DNA of 64,000 bases, from assembly GCF_004216475.1 (NCBI RefSeq), contig NZ_CP022303.1:1302001-1366000 (forward strand), written 5' to 3'. The DNA comes from Thalassococcus sp. S3. Lineage in GTDB: Bacteria > Pseudomonadota > Alphaproteobacteria > Rhodobacterales > Rhodobacteraceae. The position numbers and the translations under genes are program-made. Positions 1 to 64,000 of the stretch are shown piece after piece. The notes under the pieces are model-generated. The model was given only the letters and a program-made list of their open reading frames with translations, was not told the origin of the DNA and ran no database searches. Position 1 is the first letter of the stretch. The number at the start of each line of letters is the position of its first letter.

Positions 1-1230
1 GATGGCACTGTCGGGCAGCTTCCGGTCATTGATGTAGCGGGATGCAAGCTCCACCGAGGTCTTGATCGCGTCGGCGGTGTATTTGACGCCATGATGCTCT
101 TCGAAATAGGGCTTGAGGCCTTTGAGGATCTTGGTGGCATCTTCGACCGAAGGCTCGTTCACGTCGATCTTTTGGAACCGGCGTGACAGCGCGCGGTCCT
201 TTTCGAAATGCTGACGGAATTCCTTGTAGGTGGTAGAGCCCATCGTGCGCAGTTTGCCGCCCTGAAGGGCTGGTTTGAGCAGGTTGGAGGCATCCATCGC
301 CCCGCCAGATGTCGCGCCCGCGCCGATCACGGTGTGGATCTCGTCGATGAACAGCACCGCATCCGGGTGATCTTCCAGTTCCGAGACGACGGCCTTCAGC
401 CGCTCTTCGAAATCGCCGCGATATCGTGTACCTGCAAGTAAGGCACCCATGTCGAGGGAATAGATGGTGGTGTTTGCCAGCACCTCCGGCGTCTCTCCGG
501 CCACGATCTTGCGGGCCAGACCTTCGGCGATCGCTGTTTTGCCCACGCCCGGGTCGCCCACCAGAAGCGGGTTGTTCTTGCGCCGACGGCAAAGCACCTG
601 GATGCAGCGCTCGACCTCGTCATCGCGACCGATCAGCGGGTCGATATCGCCGCTGCGGGATTTCGCGTTCAGGTCCACGCAATATTTGGCAAGCGCGCTT
701 TCCTTCTGCTCACCCTCTGTCGTGGCCTGGCTGGCCTCTTCCTCGCCCTCGCTGGCGCCGGTCACCGGTCGTGCTTCGCCATAGGCAGGGTCCTTGGCCA
801 CGCCGTGCGCGATGAAATTCACCGCATCATACCGTGTCATGTCCTGCTCCTGCAGGAAGTAGGCGGCATTCGATTCGCGCTCTGCGAAGATCGCGACCAG
901 GACATTGGCGCCTGTCACCTCGGTGCGTCCGGACGATTGCACATGAATGGCGGCCCGCTGGATGACCCGCTGGAAGGCGGCTGTCGGCACAGCTTCGGAC
1001 CCGTCGATTTCGGTCACGAGGTTCGAAAGATCCTCGTTCACGAACTCCGTCAGCGTGCTGCGCAGCTCATCGGTGTCGACTGAACATGCTTTCATCACGC
1101 GCGTCGCGTCGGGTTCGTCCAGCAGCGCCAGAAGCAGATGCTCCAGCGTTGCAAATTCATGCCTGCGCTCATTCGCCAGCGCCAGGGCTGCGTGAATGGC
1201 CTGCTCAAGTGTGTTCGAGAATGAAGGCAC
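1..1230 (-). CDS. clpA: ATP-dependent Clp protease ATP-binding subunit ClpA (C-terminal part missing at window edge)
   Basis: AAA+ unfoldase that feeds substrates, including ClpS-delivered N-degron proteins, to the ClpP peptidase. The 410 codons present start at a GTG (reading [16 protein letters not shown]), an N-terminal Clp repeat domain typical of ClpA. The first AAA+ module follows, with Walker A GDPGVGKT at about 512-570. The second ATPase domain and C-terminus lie outside the window, so the gene is cut by the edge and not broken. No ATG lies nearby in frame; the GTG start matches the family N-terminus. clpS, often next to clpA, is not visible here. The gene is oriented away from gloB behind a gap of 174 bases. 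Confidence 0.93.
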
Positions 1231-1404
1231 GCGCGTGCTCCTCTTATCTGGGTCGGGAGGGGAACGACTTGGGGCCGTGCCCCCGGACCAACCATGTCCT
1301 CATAGTATTAGAGTTTGGTTGATACCGCCCGAGCTTCAAGTTTTTTCTGTCTTCAAACGGTCACAAAAGCTGTGAGCGTGTTTCCGGCGCGTGATTATGC
1401 GGCG

Positions 1405-2172
1405 TCAGAAATTGTCCTTTCGGCGTCGTATCTCCGCAAAGACCTCCGCCGGATCCGCACCATCCATACCGATTGAATGTTGAAGGTGGGGCACAGCGGC
1501 CCGAAGGAAAGGGTTGGTTGCGTGTTCCAGCGACAAGAGCGATGGCACGGTGGGTTGACCGGCGGCACGCGCCTCGTCGACCTGCTGGATGCGAGATATA
1601 AGATCGGGATTTTCCGGTTCAATGGTGATGGCGAAAGCCCCGTTGGCCTTGGTATATTCATGACCTGAATAAACGAGCGTATCCCCGGGCAGGGCCGACA
1701 GTTTCGACAGGCTGTTCCACATCTGCGGCATCGTGCCCTCAAAGACGCGACCGCATCCAAGCGCCATCAGGCTGTCTGCCGTAAAGACCGCCTTGGAGGT
1801 TGGAAAGTGATAAGCGACATGTCCGACGGTGTGACCCGAGACATCCATGACCATGCCGTCTTCGGATCCAATCCGAATGGTGTCTCCATCGTTCAGCGCA
1901 ATGTCGAGCGGCGGTAGCCTCGCCGCATCTTTTTGATGTCCGACGACCTGCGCGGGGTGTTTTGCAAGTATCTCTTTCAGCCCGTCGACGTGATCATAGT
2001 GATGATGGGTGATCAGCGCGTGGCTCAGACGCCATCCCCGGGCGTCGAGCGCATCCAGAATCGGTGCCGCCTCTGGCGCGTCCACAAGGGCCGTATCTCC
2101 GGTCTCGGCGTCATGCGCAAGGAAGGCGTAATTGTCTGACAGGCAGGGAACGGTCACGATGTCCAGAGGCAT
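1405..2172 (-). CDS. gloB: Hydroxyacylglutathione hydrolase (glyoxalase II)
   Basis: Hydrolyses S-D-lactoylglutathione to D-lactate and glutathione, the second step of methylglyoxal detoxification in the cytosol. The 255-residue protein has the metallo-beta-lactamase metal motif [10 protein letters not shown] near residue 55 and the later binuclear-site segments, including SGHEYT near residue 165. The C-terminal helical domain of glyoxalase II is present. I chose the ATG at 2172 ([10 protein letters not shown]), which matches the family start; in-frame ATGs upstream would add 16 residues with no counterpart in homologues. It is divergent from the methyltransferase gene at 2234, and the 61-base gap must hold both promoters. 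Confidence 0.93.
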
Positions 2173-2233
2173 GGTCTTTCGCCCTTTCATTGTTAACATG
2201 GTGGCAGCTTGGCGGATCATACGGGCAGTCGCA

Positions 2234-2980
2234 ATGCATCTTGATGTGCAGGATCTTCGGAACTTCTATTATCGCTCGGCCCTTGGCCGGGCAGCACAGG
2301 CCTCCATGCGGCTGCGGTTGCGCGATTTGTGGCCCGAGGCGAAGGGGCAGACCGTTGCGGGCTTTGGCTTTGCAACACCCTTGCTGCGCCCCTATCTGAA
2401 CGACGCGCGTCGGGTGTTGGCGCTGATGCCCGGACCTCAGGGCGTGATGCCTTGGCCCGCCGGCCTGCCCAATGTCTCTGTTCTGACCGAAGAAACACTC
2501 TGGCCGGTCGAAACCGGTCATGTCGACAAGCTGATCATGCTTCACGGCCTGGAAACGTCCGAGCGGCCCTCGGAACTGTTGGAGGAATGCTGGCGGGTGC
2601 TCGGCCCCGGAGGAAAAGCCCTCTTCATCGTGCCGAACCGGGCGGGGCTCTGGTCGCGCAGTGATCGCACACCGTTCGGCTTTGGCCGCCCCTATACGCC
2701 TGGCCAGCTTGAAAGCCAGTTGCGCAAACATCAGTTCCTGCCCGAACGGCATAGCGCGGCGATCTATCAGATGCCGTCCGAGCGGCGGATCTGGATGAAG
2801 GCAGGCGCGCTTTTCGAAAAGGTTGGGCGTCGCATGCCTGCAATGATCGCAGGCGGCGTTTTCATGGTCGAGGCATCAAAGCGGGTCTATCCGCCGAAAG
2901 GAAAGATCTCCAAAGTGCCCGAACGGCGCGCCATCGGTGTCCTGGAAGGCATGACAGAGCCTGTTCCCGGGCGTGCATAG
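2234..2980 (+). CDS. Class I SAM-dependent methyltransferase
   Basis: A 248-residue protein of a methyltransferase family common in Rhodobacterales, often beside gloB. Features seen are an acidic and glycine loop region ([15 protein letters not shown]) and a strand-turn segment [18 protein letters not shown] near residue 130, typical of the post-motif region of class I methyltransferases. The substrate is unknown. Starts upstream (for example at 2132) run into gloB, so I chose the ATG at 2234, whose product [18 protein letters not shown] resembles the family N-terminus. The canonical GxGxG SAM loop is degenerate, so catalytic competence is inferred. Confidence 0.8.
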
Positions 2981-3335
2981 TCCCTTGTCGACCTGGGAGA
3001 TTATCCTGCCGATCCGCGGAATGTGCGTTTCTCAGCCTCTTGGCGGCAAAGATCGCCCTCTTTGCGAGCATTTCACTCACGTGAATCGGGTAAAAACTGC
3101 AATATACGTGTCTGTTTCGTGAACTTTCTGCGCGCGCAAACGGTCGCACTTTGGCTAAGTCTCTGCAATCGTTAACTTTCTGCAAAATCCCGTTATCGCT
3201 ATACCTTGTTGCGAGGTTGATAGGGCTCTGCTACATCCACGCTGATTTTGACGACCTGAGGCCGATCAGGGACGTTTAACGCCCCCGGGGCTGCTCGCTC
3301 GCGCGCTGCCGGGGCCAAATATCGGAAGGGTGGAC
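2981..3335 (+). promoter_or_regulatory. Intergenic leader of the ATP synthase operon
   Basis: This stretch of 355 bases has no convincing gene and must hold the atpHAGDC promoter and leader. A 13-nt direct repeat, GTKAACTTTCTGC, lies at 3119-3131 and 3171-3183 with starts 52 bases apart. A GC-rich imperfect hairpin (GCCCCCGG at 3281-3288 with CCGGGGCC at 3309-3316, one mismatch) sits just upstream of the atpH ribosome binding site. I could not fix a -35/-10 pair. The regulatory meaning of the repeat and the hairpin is inference. Confidence 0.4.
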
Positions 3336-3896
3336 GTGTCCGAACCAGCTTCGATTTCAGGTGGCATTGCCGAACGATATGCTACCGCGATTTTCGACAT
3401 TGCCAAAGAGAACGATAACCTGTCGGGACTTGAAAGCTCTGTCAATGACCTCACCGCAGCTTTGGACGACAGCAGCGATTTGAGAGACCTGATATCTTCC
3501 CCGGTCGTGTCCCGTGCCGATCAGGGCGCTGCGATCACCGCGATCGCCAAGAAAATGGGCGTCGCCCCCGTGATGCGCAAAAGCCTTGGTCTTATGGCCG
3601 AAAAGAGACGTCTTTTCGTTTTGCCCTACCTTCTTCGTGCGCTGCGCGATCTGATTGCGGAAGAGCGTGATGAAGTCACCGCCGAGGTGACAAGCGCCAA
3701 GGCGCTCACCAAGACGCAGGCGGACAAGCTTGCAAAAACTCTGGCCGAACGTGTCGGAAAAACCGTGAACATCAATGCGACGGTCGATGAAAGCCTCATC
3801 GGCGGTCTTGTCGTCAAAGTGGGCTCGAAGATGATCGACACCTCGATCCGCTCGAAGCTGAACTCCCTCCAGAATGCAATGAAAGAGGTCGGATAA
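3336..3896 (+). CDS. atpH: F1 ATP synthase delta subunit
   Basis: Delta subunit of the stator, joining the F1 alpha3-beta3 head to the b subunits of Fo. The 186-residue product has the OSCP/delta N-terminal helical domain (GGIAERYATAIFDIAKE) and the conserved C-terminal segment ESLIGGLVVKVGSKMIDTSIRSKL. Two GTG codons compete at 3330 and 3336; the second is better spaced from the purine-rich CGGAAGGG and gives the usual VSEPASIS start. It is the first gene of the F1 operon atpHAGDC. The Fo genes are not in the window, which is the normal split arrangement in alphaproteobacteria. The atpA start codon follows its stop codon directly. Confidence 0.95.
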   Translation: MSEPASISGGIAERYATAIFDIAKENDNLSGLESSVNDLTAALDDSSDLRDLISSPVVSRADQGAAITAIAKKMGVAPVMRKSLGLMAEKRRLFVLPYLLRALRDLIAEERDEVTAEVTSAKALTKTQADKLAKTLAERVGKTVNINATVDESLIGGLVVKVGSKMIDTSIRSKLNSLQNAMKEVG

Positions 3897-5435
3897 ATGG
3901 GTATCCAAGCAGCAGAGATTTCTGCGATCCTGAAGGACCAGATCAAGAACTTTGGTCAGGAAGCCGAAGTCGCCGAAGTGGGCCGCGTGCTGAGTGTCGG
4001 CGACGGGATTGCCCGTGTCTATGGCCTCGACAACGTGCAAGCCGGTGAAATGGTCGAATTCCCCGGCGGCATTCAAGGCATGGCGCTGAACCTCGAAGCC
4101 GACAATGTTGGGGTCGTGATCTTCGGCTCCGACCGGGACATTAAAGAAGGCGATGTCGTCAAGCGCACGAACTCTATCGTGGACGTGCCAGCCGGGGATG
4201 CGCTTTTGGGCCGTGTTGTGGACGCACTGGGCAATCCGCTGGACGGCAAGGGCCCCATCGAAGCGTCCGAGCGTCGCGTGGCCGACGTGAAGGCGCCTGG
4301 CATCATCCCGCGTAAATCGGTGCATGAGCCGATGGCGACCGGCCTGAAATCCGTGGACGCGATGATCCCGATCGGTCGTGGCCAGCGCGAACTGATCATT
4401 GGTGACCGTCAGACCGGCAAGACCGCCGTGGCGCTCGACACGATCCTGAACCAGAAGGTCTATAACGACGCGGCGGGCGATGACGAGAGCAAGAAGCTTT
4501 ACTGCGTTTACGTTGCGGTTGGCCAGAAACGTTCGACCGTGGCCCAGCTTGTGAAGAAGCTGGAAGAGACCGGCGCCATCGACTACTCCATCGTCGTGGC
4601 CGCCACCGCGTCCGAACCGGCGCCGATGCAGTTCTTGGCGCCTTACGCCGCAACCGCGATGGCCGAGTATTTCCGCGACAACGGCAAGCACGCGCTGATC
4701 ATCTATGATGACCTCAGCAAACAGGCCGTGTCCTACCGCCAGATGTCGCTGCTGCTGCGCCGCCCGCCGGGACGCGAAGCCTATCCGGGCGACGTTTTCT
4801 ACCTCCACTCCCGTCTGCTGGAGCGGTCGGCGAAACTGAACGAGGACAACGGTGCGGGTTCTCTCACGGCTCTGCCGATCATCGAAACCCAAGGCGGAGA
4901 CGTGTCGGCGTTTATTCCGACCAACGTGATCTCGATCACCGACGGCCAGATCTTCCTTGAAACCGAACTGTTCTACCAGGGCATCCGCCCCGCCGTGAAC
5001 ACCGGTCTGTCGGTGAGCCGTGTGGGCTCCTCCGCCCAGACCAACGCGATGAAATCTGTGGCTGGCCCGGTGAAGCTGGAACTGGCGCAGTATCGTGAGA
5101 TGGCGGCCTTTGCCCAGTTCGGCTCTGACCTTGATGCGGCCACCCAGCAGTTGCTGAACCGTGGTGCGCGTCTGACCGAACTGATGAAACAGCCGCAATA
5201 CTCGCCTCTGACCAACGCGGAAATCGTTTGCGTGATCTTCGCCGGCACCAAGGGCTATCTCGACAAGGTTGACGTGCGTGATGTCGGACGGTTCGAGGCA
5301 GGCCTGCTGTCGCATCTGCGTGGCAAGAACCAGGATCTGCTGGACTGGATCACCAACGAGGATCCCAAGATCAAGGGTGAGGCCGAAGACAAGATCAAAG
5401 CTGCGCTCGACGAGTACGCCGCGACCTTCGCATAA
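3897..5435 (+). CDS. atpA: F1 ATP synthase alpha subunit
   Basis: Non-catalytic nucleotide-binding subunit of the F1 hexamer. At 512 residues it is full length. The P-loop GDRQTGKTA is near residue 170, the alpha/beta signature [17 protein letters not shown] is in the last third, and the C-terminal helical bundle is intact. The ATG directly follows the atpH stop codon, so translational coupling is likely. Nothing unusual was noted. Confidence 0.98.
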
Positions 5436-5449
5436 GGAGAGAGACGGCA

Positions 5450-7766
<2,317 letters not shown>

Positions 7767-7778
7767 GGAGCACGCCTG

Positions 7779-8204
7779 ATGGCAGAGACAATGCAATTCG
7801 ACCTGGTATCGCCCGAACGAAGCCTGGCTTCGCTTCAGGTGACATCGGTCCAGATCCCCGGATCGGAAGGCGATATGACGGCGATGCCCGATCATGCGCC
7901 CACGATCACGACCTTGCGTCCGGGTCTTCTGCGGGTTGAAAGCGCGGAAGGCACCAAGGAATACGTGGTCACCGGCGGTTTCGCCGAGATCGGTGCCGCA
8001 GGTCTTTCGGTGCTGGCCGAACGGGCCGTTCCGCGTGCGGACATGACCCAGGCGGATATGGATGCGATGGTGGCCGAAGCCCGCGAAGCGCACAAGAGCG
8101 CGCAGGACACGTTCCAGAACGAACCGGGTCCCGTGGATGATGCAGCCAAGCTGTTGTCGGACATGGTCGCGATGGGCGAAGAGATCGGCCTTTCTTCGAA
8201 GTAA
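7779..8204 (+). CDS. atpC: F1 ATP synthase epsilon subunit
   Basis: Regulatory subunit of the central stalk. The 141-residue product has the N-terminal beta-sandwich domain ([17 protein letters not shown], then [21 protein letters not shown]), the most conserved part of the family. The C-terminal segment that forms the inhibitory helices in other bacteria is present but diverged. It starts 12 bases after atpD behind an AAGGAG site and is the last gene of the operon, followed at once by a strong terminator. Confidence 0.96.
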
Positions 8205-8226
8205 CGCCCTGTTCCTCGACGTAACG

Positions 8227-8262
8227 AAAAAGACAGGCGCTCTCGGGCGCCTGTCTTTTTTA
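8227..8262 (+). terminator. Rho-independent terminator of the atp operon
   Basis: A perfect 14-bp stem (AAAAAGACAGGCGC at 8227-8240 with GCGCCTGTCTTTTT at 8247-8260) encloses a 6-nt loop and ends in a T run. It lies 22 bases after the atpC stop codon. The A-run on the left arm means it could also act in the reverse direction. Confidence 0.93.
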
Positions 8263-8335
8263 TATGGACTTTGGGCCGCATTTTGGTCCCAATCCCGGAT
8301 TATGTTGTTATTTGTGACCTAAGATTCCACAGGCT

Positions 8336-8686
8336 ATGAAGCGTATCCCGTCCCATCTTATTGGCGTCGATCAGGGCGATGTCGTGCTGTTCTCCGAATA
8401 CGAAAACGGGGGTAGCATGTGGACAGGCCATGGCGCCCGCGAACGTCGGATGAAGGTGAAGTTCAGCGATGTTTTTCGCGCGCCGCCGGTGGTCCATGTC
8501 TCGACGTCGCTGTTGGACATTGCGACGGGTCCGTCTCTCCGTGCGGATATCACTACCGACAAAATCACCGTGCAGGGTTTTGAGATTGTGTTCAGAACCT
8601 GGGAAGACAGTCGCGTCGCTCGCATTCGGGCGGCCTGGATGGCGATCGGTCCTCTCGAAAACGAGGAGGAGTGGGAACTTTACTAA
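8336..8686 (+). CDS. H-type lectin domain protein
   Basis: A 116-residue protein that resembles the H-type (Helix pomatia agglutinin-like) lectin family found in many Rhodobacterales. The whole length appears to be one beta-sandwich: the segments WTGHGARERRMKVKFSDVFRAPPVVHVS and ITVQGFEIVFRTWEDSRVARIRAAWMAIG match the family pattern of a strand-rich domain ending in an aromatic W-x-A-x-G. There is no signal peptide, so it is probably cytoplasmic or non-classically exported. The ligand is unknown; GalNAc binding is known only for the eukaryotic members. It is monocistronic, after the atp terminator. Confidence 0.75.
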   Translation: MKRIPSHLIGVDQGDVVLFSEYENGGSMWTGHGARERRMKVKFSDVFRAPPVVHVSTSLLDIATGPSLRADITTDKITVQGFEIVFRTWEDSRVARIRAAWMAIGPLENEEEWELY

Positions 8687-8761
8687 CTCCGGCGCCCGCC
8701 CTGTTGGCGTCTGTCTCGGGCCCTGTTAGCCTGCCCGACGACGCAACAAGGCGGTGGCGAC

Positions 8762-9502
8762 ATGCGAAGAGGAGTGATCCGCGGTCTTGCCGCGGCCTGG
8801 TTTGCCTTCGGCGCGGGCATGGCAAGTGCCGAGATGCCCAGCTTTACCAGGAACGTGACGACGCATGTTGTGATCCACGAGTTGGCACATGCCTTGATCC
8901 GGGAATTTGATCTGCCGGTTCTCGGCAACGAAGAGGTCATCGCTGACGCCTTCGCGACGCTCTTTATCGCCCGCGTGCTTCCGGACAGAGCCGAAGACAT
9001 CGTAAAGGACCGGGCGCGATCCTGGTGGATCGAGGCAGACGGGCAGGAGGTCGATCTGCAGGGGGAACATCCCCCCGATGCGCGCCGGGCCTATCGCGCG
9101 GTCTGTCTGCTTTATGGCTATGATCCTGCAGCCTATGCAGATCTTCCAGCCTGGGCCGGTTTGTCCGATGACGATGCAGCCGCTTGTGCCGATTCCGCAC
9201 CCGAGATTGCGCGCAGCTGGCGGCGGATGCTCCGGTCGTATGTTCTGCCGGAGGGGACGGGCACACGCGAATTCCGCATCCTTTACGGCGATGGCCCGAT
9301 GGAGCTGGAGATGCGGCAATCAGGTCTGATGGAAGAGCTGGGCGCGCTGATTGCCCGCTTCGATTGGCATTCCCGCATCACCTTGCTCTTCGATCATTGC
9401 GACGGGGGCGCTGTCTGGAGCCGGAGCAGGCGCACCATACGGCTTTGCGATGATTATGTGGCGCGTTTCAATACTCAAGCGGGGATGCCTCACCCCCGCT
9501 AA
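8762..9502 (+). CDS. DUF4344 domain putative metallopeptidase, secreted
   Basis: A 246-residue protein with an N-terminal signal peptide (RRGVIRGLAAAWFAFGAGMASA) and, just after it, the zincin motif VIHELAHALI near residues 37-46, followed by a conserved acidic segment EEVIADAFATLF that could supply the third zinc ligand. This layout is that of the DUF4344 putative metallopeptidase family. It probably acts in the periplasm; no substrate is known. Four cysteines in the second half could form disulfides. It ends six bases before the converging prs gene. Confidence 0.78.
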   Translation: MRRGVIRGLAAAWFAFGAGMASAEMPSFTRNVTTHVVIHELAHALIREFDLPVLGNEEVIADAFATLFIARVLPDRAEDIVKDRARSWWIEADGQEVDLQGEHPPDARRAYRAVCLLYGYDPAAYADLPAWAGLSDDDAAACADSAPEIARSWRRMLRSYVLPEGTGTREFRILYGDGPMELEMRQSGLMEELGALIARFDWHSRITLLFDHCDGGAVWSRSRRTIRLCDDYVARFNTQAGMPHPR

Positions 9503-9508
9503 GCGCGC

Positions 9509-10528
9509 TTAACCGGTGGAATAGAGGGTCTCGTAAATCGGGGTGAGCGTTGTCGCTTCGAAAAGCGAGGAGACCGACGTGCCGTTCCAGATGTTGAGGA
9601 TGGCTTGGGCAAAGACGGGTGCGGTCGGCACGATCCGGATATTTCCGGCGCCCTTGATCGCTTCTGTCGGCTGGATCGAATCCGTGATGACCAGCGATTT
9701 CATCACTGATTTCGTCACACGCTCCACCGCTGGTCCACTCATCACGCCGTGGCTGATGTAAGCGTGCACCTCCTTCGCGCCATGCTCAAGCAGGACGTCC
9801 GCCGCCTTGCAGAGCGTTCCGGCGGTATCGCACATGTCGTCCACGATCAGGCAGACCTTGTCCGTGACATCGCCGATCACCGTCATCTCGGCCACCTCTC
9901 CGGGTTTCTCCCGCCGTTTGTCCACGATGGCGAGAGGGGAGTTGATCCGCTTTGCCAACTCTCTTGCGCGGGCAACGCCCCCGACATCGGGTGAGACCAC
10001 CATCAACTCATCCATCTGGCTGGCGAAAGTGGTGCGGATATCCAGCGCAAAGATCGGCGAGGCATAAAGGTTGTCCACCGGGATATCGAAAAAGCCCTGG
10101 ATCTGTGCGGCATGCAGGTCCATGGTCAGCACCCTCTCGATCCCCGCGCCGACCAGCATGTTGGCAACCAGCTTTGCACTGATCGGCGTGCGTGCCTTTG
10201 TGCGGCGGTCCTGACGGGCATAGCCGAAATAGGGCAGAACGGCCGTGATCCGCGCCGCGGAGGACCGGCGCAGCGCGTCGGCCATGATCAGAAGCTCCAT
10301 CAGGTTGTCATTGGCGGGGTTGGAGGTTGGCTGGATGAGGAACATGTCCTCGCCGCGGACATTCTCGAACACCTCGACGAAGATCTCTCCATCGTTGAAG
10401 CGTTCGACGCGTGCATCGACCAGCCCGGTATGCACGCCCCTGTGCATGGTCATTCTGCGTGCGATGGCCTCCGCCAGTGGGCGGTTGGCGTTCCCAGCGA
10501 TCAGCTTGGGTTCGTTCAGTTGTGGCAT
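9509..10528 (-). CDS. prs: Ribose-phosphate pyrophosphokinase (PRPP synthetase)
   Basis: Makes PRPP from ribose 5-phosphate and ATP for purine, pyrimidine, histidine, tryptophan and NAD synthesis. The 339-residue product has the ATP-binding region ([14 protein letters not shown]), the metal/flexible loop around [21 protein letters not shown], and the PRPP-binding loop [11 protein letters not shown] near residue 230. It is slightly longer than the usual 310-320 residues because of an N-terminal extension ([13 protein letters not shown]). It converges on the DUF4344 gene and is divergent from the isomerase gene at 10632. Confidence 0.96.
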
Positions 10529-10631
10529 GAAAAGCGGTCCCGGTCAGCGGATATGTGACAGATTCGTGATGTTGACACCGCTTAGCACGGCCTTACCGTC
10601 CCGCAAAGTTTTGCCGGGAGTGACGCACGGA

Positions 10632-11234
10632 ATGCCACATATTGACTACTATTTTGCGACACTGTCGCCCTACACCTATCTTGCGGGCACCCGGCTTGAG
10701 GATATCGCCGCACGCCATGGTGCTACGATCGCGTATAAGCCGCTCGACATCATGACGCTCTTTTCCAGAACGGGCGGCACACCTCCGAAGGATCGGCATC
10801 CCGCGCGCCAGGAATACCGCGCGCAGGAACTTGTGCGGCAAGCCCGGAAGCTGGGTATGCCGTTCAACCTGACCCCCGCGCATTGGCCCACCAACCCCGC
10901 GCCATCCTCCTATGCGTTTGTGGCGGCAGCCAAAGACGGATCGGGCGATCTGGGCGCGCTGGTGCACGCCCTGACGCGGTCGTGTTGGGCGGATGAGAAG
11001 GACATTGCCGACGACGAGGTCATTCGCACTTGCCTGCAGGAGGCTGGTTTCGATCCCGCTCTGGCCGACAGCGGCCTGCTGGTCGGTGCGGAAACCTACG
11101 CCGCCAATCTTGAAGAAGCAGTGGAGCGTGGCGTTTTCGGCGCGCCATTCTATATCACCGGGGATGATGAACGGTTCTGGGGTCAGGACCGCCTCGAGGA
11201 TCTGGATATGTATCTGAAAGCAAAGTCGGAATGA
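10632..11234 (+). CDS. DsbA-family protein, 2-hydroxychromene-2-carboxylate isomerase-like
   Basis: A 200-residue thioredoxin-fold protein of the kappa-GST/HCCA isomerase family. It begins HIDYYFATLSPYTYLAG, where the SPYTYLA segment carries the active-site serine that replaces CxxC, and ends with GVFGAPFYITGDDERFWGQDRLEDL, the conserved cis-proline (GAPF) and tail. The in-family reaction is glutathione-dependent isomerisation in aromatic catabolism, but no such genes are nearby, so the real substrate is unknown. It overlaps the following hydrolase by the ATGA arrangement, so the two are co-translated. Start at 10632 chosen because earlier starts run through the prs promoter region. Confidence 0.85.
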   Translation: MPHIDYYFATLSPYTYLAGTRLEDIAARHGATIAYKPLDIMTLFSRTGGTPPKDRHPARQEYRAQELVRQARKLGMPFNLTPAHWPTNPAPSSYAFVAAAKDGSGDLGALVHALTRSCWADEKDIADDEVIRTCLQEAGFDPALADSGLLVGAETYAANLEEAVERGVFGAPFYITGDDERFWGQDRLEDLDMYLKAKSE

Positions 11235-12025
11235 GCGTGGAGACGGCAGACATCTACGCGACCCAGTTGGGTGGGGGCGCACGTCACGCTCTCGCGCTGC
11301 ACTGCACGCTTGCGCATAGCGGCGCATGGGGCCGTCTGGCCGAGCACACGGAGGATGCGCTGCGCTTTACCGCGATTGACATGCCAAGCCACGGGCGCAG
11401 CGCAGACTGGGACGGTCGGGGCGATTTTCAGGACGTCGTCGTTAACGCCGCGGAACCGTTCCTGCAGGAGCCCATGGATCTGATCGGGCATTCATTCGGG
11501 GCCACCGTTGCCTTGCGTCTTGCTTTGAAACACCCCCGGAAGGTGCGCAGCCTGACGCTGATCGAGCCCGTGTTTTTTGCCGTCGCTTTGGCGGACCGTC
11601 CGGACACGGTGCGGGACCACGACGCGCTGGCGGGTGATTTCAATGCCGCGATCGAAGCCGGAGACATGGAACTGGCCGCGCGCCTTTTCAACCGCATGTG
11701 GGGCGATGGGCCAAAGTGGCCTGACATGCCAAAAGCCTTGCGGGCGGCGATGACACGCGCAATCCACGTGGTGCCGTCCTGCAAGCCTGCGATTTACGAC
11801 GACGTTCACGGCCTGCTCGCCCCTGGCATTCTGTCTCGTGCGGATATGCCCGTGCTCCTGATCAGGGGAAGCACGTCGTTGCCGATCATGGCAGCGGTTA
11901 ATGACGGTCTTGCCAAGCGCCTGCCCGATGCCCGTAACGAGGTGATCGAAGGCGCCGGCCATATGGCGCCGATCACCCACCCGGCCGAAACCGCACGTTT
12001 GCTCAAGGCATTTCTGGACGGGTAG
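11231..12025 (+). CDS. Alpha/beta fold hydrolase
   Basis: A 264-residue alpha/beta hydrolase with the nucleophile elbow GHSFG near residue 88, a DMPSHGRS turn after strand 4 and a catalytic histidine in GAGHMAPITHP near the C-terminus. No signal peptide, so cytosolic. Family members include esterases, lactonases and C-C bond hydrolases; nothing in the sequence decides among them. The ATG overlaps the stop of the upstream isomerase-like gene, so the pair may act on the same compound. Confidence 0.85.
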   Translation: MSVETADIYATQLGGGARHALALHCTLAHSGAWGRLAEHTEDALRFTAIDMPSHGRSADWDGRGDFQDVVVNAAEPFLQEPMDLIGHSFGATVALRLALKHPRKVRSLTLIEPVFFAVALADRPDTVRDHDALAGDFNAAIEAGDMELAARLFNRMWGDGPKWPDMPKALRAAMTRAIHVVPSCKPAIYDDVHGLLAPGILSRADMPVLLIRGSTSLPIMAAVNDGLAKRLPDARNEVIEGAGHMAPITHPAETARLLKAFLDG

Positions 12026-12123
12026 CCCACGTTATCTTTTGCGAGATGACGTGGTCGTGCCACATTACTCTGTCACGCGGCGGGGAGTTCGGCGGTGCCT
12101 GACAGCGGGGGCTCAGCCGAAAA

Positions 12124-13164
12124 TCAGTTGGTGTGGCTCAGAAACTTGTCGACCTCGTCCCGCGTCAGCGACCAGTCGCAGACAAACCGGGCGGTAAGTG
12201 GTTCATCAGGGTCCGCGCCGTCAAGCTCTCCGGACCAGAGGTAGTAGACAGCGCCGGCCTCGTGCAGGCGCTTGTGAACCGCGCGGGACAGCGATGCGAA
12301 GATCATGTTGGCTTGAGGGGGATAAAGAAAATCCGCGCCCGCCGCGCGCAGCCCGTCGGCGAGATAGGCGCAGGTCTCGTTCGCCTGGCGCGCCAGCGTG
12401 AGCCAGAGATCATCCTTCAGATATCCGGCCATCTGGGCTGACAAATAGCGGTGTTTGGAAAAGAGGTGCGCGCCGCGTTTCCGTCGCAGCTCGAACTCCC
12501 AGGCCTTTGACGGGTCGAAGAAGATGACCGCTTCGACACCCATCAGGCCGTTCTTGGTCCCTCCGAAACTGACGGCATCAACACCGGCCCGCCAGGTCAT
12601 GTCCGCCGGGCTGGCGTTGAGGGTCACGAGCGCGTTGGCAAATCGCGCGCCGTCGAGGTGAACCGGCAGATCGTAGGATTTGGCGATCGACGCAAGAGCG
12701 GTGAGTTCGGTCACGGTGTAGACGGAGCCGCGCTCTGTCACCTGGGTCAGGGCGACCGGCCCGCGCTGGGGACCATGAACGCCGCGCGACCCTTCCTTCA
12801 GGATCGCCGCTTCCAGGGCCTCGGGCGTGATCTTGTCACCGGACCGGATCAGGGTAAGCTTGGCCCCACCGGTGTAGAATTCCGGGGCATTGCATTCATC
12901 CTCGTGGATATGCGCCACTTCAGAGCAGAAAACGGTCTGGAACGGGTCACAGAGCGTCGCAAGCGCCAATGCGTTGGCACCGGTGCCGGTTGCGATAAGA
13001 TAGATCGCGGCGTCGGGCGCTTCGAAGATGTCTCTCAGCCGGGTGCGGACCTCTTCCATCCATGGATCCGCGCCATATGGCATGGCGTAGCCGTGATTGG
13101 CATCGACCAGCGCTTGCATGACCTGGGGATGGACCGGCCCGGCATTGTCAGAGGCAAAGAACAT
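12124..13164 (-). CDS. ltaE: Low-specificity L-threonine aldolase
   Basis: PLP enzyme that cleaves L-threonine or L-allo-threonine to glycine and acetaldehyde. The 346-residue protein is of fold type I with the PLP lysine in VDAVSFGGTKNG near residue 200 and the upstream HLDGARFANAL segment that holds the cofactor. The ATG at 13164 (MFFASDNAGPVHPQ) has a GGAG site upstream and overlaps the ycgN stop codon in a TGATG, so the two genes are coupled. Members of this family are often annotated as beta-eliminating lyase; the exact stereospecificity cannot be read here. Confidence 0.9.
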   Translation of the reverse strand: MFFASDNAGPVHPQVMQALVDANHGYAMPYGADPWMEEVRTRLRDIFEAPDAAIYLIATGTGANALALATLCDPFQTVFCSEVAHIHEDECNAPEFYTGGAKLTLIRSGDKITPEALEAAILKEGSRGVHGPQRGPVALTQVTERGSVYTVTELTALASIAKSYDLPVHLDGARFANALVTLNASPADMTWRAGVDAVSFGGTKNGLMGVEAVIFFDPSKAWEFELRRKRGAHLFSKHRYLSAQMAGYLKDDLWLTLARQANETCAYLADGLRAAGADFLYPPQANMIFASLSRAVHKRLHEAGAVYYLWSGELDGADPDEPLTARFVCDWSLTRDEVDKFLSHTN

Positions 13165-13634
13165 CAGACAGGCTCCTCGATAATATGGTCTTCCCACTCG
13201 TCTTCGGGAACATCGAACTCCGACAGGGTCCAGTTGCGAACCGAGACGCCTGCCTCATGCACGCTGTCGGCATGACCGGAAATCAGGGGGTGCCAGTCGT
13301 AGAGAGGCTTGCCCTCCCAAAGCAGCCGGTACGCACAGGTGGCCGGCATCCAGTATGCATGACTGTCGAGGTTGTCAGGCCGCAACACAATGCAATCGGG
13401 CACAAAGGCGTGCCGGTTCTCGTAATGCGCGCAGCGACAGGTGCTGTCGTCGAGCAAACGGCAGGCGATGCGGGTGAGGGCGACCGCGCCACTGTCTTCG
13501 TCCTCCAGCTTGTTGAGGCAGCATTTGCCGCAACCGTCGCAAAGCGCCTCCCATTCCTTTTGGCTGAGCTTTTCAAGCGGCTTGCGTTCCCAGAAGCGAT
13601 GCGAAAGACCATCCCGGTCGATGGGATCCGTCAT
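13164..13634 (-). CDS. YcgN family cysteine cluster protein (UPF0260)
   Basis: A 156-residue member of the UPF0260/YcgN family. Conserved cysteines occur as CDGCGKCC near residue 32, then CRLL, CRC, DC and C further on, the pattern of a CxxCxxCC cluster that probably binds zinc or an iron-sulfur centre. No biochemical role is established for the family. It sits between ribF and ltaE with overlapping start and stop codons on both sides, so all three are one transcription unit. Confidence 0.88.
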   Translation of the reverse strand: MTDPIDRDGLSHRFWERKPLEKLSQKEWEALCDGCGKCCLNKLEDEDSGAVALTRIACRLLDDSTCRCAHYENRHAFVPDCIVLRPDNLDSHAYWMPATCAYRLLWEGKPLYDWHPLISGHADSVHEAGVSVRNWTLSEFDVPEDEWEDHIIEEPV

Positions 13635-14563
13635 AGGGCTGCCAGGATCGCACGGGCCTGCGCGCTGTCCGCGTCCATCTGGGCGATGAGGGTGTCGAGG
13701 CTTTCGAACGTTTCTTCGGGGCGGAGATGGTCGATCAGACCCACGGAAAGTGTGGCCCCGTAAAGATCGCCAGAGAAATCGAAAAGGAAGGTTTCGAGAT
13801 TGGGGCGGTTTTCGCCAAACATCGGGCGGACCCCCATGGAAGCTACGCCGTGATAGCTTCCCGCGTGGGGACCGTCGAGCACATCGACAAGAACGGCGTA
13901 GACGCCAAATGCCGGGGGATGGAGGCCGTCAATGGACATGTTCGCGGTCGGGTAGCCGAGATCGCGACCCCTTTGTTCGCCACCGATCACAGGGCCTTCG
14001 ATGCGGTGCCAATGGCCGAGCATAGCCGCCGCGTCCCGAGGACGCCCATCGCTGAGGGCGGTGCGGATCGCAGTGGACGAGACTGTGTCACGGCTTTGTT
14101 CAAGAAGCGGGGCAATGGTGACGCCAAACCCCATCTCGTCCCCGAAGGTCAGGAGGTGTTCGGCGGTCCCGGCACGGCCCTTGCCAAAGCAGAAATCCGC
14201 GCCAACCACGACATGAGATAGCCCCAGGCCATCGGCGATCACGTTCCGCGCGAAATCCAGAGGTGAGAGAGCGGCAAGCGAGGCGTTGAAGTTCAGCTCA
14301 TAAAGCCTTTGGACACCGAGTTTTTCAAGGCGGCTTGCGCGGGCTTCGGGATTCATCAGCCGAAAGGGTGCGGCCTGAGGCGCGAAGTAGCTGCGGGGAT
14401 GGGGTTCAAAGGTCAAAACGCCCAGCGGCGCGTCGGGGGCTGCGGTGCGGGCCAGGTCGATGACGGATTGATGGCCAAGATGCACGCCATCAAAATTGCC
14501 AATCGCGGCGCTGGCGCCGCGATCCTGGTGTTCCACAAACTGGTAGTCCCGGATAATCCGCAT
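13631..14563 (-). CDS. ribF: Bifunctional riboflavin kinase / FAD synthetase
   Basis: Phosphorylates riboflavin to FMN and adenylylates FMN to FAD. The 310-residue protein has the N-terminal nucleotidylyltransferase domain (IGNFDGVHLGHQ near residue 22) and the C-terminal flavokinase domain with GYPTANM near residue 205 and a following GVASMGVRPMF segment. Length is standard. It is the first gene of the overlapping set ribF-ycgN-ltaE. Confidence 0.95.
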   Translation of the reverse strand: MRIIRDYQFVEHQDRGASAAIGNFDGVHLGHQSVIDLARTAAPDAPLGVLTFEPHPRSYFAPQAAPFRLMNPEARASRLEKLGVQRLYELNFNASLAALSPLDFARNVIADGLGLSHVVVGADFCFGKGRAGTAEHLLTFGDEMGFGVTIAPLLEQSRDTVSSTAIRTALSDGRPRDAAAMLGHWHRIEGPVIGGEQRGRDLGYPTANMSIDGLHPPAFGVYAVLVDVLDGPHAGSYHGVASMGVRPMFGENRPNLETFLFDFSGDLYGATLSVGLIDHLRPEETFESLDTLIAQMDADSAQARAILAAL

Positions 14564-14641
14564 GGCGATTGCGTAGCGCCGTTGGCGGCACGTTGCAAGC
14601 CTTGGCGGGGACGCTCATCCGCCCGTTTGGGCGTCTTCGCG

Positions 14642-15085
14642 TCAGTCGAATTTGCGGCTGGGTGCGAGGACCATGGCCTCGCCGATAAGAACCTTTTTGC
14701 CGTCGACGGAGCAGTGGCAGTCGAGTTTGACCCGACGCTTGGCCATCTCGATATCGACCACCTTGACCTCGGCATAGACCATGTCGCCGGGACGGACGGG
14801 TGCCAGGAATTTTAGGGACTGGCCCATATAGACCGTGCCATGGCCCGGAAGCTGTTCGCCGATGACCGCGGAGATCAGCCCGGCGGTCAGCATGCCATGG
14901 GCGATGCGGCCCTCGAAAATCGTGTCGCGGGCATAATCGTCGTCCAGATGCACGGGGTTCCGGTCTGTCGAGACCTGGGCAAACATCTCGATATCTTCAT
15001 CTGTCACCACTTTGCGCAGGTGGCGGGTCATCCCCATTTCGATGTCTTCGATGCAGATCGTGCCGCGGGGCAGATTGTCCAACAT
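14642..15085 (-). CDS. MaoC-family (R)-specific enoyl-CoA hydratase-like dehydratase
   Basis: A 147-residue single hot-dog-fold protein. The MaoC active-site motif is clear: FAQVSTDRNPVHLDDDYA with the catalytic Asp and His, and the following IAHGMLTAGL helix. Such enzymes hydrate trans-2-enoyl-CoA to (R)-3-hydroxyacyl-CoA, linking beta-oxidation to polyhydroxyalkanoate, or act in ethylmalonyl-CoA-type pathways. Two ATGs compete; the one at 15085 has GGAG six bases upstream and is preferred over 15097. No pha genes are adjacent. Confidence 0.87.
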   Translation of the reverse strand: MLDNLPRGTICIEDIEMGMTRHLRKVVTDEDIEMFAQVSTDRNPVHLDDDYARDTIFEGRIAHGMLTAGLISAVIGEQLPGHGTVYMGQSLKFLAPVRPGDMVYAEVKVVDIEMAKRRVKLDCHCSVDGKKVLIGEAMVLAPSRKFD

Positions 15086-15186
15086 TGTCTTCTCCATCCA
15101 GACGCAAGGGTAACAAACAGGTAGAATGCGCCAACATTAGGGCAACTTTATTACTTTGCAGATGCAGAAAAGCAAGGGAAAAGTGC

Positions 15187-16062
15187 TTAGCGCAGATGGC
15201 CTATGGCGAAAGTTGGCGCAGACATTTCCCTTTCTAGATAGGCATTTAGCAGATCAGGGTCGGGTTGATGCGACGTTTTTGTCTCGGACGCCGCCAGTCC
15301 ACCAGAGATGAAGAGAGAATCGATATCCTCGCCCATGGCGCCCTTGATGTCCGTCTGAGCCCCGTCTCCGATCGCCAGGATGTCCGTTCCCGCGATCTCT
15401 TTTCCAAGTGCCGCGAGCCGGCGGCGGGCAAGATCGTAGATCGGCGGGTGCGGCTTGCCGAAGTAGAGGCTTTCGCCGCCCATCTCGGTGTAAAGCCGCG
15501 CCAGTGCGCCGGCACACCATTCACGGGTATCCCCGCGGTCCACGACGATGTCGGGGTTGGCGCAGAGCAGTTTCATATCCTTTTGCTTGGCATAGAGAAA
15601 ATCGGCGCGATTGACATCGGGATCCGCCATCGGATCGAAGGGGCCGCAGCACACGATCCCGTCCGCCTGGGCCAGGGGGACGCGTTGGATATCGACAGGA
15701 TTGTCCAAAAGGCCCAACGGTTTGAAGAAATCTGCATCACGCGCCTCCTCCCCCATGAAATAGACCTTCTCTCCAACCGCCCCCCGGAACATGGCTGACC
15801 GTGCACTGTCACCGGATGTTGCTATTGTGTCCCAGGCATCGTCGGATACGCCAAACTCGCCCAGCTGCGCCTCGACACCGGCCCGAGGTTTGGGAGAGTT
15901 GGTCACCAGAACCACAATGCCGCCAGCCGAGCGATATGTCTGCAAGGCGCGGACTGCGGAGGGAATGGCGCGCACGCCGTCATGCACACAGCCCCAAAGG
16001 TCGACAAAGAGCGCCTGGTAGCGGTCGGAAATCTCGGACAATGCGGTGATGATCTGGGTCAT
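15187..16062 (-). CDS. HAD-superfamily IIA phosphatase (TIGR01459 type)
   Basis: A 291-residue HAD hydrolase of the NagD-like type. The nucleophile motif is present in atypical form (FVDLWGCVHDG near residue 20, where the usual DxD is DxW), motif II is VVLVTNSPK and motif III/IV is ILAIGDGAQTDIKGA near residue 245. The absence of the second motif-I aspartate is typical of this subgroup and makes simple phosphatase activity uncertain. Start at 16062 has a GAGG site; an ATG 36 bases upstream lies inside a hairpin. Substrate unknown. Confidence 0.85.
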   Translation of the reverse strand: MTQIITALSEISDRYQALFVDLWGCVHDGVRAIPSAVRALQTYRSAGGIVVLVTNSPKPRAGVEAQLGEFGVSDDAWDTIATSGDSARSAMFRGAVGEKVYFMGEEARDADFFKPLGLLDNPVDIQRVPLAQADGIVCCGPFDPMADPDVNRADFLYAKQKDMKLLCANPDIVVDRGDTREWCAGALARLYTEMGGESLYFGKPHPPIYDLARRRLAALGKEIAGTDILAIGDGAQTDIKGAMGEDIDSLFISGGLAASETKTSHQPDPDLLNAYLEREMSAPTFAIGHLR

Positions 16063-16078
16063 TCGGGCCTCAAAGAGA

Positions 16079-16103
16079 AGGGGGTGCGTAACATGCACCC
16101 CCT
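16079..16103 (-). terminator. Stem-loop after proW, possible terminator
   Basis: A perfect 9-bp stem (AGGGGGTGC at 16079-16087 with GCACCCCCT at 16095-16103) with a 7-nt loop. It lies downstream of proW and 17 bases upstream of the HAD gene start. There is no good T run after it on the minus strand, so it may be a weak terminator or an mRNA 3' stabiliser instead. Confidence 0.5.
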
Positions 16104-16145
16104 CTATACCGCCGAGGTAAAGCCCGACACACCTAAATGACGGCC

Positions 16146-17657
16146 TCAGGTTTTGCCGGCCACGATCCGGTCAAGGATGAGCGCGCAGAACAGGATCGCG
16201 AGACCCGCCAGGATGCCTTGTCCCGCGGCAGCGTATTGCAGCGCTTCGAGCACGTCTTCCCCCAGACCTTTGGCCCCGATGAGAGAGGCGACGACCACCA
16301 TGGCGAGCGACAGCAGGATCGTCTGGTTCACCCCGGCCATGATCGTCTTGGCGGCCAGAGGCAGGTCCACACGCCAGAGCAGGTAGCGGGGCGTGGCGCC
16401 GAAGGCGAGCGCGGCTTCGCGCACGGTTTCGGGGACCTGCTGCAGACCCAGCACCGTGAAGCGGATCACCGGGGGTGAGCCGAAGATCATCGTGGCCACG
16501 ACGCCTGCGGGCTTGCCGGAGCCGATGAAGGCCACGACGGGGATGAGGTAGACGAAGGAGGGCATGGATTGCATGAAGTCGAGGATCGGCCGGACCACGG
16601 CGAAGACCTTGGGCCGACGCGCGCAGTAGATGCCCAGGGGGATGCCGAGGGTAATGGAGATCAGGGCGGCGGCACCCAGGAGCGCCACGGTGGTCATCGC
16701 CTTTTCCCAGAAATCCAGCAGGCCCAGATAGGCGAGCGCCGCACCGGTGAAGATGGCCACGCGCGGACCGGCGGAGAGATAGGCGAGCATCACGATAACG
16801 AGGGCCACGACGGGCCAGGGGGTTTGCACCAGCACGACCTCGATCCAGTCGAGGAGGGTGCGCATCCCGAAGGTGAGCCCATCAAAGAAGCCACGCCCAG
16901 CGGTTTTGGTCCAGTCGAACCCGGCCTGCACCCCGTCGCCCACGTCAATGCGCCAGTTGCGGTTTGTGGGGAATTGCTTGAGCAAGGCGATGGCGTCCGG
17001 TTGGGCGAACTTGATGGCGGAAAGAAGAACAACAGTGATGAAGAGCCCCACCGCGATAAGAAGGCGGGTGGGGGACCAGCCGCTCGCCACGGATTTGTCT
17101 GACCGCCAGCGGGCGAACTGGCCCTCGAGCGTCCAGTTGGCGGTTGCGGCTGCGGCGAATTTGATCACGAGCAGCATGACAAGGCCCACTGCCACGAAGG
17201 TCAGGCCGGTCGCATCGGCTTGGGTGGCAGCGGCCTGGGCATCGGCAAGTGCTGTTTCCAGCGACTCGGCGGCGCGCCTGAGCGAATCGAGCGATGAGGA
17301 GCCGGAGGCCTCCGCCGCCTCGATCTGCTGTCGGCGCAAATCAAGCGTGGCCGCGATGCTGTCGGCACGGTCACGGAATTCACGGCCCAGATCGCCAAAG
17401 AGACCACGCCCGATCTGGATATAGGCAAAGGTTTCGAGCACCAGAAAGCCCAGGAACCACGACCAGAGGCCGCGCGCGCCGAACCAGATAGGCCCCAGCA
17501 GGGCGGCGGCCCAGTTGAGGGTGAAGCGATACCCCGGCGCCTCCATCATGTAGCCAAAGACGCGGCGGTAATACTCGGCGCTCTGACCGGCGAAGGTGTC
17601 GATCAGCGTGTTCATGCGCTCGGCGGTTTCGGGTTTGATCTGCTGTGGCTGATGCAT
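16146..17657 (-). CDS. proW: Betaine/proline-type ABC transporter permease with extended N-terminus
   Basis: Membrane subunit of an osmolyte-type importer. The C-terminal half (about residues 265-500) is a standard binding-protein-dependent permease domain with the EAA-type loop EAALAFGATPRYLLWRVDLPLA. The 503-residue length exceeds E. coli ProW (354). The extra N-terminus has a DUF2628-like motif (FTLNWAAALLGPIWFGARG), a transmembrane pair and a helical, Ala/Glu-rich stretch (residues about 95-150, RRQQIEAAEAS and ESLETALADAQAAA) that looks like a coiled coil. An upstream ATG at 17675 would overlap proV; 17657 has AAGGGGG before it. Last gene of the operon. Confidence 0.88.
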   Translation of the reverse strand: MHQPQQIKPETAERMNTLIDTFAGQSAEYYRRVFGYMMEAPGYRFTLNWAAALLGPIWFGARGLWSWFLGFLVLETFAYIQIGRGLFGDLGREFRDRADSIAATLDLRRQQIEAAEASGSSSLDSLRRAAESLETALADAQAAATQADATGLTFVAVGLVMLLVIKFAAAATANWTLEGQFARWRSDKSVASGWSPTRLLIAVGLFITVVLLSAIKFAQPDAIALLKQFPTNRNWRIDVGDGVQAGFDWTKTAGRGFFDGLTFGMRTLLDWIEVVLVQTPWPVVALVIVMLAYLSAGPRVAIFTGAALAYLGLLDFWEKAMTTVALLGAAALISITLGIPLGIYCARRPKVFAVVRPILDFMQSMPSFVYLIPVVAFIGSGKPAGVVATMIFGSPPVIRFTVLGLQQVPETVREAALAFGATPRYLLWRVDLPLAAKTIMAGVNQTILLSLAMVVVASLIGAKGLGEDVLEALQYAAAGQGILAGLAILFCALILDRIVAGKT

Positions 17658-17667
17658 GGCGGCCCCC

Positions 17668-18717
17668 TTACGCATGATTGCTTTGGATCGCGCGGATCAG
17701 GCCCGCACGGTTGATGACGCCCACCGTCTTGCCGTCCTGGGTGACGGCGACTACGCCGTGGCCGTCGACACAGAGGTCCATGAGATCGGCGAGGTCCATG
17801 TCGGGATGCGCTTCCTTGGCGTCGTGCGGCAGTTCGCCGTGATGGGCCGTGAATTCATCCACCGGTTTCATCACTGAATGCGCGAAGATCATGTTCAGCT
17901 TGGAGATGCCGGCTACGAAGTCCGACACGTAGTCGTCGGCGGGGTTGAGGATGATCTCTTCGGGCGTACCGATCTGCACGATGCGACCGTCTTTCATGAT
18001 GGCGATGCGGTTGCCGATACGGATCGCCTCGTCCAGATCATGGGTGATGAACATCGTGGTCTTCTTCAGCTTCTGGCTGAGGTCCATGAACTGGTCCTGC
18101 AACTGCTTGCGGATCAGCGGATCGAGGGCAGAGAAGGGTTCATCCATCAAGAGGATCTCAGGGTCGGAGGCGATGGCACGGGCGAGGCCCACGCGCTGCT
18201 GCATGCCGCCCGACAGCTCATGGGCGTATTTGTCCTCCCAGCCGGAGAGCTCCACAAGGTCGAGGACGCGGTCAGCCTCTTCCCAGCGGCGGGCCTTGCC
18301 GGTGCCGCGGATCTCCAACGGCATGGCGACGTTGTCGCGGACGGTGCGGTGCGGCATGAGGCCAAAGTTCTGGAACACCATCGCGACGCGGCGGTTGCGC
18401 AGATCGCGCAAGGCATCCGGCCCGAGGCCCATGACGTCCTCATCGCCGATCAGGATCTGCCCAGCGGTGGGTTCGAGCAGGCGGTTGACGTGACGCACCA
18501 GCGTGGATTTACCCGAGCCCGACAGTCCCATCACGCAGAAAAGCTCACCCTTTTCGATCTCGAAACTGGCATCTGCGACACCCACGACACAGCCAAAGCG
18601 TTCAAGCACTTCGGGTTTGCCCAAGCCTTCGGAATGGATCGCGGCGAGGGCTTCGTCGGCACGATCACCAAAGACTTTCCAGACGCCACGGGCGTCGATT
18701 GCAATCTCCTGAGCCAT
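17668..18717 (-). CDS. proV: Betaine/proline-type ABC transporter ATP-binding protein
   Basis: ATPase of the importer. The 349-residue product has Walker A (GLSGSGKST near residue 67), the signature LSGGMQQRVGLARA, Walker B ILLMDEPFSALD and H-loop FITHDLDEA. It starts with the ProV-type extension (VWKVFGDRADEALAAI) before the ABC domain, and ends in a short CBS-like regulatory region (VDGHGVVAVTQDGKTVGVINRAGLI). Only one CBS repeat is evident, whereas E. coli ProV (400 residues) has two. Its last codons overlap the possible upstream start of proW. Confidence 0.93.
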   Translation of the reverse strand: MAQEIAIDARGVWKVFGDRADEALAAIHSEGLGKPEVLERFGCVVGVADASFEIEKGELFCVMGLSGSGKSTLVRHVNRLLEPTAGQILIGDEDVMGLGPDALRDLRNRRVAMVFQNFGLMPHRTVRDNVAMPLEIRGTGKARRWEEADRVLDLVELSGWEDKYAHELSGGMQQRVGLARAIASDPEILLMDEPFSALDPLIRKQLQDQFMDLSQKLKKTTMFITHDLDEAIRIGNRIAIMKDGRIVQIGTPEEIILNPADDYVSDFVAGISKLNMIFAHSVMKPVDEFTAHHGELPHDAKEAHPDMDLADLMDLCVDGHGVVAVTQDGKTVGVINRAGLIRAIQSNHA

Positions 18718-18753
18718 CTCAGCCCTCGTTCTTGTTCGTTATGGGTTTATAGA

Positions 18754-18789
18754 CCCGGTTCCGGTTACCCTAGGGTAACCGGAACCGGG
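18754..18789. repeat. Perfect 36-bp palindrome between proX and proV
   Basis: Two 18-nt arms (18754-18771 and 18772-18789) are exact reverse complements with no spacer; the left arm begins CCCGGTTCCGG and the centre is CCCTAGGG. It lies in the gap between proX (upstream in transcription) and proV. As RNA it would fold to a very stable hairpin. In many ABC operons a hairpin at this place protects the binding-protein message and reduces expression of the later genes, so this is the likely role here (inference). Confidence 0.75.
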
Positions 18790-18822
18790 AAGATCCCGGG
18801 CCAGTGGTCCGGGACGGGGAGA

Positions 18823-19788
18823 TCAGTTCAGGCCGAGCCAGCCGTCGACGATGTCACCGTTCGCCGCGATCCAGTCTGAGACGACGGCGTCGATCTCGTT
18901 GCCCTGCACGACGACTTCGTAGGTCAGTTTCGACAGCTCATCCGCGTTCATGTCGATATTGGCGAGGAAGGACGCCGCAGCCGAGTTGCGGTCGTTCAGC
19001 GAGTTGGAATAGGCCACGCGGACGGTTTTGACCTGGTCGCCGCTGGTGATCTTGGACTTGTTGAACCAGTCGGCATCCTGATCGGCGCTGACCATCATGT
19101 ATTCGTCGGGGTTATGCGGCGGCTCTTCGATCATGGTCACGTCGTAGAGCGCGTGCACGTAATGGGGCTTGTAGCAGTAGAAGACGACGCCCTGCTCCTG
19201 GTCGATGGCGTCCTTGAGGCGTGCATAGAAGACGGTTTCGTCTTCGGTGGTGGGCTCAAGGAACGTCTCGATGCCGTAATCGCGCACCTTCACCTTGTGC
19301 ACATTGGTGGAGGCCCAGCCGGAGGCGCCGACCCAGATCTCGCCCTTGCCGTCGCCATTCGCGTCGAACAGCTCCTGCGCCATCGGCGTGCCGAGGTCGA
19401 AGACGGATTTGATATTGTGCTCTTCGGCCATGTAGGTGGGTGTGCAGAAGCCCGAGCGACCCTCATAAGAGCCGGAGGAGAGGGAGACGGTGCCTTTCTG
19501 ATCCACATATTCGTCCGTGAACGACGCTTGGTTGGGCAGCCAGACATCGGGGTGGACGTCGATGTCGCCACGCCCGCCATCCATCGCTGCGAAGATCACC
19601 GCATTGGCGCCGGGGGCATAGCCGACCTCGCCGCCGAGGCGATTTTCGATGACCTGGCCGATCACATTGGCCATGATCTTGGCGCCGGGCCAACTCGGCT
19701 CGCCGATCATGACCTTGTCTTGCGCGGCGCCGGCTGTCGCGGTGACGGCGACCAGCGCGGAGGCGGCGAGGGTTTTGATATGGTTCAT
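18823..19788 (-). CDS. proX: Betaine-type ABC transporter substrate-binding protein
   Basis: Periplasmic receptor of the importer, 321 residues with a cleavable signal peptide (MNHIKTLAASALVAVTATAGAAQ). The OpuAC/ProX type-II fold is indicated by VMIGEPSWPGAKIMANV at the start of the mature protein and the aromatic-rich segments HPDVWLPNQ, WVGASGWAS and FYCYKPHYVHALY, which could make the aromatic cage for a quaternary ammonium group. It is the first transporter gene and lies 31 bases after the DUF1989-GcvT gene, so all four genes are probably one operon. The actual ligand is not decided by the sequence. Confidence 0.9.
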   Translation of the reverse strand: MNHIKTLAASALVAVTATAGAAQDKVMIGEPSWPGAKIMANVIGQVIENRLGGEVGYAPGANAVIFAAMDGGRGDIDVHPDVWLPNQASFTDEYVDQKGTVSLSSGSYEGRSGFCTPTYMAEEHNIKSVFDLGTPMAQELFDANGDGKGEIWVGASGWASTNVHKVKVRDYGIETFLEPTTEDETVFYARLKDAIDQEQGVVFYCYKPHYVHALYDVTMIEEPPHNPDEYMMVSADQDADWFNKSKITSGDQVKTVRVAYSNSLNDRNSAAASFLANIDMNADELSKLTYEVVVQGNEIDAVVSDWIAANGDIVDGWLGLN

Positions 19789-19819
19789 TTTTCTCTCCTG
19801 TTGGTTTTGGTATGGGCCG

Positions 19820-22141
19820 TCAGGCCCGTGCCCGCTTGCGCTGCGGGTCTATGAAGGGGATTGAGGTGACCGTGGCCGAGAGGCGTTTCATTCGCCCGTC
19901 CATCTGGCCGATGTCAAGGATCATGCCATCCGTGGCGTGCTCGACGCTCAGCCGCGCCATGGCGATGGCCCGTTCAAGGCTGGGGGAGCGGGTGGCCGAC
20001 GTAACGATGCCGACTTCACGCTCTCCGGCAAGGACGGGGGAGCCGTGGGCTGGGACGTCGTCACACTCCAGAAGCAGTCCCTTGAGGACGCGGCGCGGGT
20101 CGCGGGCGTTGCGGGTCAGGGCGTCCTTGCCGGTGAAGTCGGACTTGTTCAGATCGACGGCGAAGCCAAGCCCGGCCTCGAACGCGTCGATGCCGGGGGC
20201 GAATTCCGCGTGGGACGCGGCAAGGCCGGCTTCTATGCGGATCGTTTCAAGAGCGGCGGAGCCCATGGGCTTGATGCCGTAAGGCTGACCCGCCTCCATC
20301 AGCGCATCCCAGAGCGGCACAGCGTCGGATGCGGCGCAGAAGAGCTCATAGCCCAGCTCGCCGGTATAGCCGGAGCGGGAGAGCATGAAGGGCAGACCCT
20401 CGCGGTCCTTCAGCCGGGCCATGGTGACGCCGAACCAGCGTATATCGTCCAGAGCGGGCACATGCGGCTGGGTGAAGACGATCTCACGCAACAGATCGCG
20501 GGAATTCGGGCCTTGCAGGGCGAGGTTCGGGAGCGCGCTGCGCATCGCCTTGATGCGCACCTGCAGCCCGTGTTCGGTGGCCAGCGCATCCAAAGCGCGC
20601 CCGCTTTCCTCGGACCCGCAGCACCAGCGGAAAAGGCCCTCGCCTAGCCTGAAGAGCGTGCCGTCGTCGATCACGGTGCCCTGGGCGTCGCACATCAGTG
20701 CGTAGGTGCCACGCCAGACCGAGAGTTTGGAGATGTCTCGGGTCATCGCCAGTTGCAAAAGACGCTCGGCATCGGGGCCGACCACGTCGAATTTGCGCAG
20801 ACCGCTCATGTCCTGAAGGGTCACGGCGTTGCGACAAGCCCAATATTCGCCGAGCGTTCCGGTGGAGGGGAACGAGACCGGCGTCCAGAGATCGCGCGCA
20901 GGGGCGAATTGCTGGGTGAGGTGGCTGAGGCGCGGATGGAACGCGGATTCCTGGCTGATCGACACGGGCGCGTCTTCCTTTTCGCGGTAAGCCACGGCGC
21001 GGCGGATAGGCGCGTCGGGCCGGTAGATGCGGACATGCACATCCGTGGGGTTCCAGCCATTGATCGGGTCAATGTCGTCGGGGCAGGCGGTGGAGACGCA
21101 GACGAGGTCGTCCATCGCTTTCAGGGCCACGTAATCGCCGGCACGGGACCAGCTTTCCTCGGACTGGATACGGTTGTCGGTGCGGTCGATCCACGAGTTG
21201 AAGAAGAAGTTGATGGCGGGCCACGCCACACGGCGCTGCACGCCGTAAGGGGCCATCGCGTCGGAGATGTTGTCGGAGCAGTTCACGTGGCCGGGAAAGC
21301 CACGCTCCTCGTAACCGCGCGCGGTACAGGCCAGCGCGAAGGTGTCGTGCCGGCCCACCGTGTCCTGCATGAGGTTCAGAAGCGGGCGCATGTCGGCGTC
21401 GAGGAATTTGTCGAAGAGACCCGGCGTCGGATAGGCGCCGCCCACGACAGAGCGGGTGACGGTGCTGTCGATCATCTGCTCAAGGCCCTGATCGAGGCCC
21501 TGAGCGCGGAACGCCATGAAGTCTGAGCATTGCTGGCCTTCGACGTCGATGATCTGGACGATCTCGCCCTTTTTGAGCGCATAAGCCTGCGCGGTGGCGC
21601 GGGAGACGGTGAATTCGTCGCGCACCTCTCCCAAAGGCGGCGGCAGGAGGGCGGCGCTGTTGGTGGCCGGCTGGCGGCTGAGGCGCAGGGGGCCGGGGGC
21701 CGCGCAGTGCACAAGCTGGCGCGCGGGCACGTCGCGGATGGCCCAGAGGGTGCAGGCCGCGTCCGTTTTGACCACCGCGATCTCGCCGTCCCCGCGCAGC
21801 TTTGCGCGCGCCGGGGAGGCGGTTGCGCCTTGCGCGTTCAGCCAGCCTGTCAGCTCCACGCTGTCGTAGTCATCGGCGCCAAGGCCCGCATCGGCTGTCA
21901 GGCCGAGAGCGCCCAGCATGTCGTGTCCGCGCGCGTCGAAAGCCATGAGCGAGAGCCAGTCTTCGTCGGTCAGGCCGGTGACGGAGAGAAGATCTCCGGG
22001 CTTCATATCGATCCGTCGGCTTTGGCGCGGGGCGAGGTCCCAGGTCTGGGTGAGGGGCGTTTGCGTGAAGCCGGGGAAGGCGCGGCCCGGCGCGGCGGGG
22101 CCTGCATTGGCAAAGGACCGAATGAGCGGTGCGGTGAGCAT
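19820..22141 (-). CDS. DUF1989 / GcvT aminomethyltransferase fusion protein
   Basis: A 773-residue fusion. Residues about 180-380 are a DUF1989 domain (KKGEIVQIIDVEGQQCSDFMAF, then GRHDTFALAC and GHVNCSDNISDAM), related to urea-carboxylase-associated proteins, some of which act as carboxyguanidine deiminase subunits. Residues about 45-155 look like a degenerate second copy (KPGDLLSVTGL followed by LMAFDARG). From about 410 to the end is a folate-binding GcvT/YgfZ-type module (TLQDMSGLRKFDVVGPDAERLL, then SRSGYTGELGYELF), the kind that moves a methyl or methylene group to tetrahydrofolate. It heads the transporter operon, so it probably processes the imported compound. The ATG at 22141 lies past the operators; 22177 would fall inside them. 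Confidence 0.82.
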   Translation of the reverse strand: MLTAPLIRSFANAGPAAPGRAFPGFTQTPLTQTWDLAPRQSRRIDMKPGDLLSVTGLTDEDWLSLMAFDARGHDMLGALGLTADAGLGADDYDSVELTGWLNAQGATASPARAKLRGDGEIAVVKTDAACTLWAIRDVPARQLVHCAAPGPLRLSRQPATNSAALLPPPLGEVRDEFTVSRATAQAYALKKGEIVQIIDVEGQQCSDFMAFRAQGLDQGLEQMIDSTVTRSVVGGAYPTPGLFDKFLDADMRPLLNLMQDTVGRHDTFALACTARGYEERGFPGHVNCSDNISDAMAPYGVQRRVAWPAINFFFNSWIDRTDNRIQSEESWSRAGDYVALKAMDDLVCVSTACPDDIDPINGWNPTDVHVRIYRPDAPIRRAVAYREKEDAPVSISQESAFHPRLSHLTQQFAPARDLWTPVSFPSTGTLGEYWACRNAVTLQDMSGLRKFDVVGPDAERLLQLAMTRDISKLSVWRGTYALMCDAQGTVIDDGTLFRLGEGLFRWCCGSEESGRALDALATEHGLQVRIKAMRSALPNLALQGPNSRDLLREIVFTQPHVPALDDIRWFGVTMARLKDREGLPFMLSRSGYTGELGYELFCAASDAVPLWDALMEAGQPYGIKPMGSAALETIRIEAGLAASHAEFAPGIDAFEAGLGFAVDLNKSDFTGKDALTRNARDPRRVLKGLLLECDDVPAHGSPVLAGEREVGIVTSATRSPSLERAIAMARLSVEHATDGMILDIGQMDGRMKRLSATVTSIPFIDPQRKRARA

Positions 22142-22160
22142 AGCTGTGCTCTGATTCCCG

Positions 22161-22178
22161 TTTGAAACTAGTACCAAA
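22161..22178. promoter_or_regulatory. Imperfect CTAG-centred palindrome, candidate LacI operator 1
   Basis: TTTGAAACTAGTACCAAA is a palindrome with two mismatched pairs. Its centre is 22 bp (two helical turns) from that of the perfect palindrome at 22183-22200, so two regulator dimers could bind on the same DNA face. It lies 20 bases upstream of the fusion gene start. Confidence 0.5.
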
Positions 22179-22182
22179 GCCT

Positions 22183-22200
22183 TGTGTAACTAGTTACACA
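22183..22200. promoter_or_regulatory. Perfect 18-bp palindrome, candidate LacI operator 2
   Basis: TGTGTAACTAGTTACACA is its own reverse complement. It lies in the gap between the divergent DUF1989-GcvT gene and the LacI-family gene. LacI-family proteins bind palindromes of about this size, so this is the likely operator, controlling the operon and possibly the regulator itself (inference). Confidence 0.72.
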
Positions 22201-22254
22201 TGTCAACAACGATGATTGCTTTGTGACGAAATGCGGACCTGATAGAACCGGAAC

Positions 22255-23250
22255 ATGTTAAAAAAGAAGCGTGCGAACCTGAGAGATGTGGCCCGGATGT
22301 CGGGCGTATCCGTGGCGACGGTGTCACGGGTGCTGAACGCGCCCAAGGCGGTGTCGGAGCCGACGCGCGAGCGGGTACAGGCTGCGATGACGGAGTTGAA
22401 ATTCATGCCGTCGGCCGCCGCACGGGCGATCAATAGCGGGCGCTCGCGCATGGTGGGGGCGCTGGTGCCCACGCTGGACCACGCGATTTTCGCGCGCTTT
22501 CTGGAGGCGTTGGAACAGCGGCTTGCGGAACTGGGGCAGTCGCTGGTGGTCTCGACCACCGGCGGCGATCCGGAGGTGGAAGCAGCCAAGGCCCGCGAAT
22601 TGCTGGATGTCGGCGCCGAAGGGCTGATCGTATCGGGGATCAGCCAGAGCGGGGCGTTTTTGGAGCGGATGGAGGCGACGGATGTACCGGTCGTGGCAAC
22701 GTCGTACTTCGCACCCGGGCACCTCTTTCCAACGGTGGGTTATGACAACCGGGCGGTGGCGCGGACGGCGCTGGCGCATCTGACGGGGCTGGGCCACCGG
22801 GAGATTGCGGTGGTGCATGGGCCTGTCGCGCGGAATGACCGGACGGCGGAACGGTTGGCCGCGCTTCGGGAAAGCCAAGCAAGGCTGCGGTTCTCCGAGG
22901 CGCGGTTGGGCGTGTCCGGCGGGACTGGAGCCGTGGAGGAGATTTTGCGCGCCCGGGACGGTGTCAGCGCGATCCTGTGCCTGTCGGATGTGCAGGCGCT
23001 GGGTGCGATGTTCGAATTGAGCCGTCAGGGGCTGGCGGTCCCGGACGATATCTCGCTGATGGGGATCGACGATCTGCCCTGGTCGCGTCTGAGTGCGCCG
23101 GGCCTGTCAACGGTAAGACTGCCGGTGCAGGAGATGGGCGCCCGCGCGGCAGAGGCGCTGAACGGCTGGATCGAGAGCCATGAGCGACCCGGCGCGCTGG
23201 AACTCAAGGCTGAACTGATCGTGAGGGGCTCGACCGCGCGGTTCAAATAA
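22255..23250 (+). CDS. LacI-family transcriptional regulator
   Basis: A 331-residue regulator. The N-terminal helix-turn-helix is standard (LRDVARMSGVSVATVSRVLN, hinge helix near residue 55), followed by a periplasmic-binding-protein-like effector domain (GLIVSGISQSGAFLE, GLGHREIAVVHGP, ISLMGIDDLPWSRL). It is divergent from the DUF1989-GcvT/proXVW operon and separated from it by the two palindromes, so it most likely represses that operon until the transported compound or a product binds. LacI members usually sense sugars or nucleosides; here the neighbours suggest a nitrogenous ligand, which would be atypical. Confidence 0.9.
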   Translation: MLKKKRANLRDVARMSGVSVATVSRVLNAPKAVSEPTRERVQAAMTELKFMPSAAARAINSGRSRMVGALVPTLDHAIFARFLEALEQRLAELGQSLVVSTTGGDPEVEAAKARELLDVGAEGLIVSGISQSGAFLERMEATDVPVVATSYFAPGHLFPTVGYDNRAVARTALAHLTGLGHREIAVVHGPVARNDRTAERLAALRESQARLRFSEARLGVSGGTGAVEEILRARDGVSAILCLSDVQALGAMFELSRQGLAVPDDISLMGIDDLPWSRLSAPGLSTVRLPVQEMGARAAEALNGWIESHERPGALELKAELIVRGSTARFK

Positions 23251-23253
23251 AAA

Positions 23254-23271
23254 CGGCGCCCGCAGGCGCCG
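23254..23271 (-). terminator. Terminator between lacI-type gene and ppaC
   Basis: A perfect 7-bp stem (CGGCGCC at 23254-23260, GGCGCCG at 23265-23271) with a CGCA loop. On the minus strand it is followed by GTTTTTATTT, so it serves ppaC best; on the plus strand the following CTTT is weak but it may act in both directions. Confidence 0.8.
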
Positions 23272-23292
23272 CTTTGATCTCTGATCCGATGC

Positions 23293-24213
23293 TCAGACCT
23301 TGAGGTTCGGGATGATCTGTTTCTTCCGGCTGACCACACCTGGCAGGACCACGCTGTCGCTCGTCGCCTCGGCGTCGAAGGATTTCGCCGCGACGGTTTT
23401 GACCAGATCATTGGGCACCAGCAGGGTCGATTCCTCGTTGAGGATGTCGACCACGAAAAGCAGCACCTGATCGACGCCATCTTCGGAGGCGACGGTGGTC
23501 ATCGTCTCCATCAGGCTGGCCTTGCGGTCGAGCACCGTGGCGGGAGAGGTCGTCTCAAGCACGGAGACGCGGAATTTGGTGCCGTCGACCTCGTATTCCT
23601 TGGAATCCATCCGCAGAAGCTCCGCATCCGAGAAGGCGGAGACGTCGGATTTCGCGGCGAACATCTCGGCGGCGTAGGCGGGGATGTCGATGTCCAGATC
23701 CTTGGCCAGTGCCCAGGCGATGGCCTTGTCTTCCTGCGTCGTGGTCGGCGAGCGGAATTCGAGCGTGTCGCTGAGGATGCAGGACAACATCGCGCCTTTG
23801 ATGCCGGTGGGCATCTGGGCCATGTCATCGCCAATCATCTTGTACATGATGGTCGCGGTGCAGGCGAGCGGCTGGATATTGATCTCGATCGGGCCTTTGG
23901 TTTCCAGCCCGCCGACCAGCTTGTGATGGTCGATGATGCCCTGGATGTCGGCGTCGTTGATGCCCTCGGGCAGTTCGGCGGGGTTGTTGGTGTCCACGAT
24001 CACAACCGGAGTGTCCGCAGCCAGATCGCCCAGCATATCGGGCTTGTCGAGGTTCCAGCGGTCCAGCATGAACGCCGCTTCGGTGTTGGGTTCGCCCAGC
24101 AGGGCCGGCTTGGCGTCCTGGCCTTTGATCTGCGTGAGGTACCAGGCCCAGATGATCGGGGAGCCGGTGGAATCGGTGTCGGGCGATTTGTGGCCAAAAA
24201 CGTGGATGGTCAT
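23293..24213 (-). CDS. ppaC: Manganese-dependent inorganic pyrophosphatase (family II)
   Basis: Hydrolyses pyrophosphate to phosphate and drives biosynthetic reactions. The 306-residue DHH-family protein has FGHKSPDTDS at the N-terminus, the metal aspartate in VVIVDTNN, the DHH motif GIIDHHK near residue 97, and the C-terminal DHHA2 domain with the basic SRKKQ motif near the end (binding phosphate). The start at 24213 (MTIHVFGHKSPDTD) matches the family. Family II enzymes are less common than family I in alphaproteobacteria but frequent in Rhodobacterales. Confidence 0.95.
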   Translation of the reverse strand: MTIHVFGHKSPDTDSTGSPIIWAWYLTQIKGQDAKPALLGEPNTEAAFMLDRWNLDKPDMLGDLAADTPVVIVDTNNPAELPEGINDADIQGIIDHHKLVGGLETKGPIEINIQPLACTATIMYKMIGDDMAQMPTGIKGAMLSCILSDTLEFRSPTTTQEDKAIAWALAKDLDIDIPAYAAEMFAAKSDVSAFSDAELLRMDSKEYEVDGTKFRVSVLETTSPATVLDRKASLMETMTTVASEDGVDQVLLFVVDILNEESTLLVPNDLVKTVAAKSFDAEATSDSVVLPGVVSRKKQIIPNLKV

Positions 24214-24301
24214 GCGAAATGGTCCTGTTCCAGGGTCGAATTTGGCCGCGTTATAGGTACGGCGCGCGCGGATGTCACGGGCCGGTGCCTGCGACCCTTG
24301 G

Positions 24302-25303
24302 TCAGTCCGCAGCGACCGGTCCAAATGGCGCGCGGGTGAGCACATAGCCCTGTTTTTCAAGCAGACGGGGAAGGCCCGTTTCACCCACGAAATGCAGCGC
24401 GCCCACGGAAATTGTGATGGTCGGCGCGTCGACCTTGGCGATCTCGTCCATCCAGGCCAGGTTGCGGCGGGTCATCAGCGCCTCCTCCATCTCGGCAAAA
24501 ATCGCGTCGATCTCGGCATCGGGCAGATCTGTGGTGCGCTGGGTGAGGATGCGTGACATCTCCCAGGCCTGCGCGGGCTCTTCATCGAAATAGGTGCCGG
24601 TGATGGTGGCAAACTGATCCTCGGCCAGTTCGGCGCCAGCGAGGGAGGTGAGCAGAAATTCGATCTGTTCCTCTTGCGGTGTCTCACGAAAAAGCTGGAA
24701 GAGCGTGTCATATGGCTCCAGCGCCTGCATCGGGATGCCAGCGTCTTCGGCCACGGCCATGAGGCGCTTGTCCAGGCCCAAAGGGGCCTCGCTCTGCATG
24801 CGGGCGCAGGCGGGAATGCCCAGAAGGACGGACAGCATCCAGGGCTGCGTTTTCGAGACCAGAACGCCGGGCATGCCAAGATCGGCCATCACCGTACGAA
24901 GGCGGGTCCAGTCTTCTTCGGACATCAGCTCTGGCAGGGTCGGTCCGGAGGTGATGAACATCAGTTCAGGGCGGGCGGCGATGGCGGCCTGCAGCTTTTG
25001 TTCTTCCTCAGCGGTCATTTCGAGCAGCAAAAGGTCAGAGCCCCGAACGATGTTTGCCAGCGGAGGGACCACATCCGGCCAGCGCGGATCGTTCAGATGC
25101 ATGGTGCCGATCAGGTGGATCGTCTGATCGCCCCGCCGTGCGGTCCAGTGATTCCCCTCAGCATAGGGCGTTGCGGCAACGGCGGTGTCGAGAGCGGCCC
25201 GTTCTGACGGGCTGAGCGTGGTGCGCAGATCCGTCCCCGCGCAAGCGGCGAAGGCTGCGACAGGGAGCAGCACGAAGGCGAGAGCAAGCATGAGATGGCG
25301 CAT
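24302..25303 (-). CDS. TraB/GumN family protein, exported
   Basis: A 333-residue member of the TraB/PrgY/GumN (Tiki-like) family. A signal peptide (MRHLMLALAFVLLPVAAFAAC) ends in a cysteine, so it could be a lipoprotein. The two family motifs are present: GTMHLND near residue 65 and VGALHFVGETGL near residue 307; their histidines and a conserved glutamate may make a metalloprotease site as in Tiki. The bacterial role is unknown. It is divergent from the GNAT gene. Confidence 0.85.
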   Translation of the reverse strand: MRHLMLALAFVLLPVAAFAACAGTDLRTTLSPSERAALDTAVAATPYAEGNHWTARRGDQTIHLIGTMHLNDPRWPDVVPPLANIVRGSDLLLLEMTAEEEQKLQAAIAARPELMFITSGPTLPELMSEEDWTRLRTVMADLGMPGVLVSKTQPWMLSVLLGIPACARMQSEAPLGLDKRLMAVAEDAGIPMQALEPYDTLFQLFRETPQEEQIEFLLTSLAGAELAEDQFATITGTYFDEEPAQAWEMSRILTQRTTDLPDAEIDAIFAEMEEALMTRRNLAWMDEIAKVDAPTITISVGALHFVGETGLPRLLEKQGYVLTRAPFGPVAAD

Positions 25304-25396
25304 ACCGGCAGGCTAGGGGCTGCGTGTCAGCGACACAAGCGGGGGTTTGACGCAGACGGGGCGTGGCGGCACTCTTGCCTTTTGAGGAGGTGTGTC

Positions 25397-25873
25397 ATGG
25401 GCGGGATCATAAGGCTGGCGAAGGTCGGAGAAGCGGAGGCACTGACTGATCTGTCACTCAGGTCGAAACGATCGAACGGATATGACCACGCTTTTATGGA
25501 AGCCTGCCGGGACGAACTGACCGTGCGCCCGGAAGATCTGGCAGACGGTACATACTGGGTGATCGAAGACGAGGACCTTGCGGCCTGTGCCTGCCTGCAG
25601 ATCGACAGGGCGTCCGGATCGGGTGAGGTGCACAGCTTTTTTGTTGATCCAGACCGAAAGGGGCAGGGGATCGGCAAAGCGCTCTGGGCGCATCTGGTTA
25701 GAGAGGCGCGTCAGCACGATCTGAACGGGCTAGTTCTGGATGCGGATCCGCATGCGGTGGGCTTTTATCAGGCAATGGGGTGTGTGGAGGCCGGTCTAAC
25801 CCCCTCGGGGTCTATTCCCGGGCGGATGTTGCCGCGCATGCACCTGGACCTCGGCGCCCACGTGCTGGAATAG
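25397..25873 (+). CDS. GNAT-family N-acetyltransferase
   Basis: A 158-residue single-domain acetyltransferase. Motif A, the acetyl-CoA pyrophosphate loop, is seen in VHSFFVDPDRKGQGIGKALWAHLV near residue 85; the C-terminal ADPHAVGFYQAMGCVEAG is motif B. The start at 25397 has a GAGGAGG site. The acceptor substrate is unknown. It is followed after 33 bases by the DUF2161 gene on the same strand. Confidence 0.88.
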   Translation: MGGIIRLAKVGEAEALTDLSLRSKRSNGYDHAFMEACRDELTVRPEDLADGTYWVIEDEDLAACACLQIDRASGSGEVHSFFVDPDRKGQGIGKALWAHLVREARQHDLNGLVLDADPHAVGFYQAMGCVEAGLTPSGSIPGRMLPRMHLDLGAHVLE

Positions 25874-25906
25874 ACTTTTGGCCCCGGCGGGCCTAGGCCG
25901 GTATCT

Positions 25907-26602
25907 ATGGAGCGCGAGAGTGATCTTTATCCGCCAATAAAGGCCCTGCTGGACCGGCAGGGATATGTCGTGAAGGGCGAGGTGGGCGCCGCCGATATCG
26001 TGGCGCAGCGCGAAGGCGACGCGCTGGTGATCGTAGAGCTCAAACTACGCTTTGCCCTTGCGCTGTTTCACCAGGCGGTCGCGCGGCTCGCGGTGACCGA
26101 TCACGTCTATGTTGCTGTCGCGCGGCCGAAGGGGCGCACGGCACGGCGGGCGTTGAAAGACAACCTGGCCCTTTGCCGCCGGTTGGGCTTGGGCCTGATG
26201 ACCGTCAGGGACGATGGCCGCGTGGAGGTGCATTGCGATCCCGGACCCTACGCGCCACGCAAGTCCAAGAAACGTCAGGCACGGCTGCTGCGTGAGTTTG
26301 ACCGGATGCAGGGAGATCCGAATGCCGGCGGGGCCACGCGGCACGGGATCGTCACGGCCTACCGGCAGGATGCGCTCCGCTGTGCCGCGCATCTGGCCGA
26401 GACGGGTCCGTGCAAGGGCGCCGCGGTCGCGCGTGCGACGGGCGTGGCGCGTGCGACCCGATTGATGGCGGACAATCATTATGGATGGTTCGAGCGGGTC
26501 GAAAAAGGCACTTATGCGCTGACAGATGAGGGATCCGCCGGGCTGGTGCATTGGGCCTATAGCTGGGAGCGTCACGATCCAGGGCGGTCAAGCGGGTCGT
26601 AG
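25907..26602 (+). CDS. DUF2161 domain protein (PD-(D/E)XK nuclease-like fold)
   Basis: A 231-residue protein of the DUF2161 family, which members call putative phosphodiesterase. The N-terminal part has a nuclease-like core: GEVGAADIVAQREGDALVIVELKLRF, with D and ExK spaced as in PD-(D/E)XK enzymes. The C-terminal part (from about residue 165) looks like a winged helix: CKGAAVARATGVARATRLMADNHYGWFERVEKGTYALTDEG. Role unknown; such a combination would fit a DNA-acting protein. Its 3' end overlaps the converging gene by 31 bases. Confidence 0.78.
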   Translation: MERESDLYPPIKALLDRQGYVVKGEVGAADIVAQREGDALVIVELKLRFALALFHQAVARLAVTDHVYVAVARPKGRTARRALKDNLALCRRLGLGLMTVRDDGRVEVHCDPGPYAPRKSKKRQARLLREFDRMQGDPNAGGATRHGIVTAYRQDALRCAAHLAETGPCKGAAVARATGVARATRLMADNHYGWFERVEKGTYALTDEGSAGLVHWAYSWERHDPGRSSGS

Positions 26603-26961
26603 CTGCGCAGCCAATGGGTCATCTGCCACCGGATAAGGTAATCCCGGCTCATACTGTGATAGCGAACACCGGCCATTTCCGCCGCGGCGCGAATGCGCGT
26701 CTCATAGGGCCCGACCCGACCATCGGTGTCGATCAGCAGAACCTGAGGGTGCTTACCCGTCAGATGCGCCGCGAAAAGCGCTTGTTGAACACTGTCGAGG
26801 GAGGAGCGCCTGTCGAGCCCGACCTCGATCACGTGGCTTGCGGTTTCGCAATCGACGCGCACGCGGTGCAGATCGTAGCCGACCGAATAGCCGTGGCTCC
26901 GTTCTGTTTCTCCGCCGGCAATCAGCGTACAAAAGATCGCCGCCAGGGCAATCTCACCCAT
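26572..26961 (-). CDS. Conserved-looking hypothetical protein with short signal-like N-terminus
   Basis: A 129-residue protein I do not recognise by name. It starts with a hydrophobic stretch (MGEIALAAIFCTLIAGG) that could be a short signal peptide, followed by a compact alpha/beta pattern (HRVRVDCETASHVIEVGLDRRSSLDSVQQALFAAHL, then VLLIDTDGRVGPYETRIRAAAEMAGV), in which LDRRSSLDSVQQ and HPQVLLIDTDG resemble a nuclease-like core. It overlaps the 3' end of DUF2161 by 31 bases tail to tail. Upstream is GTTAAC-CCGT-GTTAAC, close to but not matching the CtrA TTAA-N7-TTAA spacing. Confidence 0.6.
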   Translation of the reverse strand: MGEIALAAIFCTLIAGGETERSHGYSVGYDLHRVRVDCETASHVIEVGLDRRSSLDSVQQALFAAHLTGKHPQVLLIDTDGRVGPYETRIRAAAEMAGVRYHSMSRDYLIRWQMTHWLRSYDPLDRPGS

Positions 26962-27097
26962 TTCCTCACCTCAACCCGTTAACCCGTGTTAACGAATAGC
27001 AGATGGCTGCGGGTGACGCGAACGGACATTTCCAGCATCGGTTAAGACGCTGCGCTGCCACAGGTTTCGGTTTGCGAGAATTTCACACAAAGGCCCG

Positions 27098-27126
27098 TTG
27101 ACTCGCCTGGCCTGGTTTCTTAAGTC
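27098..27126 (+). promoter_or_regulatory. Candidate groESL promoter
   Basis: TTGACT at 27098-27103 is a good -35; with a 17-base spacer the -10 would be the poor TAAGTC at 27121-27126. Transcription would start near the left arm of the CIRCE element, the expected geometry for HrcA repression. Confidence 0.5.
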
Positions 27127-27133
27127 AGCGCCG

Positions 27134-27160
27134 TTAGCACTCGACAGATATGAGTGCTAA
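27134..27160. promoter_or_regulatory. CIRCE element (HrcA operator)
   Basis: TTAGCACTC-N9-GAGTGCTAA, a perfect match to the CIRCE consensus. HrcA binds it and represses groESL until heat shock. It lies 58 bases upstream of the groES start, in the leader. Confidence 0.97.
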
Positions 27161-27218
27161 CGGCCCCGCGGGTTGCGGGGTCAAGGGAGAAAACTTTGAG
27201 CCTCAAGGAGCTGCAAAG

Positions 27219-27506
27219 ATGGCATTGAAACCGCTTCATGACCGGGTGCTGGTGCGCCGCGTGGAAAGCGACGAGAAAACCGCAGGCGGACTGATCATCC
27301 CCGACAGCGCGAAAGAAAAGCCGAGCGAGGGCGAAGTCGTCGCCATCGGTGAAGGCGCGCGCAAGGACAGCGGTGAGCTGATTCCGATGGCCGTGAAGGC
27401 CGGCGACAAGATCCTGTTCGGCAAGTGGTCCGGCACCGAGGTCAGCCTCGATGGCGAAGAGCTGCTGATGATGAAGGAAAGCGACATCATGGGGATCATC
27501 GAGTAA
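27219..27506 (+). CDS. groES: Co-chaperonin GroES
   Basis: The lid of the chaperonin chamber, 95 residues. The N-terminal [21 protein letters not shown], the mobile loop [15 protein letters not shown] and the C-terminal [15 protein letters not shown] are all family hallmarks. The ATG at 27219 has AAGGAG at 27205-27210; the frame is open upstream through the CIRCE element but homologues start here. Followed after 77 bases by groEL. Confidence 0.97.
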
Positions 27507-27535
27507 GCGATCCGGCTGCTCGGGCGGTGGGGTGA

Positions 27536-29230
<1,695 letters not shown>

Positions 29231-29272
29231 GCCAGCTTTCGCTTAGCGAAAGTGACATTGTCGAACGGTTTG

Positions 29273-29300
29273 AGAGGTCGCCCCCGGGCGGCCTCTTTTC
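29273..29300 (+). terminator. Terminator of groESL
   Basis: A 10-bp stem (AGAGGTCGCC at 29273-29282 with GGCGGCCTCT at 29287-29296, one G-T pair) with a CCCG loop, followed by TTTTCC. A smaller hairpin, CTTTCGC-TTA-GCGAAAG at 29236-29252, lies just after the groEL stop codon. Confidence 0.88.
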
Positions 29301-29372
29301 CGTTTGACGTCAACATAGGGGTGGAGAGGTTTGTTTGGGGGCCTTGCCCCCGTCCCTGTGGGACTCCCCCAG

Positions 29373-29393
29373 GATATTTTTGACCCAAAGAAG
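29373..29393 (+). repeat. Short dispersed repeat, copy 1
   Basis: The sequence GATATTTTTGACCCAAAGAAG is a diverged copy of a 20-nt element (GTATTTTTRTCGAGAAGAAG) also found at 32784 and 45613, all on the plus strand after the end of a gene. It ends just before the ribosome binding site of the next gene. Confidence 0.45.
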
Positions 29394-29401
29394 GAGGGGA
29401 T

Positions 29402-29941
29402 ATGGTCATTGGGCCGGATGTCACGCGCGCGCCGGAGACGAAGGTGGATTTTGACGAGATCGACGCGCTGTTGCGGGCAGCCTTTGGTGGCGCTGAAGAG
29501 GCGGAGCTGGTGCGGAGGCTGCGCGCGGATGGGGATATCTGGTTTGAGGCGGTGAAGCCCGCCGGGGGCCGAGCGGTTGGTGGCTATTACGCAGTGAGCC
29601 GGATGCGCGCACCGGAGGGATGGGGATGCCTGGCACCGGTAGCGGTTTGGCCGGAGATGCAGGGCGGTGCCTTGGATGCGAAGCGGCGAAAGGAGTGGCG
29701 CATCGGGTCGCGGATGATGCGGGAGCTGGTGGCCTTGATCGAGGATCCGCCGCCGGGCCTGGACCTGCCGAATTGTCTGGTGGTCCTGGGCAAACCCTCT
29801 TTTTACGAGCGGGCGGGGTTCAGCCGGGCGCGCGCGGCGCGGCTGATCACGCCTTATCCGATTGAATTTACCATGTTGGCCGGTCCGGGTGTGGATGTGC
29901 CGGAGGCCCGGCTTGTCTATCCGCCTGCCTTCGACGTGTGA
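29402..29941 (+). CDS. GNAT-family N-acetyltransferase
   Basis: A 179-residue acetyltransferase of the predicted YhbS-like type. Seen are an N-terminal helix (FDEIDALLRAAFGGAEEAELVRRLRADGD), a central strand with LAPVAVWPEMQ, a basic loop KRRKEWRIGSRMMRELV (the acetyl-CoA loop, with GIG replaced by RIGSR), and FYERAGFSRA near the C-terminus. AAGGAGGGG precedes the ATG. Substrate unknown. Confidence 0.8.
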   Translation: MVIGPDVTRAPETKVDFDEIDALLRAAFGGAEEAELVRRLRADGDIWFEAVKPAGGRAVGGYYAVSRMRAPEGWGCLAPVAVWPEMQGGALDAKRRKEWRIGSRMMRELVALIEDPPPGLDLPNCLVVLGKPSFYERAGFSRARAARLITPYPIEFTMLAGPGVDVPEARLVYPPAFDV

Positions 29942-30001
29942 AACGGGATCTTGAGCGGCTTTACCATGTCCTTTGCCGGGAATTGGCGCTAGAGGCGTGG
30001 G

Positions 30002-30829
30002 ATGCGCGTGATCCTTTTGACTGCCCTGACCATGATCGCCTTTGCCGCCAATTCGGTGCTAAACCGGATGGCAATCGAAACCGGCGGCATCGATCCGGCG
30101 GGCTTTGCGCTGATCCGGGTGGCGGCAGGGGCGGCGATGCTGGTGGTGCTCTTGCGGCTGCAGGGGCGCAAGATGACCCTGGCCACGCCGCGTCGGCTGA
30201 TCGGGGCCGGTGCGCTGACGCTCTACATGATCGGGTTTTCGCTGGCCTATCTGACGCTCGATGCCGGACTGGGCGCGCTGATCCTCTTTGGTGTGGTGCA
30301 GATCACCATGTTTGTGGTGAGTGCGGCGCGGGGCATCTGGCCCTCGCCGCGCCAATTGGCTGGCGCGATGGTGGCCTTTGGCGGGCTGCTCTGGGTGCTC
30401 TGGCCCGGGGAGAACGCGGTGGCTGATCCGGCGGGCGCATTGCTCATGGTGCTCGCCGGGATCGGCTGGGGATTCTACACGCTGGCGGGCAAGGCCGAAC
30501 CGGATGCGCTGGCCGGTACGGCTGCGAATTTCGTCGTGTGCCTGCCGCTTGTGGCGCTTTTGCCGGTGCTCACGGGCCTGGCGGAGATGGCGCCCCTGGG
30601 TGTGGCGCTGGCAGTGATCTCGGGGGCTGTCACCTCGGGCATGGGCTATGCGCTTTGGTACAGTGTGCTGCCGAAACTGGAGGCGGCTGTGGCCGCGACG
30701 GTGCAGCTGAGCGTGCCCGTCATTGCGTTGGCAGGCGGTGTTCTTTTTCTGGGCGAAACGCTGAGCCTGCGCTTTTTGCTGGGCGGTGCGCTGGTTCTGG
30801 GAGGAATTGCCCTCACACTCAGGCGATAG
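30002..30829 (+). CDS. DMT-superfamily (EamA) transporter
   Basis: A 275-residue inner-membrane protein made of two EamA repeats, about ten hydrophobic helices in all. The first repeat starts VILLTALTMIAFAANSVLNRMAIE, and the second covers about residues 140-273 with the typical GETLSLRFLLGGALVLGGIAL end. Relatives export amino acids or other metabolites; the substrate here is not decidable. GAGG precedes the ATG. Confidence 0.85.
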   Translation: MRVILLTALTMIAFAANSVLNRMAIETGGIDPAGFALIRVAAGAAMLVVLLRLQGRKMTLATPRRLIGAGALTLYMIGFSLAYLTLDAGLGALILFGVVQITMFVVSAARGIWPSPRQLAGAMVAFGGLLWVLWPGENAVADPAGALLMVLAGIGWGFYTLAGKAEPDALAGTAANFVVCLPLVALLPVLTGLAEMAPLGVALAVISGAVTSGMGYALWYSVLPKLEAAVAATVQLSVPVIALAGGVLFLGETLSLRFLLGGALVLGGIALTLRR

Positions 30830-30870
30830 GGGTTTTGCTGGGCGGTCTTTGACCGTATCTGGAGCGTATT

Positions 30871-31611
30871 ATGCGTACGGTTCTTGCGTTTCTCATCTTC
30901 TGGCCAGGGGCGGTTCTGGCCGATTGTGTCATACTGCTGCATGGTTTGGCGCGGACGGAGGTCTCCTTTGCTTTGATGGAGGAAGCGCTGGTCGCCCAGG
31001 GGTTTAGCGTCGTGCGGCCGGGATATCCGTCGACCGAGGCGCCGATTGCGGATCTGGTGGCGCAGACGCTGCCGCCCGCGGTGGAGGCCTGCGGGCCGCG
31101 GCCTGTGCATTTCGTGACCCATTCGATGGGAGGGATCCTGCTGCGACACTGGCTGGCCGAGACCAAGCTGGAAAATCTGGGCCGCGTCGTGATGCTGGCC
31201 CCGCCCAACAAGGGCAGCGAGGTGGTGGACGAGATCGGCGATCTGGAGGTGTTCGGCTGGATCACGGGGCCTGCGGGGCGCCAGTTGGGGACAGGGGCCG
31301 AGGATGTGCCGCGCAGCCTCCCGCCGGTTGATTTCGAGCTGGGGGTGATCGCGGGCAACCAGTCGCTGAGCCCGCTTTTTTCGTCGATGTTGCCGGGGCC
31401 GGATGACGGCAAGGTCTCGGTCGAAGCCACCTTCGTGGAGGGGATGAAGGCGCATATCGTGCTGCCAGTGACGCATACTTTCATGATGAACAACCCGCGC
31501 GTGATCGCCGAGACGCTGCTGTTTCTGGAAACGGGGAAGTTCGATCCCGGCCTGACCTGGCTGGAGGCGCTGGAGGTCTTGCCGCCGGTGGTGGAGATCG
31601 ACGACAGATGA
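30871..31611 (+). CDS. Exported lipase-like alpha/beta hydrolase
   Basis: A 246-residue protein with a signal peptide ([18 protein letters not shown]), an oxyanion segment [11 protein letters not shown] right after it and the nucleophile elbow THSMGGIL near residue 88. A later H in VTHTFMMN is a candidate catalytic histidine. This resembles lipase-class enzymes of the periplasm or outside. Its ATG has GGAG upstream. The last four bases overlap the phnM start, so the two are translated together. Confidence 0.82.
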
Positions 31612-32750
31612 CCGCTCTTGAGTTCGATGTAACGGGGGCAGAGGTGCTCTTTCCGAGTGGGTTGCGGCGTGCGCCTTTGTCTGTGGCGGGCGGGTGCGTT
31701 GTGGGGGATCCGGTCGGGCGCGTTGTGGACCTGAGCGGCTACCGGGTGATGCCGGGCATCGTGGACGTGCATGGCGACGGGTTCGAACGGCACATGGCGC
31801 CAAGGCGCGGAGCAATGAAGGAGATGGATCAGGGTCTGATCGCGGCGGAGGCGGAGCTGGCGGCGAACGGGATCACCACGGCGGTGATGGCCCAGTTCAT
31901 GAGCTGGGAAGGGGGGCTGAGGGGCGAGGACTTCGCCGATCAGGTCTTCATGGCGATGGGGCGGGTGAAGGGCGATCTGGTCACCGACATTCACCCGCAA
32001 CTGAGGTTCGAGACGCATTTGCTGGAAGCCTACGAGACGCTGCCCGACAAGGTCGCGCGCTGGCAGGTGGGATATGTCGTCTTCAACGATCACCTGCCGC
32101 ATGACCGACTGGCCGAGGGGCGGCGCCCGAAGAGTCTGACAGGGCAGGCCCTGAAAGCAGGGCGCAATCCCGAGGCCCATCTGGCGCTGCTGCAGCGGCT
32201 GCACGAGAATGGGCCGGATGTGCCGACGGCGTTAGATCGGCTGACCGAACGGCTGGCAGCGCAGAGCGTGCGGATGGGCAGTCATGACGATGCTTCACCC
32301 GAGGCGCGCGCGGTCTGGCGGGGACGGGGCGTGCGGATTTCGGAGTTTCCGGAGACGCTGGAGGCGGCTGAGGCGGCCTGCGCGGCGGGTGATGCGGTGC
32401 TGATGGGCTCACCCAACGTGGTGCGGGGCGGCTCGCATAAAGGGAATGTGAGTGCTGTGGACCTGGTGGCAATGGGTCTTTGCGATGCTCTGGCGTCGGA
32501 TTACCACTATCCGTCGCCAAGACGGGCCGCGCTGATGCTGGCGCGAAGCGGGGTCTGCGATCTGGCGAGGGCCTGGGGGCTGATCTCCGCCGGACCGGCA
32601 CGGGTGCTGGGATTTGAGGATCGCGGTGCACTTCTGCCGGGGCAGCGGGCGGACCTGGTGGTGCTGGAGGGCGACCGTGTGGCGGCGACCTTTGCGGCGG
32701 GCCGGGTCAGCTATATGGCGGGCGATGTGGCGGCGCGGTTCTTCAACTGA
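31608..32750 (+). CDS. phnM: Alpha-D-ribose 1-methylphosphonate 5-triphosphate diphosphatase (PhnM)
   Basis: Amidohydrolase-fold enzyme that releases pyrophosphate from the 5-triphosphate intermediate of the C-P lyase pathway. The 380-residue protein has [18 protein letters not shown] (metal histidines), [22 protein letters not shown] and the later [10 protein letters not shown], all typical of PhnM. The rest of the phn operon (phnGHIJKL) is not in the window, so phnM is an orphan here. Its start overlaps the lipase stop codon. Confidence 0.9.
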
Positions 32751-32783
32751 GGCGGCAGGCTGGTTGAGAGCGCGGGATATCCC

Positions 32784-32803
32784 GTATTTTTGTCGAGAAG
32801 AAG
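32784..32803 (+). repeat. Short dispersed repeat, copy 2
   Basis: GTATTTTTGTCGAGAAGAAG, 19 of 20 identical to the copy at 45613 and related to the one at 29373. It lies between the converging phnM and purK genes. Confidence 0.5.
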
Positions 32804-32818
32804 CAGGGGACCTGCGCA

Positions 32819-33895
32819 TCAGGGGCTGGCGGGGCGCATGATGCGGTTGACGTGGCCCATCTTGCGGCCTGGTTTGACCTGGGCCTTGCCATAAAGGTGC
32901 AGCGCGGTGTCGGGTTGCGCTGCGAGATCGGTCAGGCGGTCCATGTCCGCCCCGATGAGGTTTTCCATGACGATATCGGTGTGACGCGTGCCGTCGCCGA
33001 GGGGCCAGCCCGCGATGGCGCGGATGTGCTGTTCGAACTGATCGATCGTGCAGCCGTTTTGCGTCCAATGACCGGAATTGTGAACGCGCGGGGCGATTTC
33101 ATTGACGACGAGCCCTTGGGGTGTGACGAAGAGTTCGACCCCAAGGACGCCAACATAGTCGAGTGCGTTCAGGATCTTGGCTGCCAGAAGCACGGCGTCG
33201 GTGCGTTGCGCGGCGCTGAGCCGGGCGGGTACGGTGGTGGTGCGTAGGATGCCGTCCTCGTGGACATTCTCGCCGGGATCGAAAGCCGCGACAGTGCCGT
33301 CGAGACCGCGGGCGGCGATAACGGAAACCTCGTGGCTGAAGGTGACGAAGCCTTCGAGAATAGCCGGGGCGCCGGCCATCGCGGCGAAAGCGGTTTTGGC
33401 ATCTAAGGGCGTGGTGAGTCGGGCCTGGCCCTTGCCGTCATAGCCGAAGCGACGCGTTTTCAGGATGGCGGGCGTGCCGATCGTGGCAACGGCCGCGTCG
33501 AGGCTGTCCGCGTCTTGGATATCAGCAAAGGGGGCGGTGGCTAGGCCGAGATCGCACAGGAACGTCTTTTCGGTCAGGCGATCCTGGCTGATCCTGAGCG
33601 CCTCGCGTCCGGGGCGGATGGGGCGAAGAGCCTCAAGCGTGTCGAGGGCGGCTGTGGGGATGTTCTCGAACTCGTAGGTGATGACATCGACGGCCTTTGC
33701 AAAGGCTGTGAGCGCGGATGCATCCTCGTAGGGGGCTGTCGTGACGCTGTGGGCCACATCGCCGGCAGGGGCCGTGCCCGGTTCGAAGATATGCGCGCGA
33801 AAACCCAGGCGGGAGGCCGCGACCGAGAGCATGCGGCCCAGTTGCCCGCCGCCCAGAATGCCGATCGTGGCGCCGGGGGCGAGGCGGTCAGTCAT
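32819..33895 (-). CDS. purK: 5-(carboxyamino)imidazole ribonucleotide synthase
   Basis: ATP-grasp enzyme that carboxylates AIR to N5-CAIR in purine synthesis. The 358-residue protein opens with [17 protein letters not shown], has the ATP-binding loop ([15 protein letters not shown]) and [16 protein letters not shown], and ends with the metal-binding [14 protein letters not shown]. The ATG at 33895 overlaps the purE stop region by eight bases, a typical coupled purEK pair. Confidence 0.95.
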
Positions 33896-34376
33896 CTTGC
33901 GGCGCCTCGGGGATGGACGCCGCCAGGGCCGCGCGCCAGGCATCGAGACGTGCTGCAAGGGCCGCGTCGCTCACCGCGAGGATGCTGGCGGCCATCAGTC
34001 CCGCATTGGCCGCGCCTGCCGCGCCGATCGCCATGGTGGCGACGGGAAACCCCTTGGGCATCTGCACGATGGAATACAGCGAATCGACGCCCGAAAGCGC
34101 CCGCGTCTGAACCGGCACGCCAATGACCGGGACACGGGTCTTGGAGGCCATCATGCCAGGCAAATGCGCCGCCCCTCCGGCGCCGGCAATGATGGCTTTC
34201 AGCCCGCGTTCCACAGCGGTGCGGCCGTAATCCCAAAGCCTGTCCGGAGTGCGGTGCGCGGACACGATCCGTGTTTCATAGGGTATGTCGAGGGCGTCGA
34301 GAATATCGGCCGCCTCTTTCATCGTGGGCCAGTCCGACTGGCTGCCCATGATGATCCCCACCTCGATCTGCCCCAT
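33888..34376 (-). CDS. purE: N5-carboxyaminoimidazole ribonucleotide mutase
   Basis: Converts N5-CAIR to CAIR, the step after PurK. The 162-residue class I PurE has [13 protein letters not shown] at the N-terminus, the catalytic histidine in SAHRTPDRL and the [12 protein letters not shown] loop near residue 65. It precedes purK in the operon. Confidence 0.96.
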
Positions 34377-34445
34377 ATCCGCCTGTCCCTAACCGCGAAA
34401 GAGCGCGCACTATAGCCAAATGCAGGCGCGTGGCAACGGGCCGGA

Positions 34446-34670
34446 TCAGGCGATGATGTCCGGGGTAAGACGGTCTTCGATCAGGGCGATCTTGTCTTTC
34501 AACTGCAGCTTCTGCTTTTTGAGGCGGCGGATGCTGAGCTGATCGCCCGTCGGCCTTTCGTTGAGCGCAGTGATGGCGTCGTCAAGATCCCGGTGCTGCA
34601 CGCGCAGGGCTTCGAGCTGCGTGCGCAGAACTTCGTCTGTGTCCATGGCGAGGTCGGTGGGGGCATTCAT
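34446..34670 (-). CDS. YdcH family protein (DUF465)
   Basis: A 74-residue, almost wholly helical small protein. The pattern LRVQHRDLDDAITALN followed by IRRLKKQKLQLKDKIALIEDRL matches the DUF465/YdcH family, two helices that form a coiled-coil hairpin. The function is unknown. It is the only gene in this gap and is divergent from hsp20. Confidence 0.85.
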   Translation of the reverse strand: MNAPTDLAMDTDEVLRTQLEALRVQHRDLDDAITALNERPTGDQLSIRRLKKQKLQLKDKIALIEDRLTPDIIA

Positions 34671-34737
34671 CGATGTGGCTTTTCAAAGATGGCTTCCAGG
34701 GCTTTAGAATATCGCGTTAATGTCATTTCGACTAGCC

Positions 34738-34767
34738 CTTGTTATAGAGGCGTTTTCTTCCCATATT
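34738..34767 (+). promoter_or_regulatory. Candidate RpoH (heat-shock sigma) promoter of hsp20
   Basis: CTTG at 34738-34741 and CCCATATT at 34760-34767, 18 bases apart, fit the alphaproteobacterial sigma-32 pattern (CTTG ... CCYATNT). It lies about 65 bases upstream of the small heat-shock gene, the expected target. Confidence 0.6.
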
Positions 34768-34831
34768 CCTAACCAGCGGCTGCCAGAACGGGGCCGCACC
34801 AACCGTCGCTTTTCTGCCAAAGGACGTGGTA

Positions 34832-35245
34832 ATGACAAAACTTACCCTGGGCTCATACCCCCATCTTCTGGGGTTCGAGCAACTGGAACGCCTGCTGGAG
34901 CGCACGGCGAAATCCGGAAATGAAGGCTATCCGCCTTTCAACATCGAACAGACGTCTGATTATTCGTACCGCATCACCCTAGCTGTTGCCGGTTTTGCGG
35001 AAGGGGACCTCGCGATCACTGTGGAGGACCGTCAATTGGTCATCCGGGGTCGCCAGAAAGAGGATGGCGAGGGGCGCGTGTTCCTGCACCGCGGCATTGC
35101 CGCGCGGCAATTCCAGCGTACCTTTGTTCTGGCCGATGGTGTCGAAGTGGGCGAGGCGATCATGGAAAACGGATTGCTGCATGTCGATCTGACCAGGGCG
35201 ATGCCCGAGACGGTGGTGCAGACGATCAACATCAGGAAAGGGTAA
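34832..35245 (+). CDS. Hsp20/alpha-crystallin small heat-shock protein
   Basis: A 137-residue holdase chaperone. The alpha-crystallin domain covers about residues 30-125: YPPFNIEQTSDYSYRITLAVAGF, GDLAITVEDRQLVIRGRQ, and the strand FQRTFVLADGVEV, then the ENGLLHVDLTR segment. Relatives of this size in alphaproteobacteria resemble IbpA. A candidate heat-shock sigma promoter lies upstream. DUF1150 follows after four bases, a pairing common in Rhodobacterales. GGACGTGG precedes the start. Confidence 0.92.
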   Translation: MTKLTLGSYPHLLGFEQLERLLERTAKSGNEGYPPFNIEQTSDYSYRITLAVAGFAEGDLAITVEDRQLVIRGRQKEDGEGRVFLHRGIAARQFQRTFVLADGVEVGEAIMENGLLHVDLTRAMPETVVQTINIRKG

Positions 35246-35249
35246 GCGG

Positions 35250-35474
35250 ATGAATACACCGATTGATTTGAAAGACGCAGACCAGCGGATTGTCTATGTC
35301 AAGACGGTCGATGTGGCCGATCTTCCCGAGAACGTGCAAGCAGAGGCGGGTGAGCTGGAACAGCTTTACGCCGTGCACGACGCCGATGGTCAGCAACTTG
35401 CGTTGGTCGCCGACCGCAAGTTGGCCTTTGTTCTCGCGCGGCAGCACGACATGCACCCTGTCACCGTGCATTGA
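35250..35474 (+). CDS. DUF1150 family protein
   Basis: A 74-residue protein of the DUF1150 family, regularly found directly after hsp20 in this group. Residues RIVYVKTVDVADLP and LYAVHDADGQQLALVADRKLAFVLARQHDM are the conserved core, giving a small beta-rich protein. It probably belongs to the heat-shock response; its action is unknown. The stop overlaps the TTG start of the following phzF-like gene. Confidence 0.88.
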   Translation: MNTPIDLKDADQRIVYVKTVDVADLPENVQAEAGELEQLYAVHDADGQQLALVADRKLAFVLARQHDMHPVTVH

Positions 35475-36346
35475 GACGCTTCAAGTTTGACTGGGTCGAT
35501 GCATTTTCGACCCAGCCCTTCGGCGGAAACGGGTGTGCGGTTGTTCATGACGCGGCGCATCTGGATGCAGACACCTGCATGGCCTTCGTGAGGGAAACGG
35601 GGCTTGTGGAATGCACCTTCGTCGGCCCCTCGGAAACGGCAGACATCCACGTGCGATACTTTCTGGCGAGCCGGGAGATACCGTTTGCCGGACATCCCAC
35701 CCTTGCAACCGTTGCTGCGCTTCAGGCGCGGGGCCATCTTTCAGGCGACGAGGTTGTCTTTGAGACAGGTGCGGGACGTGTTCCAGTCACCCTGACCCCG
35801 GACGGGATCGAGATGGTGCAGGTGAAGCCGGTCTTCGGTGCGCAGGCAAACCCGGCGCTTGTCGCTGCGGCGGTCGGGCTTTGCCCGGAAGATATTGTCG
35901 ATACACCTCAGATCGTGTCCACAGGTTTGCCGTTTTGCATCACCCTTCTTCGGGATCACGACGCGCTGCGGCGCGCGTGCCTGGTGCCCGACGCATGGGC
36001 GGAGCTGGCGCGGAGCATCGGGGCCGACGGCCTGGACGTGATGGAGCCGTTTCTGGTGACCCTGACGGGCGCGTCGCCCGGCGGCGACACATTCTCGCGG
36101 TTGCTGCTTGCGCCGCCCAGCCCCCCGGAGGATCCGTTCACCGGATCGGCGACCGGCGCGATGGCGGCGTATCTTTGGGCGAGGGGACATAAACCGCACG
36201 GGCGGTTTGTGGCGGAGCAGGGACATTGGATGGGACGACCCGGTCGGGCAGAGGTGTCACCGGTGGGCGCGGCCGACGCGCTGACGGGGGTCCGCCTGCG
36301 GGGCCAGGCTTATGTTCTGATGCAGGGCGATCTGAATTTGCCTTAG
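35471..36346 (+). CDS. PhzF-family isomerase/epimerase
   Basis: A 291-residue PhzF-like protein with the two-domain diaminopimelate-epimerase fold. Family features seen are FDWVDAFSTQPFGGNGCAVV at the N-terminus, the catalytic glutamate in TGLVECTFV, FLASREIPFAGHPTLAT near residue 65 and DPFTGSATGAMAAYL near residue 225. The start is the TTG at 35471, overlapping the DUF1150 stop; no better ATG exists. Substrate unknown, and phenazine genes are absent, so a phenazine role is unlikely. Confidence 0.87.
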   Translation: MRRFKFDWVDAFSTQPFGGNGCAVVHDAAHLDADTCMAFVRETGLVECTFVGPSETADIHVRYFLASREIPFAGHPTLATVAALQARGHLSGDEVVFETGAGRVPVTLTPDGIEMVQVKPVFGAQANPALVAAAVGLCPEDIVDTPQIVSTGLPFCITLLRDHDALRRACLVPDAWAELARSIGADGLDVMEPFLVTLTGASPGGDTFSRLLLAPPSPPEDPFTGSATGAMAAYLWARGHKPHGRFVAEQGHWMGRPGRAEVSPVGAADALTGVRLRGQAYVLMQGDLNLP

Positions 36347-36413
36347 GGGGCTGACGCAAGGTCTTTGCGGGCCGCTGTCTTTGCCGCTATAGGGCGCGCA
36401 AAGAGGAGCCCTG

Positions 36414-37274
36414 ATGACAGAGCCTGCCATTGCAATTCTGCCCTATGGAAAGACGCTGGGCCGTCGGTCGGCGGATCTGCCGCTTTCCGATCTGATCTGG
36501 CCCCTTGGCTGCCCGGACCGGCTTCGTGACGGGCGACTGCGTGACTTGGGCTCAGAGGATCATCTGATCGTCTACCCCAAGACCGAGCTGCATATCCGGC
36601 CCGATTGGGGGACTCGTGCACGGGTTTCTCTGGTGATGGGAGAGCCCTCGGTCATCCATGCGCGCCACATCAGGCTCCTGCGGCTGTCATGGCGGCGCTT
36701 CTTTCGGGTTCTGACGTTCAGCGAACGGCTTTTGGGGCGCATCCCGAATGCTCTTTTCTTCCCTTTTGGAACGACCTGGGTGCCCGAATGGCAAAGCCTT
36801 CCCAATAAGAAGATCAAAATGATGTCTCTGATCGCCTCTGCCAAACGGGATACCGAGGGCCATATGCTTCGGCATGAAACGGTGGACTGGGTGCGCAGCC
36901 GCGATCTGGATGTCGACGTGATGGGACGCGGATACACCCCGTTCGAGCGTAAGGCAGACGGTCTGGCCCCCTATCGCTTTTCGGTGGTCATCGAAAACGT
37001 CCGGGAGCGAAACTATTTTTCGGAAAAGCTGGTCGATGCGGTGCTGTGCGGCACCGTTCCGATCTATTGGGGGTGTCCCAATCTTTCAGATTTCGTTGAA
37101 ACAGACGGGCTGGTGATCTGCGAGAATGCAGACGAGGTGCGTGCCGCGATCCTGGCGGCCTCTGAGGCGCAATATCAGGCACTGTGTCCGGAACTGGAAC
37201 GCATCCAGCCTGAACTTGCGCGTCATGGTGACCTGGAAAAACGCGCCGCGGAGGCGATCCGCGACGCGCTTTGA
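36414..37274 (+). CDS. Glycosyltransferase family 10 (fucosyltransferase-like)
   Basis: A 286-residue enzyme whose C-terminal half carries the alpha-1,3-fucosyltransferase signature: YRFSVVIENVRERNYFSEKL then VDAVLCGTVPIYWGCPN, residues about 185-225. The N-terminal half (acceptor domain) is poorly conserved. No transmembrane segment is present, so it is cytoplasmic. It would transfer fucose or a related sugar to a surface glycan precursor. No sugar-nucleotide or polysaccharide genes are adjacent, so it is isolated. Confidence 0.85.
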   Translation: MTEPAIAILPYGKTLGRRSADLPLSDLIWPLGCPDRLRDGRLRDLGSEDHLIVYPKTELHIRPDWGTRARVSLVMGEPSVIHARHIRLLRLSWRRFFRVLTFSERLLGRIPNALFFPFGTTWVPEWQSLPNKKIKMMSLIASAKRDTEGHMLRHETVDWVRSRDLDVDVMGRGYTPFERKADGLAPYRFSVVIENVRERNYFSEKLVDAVLCGTVPIYWGCPNLSDFVETDGLVICENADEVRAAILAASEAQYQALCPELERIQPELARHGDLEKRAAEAIRDAL

Positions 37275-37281
37275 AGCTGGC

Positions 37282-37329
37282 GCCGTTTTCCGACACGGAA
37301 AACGGCCGGAATTTGTGACAAATTCCGGC
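37282..37329. repeat. Two back-to-back perfect hairpins between converging genes
   Basis: Hairpin 1: GCCGTTTTCCG, loop ACA, CGGAAAACGGC (37282-37306). Hairpin 2: GCCGGAATTTG, loop TGA, CAAATTCCGGC (37305-37329). Each has an 11-bp perfect stem, and they share two bases. They lie between the ends of the GT10 gene and the sat/cysC gene, so they probably end or protect both messages. Neither has a good T run. Confidence 0.75.
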
Positions 37330-37344
37330 GCGTTGAAAGCGGCG

Positions 37345-39063
37345 TTATTCGCCCGCGATCAGACCCATGCTTTCGAGCTTCAGAAGAACCTGATGGGCGC
37401 AGTTGTCGACGTCCACATTCTCGGTCTCGACGCGAAGCTCGGGATTTTCGGGCACATCGTAGGGGTCGGAGATACCGGTGAACTCCTTGATCTTGCCCTC
37501 GCGCGCAAGCTTGTAGAGCCCCTTGCGGTCGCGCCGCTCGCATTCCTCGATCGTCGTCGCGACATGCACCTCAACGAAGGCGCCATAGCTTTCGATGTCC
37601 TCACGGACCGCCCGGCGTGTCGTTGCATAGGGGGCGATCGGCGCACAGATCGCGATCCCGCCATTCTTGGTGATCTCGGAGGCCACATAGCCGATGCGAC
37701 GGATGTTGAGGTCGCGATGCTCTTTCGAAAAGCCCAGCTCGGAGCTGAGGTTTTTCCGGACGATATCGCCATCCAGCAGCGTGACCGGGCGACCGCCCAT
37801 TTCCATCAGCTTGACCATAAGCGCGTTCGCGATGGTCGATTTGCCGGAGCCGGAGAAGCCGGTGAAGAAGACCGTGAAGCCCTGTTTGGAGCGGGGCGGC
37901 TTGGTGCGGCGCAACTCGGTCACGACTTCCGGGAACGAGAACCATTCCGGAATCTCGAGCCCCTCGGCCAGGCGACGGCGCAATTCGGTGCCCGAGATAT
38001 TCAGGATCGTGACGTTGTCCTTATCCTCGATCTCGTCCGCGGGTTCGTACTGGGCGCGCTCTTGCACATAGACCATGTGTTTGAAGTCGACCATTTCGAT
38101 GCCGATTTCTTCCTGGTGGGCGCGGAAGAGGTCTTGGGCGTCATAAGCGCCGTAGAAATCCTCACCCGCGGAGTTCTTGCCCGGGCCTGCATGGTCACGG
38201 CCGACGATCATGTGGGTGCAGCCGTGGTTCTTGCGGATCAGGCCGTGCCAGACAGCCTCGCGCGGGCCGGCCATGCGCATGGCCAGGTTCAAAAGGCTCA
38301 TCGTTGTCGTGGCCGACGGATACTTGTCGAGCACTGCTTCGTAGCAGCGCACACGCGTGAAATGGTCCACGTCGCCCGGCTTGGTCATGCCGACGACCGG
38401 GTGGATCAGCAGGTTGGCCTGCGCCTCTTTGGCGGCGCGGAATGTCAGTTCCTGGTGCGCGCGGTGCAGCGGGTTGCGGGTCTGGAAGGCCACGACACGA
38501 CGCCAGCCCAGCTTGCGGAAATAGGCGCGCAGTTCATTCGGCGTGTCGCGACGGGCGCGAAAATCATAGTGCACGGGCGGCTGAATGCCGGTGACCGGCC
38601 CGCCCAGATACACTTTGCCCGCCGTGTTGTGCAGGTAGTTCACCGCCGGATGCGCCAGATCATCGGCACCAAACACTTTTTCGGCTTCGCGCGATTTCTC
38701 GGGGACCCAGCGATCGGTCACCGTCATGGTGGCGAGGATCACGCCTTCCTGGTCACGCAGGGCGATATCTTCGCCGATCTCGATCCCTTCGGCAAACTCT
38801 TCGGACACATCAAGCGTGATCGGCATCGGCCAGAGCGTGCCGTCCTGCAAGCGCATGTTCTCAACGACGCTGTCATAGTCTGCTTCGCTCAAAAAACCTT
38901 TCAGCGGGTTGAAACCGCCATTCATCAAGAGCTCAAGATCGCAGATCTGGCGTGGCAGCAGATCGTGGCTTTTCAGATTGCCCGCTTCGACCTTCAATTT
39001 CTGAGCGGAGTCATAAGACACATAAAGTTCTGGAATAGGAGCCAGATTGGCAAGCATCGTCAT
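37345..39063 (-). CDS. Bifunctional sulfate adenylyltransferase / adenylylsulfate kinase
   Basis: Activates sulfate to APS and phosphorylates it to PAPS. The 572-residue protein has a PUA-like N-terminus, an ATP sulfurylase domain (VAFQTRNPLHRAHQEL near residue 200, GRDHAGPGKNSAG near 290) and an APS kinase domain from about residue 385 (FFTGFSGSGKSTIANAL, then DGDIVRKNLSSELGFSKEHR). The order ATP sulfurylase then kinase is that of the single-chain Sat-CysC form, different from the CysDN heterodimer. No cysDN or sulfite reductase genes are nearby. Starts at 39063 and 39057 are both possible. Confidence 0.93.
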   Translation of the reverse strand: MTMLANLAPIPELYVSYDSAQKLKVEAGNLKSHDLLPRQICDLELLMNGGFNPLKGFLSEADYDSVVENMRLQDGTLWPMPITLDVSEEFAEGIEIGEDIALRDQEGVILATMTVTDRWVPEKSREAEKVFGADDLAHPAVNYLHNTAGKVYLGGPVTGIQPPVHYDFRARRDTPNELRAYFRKLGWRRVVAFQTRNPLHRAHQELTFRAAKEAQANLLIHPVVGMTKPGDVDHFTRVRCYEAVLDKYPSATTTMSLLNLAMRMAGPREAVWHGLIRKNHGCTHMIVGRDHAGPGKNSAGEDFYGAYDAQDLFRAHQEEIGIEMVDFKHMVYVQERAQYEPADEIEDKDNVTILNISGTELRRRLAEGLEIPEWFSFPEVVTELRRTKPPRSKQGFTVFFTGFSGSGKSTIANALMVKLMEMGGRPVTLLDGDIVRKNLSSELGFSKEHRDLNIRRIGYVASEITKNGGIAICAPIAPYATTRRAVREDIESYGAFVEVHVATTIEECERRDRKGLYKLAREGKIKEFTGISDPYDVPENPELRVETENVDVDNCAHQVLLKLESMGLIAGE

Positions 39064-39286
39064 TTGAATTGTCTCGTCGTTTAAGCTGGGAGAGCTGAAC
39101 ACTCTCGGACGCGCGGGGCATAGACCCTGCACAGGGCAAATGTCTAGGCGGAGATGCCTCATTTTTGACGCGCTGAGGTGTTTTAGCGCGCTCGGTGCAT
39201 GCCAATTGAGCGAAAAATCTCCGAAAAACAGGACAGCCGCCAAGGCATGCCATCCTGTGCATGACGGGTATGCAGCGCGGCTTGGC

Positions 39287-40255
39287 CTATTCGGCGGCCT
39301 GGGCGGCGTGCTCTACCGGATGTTCGGCCAGGAAGCGTTCGGCCTCAAGTGCTGCCATGCATCCCATACCCGCCGATGTCACAGCCTGACGATATTTGTG
39401 ATCCGTCAGATCGCCGGCGGCGAAGACACCGGGAATGGATGTCTCGGTGCTGTCCGGCTTGGTGACGACATACCCACCCATATGGGTTTCCAGAACATCC
39501 TTGACCAATTCGTTTGCCGGTGCGTGACCAATTGCGACAAAGACGCCCTTGGCCGCGATCTCGGTGATCTCACCGGTCTGAACGTTCTTCACCCTGACGC
39601 CTTCCACGCCGAGCGGCGCGTCGGTTCCGACCACTTCTTCAAGCTCATGAAACCAGAGCGTTTCGATCTTGGGGTTCTTGAACAGGCGATCCTGCAGGAT
39701 TTTTTCCGCCCGCAACGTGTCGCGCCGATGGATCAGTGTGACCTTGGACGCGAAGTTGGTCAGAAACAGCGCTTCCTCAACGGCCGTATTGCCGCCGCCG
39801 ATCACCACGATTTCCTGCCCGCGATAAAAGAAGCCATCACAGGTCGCACAGGCCGACACGCCGAAGCCCTTGAATTTCTCCTCCGAAGGAAGGCCCAGCC
39901 ATTTCGCACGCGCACCGGTCGCAAGGATCACGGCATCGGCCAGATAAACCGTACCCCCATCACCGATCGCCTTGAACGGGCGCTGCGAGAGGTCGAGGTC
40001 GGTGATCAGGTCCCCGATGATCTCGCATCCCATCGCCTTGGCATGTGCTTCCATGCGGACCATCAGATCGGGTCCCTGAACTTCGGTATCGCCGGGCCAG
40101 TTCTCGACCTCGGTGGTGGTGGTCAATTGCCCCCCCGGTTCGATGCCCTGGACCAGGATCGGCTCCAGCATCGCACGGCTGGCATAGACGCCCGCCGTAT
40201 ATCCGGCAGGTCCTGAACCTATGATGAGAACCTTGGTTTGGCGTGTCTCGGTCAT
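39287..40255 (-). CDS. trxB: Thioredoxin-disulfide reductase
   Basis: NADPH-dependent flavoenzyme that reduces thioredoxin. The 322-residue protein begins [18 protein letters not shown] (FAD), has the redox motif CATCDG near residue 137, the NADPH-binding [14 protein letters not shown] and the C-terminal FAD motif [23 protein letters not shown]. The start at 40255 ([11 protein letters not shown]) is taken over 40267. It is divergent from the Lrp-family gene. Confidence 0.96.
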
Positions 40256-40510
40256 GCTGTCCCCCAACCTCCGCGCGGCGAGTCGCTTGCGTGCCGCAGG
40301 GCCATGGATATAGCGGGCGCCGGGCGCGCTTTGAACCCCCTGTCACGACCCGCTCCGCTTTCCGTGATCCGCGGGCTTGCGTTGATGGACATGGCTGGAC
40401 CGGCGCCCAAAAAACATGCGTCTGATTTACGGTTTATTGCGCTGCAGCGAAATAATATTGCGCGCGCCTGCGGCGCTGTTATAACAACTGCGAATTTTGG
40501 GGAGCAGAAC

Positions 40511-41011
40511 ATGGCCACGACACGGCTGGATCCGATTGATCGCAAGATCCTGGCTGAATTGCAGGCGGATGGACGGATGACCAATGTTGAACTGGCAAAG
40601 CGTGTTGGCATTTCCGCGCCGCCCTGCCTGCGCCGGGTTCGAACACTGGAGGAGGCGGGCCTGATCCGCGGCTATCACGCGGATGTCGACGCCCGGGAAC
40701 TGGGTTTTGAGGTGCAGGTCTTTGCCATGGTCGGCCTACAAAGCCAGGCCGAGGCGGATTTGAGCGCATTCGAGGACCGGTGCCGCAATTGGCCGCTGGT
40801 GCGGGAATGTCATATGCTGAATGGCGAGGTCGACTTCATCCTCAAGTGCGTGGCGCCCGACCTCAGCACCTTCCAAAGCTTCTTGACCGGCGCGCTGCTG
40901 ACCACGCCAAACGTGGCGAGTGTGAAGACGTCCCTGGTGATCCGCGGCGCCAAGGACGACCCGGGCGTGCCGTTCGATATCCTCGAAGAGCGGCTGAGTC
41001 GCAGCGCCTAA
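40511..41011 (+). CDS. Lrp/AsnC-family transcriptional regulator
   Basis: A 166-residue regulator with an N-terminal helix-turn-helix (LDPIDRKILAELQADGRMTNVELAKRVGISAPPCLRRVRTLEEAG) and a C-terminal RAM (ACT-like) domain for amino-acid binding. GGGGAGCAGAAC precedes the ATG. It is divergent from trxB across 255 bases and may regulate it or itself, though no operator could be recognised. Its last four bases overlap the converging Hint gene. Confidence 0.92.
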   Translation: MATTRLDPIDRKILAELQADGRMTNVELAKRVGISAPPCLRRVRTLEEAGLIRGYHADVDARELGFEVQVFAMVGLQSQAEADLSAFEDRCRNWPLVRECHMLNGEVDFILKCVAPDLSTFQSFLTGALLTTPNVASVKTSLVIRGAKDDPGVPFDILEERLSRSA

Positions 41012-41784
41012 GCTGCGCTGATGCTGTCGGCCTGGCCATCGCCGCTGCGCGGATAGGCCAGCAATCCAAAATCGCTCAACGTGCCGAGGTGCGGGAACAG
41101 GTTCAAAAAGAGCCCGCGCATCGCGTGGCTTGCCGTGCGGAGTAACGCAGGCCCCGGATGATAGGTCTCCATCTCAAGGCCGCCGACCCGGATCACCGCG
41201 TGCCTTTCAAGGCAGATGTGATAAAGCTGCACCGGCGTGGGCGGGGTGGTTTCGATCACGTTTACCCCGTCCTGAAAGGCTTGCACCGGGGTCAGAACTT
41301 GGGCGCCGGCGCTGAGCGCGCGCAGATGTTCCGGCGTGTGAAGCACGCGGGCTGCCGGCCCGGTGATCACGTCACTCATCGGACGCGCCATTCCGAAGCT
41401 GTCTGCCATGAACCGGGTCAGCCTCAGATCACGCCGGCTTGCCGTTGTTTGACCGGGCTGTACCGTCGTGGTGCCGATCCAGAGGACGGGCTCCAGATGG
41501 CCACTGGCCGTCAGGATGCGATCGCCGGGCAAGATATCCTCGATCGCAAGGGGGCCATGCTGTGTCTCGACAAGGCTGCCGCGGGCAAAGGCACAGAACG
41601 CATCTTCGAAAAGCGGGAGGGCCGGGGCGACCTGCCGGATCTGCCGCGTGTCGCCGTTGAGCAGAAGGGCCGCGACATCGTACCGCCGCATCTGCGGTTT
41701 TTTGCCTTGGGCGGTTCTGAGATCCTGCAGATCCGGACCAGCCGATACGGACCGGCTGGCCGAGTGAAGGGGGATATAAGCCAT
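41008..41784 (-). CDS. Hint-domain (Hint_2) protein with degenerate nucleophile
   Basis: A 258-residue protein with a Hint-fold core: FARGSLVETQHGPLAIEDILPGDRILTASG near residue 67, HLEPVLWIG after it and LYHICLERHAVIRVGGLEMETYHPG near the end of the fold. In canonical Hint domains the FxxGT turn is preceded directly by the cysteine nucleophile; here the residue is alanine and the only cysteine is one position further upstream. Self-cleavage is therefore doubtful. Such proteins are common in Rhodobacterales. Start at 41784 (MAYIPLHSASR). Tail overlaps the Lrp gene by four bases. Confidence 0.82.
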   Translation of the reverse strand: MAYIPLHSASRSVSAGPDLQDLRTAQGKKPQMRRYDVAALLLNGDTRQIRQVAPALPLFEDAFCAFARGSLVETQHGPLAIEDILPGDRILTASGHLEPVLWIGTTTVQPGQTTASRRDLRLTRFMADSFGMARPMSDVITGPAARVLHTPEHLRALSAGAQVLTPVQAFQDGVNVIETTPPTPVQLYHICLERHAVIRVGGLEMETYHPGPALLRTASHAMRGLFLNLFPHLGTLSDFGLLAYPRSGDGQADSISAA

Positions 41785-42023
41785 GAAACGAGCCCTCGTC
41801 TTTAGGGTCGCATCCGCGTCGGCCCCCACCGACAACGACAGACGGACAATGTGTCAGTCAGTTTTCGTGTCGAGAAGAATTTGCATGAAATGGCGGAACT
41901 GTCAAAAATTCACGCACTTTTGGCATGTATTCCGCGTCAATCGAGTGCGCCTTCGCCGTTTGTTTCGTCAACCGGATCAACGCCGCCACATTCTGATTCG
42001 CCCTGTTGGTGGGCCGAAGGCAT
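41785..42023. other. Intergenic stretch upstream of the Hint gene, no gene seen
   Basis: Part of a gap of 304 bases. Open frames of 80-83 codons cross it on the plus strand but have no family features and no ribosome binding site, so I reject them. It must contain the Hint gene promoter on the minus strand. TGTCGAGAAGAA at 41868-41879 matches the core of the short dispersed repeat seen at 32784 and 45613. Confidence 0.35.
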
Positions 42024-42057
42024 GAAAAAACCCGCCGCGCGATTTGCGGGCGGGGTT
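42024..42057 (-). terminator. Terminator of the 48-residue gene
   Basis: On the minus strand CCCGCC (42054-42049) pairs with GGCGGG (42036-42031) and is followed by a run of six T. It sits about 35 bases after the stop of the small gene at 42089. Confidence 0.85.
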
Positions 42058-42088
42058 GTTGGTTTGTCTGGTCCTTTGACCGATCCGA

Positions 42089-42235
42089 TCAGGCGGTTTT
42101 GACCGCCTTCAGAACCGGGGCAGAGCGGCGCAGGATCATCGCTGTGCGCGTCTTGCCACGGGTCCAGGGCATGTGAACATCGGTTGTGGCCGCAGTGGCG
42201 ATCACGGACTTAAGGAAGCGGTCTTTGACTTTCAT
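42089..42235 (-). CDS. Small basic hypothetical protein (48 residues)
   Basis: An open frame too short for usual cut-offs, yet well supported. The ATG at 42235 has a GGAG site eight bases upstream, the frame ends in TGA at 42089, and a clear terminator follows. The product is basic (MKVKDRFLKSVIATAATTD at the start, MPWTRGKTRTAMILRRS in the middle, ending LKAVKTA) with no signal peptide. I recall no named family, but the type is familiar from Rhodobacterales genomes. Function unknown; the charge suggests nucleic-acid or ribosome contact, which is speculation. Confidence 0.65.
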   Translation of the reverse strand: MKVKDRFLKSVIATAATTDVHMPWTRGKTRTAMILRRSAPVLKAVKTA

Positions 42236-42461
42236 GGTCGGTCTCCTGCCGAAACATCATCCGGTCGCCCGGGTTTCATCTGATGTTTGCAAGATGCTGG
42301 CGTAATGCGGCGCCTATAGGGCCGATTTTAGGAAAAATGGGGCGAATATGTCATTATCAGCGAGGGCCGGGTTAACTTTTTAATTTTACTGAGTTTTTAA
42401 AGGTTTTGCGAAGGTCAAATTCAACCGGCCTGGCCGAAATGTGGCAGCTTTCGCCCCAATC

Positions 42462-43217
42462 TCAGAGCCGGATGGCCGAGATCAGCCGACCATAGTCAGC
42501 CTCCTTCGCATGCGTGCTGCGCCGGTACGAATAAAAGCGACCCTCGTCGGAGTAAGTGCAATGGCGCGTCCATTCCGCCTGCTCCACGCCCGCCTCACGC
42601 AGCCTGTGCAGACCATAGGCCGGCAGATCGAAATGAAGGCGGTCCCCCTGACCATTGGCGAAGAACCGTGCATTGTGGGGGTCATCGGTCAGGAAGGTTT
42701 CAAAGAATTCGGGTCCGACTTCATAGGCGCGCTGGCTGATCGACGGTCCGATGACCGCAGCGATGGAGCTGCGCCGGGCACCCAGCGTTTCCATGGCGTT
42801 CAGAGTGGCCTCCAGAATGCCGTCAAGCGCGCCCCGCCAGCCTGCATGGGCAACGCCGACAACACCCGCTTCCTGATCGGCGAAAAGGACGGGCTGACAG
42901 TCGGCGGTGAGCACCGTCAGGGCCAGCCCCGGTATGTTGGTGACGGCGGCATCCGCGACCGGGCGGTCAGAGGGAACTTCGGTGACAATGGCAACATCGG
43001 CAGAATGGACCTGGCGCACGCCAATCATCGCCCCGTCCTCCACCCCCAGCGCGTCGGCGACGCGGTCGCGGTTTATCTTGACGATATCGGTCTGGTCGGT
43101 TGATCCGATCCCGCAATTGAGGCCCGAGAACACCCCCGAAGAGGCGCCGCCGCGGCGGGTGAAGAACCCATGCGTGATTGGGGTCAGAACGTCGGACGTC
43201 AGTATTTCAAGTGTCAT
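42462..43217 (-). CDS. pgeF: Peptidoglycan editing factor PgeF (polyphenol oxidase family)
   Basis: A 251-residue YfiH/DUF152-family protein. Family members act as multicopper-like purine nucleoside enzymes and, in E. coli, keep wrong amino acids out of peptidoglycan stems. Seen are HGFFTRRGGASSGVFSGLN at the N-terminus, the metal residues in VRQVHSADV, LTADCQPVLFAD and GVAHAGWRGALDGI, and SYRRS near the end. Its start overlaps the end of the methyltransferase gene, so pgeF, the methyltransferase and lgt form an operon. Confidence 0.93.
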   Translation of the reverse strand: MTLEILTSDVLTPITHGFFTRRGGASSGVFSGLNCGIGSTDQTDIVKINRDRVADALGVEDGAMIGVRQVHSADVAIVTEVPSDRPVADAAVTNIPGLALTVLTADCQPVLFADQEAGVVGVAHAGWRGALDGILEATLNAMETLGARRSSIAAVIGPSISQRAYEVGPEFFETFLTDDPHNARFFANGQGDRLHFDLPAYGLHRLREAGVEQAEWTRHCTYSDEGRFYSYRRSTHAKEADYGRLISAIRL

Positions 43218-44272
43218 GGCTCCAACCCGGGCGGAGGTGCGGCGCCTTCGGGGAAAAGGCCGATTACCTTGAACAGGTTTCCCATTTCCTCGGGATGCGT
43301 CAACCGGCGATGTGCAGCGATCAGTGCATCCAGGGCGGTGCCGTCCAGCTTTTGGGCGAGCGCCTGCGCCCGCGCGGTGATTCCCAACCGTTCCAGAAAC
43401 ACACCCTGCGGGGTAAGGCGGCTGTGGCGGCAGGGGATCCCCTGCACCAATGCTTCAAAGTCGACATGTGCGGTCAGATCGGCGCGGCCTGGCATGCTCA
43501 GCGGATCCACGCGCTCATGCGCGCGCAGAGCCTGCAGCGTATCACCGAGCGAGCGCCAGTCGCCGTAGTCAACAAGGAGTGCAGCCCCGCCATGCTGCGC
43601 GATCCGTGCCGAGAGGTCGGCCATAACCGCACCTGCGGCGGTGCAAAGCTCCACGAGATCTCCATCTTGGGTGTCATCCAGGCGATGTTGCAGGGCTGGC
43701 TGGGCCTGCCGGACGCCAAGCCCGAATCTCAGCACCGATTCGTCCAGCCCGATGCGACGTTCGCGCCAACCGGTCCCGTCCCGCAGGAACTGGCGGATGG
43801 GCAGGGCGTCAAAGAACTCATTCGCCAAGCAGAAGAGAGGCTGGTCGGGCAGGTCGGATGTTGCGGTGATCCAGTGCGGCTCATAGCCAGCGAGGGTTTC
43901 TTTTTGACGGGTCTTCAGGGCGGGCGAGGCTTCGACAAGAACGATTCGGGCGGCATCCGCAAAGCCCGGAACGCCTTTTGTCGCCCGTAGCAGATCCGCC
44001 ATGAGTGTGCCGCGCCCCGGGCCAAGCTCTGCCAGTGTGAAGGGGTTGGGACGGCCCTGGTCCAGCCAGCTTTGAGCAAGCGAGAGGCCAATCAGCTCTC
44101 CGAACATTTGGCTGATCTCCGGCGCGGTTGTGAAGTCACCTGCAACGCCAAGCGGGTCACGGGTGGTGTAATAGCCGAATTGCGGATGCAGCAGGCATTC
44201 GGCCATATAGTCGGCCACGCTGATCGGACCCTCCGCCTGGATCCGGGCGATCAACACGTCCTTCAGGCTCAT
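43214..44272 (-). CDS. SAM-dependent methyltransferase, MidA/NDUFAF7 family
   Basis: A 352-residue member of the family that in eukaryotes (NDUFAF7/MidA) methylates an arginine of a complex I subunit. Seen are [41 protein letters not shown] (residues about 20-60) and the SAM loop [18 protein letters not shown] near residue 80. The start at 44272 overlaps the lgt stop (ATGA). A longer frame upstream only reads through lgt. The bacterial substrate is not established, though complex I is the natural guess. Confidence 0.9.
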
Positions 44273-45168
44273 GCGGGGGCGGTGGCAGCGCGGTTGCGGG
44301 CGCGCAGGATCAGCCAGAGACCAAGCGCGATCATCGGTATCGAAAGGATCTGGCCCATCGTGACCCCATAGCCGCCCATATGCAACGCCAGGCCAAGGGG
44401 GTTGCCGGGCGAGATGAATTGCGGATCGGGCTGACGCACGAATTCGACGATGAAGCGGCCAAGCCCGTAGCCGGCAAAGAAGGTGCCAGCCACCAGGCCG
44501 GGCCGGTTGAGCGCACCGCGCCGCCAGACCATCCAAAGCAGCAGAAGCCCCAGAAGCAGCCCTTCGAGAAGTGCCTCGTAGAGCTGAGACGGGTGGCGGG
44601 CGCAGATACCCGCAACCTCGGGGCAGAATTGCGCGGCCTCGCCCGGAAAGGCCACGCCCCAGGGCAGATCGGTGGGGCGGCCCCAAAGCTCTGCGTTGAT
44701 GAAGTTGGCGAGACGGCCCAGAAACAGCGCGGGCGGGGTGGCCAGCGCCATGATGTCCGCTGCACTGAGCTTGGGAATGGCTTGGCGACTGGTATAGATC
44801 CAGGCGGCGATCACCACGCCCAGAAGGCCACCATGGAACGCCATGCCGCCTTGCCAGATCATCAGGATCTCGCCCGGGTTCTGCAGGTAATAGCCGGGTT
44901 GGTAGAAGAGAACGAAGCCGAGCCGCCCCCCCAGGATCACGCCGAGGATTACCCAGGTGAGCAGATCCTCGATCTGGGCGGGTGTCATCGGGGGCTGGCG
45001 CTGGGCCCAGAGGCGCGTCGCACGCACGGTAATCACCGCGATGCGCCAGCCCATCAGGATGCCCACGATATAGGCCAGCGCATACCAGCGCATTGCAAAT
45101 TCGAAGCTGCCGATGGTGATCGAGAACAGCTCGGGCGAGATGTCGGGGAAGGGGAGCATGGCCTGCAT
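44269..45168 (-). CDS. lgt: Prolipoprotein diacylglyceryl transferase
   Basis: Inner-membrane enzyme that moves diacylglycerol from phosphatidylglycerol to the lipobox cysteine, first step of lipoprotein maturation. The 299-residue protein has about seven hydrophobic helices, the [13 protein letters not shown] segment with the essential histidine, [24 protein letters not shown] and a C-terminal [14 protein letters not shown]. An ATG three codons later (45159) is also possible. First gene of the lgt-methyltransferase-pgeF operon. Confidence 0.96.
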
Positions 45169-45263
45169 ATGCGTCTCAATGCCTCTGGCTGGGGGGGCAA
45201 GTCAACCTTGCCCGGCGGGCGCGCCCCTCCCATATAAGGTGCAACCTGACATGGAGATGACAG

Positions 45264-45515
45264 ATGCAGACGCGTAACAAGTTCATGGACGATATCTCGC
45301 AATTGATGACCAATGCGATGGGCGTCGCCCAGGGCGCGCGGGAAGAGGCCGAGACGGCGATGAAGTCGATGATTGACCGCTGGATGGCGGATCGCGATTT
45401 CGTCACCCGAGAGGAGTTCGATGCGGTGCGCGCGATGGCCCAGAAGGCGCGCGAAGAGAACGACGCCCTTCTGGCGCGGATCGAGGCGCTGGAAGCCAAA
45501 GGCAAAAAGAAGTGA
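45264..45515 (+). CDS. ubiK: Accessory factor UbiK family protein
   Basis: An 83-residue membrane-fusogenic BMFP-type protein. The first part is amphipathic (KFMDDISQLMTNAMGVAQGAREEAETAMKSMIDRWM) and the C-terminal part is a coiled coil (FDAVRAMAQKAREENDALLARIEALEAKGKKK). Family members help the late hydroxylation steps of ubiquinone synthesis by linking UbiJ-bound intermediates to the membrane. Divergent from lgt; followed by a terminator. Confidence 0.88.
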   Translation: MQTRNKFMDDISQLMTNAMGVAQGAREEAETAMKSMIDRWMADRDFVTREEFDAVRAMAQKAREENDALLARIEALEAKGKKK

Positions 45516-45559
45516 TCCAAAGGAGGCGCTGACGCGCCACGCGATTTTGGAGCCTTTTG

Positions 45560-45598
45560 CCCCTGCGACACGGCATGCCGGCCGGTCGCGGGGGTTTT
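45560..45598 (+). terminator. Terminator of ubiK
   Basis: A 10-bp stem (CCCCTGCGAC at 45560-45569 with GTCGCGGGGG at 45585-45594, one T-G pair), loop with a small inner palindrome CGGCATGCCG, then TTTT. Confidence 0.85.
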
Positions 45599-45851
45599 GA
45601 TGTTCGGCCCCCGTATTTTTATCGAGAAGAAGGGACGGGCGCGGTTCTATTAACCATTCGCGATATTTCGAGCAGGATTTCGGCTGATCCACAACTTATT
45701 GCGGTTATCCCCAAATAAAGGGTTGCCAGACGCAAGAACAGGCCGCACCATATCTGGTATGGGCACGGGGGATCGCCCCGGTCTTTAGAGCAGGCACCTA
45801 GCGCTTGGAGCGCATCAGGCTCCGACCGCTAGAGATGAGTGAGGTGGCAGC
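45599..45851 (+). promoter_or_regulatory. Leader region of the ybjN-like gene with a nested hairpin
   Basis: This gap holds no gene. At 45613-45632 is the third copy of the short repeat (GTATTTTTATCGAGAAGAAG). At 45798-45832 a nested hairpin (outer CTAGCG/CGCTAG, inner GGAGC/GCTCC) ends 20 bases before the ATG, and could control translation. CCATATCTGGTATGG at about 45748-45762 is a further small palindrome. No firm promoter was fixed. Confidence 0.4.
45613..45632 (+). repeat. Short dispersed repeat, copy 3
   Basis: GTATTTTTATCGAGAAGAAG differs at one base from the copy at 32784. It lies 15 bases after the ubiK terminator. Confidence 0.5.
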
Positions 45852-46352
45852 ATGGCCCTTTCCGAGCATATTCTGGAAGACGAGATTCACCCGATCGACA
45901 TCGTCGAAACGCTGGCGGAGCATCACGAGTGGGATTTCGACCGTCTGGGGGACGACCAGATCGCGATGGCGGTTGAAGGACAATGGCGCACCTATTCGTT
46001 GACGCTGGCCTGGTCGGGCTATGACGAGACGCTGCGCATGGTCTGCACCTTCGAGATGGACCCGCCAGAGGATCAGCTTGTGCGGCTCTACGAGCTTCTC
46101 AACGCGATGAACGATCAATGCTGGGCGGGTGCTTTCACCTATTGGGCCGAGCAGAAGCTGATGGTCTACCGCTACGGGCTGGTCTTGGCCGGAGGGCAGG
46201 TGGCCAGTGCTGAGCAGATCGACACGATGATCAACGCGGCCGTGTTGAGTGCTGAGCGGTATTATCCGGCGATGCAGCTTTTGATCTGGGGCGATCGCAC
46301 GCCACAGGAAGCGATGCAGGTCGCCATTGCAGAGGCTTATGGCCGCGCGTAA
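45852..46352 (+). CDS. YbjN domain-containing protein
   Basis: A 166-residue protein of the YbjN family (type III secretion chaperone-like fold). The pattern HPIDIVETLAEHHEWDFDRLGDDQIAMAVEGQWRTYSLTLAW is typical, with the later ELLNAMNDQCWAGAFTYWAEQKLMVYRYGLVL. Family members in enterobacteria affect motility and stress response, but no mechanism is known. It is followed by proC after 32 bases. Confidence 0.88.
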   Translation: MALSEHILEDEIHPIDIVETLAEHHEWDFDRLGDDQIAMAVEGQWRTYSLTLAWSGYDETLRMVCTFEMDPPEDQLVRLYELLNAMNDQCWAGAFTYWAEQKLMVYRYGLVLAGGQVASAEQIDTMINAAVLSAERYYPAMQLLIWGDRTPQEAMQVAIAEAYGRA

Positions 46353-46384
46353 GTCTGGCCCCTGAAACGATCGGGGGAGAGATC

Positions 46385-47192
<808 letters not shown>

Positions 47193-47200
<8 letters not shown>

Positions 47201-47531
47201 GATTACGTTTGACGATTTCCTGAACGTCGATATCAGAGTGGGCCGCGTGGTGAAGGCCGAACCATTTCCGGAGGCCCGCAAGCCTGCGATCAAGATGTGG
47301 GTCGATTTCGGCGGAGAGATCGGCGAGAAGCGGTCTTCGGCGCAGATTACGGCGCATTACAGTCCGGATATGCTGGTGGGCCGTCAGGTTTTGGCGGTGG
47401 TGAATTTCCCCCCAAGGCAAATCGGTAAATTCATGTCGGAGGTGTTGGTGTTGGGTCTGCCCGATGCGAGCGGCGAGATCGTTTTGATCGGACCGGACAA
47501 GGATGTGCCGGTCGGGGGGCGGATGCATTGA
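47193..47531 (+). CDS. CsaA-like tRNA-binding protein
   Basis: A 112-residue single OB-fold protein of the CsaA family. VDIRVGRVVKAEPFPEARKPAIKMWVDFGGEIG and the C-terminal GFMSEVLVLGLPDASGEIVLI-like stretch (KFMSEVLVLGLPD) match the tRNA-binding domain also found in MetRS C-termini. CsaA has been linked with chaperone or export functions in other bacteria. It starts with GTG at 47193, inside the last codons of proC, behind GGGAG. It is coupled to the following dehydrogenase. Confidence 0.9.
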
Positions 47532-48484
47532 TGCGGCTTTTGATCACGCGTCCCATGCCAGAGGAGATCGAGACACGGGGGCGGAGCCTCTTCAATGTCG
47601 ATATGCGGGATGCCAATACGCCGCTGACAGAGGAAGAATTGCAGCGGGCGCTTGAGGACTATGATCTTGTGTTGCCTACCCTTGGAGATGCCTTTTCGGC
47701 GGACGTCTTTTCAACCGCCCGGTCGCGCTGCCGGCTGCTGGCAAACTTTGGAGTCGGTTACAATCATATAGATGTGGCTGCTGCCGATGCTGCGGGTGTT
47801 GCCGTCTCGAACACGCCGGGGGCTGTGACCGACGCCACCGCCGATATTGCGATCATGCTGATGCTGATGTCCGCACGCCGCGCGGCGGAGGGAGAGCGCC
47901 TGGTGCGCTCCGGTCAGTGGTCCGGCTGGCATCCGACACAGATGCTGGGCCTGCACGTGACCGGCAAGGCGCTGGGTGTCGTGGGTATGGGCCGTATCGG
48001 GCAGGCGATCGCACGACGGGCGCATTTCGGGTTCGGGATGGCGGTTCACTATCAAAGCCGCAGTGCGAAGGATCTGCCTTATCCCGCAGAGCGGCATGAG
48101 AGTCTTCAGGACCTGGCTGCGAATGTTGACGTGCTCGCAGTCGCGGTGCCCGGGGGAGCAGAGACCCATCATCTGATAGATGGGTCGGTTTTCAGCGCGA
48201 TGCGGACCGGAGCGCATCTGATCAACATTTCGCGTGGGGATGTCGTGGATGAAACGGCGCTGATTTCAGCGTTGGAGCGGGGGGAGATCGGTGGGGCCGG
48301 TCTGGATGTCTACGAGTTCGAGCCGAAGGTGCCGGACGCGTTGATCCGGTCTGACCGGGTGACGGTGTTGCCGCACCTGGGCACAGCCGCGCTGGAGGTG
48401 CGCACGGCGATGGGGCATATGGCGTTGGACAACCTGCAGGCCTTTGCCGCGGGCAAGCCCTTGCCCAACGCTGTCACGGCCTGA
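47531..48484 (+). CDS. D-2-hydroxyacid dehydrogenase (glyoxylate/hydroxypyruvate reductase type)
   Basis: A 317-residue NAD(P)-dependent dehydrogenase. It has the NAD loop VVGMGRIGQAIARRAHFGFGM near residue 150, LINISRGDVVDETALISAL (catalytic arginine), the glutamate in YEFEPKVPDALI and the histidine in VTVLPHLGTAA. Family members reduce glyoxylate or hydroxypyruvate. The ATG at 47531 touches the csaA stop codon. It ends one base before the converging tdk. Confidence 0.9.
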   Translation: MRLLITRPMPEEIETRGRSLFNVDMRDANTPLTEEELQRALEDYDLVLPTLGDAFSADVFSTARSRCRLLANFGVGYNHIDVAAADAAGVAVSNTPGAVTDATADIAIMLMLMSARRAAEGERLVRSGQWSGWHPTQMLGLHVTGKALGVVGMGRIGQAIARRAHFGFGMAVHYQSRSAKDLPYPAERHESLQDLAANVDVLAVAVPGGAETHHLIDGSVFSAMRTGAHLINISRGDVVDETALISALERGEIGGAGLDVYEFEPKVPDALIRSDRVTVLPHLGTAALEVRTAMGHMALDNLQAFAAGKPLPNAVTA

Positions 48485-49069
48485 TCATCCGCGATCCTTT
48501 ACCGCCTCTCGCCAATGCCGGCGACAGAGCGATACATACGTTTCGTTGCCGCCGATCTGGACCTGGGCGCCTTCGGTCAGGACACGCCCCTGATCGTCCT
48601 GGCGGATCACCATGGTGGCTTTCTTACCGCATTTGCAGATGGTGCGGACCTCGCGCATCTCGTCCGCCCAGGCAAGAAGGGCCGCGGATCCGGGAAAGAG
48701 GTTTCCCTGAAAATCCACACGCAGGCCGTAGCACATCACCGGTACGTTGAGATCGTCGACCACGCGCGCGAGTTGCCAGACCTGATCGCGCGTGAGGAAT
48801 TGTGCTTCATCCACAAAGACGCATCGGATTTCGACGCTGGCGAGGGCGGTGTCGATCCGGTCGAAGAGGTCGTCATCGGGAGAGAAAATTTCGGCCTCAC
48901 TGCCGATGCCGATGCGCGAGGCAATCCGTCCGGAGCCCGCGCGGCCATCGATGGCCGCGGTGAGCAGGAAGGTTGCCATCCCGTTTTCCCGGTAGTTGTG
49001 AGACGCCTGAAGCAGCACGGTCGATTTGCCGGCATTCATTGTGGAGTAGTTGAAGAAAAGCTTAGCCAT
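48485..49069 (-). CDS. tdk: Thymidine kinase
   Basis: Salvage enzyme phosphorylating thymidine. The 194-residue protein has the P-loop [16 protein letters not shown], the metal aspartate in VFVDEAQFL near residue 90 and the lasso region [15 protein letters not shown]. Zinc-binding cysteines are seen in CKCGKKATM and SLCRRHW. Standard size. Confidence 0.95.
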
Positions 49070-49166
49070 GGCTGTCCGTCTAAGCCGGGCGTCGGAGGCT
49101 CACAAGTGGGTTGCCTCGGGATGGGTTTCGGGGCAGGTGCCAAGGGGAGGAAGATGGAGGCGCGCG

Positions 49167-49898
49167 ATGACGGAAGAACTCGACCTGGGCGATCTGCCGG
49201 AGATCGTCGATGGCATGCTGCAGCCGGTGGATATCGACATGCTCGCAGCACCGGGAGATCCGAGGCATAAGCCGCGGATCCTGCTTCTTTACGGGTCCTT
49301 GCGGGAGGTAAGCTATTCCCGCAAAGCGGCGGAAGAGGCTGCGAGGGTTCTGCGCGCGCTGGGTTGCGAGACGCGGATCTATGACCCCGCAGGCCTGCCG
49401 CTGGTGGATGACGCGGATGCGGATCATCCCAAGGTCGCCGAATTGCGGGAGCTTGCGACCTGGTCGGAGGGTATGGTCTGGTCAAGCCCGGAGCGGCATG
49501 GCGCGATGACCGGCGTGATGAAAACCCAGATCGACTGGCTGCCGTTGTCGATGAAAGGGGGGATTCGGCCGACACAAGGCAAGACGCTGGCGGTGATGCA
49601 GGTGTCTGGCGGATCGCAGAGTTTCAACGCGGTGAATCAGATGCGCATTCTGGGGCGCTGGATGCGGATGGTGACGATCCCGAACCAGTCGAGCATTCCG
49701 AAGGCTTGGCTGGAATTCGGGCAGGACGGTCGGCTGCCCAATGGCCCGCTCTATCGTCGGATCGTGGACGTGATGGAAGAGTTGGTGAAGTTCACCTGGA
49801 TGCTGCGTGGGCGCAAGGATTATCTGGTCGACCGATACTCCGAACGGGTCGAGAGTGCCGAAGACGTGCACAAGAGGGTGTCGTTGAAGGGGATGTGA
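49167..49898 (+). CDS. arsH: ArsH organoarsenical oxidase / NADPH-dependent flavoprotein
   Basis: A 243-residue FMN flavodoxin-like protein. ArsH oxidises trivalent methyl- and aromatic arsenicals and also reduces quinones and azo dyes. Seen are [24 protein letters not shown] (FMN phosphate loop), [22 protein letters not shown] and the C-terminal [20 protein letters not shown] signature. The start at 49167 has GGAGG seven bases upstream. No arsR, arsB or arsC is in the window, so it stands alone. Confidence 0.92.
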
Positions 49899-49901
49899 GC
49901 C

Positions 49902-49943
49902 GGCGGGACGACGCTCTTGCAGCAAGCTGCAAGTCGCCCCGCC
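49902..49943. terminator. Bidirectional stem-loop between arsH and the KAS III gene
   Basis: Outer stem GGCGGG (49902-49907) with CCCGCC (49938-49943), continued by CGAC/GTCG, and an inner hairpin TTGCAG-CAAG-CTGCAA at 49917-49932. It lies between converging genes and probably ends both messages, though T runs are lacking. Confidence 0.65.
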
Positions 49944-49953
49944 CACCGTCCCG

Positions 49954-51081
49954 TCAGGCGTGGCGCTGGACGAGGACGGAGCCTACCGAATACCCGGCGC
50001 CGAAGGAACAGATCAGGCCATATTCCCCGTCTTCGAAATCATCCGAATACTTGGAAAAGGCAATGATCGATCCGGCGGAGGACGTGTTGGCATAATCCTG
50101 CAGGATGTTGGGCTGTTCGCCCGGTTCCGGCGTCCGGCCCAAGACCTTTTTGCCGATGAAATCGTTCATCGTCTTGTTGGCCTGGTGCAGCCAGAGGCGT
50201 TTGAGATCGCTGCTTTGAACACCATCGTCGTCCATGTGAGCAGCGATATGCTGACTGACCATGGGCAGCACCTCTTTGAAGACCTTACGGCCTTCCTGCA
50301 TGAATTGCATGTCGCGACGGTCTTTCATGCCATCGGGACGGGAGCGGCGAAGAAAACCGTTATTGTTGCGGATGTTGTTTGAAAACTCCGTGGCACAGCG
50401 GGTTGATTTGATTTCGAAATAGGGACCTTGCGCATCTTCGGCCCGTTCGATCAGGGTGGCCGTCGCCACATCGCCGAAGATGAAATGGCAGTCCCTGTCG
50501 CGCCATTCGAGATGCGCCGAGCAGATTTCCGGGTTGACCACCAGGGCCGAGCGGATGGAGCCGGAGCGGACCATGTCGGCGGCGGCCTGAATGCCAAAGG
50601 TCGCGGAGGAGCAGGCCACGTTCATATCGAAGGCGAATCCCTTGATATCCAGAAGTTTCTGGATCTCGATGGCGACGGCCGGATAGGCCCGTTCGAGGTT
50701 GGAGGCGGCGCAGATCACGGCCTCCACCTCCGCCGCCGTCTTACCGGCCTGCGCCAGGGCCTTGTTGGCCGCATCCACGGCCATTTCCGCCATCAGCGAC
50801 GGTTCGTCGTCGGCGCGCTGGCGCAGTAGGGGATGCATGACTTCGGGATCCAGGATGCCGGACTTGTCGATCACATAGCGCTGCTCGATCCCGCTGGCCT
50901 TGACGATGAAGTCTTCGGACGAATGCTCTTTCGCGGTGATCTCACCGGCGGCGATGGCCGCGGCGTGTTCGGCGTTGAACCTGTCGGCATAGGCGTTGAA
51001 GGCGGCGACCAGTTCGGCGTTGGTGATGGTCTTTTCCGGGGTAAAGACCCCGGTGCCGGTGATGGCGGGAATGTGGCTCAC
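49954..51081 (-). CDS. Beta-ketoacyl-ACP synthase III (long form)
   Basis: A thiolase-fold condensing enzyme of about 375 residues, longer than FabH (about 320). The catalytic triad is visible: cysteine in FDMNVACSSATFGIQ near residue 155, histidine in LWLHQANKTMNDF near 295, asparagine in YANTSSAGSIIAF near 332. The longer N-terminal part includes NAYADRFNAEH and HSSEDFIVKASGIEQRYV. The role may be to start a special fatty acid or quinolone-like chain instead of bulk synthesis. The GTG at 51081 (VSHIPAITGTG) fits homologues; an ATG at 51099 is also possible. Confidence 0.85.
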   Translation of the reverse strand: MSHIPAITGTGVFTPEKTITNAELVAAFNAYADRFNAEHAAAIAAGEITAKEHSSEDFIVKASGIEQRYVIDKSGILDPEVMHPLLRQRADDEPSLMAEMAVDAANKALAQAGKTAAEVEAVICAASNLERAYPAVAIEIQKLLDIKGFAFDMNVACSSATFGIQAAADMVRSGSIRSALVVNPEICSAHLEWRDRDCHFIFGDVATATLIERAEDAQGPYFEIKSTRCATEFSNNIRNNNGFLRRSRPDGMKDRRDMQFMQEGRKVFKEVLPMVSQHIAAHMDDDGVQSSDLKRLWLHQANKTMNDFIGKKVLGRTPEPGEQPNILQDYANTSSAGSIIAFSKYSDDFEDGEYGLICSFGAGYSVGSVLVQRHA

Positions 51082-51158
51082 GATTTGCCCCTGACACATT
51101 GCGTTTGGCCGAAATTATAGGCGCGACGCGAAAGGGGCAAGCCGGTGCTGTAGCCGGA

Positions 51159-51233
51159 TCAGATCAGCGGCACGATCGGAACGTCGCAGGCCGTGAGCAG
51201 GAAAAGGCTCAGGAAGGCAAAGGTCATGCGCAT
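51159..51233 (-). CDS. Very small putative lipoprotein (24 residues)
   Basis: The frame starts at ATG 51233 with GGAG nine bases upstream and ends with TGA at 51159. The product, MRMTFAFLSLFLLTACDVP and a few further residues, consists of a signal peptide with a clear lipobox (LLTAC), leaving a mature peptide of about ten residues. Tiny entericidin-like lipoproteins of this design are known, but I do not recognise this one. It lies between the KAS III and DUF900 genes on the same strand. Confidence 0.5.
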   Translation of the reverse strand: MRMTFAFLSLFLLTACDVPIVPLI

Positions 51234-51285
51234 CTGTTCGGTCTCCATATCGACAAGGGTAACCTGGGGCTGAAATGTGGCGATA

Positions 51286-52497
51286 CTAGGGCCCTGTGAT
51301 CCGCCAGATGGCACCTGTCTCGGTGTCGATCTGCACAAGGCCCTCCCGTTTGTCGGCGCTCAGGCCCAGATTTACCTTGCGATAGATGTCCGACAGGATC
51401 GACGTGTTCTCGGCGAAATAGACGTGCCCGAAGAAGTCGGAGATCACGTTTGAGGCATCGATGACCACGATCCCCTCCAGGGCTTGAAGCACTTCGGACG
51501 CATCTCCGATCCGGTCATAGCCGTTGAACCGGCGCGACGCCTTGAGAGCGGTGTCGTTGGACGAAGCATAAAGCGTCACGGGCTCTGGCAAAGCACGGAA
51601 GGCGGGGGCCAGCTGCTCGGTGAAAACACGGGCGTCGATGTCGGGCGCGGCAAGGATGACGGTGCGGATGCGGGCGGCAGCCTCCGGGTCTTCGCGGATC
51701 AGGTCGGTGAGCGCGTAGGACAGGATCTGCGTGCCCATGGAATGCGCGATCACCACGACGCGGTCGGCGCCCTGGTTGGAGAGTTTGGCCAGCACCTCTT
51801 TCATCCGGGGCTGGGTGACGCGGACCATGTTGCTGTCGTGAGGGTAGGCGGCGGTGGCCCCTTTGGAGGGCCAGGAAAAGAAGACGGCGGGTCCGTCGAA
51901 TTCCAGATCATGCTTCATCTGTGCCATGCGGCGGGCCGCTTTTTCGAATGTGGTCGAATAGCCGTGGACATAGAGCAGAACGGCATTGGCGGAGGTGTTG
52001 GCCAATTCGGTACGCAGGGCCGAGAGGACGGCGTCCTCGGTGCCGATCAGCACGTCCTGAAGGACGATGTGGCGGGCGGGGTCCATGCCGAAGATCTTTC
52101 GCTCCAGCCAGCCGGGCGTCTCAAGCTCACCGCGTGTGTGGATCGTGGGTATGGAGACATCGGCCTGCCCCCAGAGAAGGACCCCGTGATCGGAGGTGAA
52201 CTGGTCCGCGGGTCGACGTCCGGGATCGGCGGAGAGTCCCCGATTGGTGGCAAAGGAGACGCGGACGTTGAAGAACGGCTCCTCGGGTTCGGGCGGGGCG
52301 ATCATGACGGGCTCTTCAAGGATGATCACCTCGTCGGGCGGAGGGACCGATGCGGAGAGGTTTTCCTCCAGCTCCGACGCAAACTCCTCCACTTCAATTG
52401 CCATTTCGGCGGGGCGTTGGCTGAGCGTGGGGGCCAGGACGAGAACGATGGCCAACGTGAGTGCCAGGCCTGCGATGAGGATGAGAAGGCGTTTCAT
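51286..52497 (-). CDS. DUF900 alpha/beta hydrolase, membrane anchored
   Basis: A 403-residue protein with an N-terminal membrane anchor or signal (RLLILIAGLALTLAIVLVLAP) and a Glu/Pro-rich linker (residues about 35-75), followed by a DUF900 hydrolase domain: VRVSFATNRGL, NAVLLYVHGYSTTFEKAARR, the nucleophile elbow VIAHSMGTQI near residue 250 and VILAAPDIDARVF after it. The domain faces the periplasm. Substrate unknown. Confidence 0.85.
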   Translation of the reverse strand: MKRLLILIAGLALTLAIVLVLAPTLSQRPAEMAIEVEEFASELEENLSASVPPPDEVIILEEPVMIAPPEPEEPFFNVRVSFATNRGLSADPGRRPADQFTSDHGVLLWGQADVSIPTIHTRGELETPGWLERKIFGMDPARHIVLQDVLIGTEDAVLSALRTELANTSANAVLLYVHGYSTTFEKAARRMAQMKHDLEFDGPAVFFSWPSKGATAAYPHDSNMVRVTQPRMKEVLAKLSNQGADRVVVIAHSMGTQILSYALTDLIREDPEAAARIRTVILAAPDIDARVFTEQLAPAFRALPEPVTLYASSNDTALKASRRFNGYDRIGDASEVLQALEGIVVIDASNVISDFFGHVYFAENTSILSDIYRKVNLGLSADKREGLVQIDTETGAIWRITGP

Positions 52498-52578
52498 GGA
52501 ATGAGGTCCCCGGTGATGCGTGAACGCGCGGGATCAGGGTAGCTTGGGTGGGATGGGATTGTCGATTGGTTTGGAGTC

Positions 52579-52974
52579 TTAGAGGCTTTTGAATCTTGTG
52601 CCTTTGCCAACCGGTAGCTCGAATAAACCGTTTTCGTTTGTCTTGCGTTGCAACAGCAGCTTGTCCCATTGCCACATAAGCGTAGCGGCTTGCTCATTGA
52701 TCCGTTGCTTTTGAACGGAGCTATTCAGATAGAAAGCGAGTACGCCTGAATTCAAGATTGCCGCTCTCTCAGGTTTTCGCTTTGCGTTTGCCCGATCTTT
52801 GGAGATGACGATCCAATCGCGTTCGCGGCCAAGCGTTTCAAAATACTCAATATCTGAGATGTCATGTGAGAACTTTTCACGAAGGGCCCAAACCTCATGG
52901 CCGTCCACTTTTACAAGCTCGTGCATCGCCCGCGCAATCGCAGGTGGCATGTTATGGTCAAGGAGTGCTTTCAA
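52579..52974 (-). CDS. PIN-like toxin, VapC45 type
   Basis: A 131-residue PIN-like protein. It opens with LKALLDHNMPPAIARAMHEL and continues EVWALREKFSHDISDIEYFETLGRERDWIVISKDRA, where the Asp residues of LLDHN, SDIEYF and SKDRA make a PIN-type metal site. It resembles the toxin of VapBC45-type pairs. The start is most likely the TTG at 52974, which gives the usual [M]KxLLDHN start and overlaps the antitoxin's last 17 bases; an ATG at 52998 is less likely. GC is about 47%, lower than the neighbours. Confidence 0.75.
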   Translation of the reverse strand: MKALLDHNMPPAIARAMHELVKVDGHEVWALREKFSHDISDIEYFETLGRERDWIVISKDRANAKRKPERAAILNSGVLAFYLNSSVQKQRINEQAATLMWQWDKLLLQRKTNENGLFELPVGKGTRFKSL

Positions 52975-53656
52975 TGGCTGCTTGGGCCATGACCTCATCA
53001 AGCGTGCGTTCGTAAAATATCGCAGCCTGAATGGACTTTTTGGGTATCTCGTAGATTTTTGACAGGTAGCCGATATCCTGGAACACTTGGAACTCTTCAT
53101 AAAGGGTTGACGTCGAAACCCCGTAGTCTTCTAGGATCGGCGCGCCAAAGAGGCGTTTAGGGTCGATGACGATGGCTTTCCACCGATAAGGTCGCCAAAG
53201 CACGGCCTGGCCATTTTCAAACTCCAGATCGTTAAGAGATTGATCAATGATTTTGGCAAAGACTTTTTGTCCTGGACGACGACGTGAAAGGCTCATGAGC
53301 TCTCCGTCTTCCTCAACCGCATCGATAAGTATCTCCGCTCCATCGGTTTTGAACTGCAACGAGGCGAGAGGATGATCCACTCCGAACAGCTTCTTCGCGT
53401 GCGAAATCGCAAATCTGATTGCCTGGAGAGAAATGTTGGCTCTCCGCAACGCTTTCACGATGCGTAGCTCGACCAAGTCAGAAAAGCTGATCTCGGTTGC
53501 GTCTTCTATTGCTTGGTAGTGAGCCTGCCAAAGCGGGGATGTTGCACCTGAACCTCTCGTCCAGCGCAAGATGTCTTGCGGTCTGCTCCCGATAAGGCGA
53601 GCCGCTTCTCGAGGGGTGTATATCCCTTCTCCAAGAACTGTAACGTCGAGCGGCAC
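52958..53656 (-). CDS. DUF433/MerR-type antitoxin, VapB45 type
   Basis: A 232-residue protein with an N-terminal MerR-like helix-turn-helix (GIYTPREAARLIGSRPQDILRWTRG) and a central and C-terminal DUF433-like part (ISFSDLVELRIVKALRRANISLQAIRFAI near residue 60, then FQDIGYLSKIYEIPKKSIQAAIFYE). The start is the GTG at 53656 behind GGAGG; a TTG further up would lie in the promoter. A promoter with TTACTT, 18 bases, TATAAC (53676-53681 for the -10) gives a very short leader. It precedes the toxin and probably represses the pair. Confidence 0.72.
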   Translation of the reverse strand: MPLDVTVLGEGIYTPREAARLIGSRPQDILRWTRGSGATSPLWQAHYQAIEDATEISFSDLVELRIVKALRRANISLQAIRFAISHAKKLFGVDHPLASLQFKTDGAEILIDAVEEDGELMSLSRRRPGQKVFAKIIDQSLNDLEFENGQAVLWRPYRWKAIVIDPKRLFGAPILEDYGVSTSTLYEEFQVFQDIGYLSKIYEIPKKSIQAAIFYERTLDEVMAQAAIESTP

Positions 53657-53714
53657 GATAACCTCCGTTGGTGACGTTATAGTCAGAGCACTCAACGAAA
53701 AGTAAACTCTTTCG

Positions 53715-57047
<3,333 letters not shown>

Positions 57048-57165
57048 GGCCGGGCCCTCTATGTCGTGCGTCGGGCGCCCCCTGCGCCCAAATTGTCCTG
57101 CCTTATAGGGATGGCGCCCCGAGGTGCAAGAGGGAGTTCCGGTTTGCTGTGCCGGGTGCACCCCA

Positions 57166-57264
57166 TCTCTCCACTTTCTCCAAATACCCAAATCAACATC
57201 TATAAAATGCGCAGGCCTTTGCCCATGAGACGGTGGATTTGGGTATTTGGAGAAAGTGGAGAGA
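57166..57264. repeat. 29-nt inverted repeat pair upstream of bchE
   Basis: The arms at 57166-57194 and 57236-57264 are perfect reverse complements (left arm begins TCTCTCCACTTTCTCC and ends with ACCCAAATC), with a 41-base spacer. It lies in the divergent gap between carB and bchE. A related copy (27 of 29 identical) is at 59574-59602, facing a degenerate arm at 59628-59654, on the other side of bchE-bchJ. Confidence 0.85.
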
Positions 57265-57269
57265 CTGGT

Positions 57270-57295
57270 TTGATCTATGTCAACTTAAGTTGACA
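57270..57295 (+). promoter_or_regulatory. Overlapping FnrL-like and PpsR/CrtJ-like boxes of bchE
   Basis: TTGAT-CTAT-GTCAA at 57270-57283 matches the FNR consensus TTGAT-N4-ATCAA at nine of ten positions. TGTCAACTTAAGTTGACA at 57278-57295 is a perfect palindrome and fits the PpsR/CrtJ pattern TGT-N12-ACA. The boxes overlap by six bases. FnrL activation and PpsR repression of bchE are known in Rhodobacter; use of both here is inferred. A TAAAAT -10-like hexamer follows at 57298-57303. Confidence 0.7.
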
Positions 57296-57340
57296 AATAA
57301 AATGTCAATCTTGTCGGGTCAGCTGCGAGGAGCCCCCGTC

Positions 57341-59005
57341 ATGCGTATTCTGTTCATCCACCCGAATTACCGCTCCGGCGGGGCAGAGATCGCAGGCACG
57401 TGGCCGCCCGCCTGGGTCGCTTACCTGACAGGCCATTTGCGCACCGCCGGATTTGACGATGTGCAATTCATTGATGCGATGACAAATGATATCTCCGACG
57501 AGGCGCTTGGTGACCGGATCGCCGAGATGCAGCCTGACGTCGTGGGTGTTACTGCTATCACGCCATCAATTTACCGTGCCGAGGAGGTGTTGAAAATCGC
57601 CAAGGCCCGCGCGCCGGGTGCGGTGCGCGTTCTCGGCGGCGTGCATGCGACCTTCATGTATAAACAGGTGCTCAGCGAAGCCCTCTGGATCGATGTCATC
57701 GTGCGCGGCGAAGGCGAAGAGATCTGCACCGAATTGATGCTCGCCATCGAAGACGGGCGCTGGCCCGCCGAACGGCACAAGATCAAGGGGCTTGCCTTTC
57801 GGGACGGCGAGGAGATTGTGGCCACTCCGGCGGCCAGCACGGTCAAGGATCTCGAAGCGATCAAACCTGACTGGACCATTCTTGACTGGGAGAAGTATCA
57901 ATACATCCCCCTCGGCACACGTGTCGCCATCCCGAACATGGCGCGGGGCTGTCCGTTCACCTGTTCCTTTTGTTCGCAATGGAAATTCTGGCGTGATTAT
58001 CGGGTGCGCGACCCTAAAGCGGTCGTGGACGAGATCGAGGATCTGGTGGAAAACCACGGTGTGGGCTTCTTCATCCTCGCCGACGAGGAACCCACCATCA
58101 ACCGCAAGAAATTCATTCAGTTCTGTGAAGAGCTGATCGCGCGCGGCCTGCCTGATCGCGTCAAATGGGGCATCAATACTCGTGTCACCGACATCTACCG
58201 TGACCGGGATCTGCTGAAATTCTATCGCAAGGCCGGGCTCGTTCATGTCAGCCTTGGCACCGAAGCGGCGGCGCAGATGAAGCTCGACCAGTTCAACAAG
58301 GAAACGAAGGTCGAAGAGAACAAGGAAGCCATCCGCCTTCTGCGGGACGCCGATATTCTGGTCGAGGCGCAGTTCATCGTAGGTTTGGACAACGAAACGC
58401 CCGAGACGCTGGAAGAAACCTACCAGATGGCCTGGGACTGGCAGCCCGATCTGGCCAACTGGTCCATGTATACACCCTGGCCGTTCACGCCTCTGTTTCA
58501 GGAACTCAAGGATCAGGTCGAGGTTTTCGACTTCTCCCGCTACAACTTCGTGACCCCCATCATGAAGCCCGCCGCGATGGAGCGGGGCGAGCTTCTGGAC
58601 GGCGTAATGAACAATTACCGCCGTTTCTACATGAAAAAGGCGCTCTTTCATTATCCATGGCGGGGCACCGGGTTCCGGCGCCGCTATCTCTTGGGATGCC
58701 TCTATGCCTTTCTGAAGGCCGGCTTTGCGCGGACATTCTATGACCTCGGCAAGGTCGGCTATACCGGCCCCCAATCCAAAAACCGGCTTGATTTCCAGTT
58801 CGACGAGACCCGCCAGATCGCCGAGGCGCAGATGGCCGACTGGGAAGCCTCCGCCGACCGTGCCGCTCGCGCTGCCGAACGCCGCGAAGCCATCCGCGCG
58901 CAGGGCAAGGCGCGGGCTGTCGAACGCAAGGCCTCGTTCAAAATGCCCAACGGTGCAGAGATCAAAGCCTGTGGCGGTGGCGACCAACAGATGGAGGATG
59001 TCTGA
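57341..59005 (+). CDS. bchE: Mg-protoporphyrin IX monomethyl ester oxidative cyclase, anaerobic (BchE)
   Basis: B12-binding radical SAM enzyme that forms the isocyclic ring of bacteriochlorophyll without oxygen. The 554-residue product has the N-terminal cobalamin-binding domain ([14 protein letters not shown], then [13 protein letters not shown]), the [4Fe-4S] motif CPFTCSFC (C204, C208, C211) and radical SAM strands such as [13 protein letters not shown], with a C-terminal domain rich in basic and helical residues. The start at 57341 has GAGGAG upstream. bchJ overlaps by eight bases. No other pigment gene is next to it. Confidence 0.96.
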
Positions 59006-59612
59006 GGATGGCCGCATCGGTCCCAACGCCCTCCTGCAACTGATCCCGCTCCTCGATCAGGCGGGCGGTGCTGCGTTTCGCAGCGCGTTGCTGGCCCGCG
59101 CGGGTGTGTTCGAGATCCCCGACGGGTCCGAGATGATCCCCGAAGGTGTGGCCGCGCGGGTTCATCAGGAGATGCGCCGCTCGGTCCCCGACCTTGCGCC
59201 AGCCCTTTCCTGGGCCGCGGGGCGCGCCACTGCGGACTATATCCTGGCCCACCGCATCCCACCCCTGGCGCAGCGCGTACTCAAGGTCTTGCCTGCGCCG
59301 CTTTCCGCGCGGCTCCTCTCTCGCGCCATTGCCGATCATGCCTGGACCTTTGCCGGAACGGGCACATTCCGGGTTGTCTCACCCTACTGTTTTGAGATCA
59401 GACACAATCCGGTCATCCGAGACGAGGTTTCGGACCATCCGGTGTGCGACTGGCACGCGGCCGTCTTTGCGCGGCTTTATCAGGTGCTCGTGCATCGCGA
59501 CTTTGTTTGCATTGAAACACAGTGCGCCACCATGGGCGGCGAGGTCTGCCGGTTCGAATTGAGGCGCGACCCGTCTCTCCACTTTCCCGAAATACCCAAA
59601 TCGACCACTTGA
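58998..59612 (+). CDS. bchJ: BchJ, V4R-domain bacteriochlorophyll biosynthesis protein
   Basis: A 204-residue V4R-domain protein, first described as a 4-vinyl (8-vinyl) reductase; later work gives that reaction to BciA-type enzymes and BchJ an accessory role. Seen are [18 protein letters not shown] at the N-terminus, [21 protein letters not shown] in the middle and [23 protein letters not shown] near the end, with the clustered Cys residues typical of V4R. The ATG at 58998 overlaps bchE, and GGAGG touches it. The last ten codons or so ([12 protein letters not shown]) are encoded by a copy of the 29-nt repeat. Confidence 0.9.
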
Positions 59613-59654
59613 GGTTTCTGTCGCGCCGATTGGGCATTTTAAGAAAGTGGAAAC
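59574..59654. repeat. Imperfect inverted repeat downstream of bchJ
   Basis: Left arm 59574-59602 is 27 of 29 identical to the arm at 57166 and lies inside the bchJ coding end; the right arm 59628-59654 is a degenerate reverse complement (GATTGGGCATTTTAAGAAAG and onward). It may end the bchEJ message as a hairpin. Confidence 0.7.
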
Positions 59655-59765
59655 CCTGACGTGTTTTCCTGCTGCCACGGTACAGGCTGGGGAGCCGATG
59701 GCCGTGAAAGTGGAGAGCGCCCTCTTTAGGTCCACATCGGATGGTCCGGTGGGGGGCGTGATCCC

Positions 59766-60998
59766 TTACTCCGCCGCCTGGATGTGCGCGGCCTTACCAG
59801 TCGGGTGGAGATAATCGCGTGTGATCGGCACCGCGTCCCGACGATGGGCGAGTTGCAGGTGATAAACCGCCTGATGCTGCTCGTCAAAAGCCATGATGCA
59901 GGCTGTCAGATAATAGCGCCACATCCGCACGAAACGGTCGTCATACATCCGTCGCACCGCATCCAGCCTTGCGTCGAAGCGGTCACGCCAGTGGCGAATG
60001 GTCAGCGCGTAATGCAGCCTCCAGACCTCGATGTCGCACTGCCAGAGCCCTGATGCCTCGACGGCGGGCGCCAGTTCCGACAGGGAAGGCACATAACCTC
60101 CGGGAAAGATGTATTTGTGGATCCAGGGACTGTGCGCCATGGGCGGTGCGCTGCGTCCGATCGTGTGGATCAGCGCCACGCCATCCGGGGCCAGAAGGTC
60201 CGACACCTTGCCGAAATATTCGTCGTAATGGGGCACGCCCACATGTTCCAACATGCCCACGCTCACGATCCGGTCAAAGGTCTCTGCCACATCCCGGTAG
60301 TCTCGCAACTCGAACGTCACCCGATCCGCCAACCCCTCGGCCTCGGCCCGGGCGCGTGCGGTGGCCAGCTGGTTCTCACTCAGCGTGACGCCCGTCACGC
60401 GTGCGCCGTGATCGCGGGCCAGGGTCAGCGCCATGCCGCCCCATCCACAGCCGATATCCAGTACGTGACAGTCGGGCTCGATCATCAGCTTGGCCGCGAT
60501 ATGGGCCTTCTTGGCATCCTGTGCCTCTTCCAGCGACAGGTCCGGCCTTGGGAAATAGGCGCAGGAATACTGCATGTCGTCGTCCAGAAAGAGCCGGTAC
60601 AGTTCATCCGAGATGTCGTAGTGATGCGACACGTTCGACTTTGCGCTGACGGCGGTGTTGCGCTGTACGATGGCGCGCAGGTGAAACCGCATCCTGTCCA
60701 CCGCCCGGACCCAGGCGGGGAAGGCATCGGGCTTTCGGTTCCGGATCAAAAGCTTCAGCAGCGCCTCGAGCTCGGCATTGCCGCCGATCTCGATCCGGCC
60801 GTCCATGTACCCCTCGCCCAGGGTCAGCTCCGGATACAGGCACAGGCCGCGTAAGGTTGCTTGGTCCGTGATGTGCAGGGCTGCGGACATCTCTCCGCCC
60901 GGACCAAAGCCGCGGCGCGTGCCGTCGGGATAGGTGATCTCCAACCTTCCGTCGACGATCAGCCGCTGGATCATGCTGTCAAAAATGCGCTCCCACAT
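59766..60998 (-). CDS. cfa: Cyclopropane-fatty-acyl-phospholipid synthase
   Basis: Transfers a methylene group from SAM to the double bond of phospholipid acyl chains. The 410-residue protein has an N-terminal lipid-binding domain (residues about 1-120), VSHHYDISDELYRLFLDDDMQYSCAYF near 130, the SAM loop VLDIGCGWGGMALTLA near 185, and the EHVG motif (GMLEHVGVPHYDEYF). The start at 60998 is the only good one. Divergent from aspS. Confidence 0.94.
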   Translation of the reverse strand: MWERIFDSMIQRLIVDGRLEITYPDGTRRGFGPGGEMSAALHITDQATLRGLCLYPELTLGEGYMDGRIEIGGNAELEALLKLLIRNRKPDAFPAWVRAVDRMRFHLRAIVQRNTAVSAKSNVSHHYDISDELYRLFLDDDMQYSCAYFPRPDLSLEEAQDAKKAHIAAKLMIEPDCHVLDIGCGWGGMALTLARDHGARVTGVTLSENQLATARARAEAEGLADRVTFELRDYRDVAETFDRIVSVGMLEHVGVPHYDEYFGKVSDLLAPDGVALIHTIGRSAPPMAHSPWIHKYIFPGGYVPSLSELAPAVEASGLWQCDIEVWRLHYALTIRHWRDRFDARLDAVRRMYDDRFVRMWRYYLTACIMAFDEQHQAVYHLQLAHRRDAVPITRDYLHPTGKAAHIQAAE

Positions 60999-61184
60999 GT
61001 GCAGTCCCCCTTGTCGTCTTCGATGCTCCCATTGCGATGAAGATGCGCTCCCAACGCCCCACTATAGTTGCTTTGGTAAATTCCGCCAAATCGGGGTGGC
61101 CAGACCTTGCCCATTCGCTTGACTTCGGCGCTCAGGCGCGGTGTATCGGCGCGGCGCAATGCCCGCGCCTGATGGAGAGCCCGA

Positions 61185-63203
61185 ATGCACGCCTATCGCA
61201 GTCAAACCTGTGCCGATCTAAGAGCCGCCCATGTGGGCGAGACTGTCCGCTTGTCCGGATGGGTGCACCGGGTGCGAGATCATGGCGGTGTTCTCTTCAT
61301 CGATCTGCGCGACCATTACGGCATGACGCAGGTGCTCTGCGATCCCGACAGCCCTGTCTTTGCCGAGGTGGAGAAAGTCCGCTCTGAATGGTGCATTCGC
61401 ATCGACGGAACGGTCAAGGCACGTGACGAGAGCCTGGTGAACCCCAAGCTGCCGACGGGCGAGATCGAAGTTTACATCCGGGATCTGGAAGTGCTGGGAT
61501 CTGCGGCGGAACTGCCGCTGATGGTGTTCGGTGATCAGGAATACCCCGAGGAAACCCGCCTGCGCTATCGCTATCTCGACCTGCGCCGCGAGGCGATGCA
61601 GCGTAACATGGCGCTGCGCTCGGACGTTGTGGCCTCCATCCGCCGTCGTATGTGGGACAGCGGGTTTCGCGAATATCAGACCCCGATCATCACCGCCTCC
61701 AGCCCCGAGGGCGCGCGCGACTTTCTGGTGCCCTCCCGCCTGCATCCGGGCAAATTCTACGCGCTGCCACAGGCGCCGCAGCAATTCAAACAGCTCATCA
61801 TGGTGTCGGGCTTTGACAAGTATTTCCAGATCGCGCCCTGTTTCCGCGACGAGGACCCGCGTGCCGACCGCAGCCCGACCGATTTCTACCAGCTCGACAT
61901 GGAGATGTCGTTTGTCGAACAGCAGGACGTGTTCGACACGATCCAGCCGGTGCTGACGGGTATCTTCGAGGAGTTCGGAGGGGGCCGGAAGGTCGATCAG
62001 GACTGGCCGCAGATTTCGTACAAAGATGCGGCCCTTTGGTACGGAACCGACAAGCCCGACCTGCGCAACCCGATCAAGATGCAGATCGTATCGGACCATT
62101 TCCGGGGGAGCGGGTTTGCCATCTTCGCCAAGTTGCTGGAGCAGGAGGGCACGCAGATCCGCGCCATCCCAGCGCCGGGTGGCGGCAGCCGCAAGTTTTG
62201 CGACCGGATGAACGCCTTTGCCCAGAAGGAAGGGCTGCCGGGCATGGGCTATATCTTCTGGCGCGAAAAGCAGAAGGGAGGTGCTGTCGAAAAAACTCGC
62301 GAGAAGATCGCAGCATTGAAAGCGATTATAGGGGACATGGATGATTTGGGAGACGCGGCGCAAGAAGACAAGCAGAGACTTGAGCGACTAATTGAGCACT
62401 ATTTGGTGGCAGGCTTTTTTGAAGCGGCCGAAAATCTAGATGCCGCAAATCGGGCGGAAGCAGCGCTCAAGGAGTTGAACTTTGGTGAGGCTCAACGAAT
62501 TCTTCAAGCCTTCGATTCAGATATTGAAGCCGCCGGCCCCCTTGCCAAGAACATCGGACCGGAGCGGACGGAGGCCATCCGCCAGCAACTGGGCCTTGGC
62601 GTCGGCGATGCGGCGTTTTTCCTTGGCGGCAAGCCGAAGGCGTTCGAGACTGTGGCCGGGAAGGCCCGCGTCGAGATTGGCAATGAGCTCGGGCTGACCG
62701 AAAAAGACCGCTTTGCCTTTGCCTGGATCGTCGATTTCCCGATCTACGAGCAGGACGAGGAGACCGGCCGGATCGACTTTGAACACAATCCCTTCTCCAT
62801 GCCGCAGGGCGGAATGGAGGCGCTGGAGGGCGATCCGCTCAAGGTGCTGGGCTATCAGTATGACCTGGCCTGCAACGGGTACGAGCTGGTCTCGGGCGCG
62901 ATCCGGAACCACAAGCCCGAGATTATGTTCAAGGCGTTCGAGATTGCCGGATATGGCAAGGACGAGGTCGAAAAACGCTTTGGCGGCATGGTCAATGCGT
63001 TCCAATACGGCGCGCCGCCCCATGGTGGCTGTGCGGCAGGGATCGACCGGATCGTGATGCTGCTGGCCGATCAGCAGAACATTCGCGAGGTCATCATGTT
63101 CCCGATGAACCAGCGCGCCGAAGATCTGATGATGGCAGCGCCGTCCGATCCGACTTCGGATCAGCTTATGGAACTTGGCTTGCGTGTGATCCCGCAGGAC
63201 TGA
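61185..63203 (+). CDS. aspS: Aspartyl-tRNA synthetase with an internal insertion
   Basis: Class IIb synthetase charging tRNA-Asp (and perhaps tRNA-Asn). The N-terminal OB anticodon domain (residues about 15-105: [23 protein letters not shown]), motif 2 ([24 protein letters not shown]), the GAD domain and motif 3 ([28 protein letters not shown]) are all present. At 672 residues it is about 80 longer than usual (about 590): residues 365-449 form an insertion between GYIFWREKQ and [15 protein letters not shown]. The frame is kept, so it should be functional. Confidence 0.95.
62277..62531 (+). other. In-frame, lower-GC insertion in aspS
   Basis: About 85 codons lie between the conserved flanks FWREK and AGPLAKN. 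The segment is almost all helical by eye ([48 protein letters not shown]). GC counted over 62281-62520 is 119 of 240 (about 50%), against a higher flanking value, and it uses codons rare nearby (ATA, CTA, CGA). This points to later acquisition. No intein motif (start Cys/Ser, end HN) is visible. Confidence 0.75.
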
Positions 63204-63206
63204 CAG

Positions 63207-63255
63207 GCCTTTTGCGCCTGCGGAATGCGCAAAAAGGGCGGTCGGGCGCCGACCG
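63207..63255 (+). terminator. Stem-loops downstream of aspS
   Basis: CCTTTTGCGC (63208-63217) pairs with GCGCAAAAAGG (63227-63237) with one bulged A; CGGTCGG-GCG-CCGACCG follows at 63239-63255 as a perfect 7-bp hairpin. They lie just after the aspS stop codon; no T run follows, so termination is uncertain. Confidence 0.5.
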
Positions 63256-63348
63256 TCGCACGGAAAATCACGCTCACCCGGTGAAAGCCGGGCGCGTCTT
63301 TGCTATGTTAGGGCTATTCGCGTCTCTGGCATGGAGTGATCATTTCCC

Positions 63349-64000
63349 GTGGCCTTTACCCCTGAACTGGCCGAGATCCGCTTTGGCTTTGGTTTGTCGC
63401 CCCGTTTGAGCCCCGTCGCCTCGACAGAGGCGATGCTGGATGGGTTGTCGGGCTCTGACACGATGCGGAAACGCTATCCGATCGAAGGCTTCGACACCTT
63501 TCGCGAGCGCATGATACGCGCCCGGCAGATCCGCCGGGGCATGCGAGAGACGCGCGGCACGTCCGAATTCGAGACCTGGCGAAAGAAACGCAACGTTCTG
63601 AACAAGGCCGCCCGTGAGGACATGGTCCACTGGATGGCGCTTTCGATGTTGCGGTGCACGCATACCCAAACCGGGTTCCGCGAGCGTCTGGTCCATTTCT
63701 GGGCCGACCATTTCACCGCTCGTGGCAAACGCGGCGTGATCCGGCGCGCCACGTCCCCCTTTGTGGAGGATGCAGTGCGCCCGAATGTCGGTGCATCTTT
63801 TGCCGACTTGCTGATTGCGTCTGTGACACACCCGGTGATGCAGCAATATCTGGATCAGGACAGCTCCATCGGGGACAACAGTGTGCGTGCGGTCAAACGC
63901 GGACGGGGCGGGCTGAACGAAAACCTTGCGCGCGAAATCCTGGAGCTGCACACGCTGGGCGTGTCGGGCCCCTACAGCCAGGGGGATGTCCGGGAACTGG
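63349..64000 (+). CDS. DUF1800 family protein (5' part only)
   Basis: The 217 codons present start at GTG 63349 (VAFTPELAEIRFGFGLSPR) and are cut by the window edge. The DUF1800 pattern is clear: RLVHFWADHFTARGK near residue 120 and LNENLAREILELHTLGVSGPYSQGDV near the cut. DUF1800 genes usually precede a DUF1501 gene and are exported in other phyla; here no signal peptide is evident. Function unknown. Confidence 0.85.
   Translation, partial: MAFTPELAEIRFGFGLSPRLSPVASTEAMLDGLSGSDTMRKRYPIEGFDTFRERMIRARQIRRGMRETRGTSEFETWRKKRNVLNKAAREDMVHWMALSMLRCTHTQTGFRERLVHFWADHFTARGKRGVIRRATSPFVEDAVRPNVGASFADLLIASVTHPVMQQYLDQDSSIGDNSVRAVKRGRGGLNENLAREILELHTLGVSGPYSQGDVREL

Follow-up and report, generated by a model that had tools for sequence, protein, structure and literature searches.

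The closest described relatives of the enzyme considered here are the bacterial-type, GAD-containing, non-discriminating aspartate–tRNA ligases (AspRS) that act with GatCAB, with which it shares the same catalytic, anticodon-binding and GAD frame. Compared with these, the AspRS encoded in the window (the whole stretch of DNA that was analysed, 64,000 nucleotides) adds an 87-residue swappable domain at the tip of the GAD hairpin. Lineage-specific insertion domains of aminoacyl-tRNA synthetases are similar in that both are in-frame extra domains in a surface loop of an essential synthetase. Such domains are generally inherited with the lineage, whereas near relatives of the window's AspRS often have none or a dissimilar version. 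HsdS target-recognition domains and other swapped specificity or antigen cassettes share conserved edges, a hypervariable interior, wholesale replacement and atypical base composition with the aspS insert, which differs in residing in a cytosolic housekeeping enzyme without a known specificity role. Rickettsia palindromic elements are likewise in-frame coding DNA inside housekeeping genes; however, no repeats or palindromes were found at the aspS insert, which occurs once in its genome, and the copies in relatives are not alike.

Insertion domains are already known from synthetases, as are swapped cassettes from specificity genes. A swapped cassette within an essential synthetase is a combination new to us, and a search of open-licence papers found no description of this AspRS insert. 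Enzymes essential to translation serve as slowly evolving, conserved markers, and wholesale domain replacement between near relatives is unexpected in one of them; such swapping is usually a feature of genes that have evolved in conflict with phages or rivals. Its occurrence in AspRS points to strong, specific selection in an ecologically major bacterial group, and the insert region of aspS should not serve as a marker in Rhodobacteraceae.

The aspS gene and the site of the insert

The window contains a complete aspS on the + strand (61185..63203), encoding an aspartate–tRNA ligase of 672 aa that is the only AspRS match in its own genome. The product passes the curated cut-offs for bacterial AspRS and has the OB-fold, class II core and GAD frame. 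The NCBIfam profiles NF001750 (795.7 bits against a cut-off of 443) and TIGR00459 (578.6 bits against 373.85) both match it in two stretches around the insert, and the Pfam domains PF01336 (OB-fold) and PF00152 (class II core) score over their cut-offs. The first half of the GAD domain (PF02938) is matched at residues 314-367 (62124..62285, + strand) with 22.7 bits, just below the cut-off of 23.4. As this match covers profile positions 1-56 of 95 and stops there, the insert sits inside the GAD domain, which supports the location given in an earlier note on this DNA. The note had contrasted 672 residues with about 590 in the family, and the top-ranked insert-free relative, P0098, is indeed 591 aa long, with 92% identity over 54% of the query in the best local alignment of a protein search. 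The extra residues, previously put at 365-449, do form one block, and its refined limits of 361-447 (87 residues, 62265..62525, + strand) lie within four residues of that estimate. The insert replaces a loop of ~6 residues; after GYIFWR, insert-free relatives mostly have 6 residues and nearly all have 6-8.

Both edges lie on strands of the GAD hairpin. The left edge, GYIFWR (residues 355-360, 62247..62264, + strand), falls within a modelled strand at 355-361 and is invariant among aligned carriers. The right edge (residues 448-461, 62526..62567, + strand) comprises the returning strand and sequence beyond it, and is nearly invariant in carriers, with one- or two-residue differences in a few. 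Edge invariance partly reflects how the rows were chosen, as inserts were cut out by edge pattern and the region search favoured proteins resembling the insert of the window's AspRS and its edges. Within the insert, the N-terminal part (62265..62435, + strand) is effectively unalignable between most carriers, with pair identity near the shuffled level. The two C-terminal helices (residues 418-443, 62436..62513, + strand) have a weak motif of the type AxxRIxxAxxxGDxxxAxxLxxAYFG in many carriers.

The peptide had been described as helical, and modelling predicts four helices, at residues 366-386, 393-408, 418-429 and 433-443. In the predicted structure the insert protrudes from the GAD domain as a separate bundle of helices. 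Two unlike inserts were modelled with the same four-helix layout, although both models share one alignment and hence are not independent. In a fold search run with the whole model, it aligns with AspRS structures from E. coli, P. aeruginosa and T. thermophilus. A search for sources of the cassettes among solved structures gave one weak match, a syntaxin (E 1.7). Pfam and NCBIfam recognised no established domain in the insert. Weak matches of the isolated insert piece to Rnk_N (E 0.0065) and MurF (E 0.017) are taken as chance.

Several identities for the block were considered and rejected. An intein is contradicted by the absence of any intein family among the Pfam and NCBIfam matches, by the length of 87 residues, by E at the start and by the lack of splice residues at the edges, the last in agreement with the earlier reading. 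A Rickettsia-type palindromic element was rejected as no repeats occur at the block and a protein search found one copy in its own genome. No repeats were found at the insert edges, and no RNA element in Rfam matched the block.

Distribution of the inserts

Among 394 genomes that represent the family at one per genus, at least 37 have long inserts; the window's own is included, and the count is taken from the listed matches of a profile search at E < 1e-8. It is a lower bound because the insert profile misses divergent inserts. The family is called Rhodobacteraceae on the basis of named relatives. Loci were returned for 30 of the 37 matching genomes and all have long inserts. The comparison with relatives suggested earlier finds long inserts across many genera, with sequences that are mostly dissimilar. 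A single recent insertion in the window's genome is rejected, since carriers are widespread. A sample of 385 genomes from the class, a few of them Rhodobacteraceae, gave no match at 1e-7 other than the window's own genome; the class-wide profile carries Rhodobacteraceae edges and could miss another kind of insert elsewhere.

Besides the window's AspRS, the region search returned 96 proteins, all of which have the class II core domain and at least 47 residues at the site. Overall, three main states are seen: the loop, a conserved short insert (the KTADAVAQELGITVKEAQAKLKSGEVEGG type) and a long variable insert, represented by 95, 43 and 113 of 251 parsed rows, which are not a random sample. Inserts were cut by pattern, from a GYIFWR-like to a GPLAK-like motif, and rows in which the flanks were short, the frame was broken or the pattern was missing were left out. 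Long inserts range from 39 to 108 residues with a median of 78 (137 rows). Among 19 loci measured by alignment, 17 (7 of the same family and 10 of the same class) have ordinary loops, one (L149) is ~30 residues longer and one (L141) does not cover the site.

States are mixed within genera. Of seven members of one genus, g223, four have no insert and three have long inserts of 44, 75 and 89 residues, and one of these three, G222, also holds an insert-free aspS fragment. Four members of genus g13 divide two and two, and a group of 21 around Aliiroseovarius comprises 18 with the short insert, two without and one with a long insert.

The G222 assembly contains two partial aspS copies, L185 on contig C38 with the 89-residue insert and L191 on contig C24 without it, that share 93.9-95.8% DNA identity beside the site. 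They probably represent two strains in one assembly.

Replacement of inserts between conserved flanks

The diversity of the long inserts far exceeds that of their flanks. At 50% identity, 120 distinct long inserts form 102 single-linkage clusters, and at 70% there are 111 singletons. Over 6328 pairs of long inserts, the median insert identity is 0.198-0.244 in every bin of flank identity. As in HsdS, close relatives have dissimilar interiors between conserved edges: in 13 pairs with flanks at least 95% identical, the inserts are below 35% identity in 11 and at least 50% in two, with none between. P0004 and P0011 have flanks that are 99.5 and 99.1% identical and inserts (77 and 87 residues) that are 11.6% identical. 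Dissimilarity is strongest in the N-terminal part; in 1500 random pairs, inserts without their last 30 residues have a mean identity of 0.171 against 0.154 for shuffled sequences, while the last 30 residues reach 0.256 against 0.173.

Gradual divergence does not account for this pattern. In the 27 alignable pairs, insert distance is a median of 3.3 times flank distance (range 0.44-5.7), which by our own arithmetic would leave an insert identity of ~0.85 at 95% flank identity. Divergence at this rate would not yield inserts below 35% beside flanks of at least 95%. DNA comparisons show presence and absence directly. L185 (89 residues) and L186 (6 residues), from two species of one genus, give a clean empty site, with flank DNA 93.5% identical before it and 94.6% after it. 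Other DNA pairs have sharp left edges, and in L184 versus L188 ~35 codons to the right of the insert differ too, as if replaced together with it. At identical flank residues, third positions match at only ~0.55-0.87 in most 30-codon blocks of the pairs checked, so despite the high protein identity of the flanks these comparisons are between species and do not reflect recent divergence.

A tree of the flanks (174 rows, insert omitted) requires 29 changes to place the 37 long rows, of which at least 17 are forced by well-supported branches. Shuffled labels require a mean of 33.7 changes, and 9 of 500 shuffles are as low as 29. The long label is therefore slightly clustered and inheritance plays some part.

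The replacement is specific to aspS within the neighbourhoods compared. Internal unalignable blocks of ~54 columns or more were flagged in 15 of 208 ortholog pairs (alignments of at least 200 columns, from 20-kb neighbourhoods of 15 stretches in three genera), and all 15 are aspS. Taken together, these observations identify the GAD hairpin tip of Rhodobacteraceae AspRS, with high confidence, as a cassette site at which a domain is swapped by recombination. The flanks are conserved enough that inserts could be exchanged or removed cleanly, which offers a testable system.

Base composition and constraint

The earlier note had given the GC content of the block as ~50%, below the flanks, and 62277-62531 has a value of 0.494. 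The refined block (62265-62525) has a GC of 0.487 and a GC3 of 0.460, against 0.615 and 0.786 in the rest of aspS. In a scan of 60 script-picked ORFs in the 64 kb (1455 segments of 87 codons in ten-codon steps, mean GC3 0.765, sd 0.071), the three lowest segments (0.47, 0.51 and 0.52) all overlap the block, so its low GC3 is not due to chance. Rare codons, of which ATA and CTA had been singled out, are enriched though few: the block has ATA 1, CTA 2, CGA 2 and TTG 4 of 87 codons, and the aspS flanks have 0, 1, 1 and 3 of 585.

Low GC is a general property of the long inserts: in 39 of 40 loci it is lower than in the flanks. GC3 in the inserts averages 0.50 (range 0.31-0.71) against 0.85 upstream, and shows no clear correlation with host GC3 (r 0.23, p 0.16, n=39). 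Short inserts do not share this property, with 16 of 34 below their flanks. Next to long inserts GC3 stays close to that of the host but dips slightly on either side: the value for the last 6 codons before the insert is -0.089, compared with +0.030 in rows lacking an insert (p 2e-5), and that for the first 18 codons after it is -0.019, compared with +0.038 (p 0.006). Given these dips and the right-side differences between L184 and L188, the insert edges are not perfectly clean. A pool that is foreign-like in composition and stays so suggests that long inserts reside only briefly. The transfer proposed earlier is supported in that the block behaves like a transferred stretch of foreign coding sequence, but it is not one segment in one genome; the site is a recurrent, hypervariable cassette site found across the family. 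Nor is the same block with normal codon use common to most relatives, as most examined family rows have no long insert and carriers have different, low-GC3 blocks.

While resident, the inserts look like constrained, folded protein, judging from substitution patterns and models. Five alignable pairs have a pN of 0.32-0.38 and a pS of 0.73-0.85, and a sixth has 0.49 and 0.66; as the pairs were picked for alignability, which lowers pN, and synonymous sites are near saturation, only the direction, pN below pS, counts. With fewer non-synonymous than synonymous changes in alignable inserts, the idea that the segment has been "tolerated" may be too weak.

No source of the cassettes outside aspS was found in the own genome, small proteins, phage, viral contigs or relatives' genomes. 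Among 2571 small-protein candidates none was related to the inserts at E 10 or less, and the phage search gave one weak match, in a capsid gene (E 0.05). None of 78 insert-pattern matches in viral contigs was confirmed; full AspRS matched viral contigs at three loci, and the one inspected (L217) reads as ordinary bacterial genes. An insert-only profile run over 121 genomes, with a reach limited enough to miss the known carriers G050 and G058, gave seven matches at E 0.01 or less, four of them aspS and three weak. Two of the weak matches read as unrelated, a dehydrogenase and a sigma-factor-like ORF. A protein search found no second copy of the insert in its own genome, where the next match (E 0.5) also reads as a sigma-factor-like ORF. 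A comparison of 79 loci, eight of them with long inserts, over up to 3 kb of flank found no gene family exclusive to the long-insert loci; several ORFs beside these eight have no relative in the compared set.

Probable tRNA-Asn charging and proposed selection on the insert

At E 1e-20 the only match to the asnS profile in the window's genome is aspS itself, with 83.3 bits against a cut-off of 342.6. GatA, the GatCAB component that was searched for, is present at 550.5 bits against a cut-off of 481.1. With no AsnRS over the cut-off and GatA present, the window's AspRS presumably charges tRNA-Asn whatever the insert does, and is thus presumably non-discriminating, serving both Asp and Asn decoding. 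Alleles with no insert or with the short one are common, so the long domain is presumably dispensable for catalysis.

In the explanation preferred here, the well-supported part is that the hairpin tip holds a short loop, a conserved short insert (~25 residues longer) or a long domain. Long domains come and go and are exchanged as a whole, for which recombination within the strongly conserved flanks is the simplest route, and they come from a very large pool with a GC3 of ~50%. Replacement would be driven by diversifying (frequency-dependent) selection, a step that we infer. The AspRS of the window's genome is apparently the sole source of Asp-tRNA(Asp) and Asp-tRNA(Asn), which would make it an attractive target for phage proteins or for the toxins of rivals. 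Such an attacker would bind either AspRS itself or its transamidosome complex with GatCAB; placed at the tip of the hairpin, a bulky domain would mask or change the surface bound, and alleles not yet met by rivals or phages would be favoured.

Wholesale domain replacement among near relatives is a mark of frequency-dependent selection in conflict genes. For this reason we favour, tentatively, evasion of an inhibitor that acts on AspRS or the transamidosome as the most likely driver. The short insert is conserved and not hypervariable, which a pure arms race at the site would not predict. As an explanation of the whole, a cassette site combined with a conflict driver is the best available, with a probability of roughly 45%. 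A bolder form is somewhat more doubtful: that AspRS carries a helical shield swapped like an antigen, that phages and bacteria have a common class of AspRS or transamidosome attackers, and that each insert is the fossil of an encounter. If true, such a class of proteins awaits discovery in Rhodobacteraceae. For the type VI toxin Tse8, binding to GatCAB of the transamidosome and inhibition of translation are reported (PMC12283126), making the transamidosome machinery a known kind of target. The reported target is GatCAB rather than AspRS, and in another bacterial group (PMC12283126).

Alternative explanations

The main rival, itself rather unlikely, is tolerated turnover at a permissive hairpin tip. 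Coding DNA would enter there by recombination or illegitimate insertion, and whatever encodes a folded, soluble piece would persist temporarily before being lost, with no benefit to the cell. A long insert is indeed absent from many relatives (of the 251 rows, 95 have the loop and 43 the short insert; carriers occur in at least 37 of 394 genera), long-insert loci share no linked gene family, and the low GC3, without amelioration, fits short residence. The dissimilar low-complexity insert of L149 at the same loop also indicates that the site is permissive. Arbitrary DNA, however, would not be expected to show pN below pS or a shared predicted fold, and the four-helix layout predicted for two inserts is accompanied by a C-terminal motif common to many. 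Further points against turnover are that among the 208 ortholog pairs no neighbouring gene was flagged besides aspS, and that no insert source was found outside aspS.

A partner or regulatory domain is less probable. Here the insert would dock AspRS to GatCAB, another synthetase, or a membrane or stress protein, and its variation would reflect co-evolving partners. This agrees with the apparent reliance of the window's genome on the AspRS-GatCAB route and with the prediction of a discrete bundle leaving the GAD domain. Close relatives without the insert, and cassettes that differ between near-identical synthetases, nonetheless argue that no conserved partner is required.

It is improbable that the insert is a self-recognition or immunity allele, that is, a form of the target that withstands a toxin, diffusible or delivered by contact, which the same cell makes from elsewhere in its genome. 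Immunity and specificity genes typically show such swapping of dissimilar alleles within conserved ends, but the eight long-insert loci have no gene family exclusive to them in the flanks compared, and unlinked immunity is unusual. It is very improbable that a single fast-evolving insertion domain was inherited vertically and lost in places, since the alignable inserts shared by some related carriers (27 pairs) and the slight clustering of the long label are outweighed by the two groups of insert identity at high flank identity, the mixed states within genera and the 29 changes needed for 37 long rows.

Other insert classes and plasmid copies

Two records of the group have a plasmid-labelled aspS, Pseudoseohaeicola (P0160) and Pseudorhodobacter turbinis (H2). 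Fourteen plasmid records with AspRS include one from this group, that of Pseudorhodobacter turbinis; its match is 1773 bases long and hence has no long insert.

The conserved short insert, ~25 residues longer than the loop, is patchy over genera (L003-L006, L014, L088-L090, L092 and others). Its types are KTADAVAQELG(I/T)xVKEAQAKLKSGEVEGG and KQSADSIAQERGISVKEVNALIKAGEI, with ordinary GC and low pN. In L149, from a same-class relative outside the family, the same hairpin tip carries ~30 inserted residues of low-complexity sequence rich in serine and glycine. Two small classes are unlike the long helical inserts: one of ~40 residues with GDPMFG (L027, P0181), and one of ~48-52 residues that starts with YEQLGG or similar (L030, P0086, P0165).
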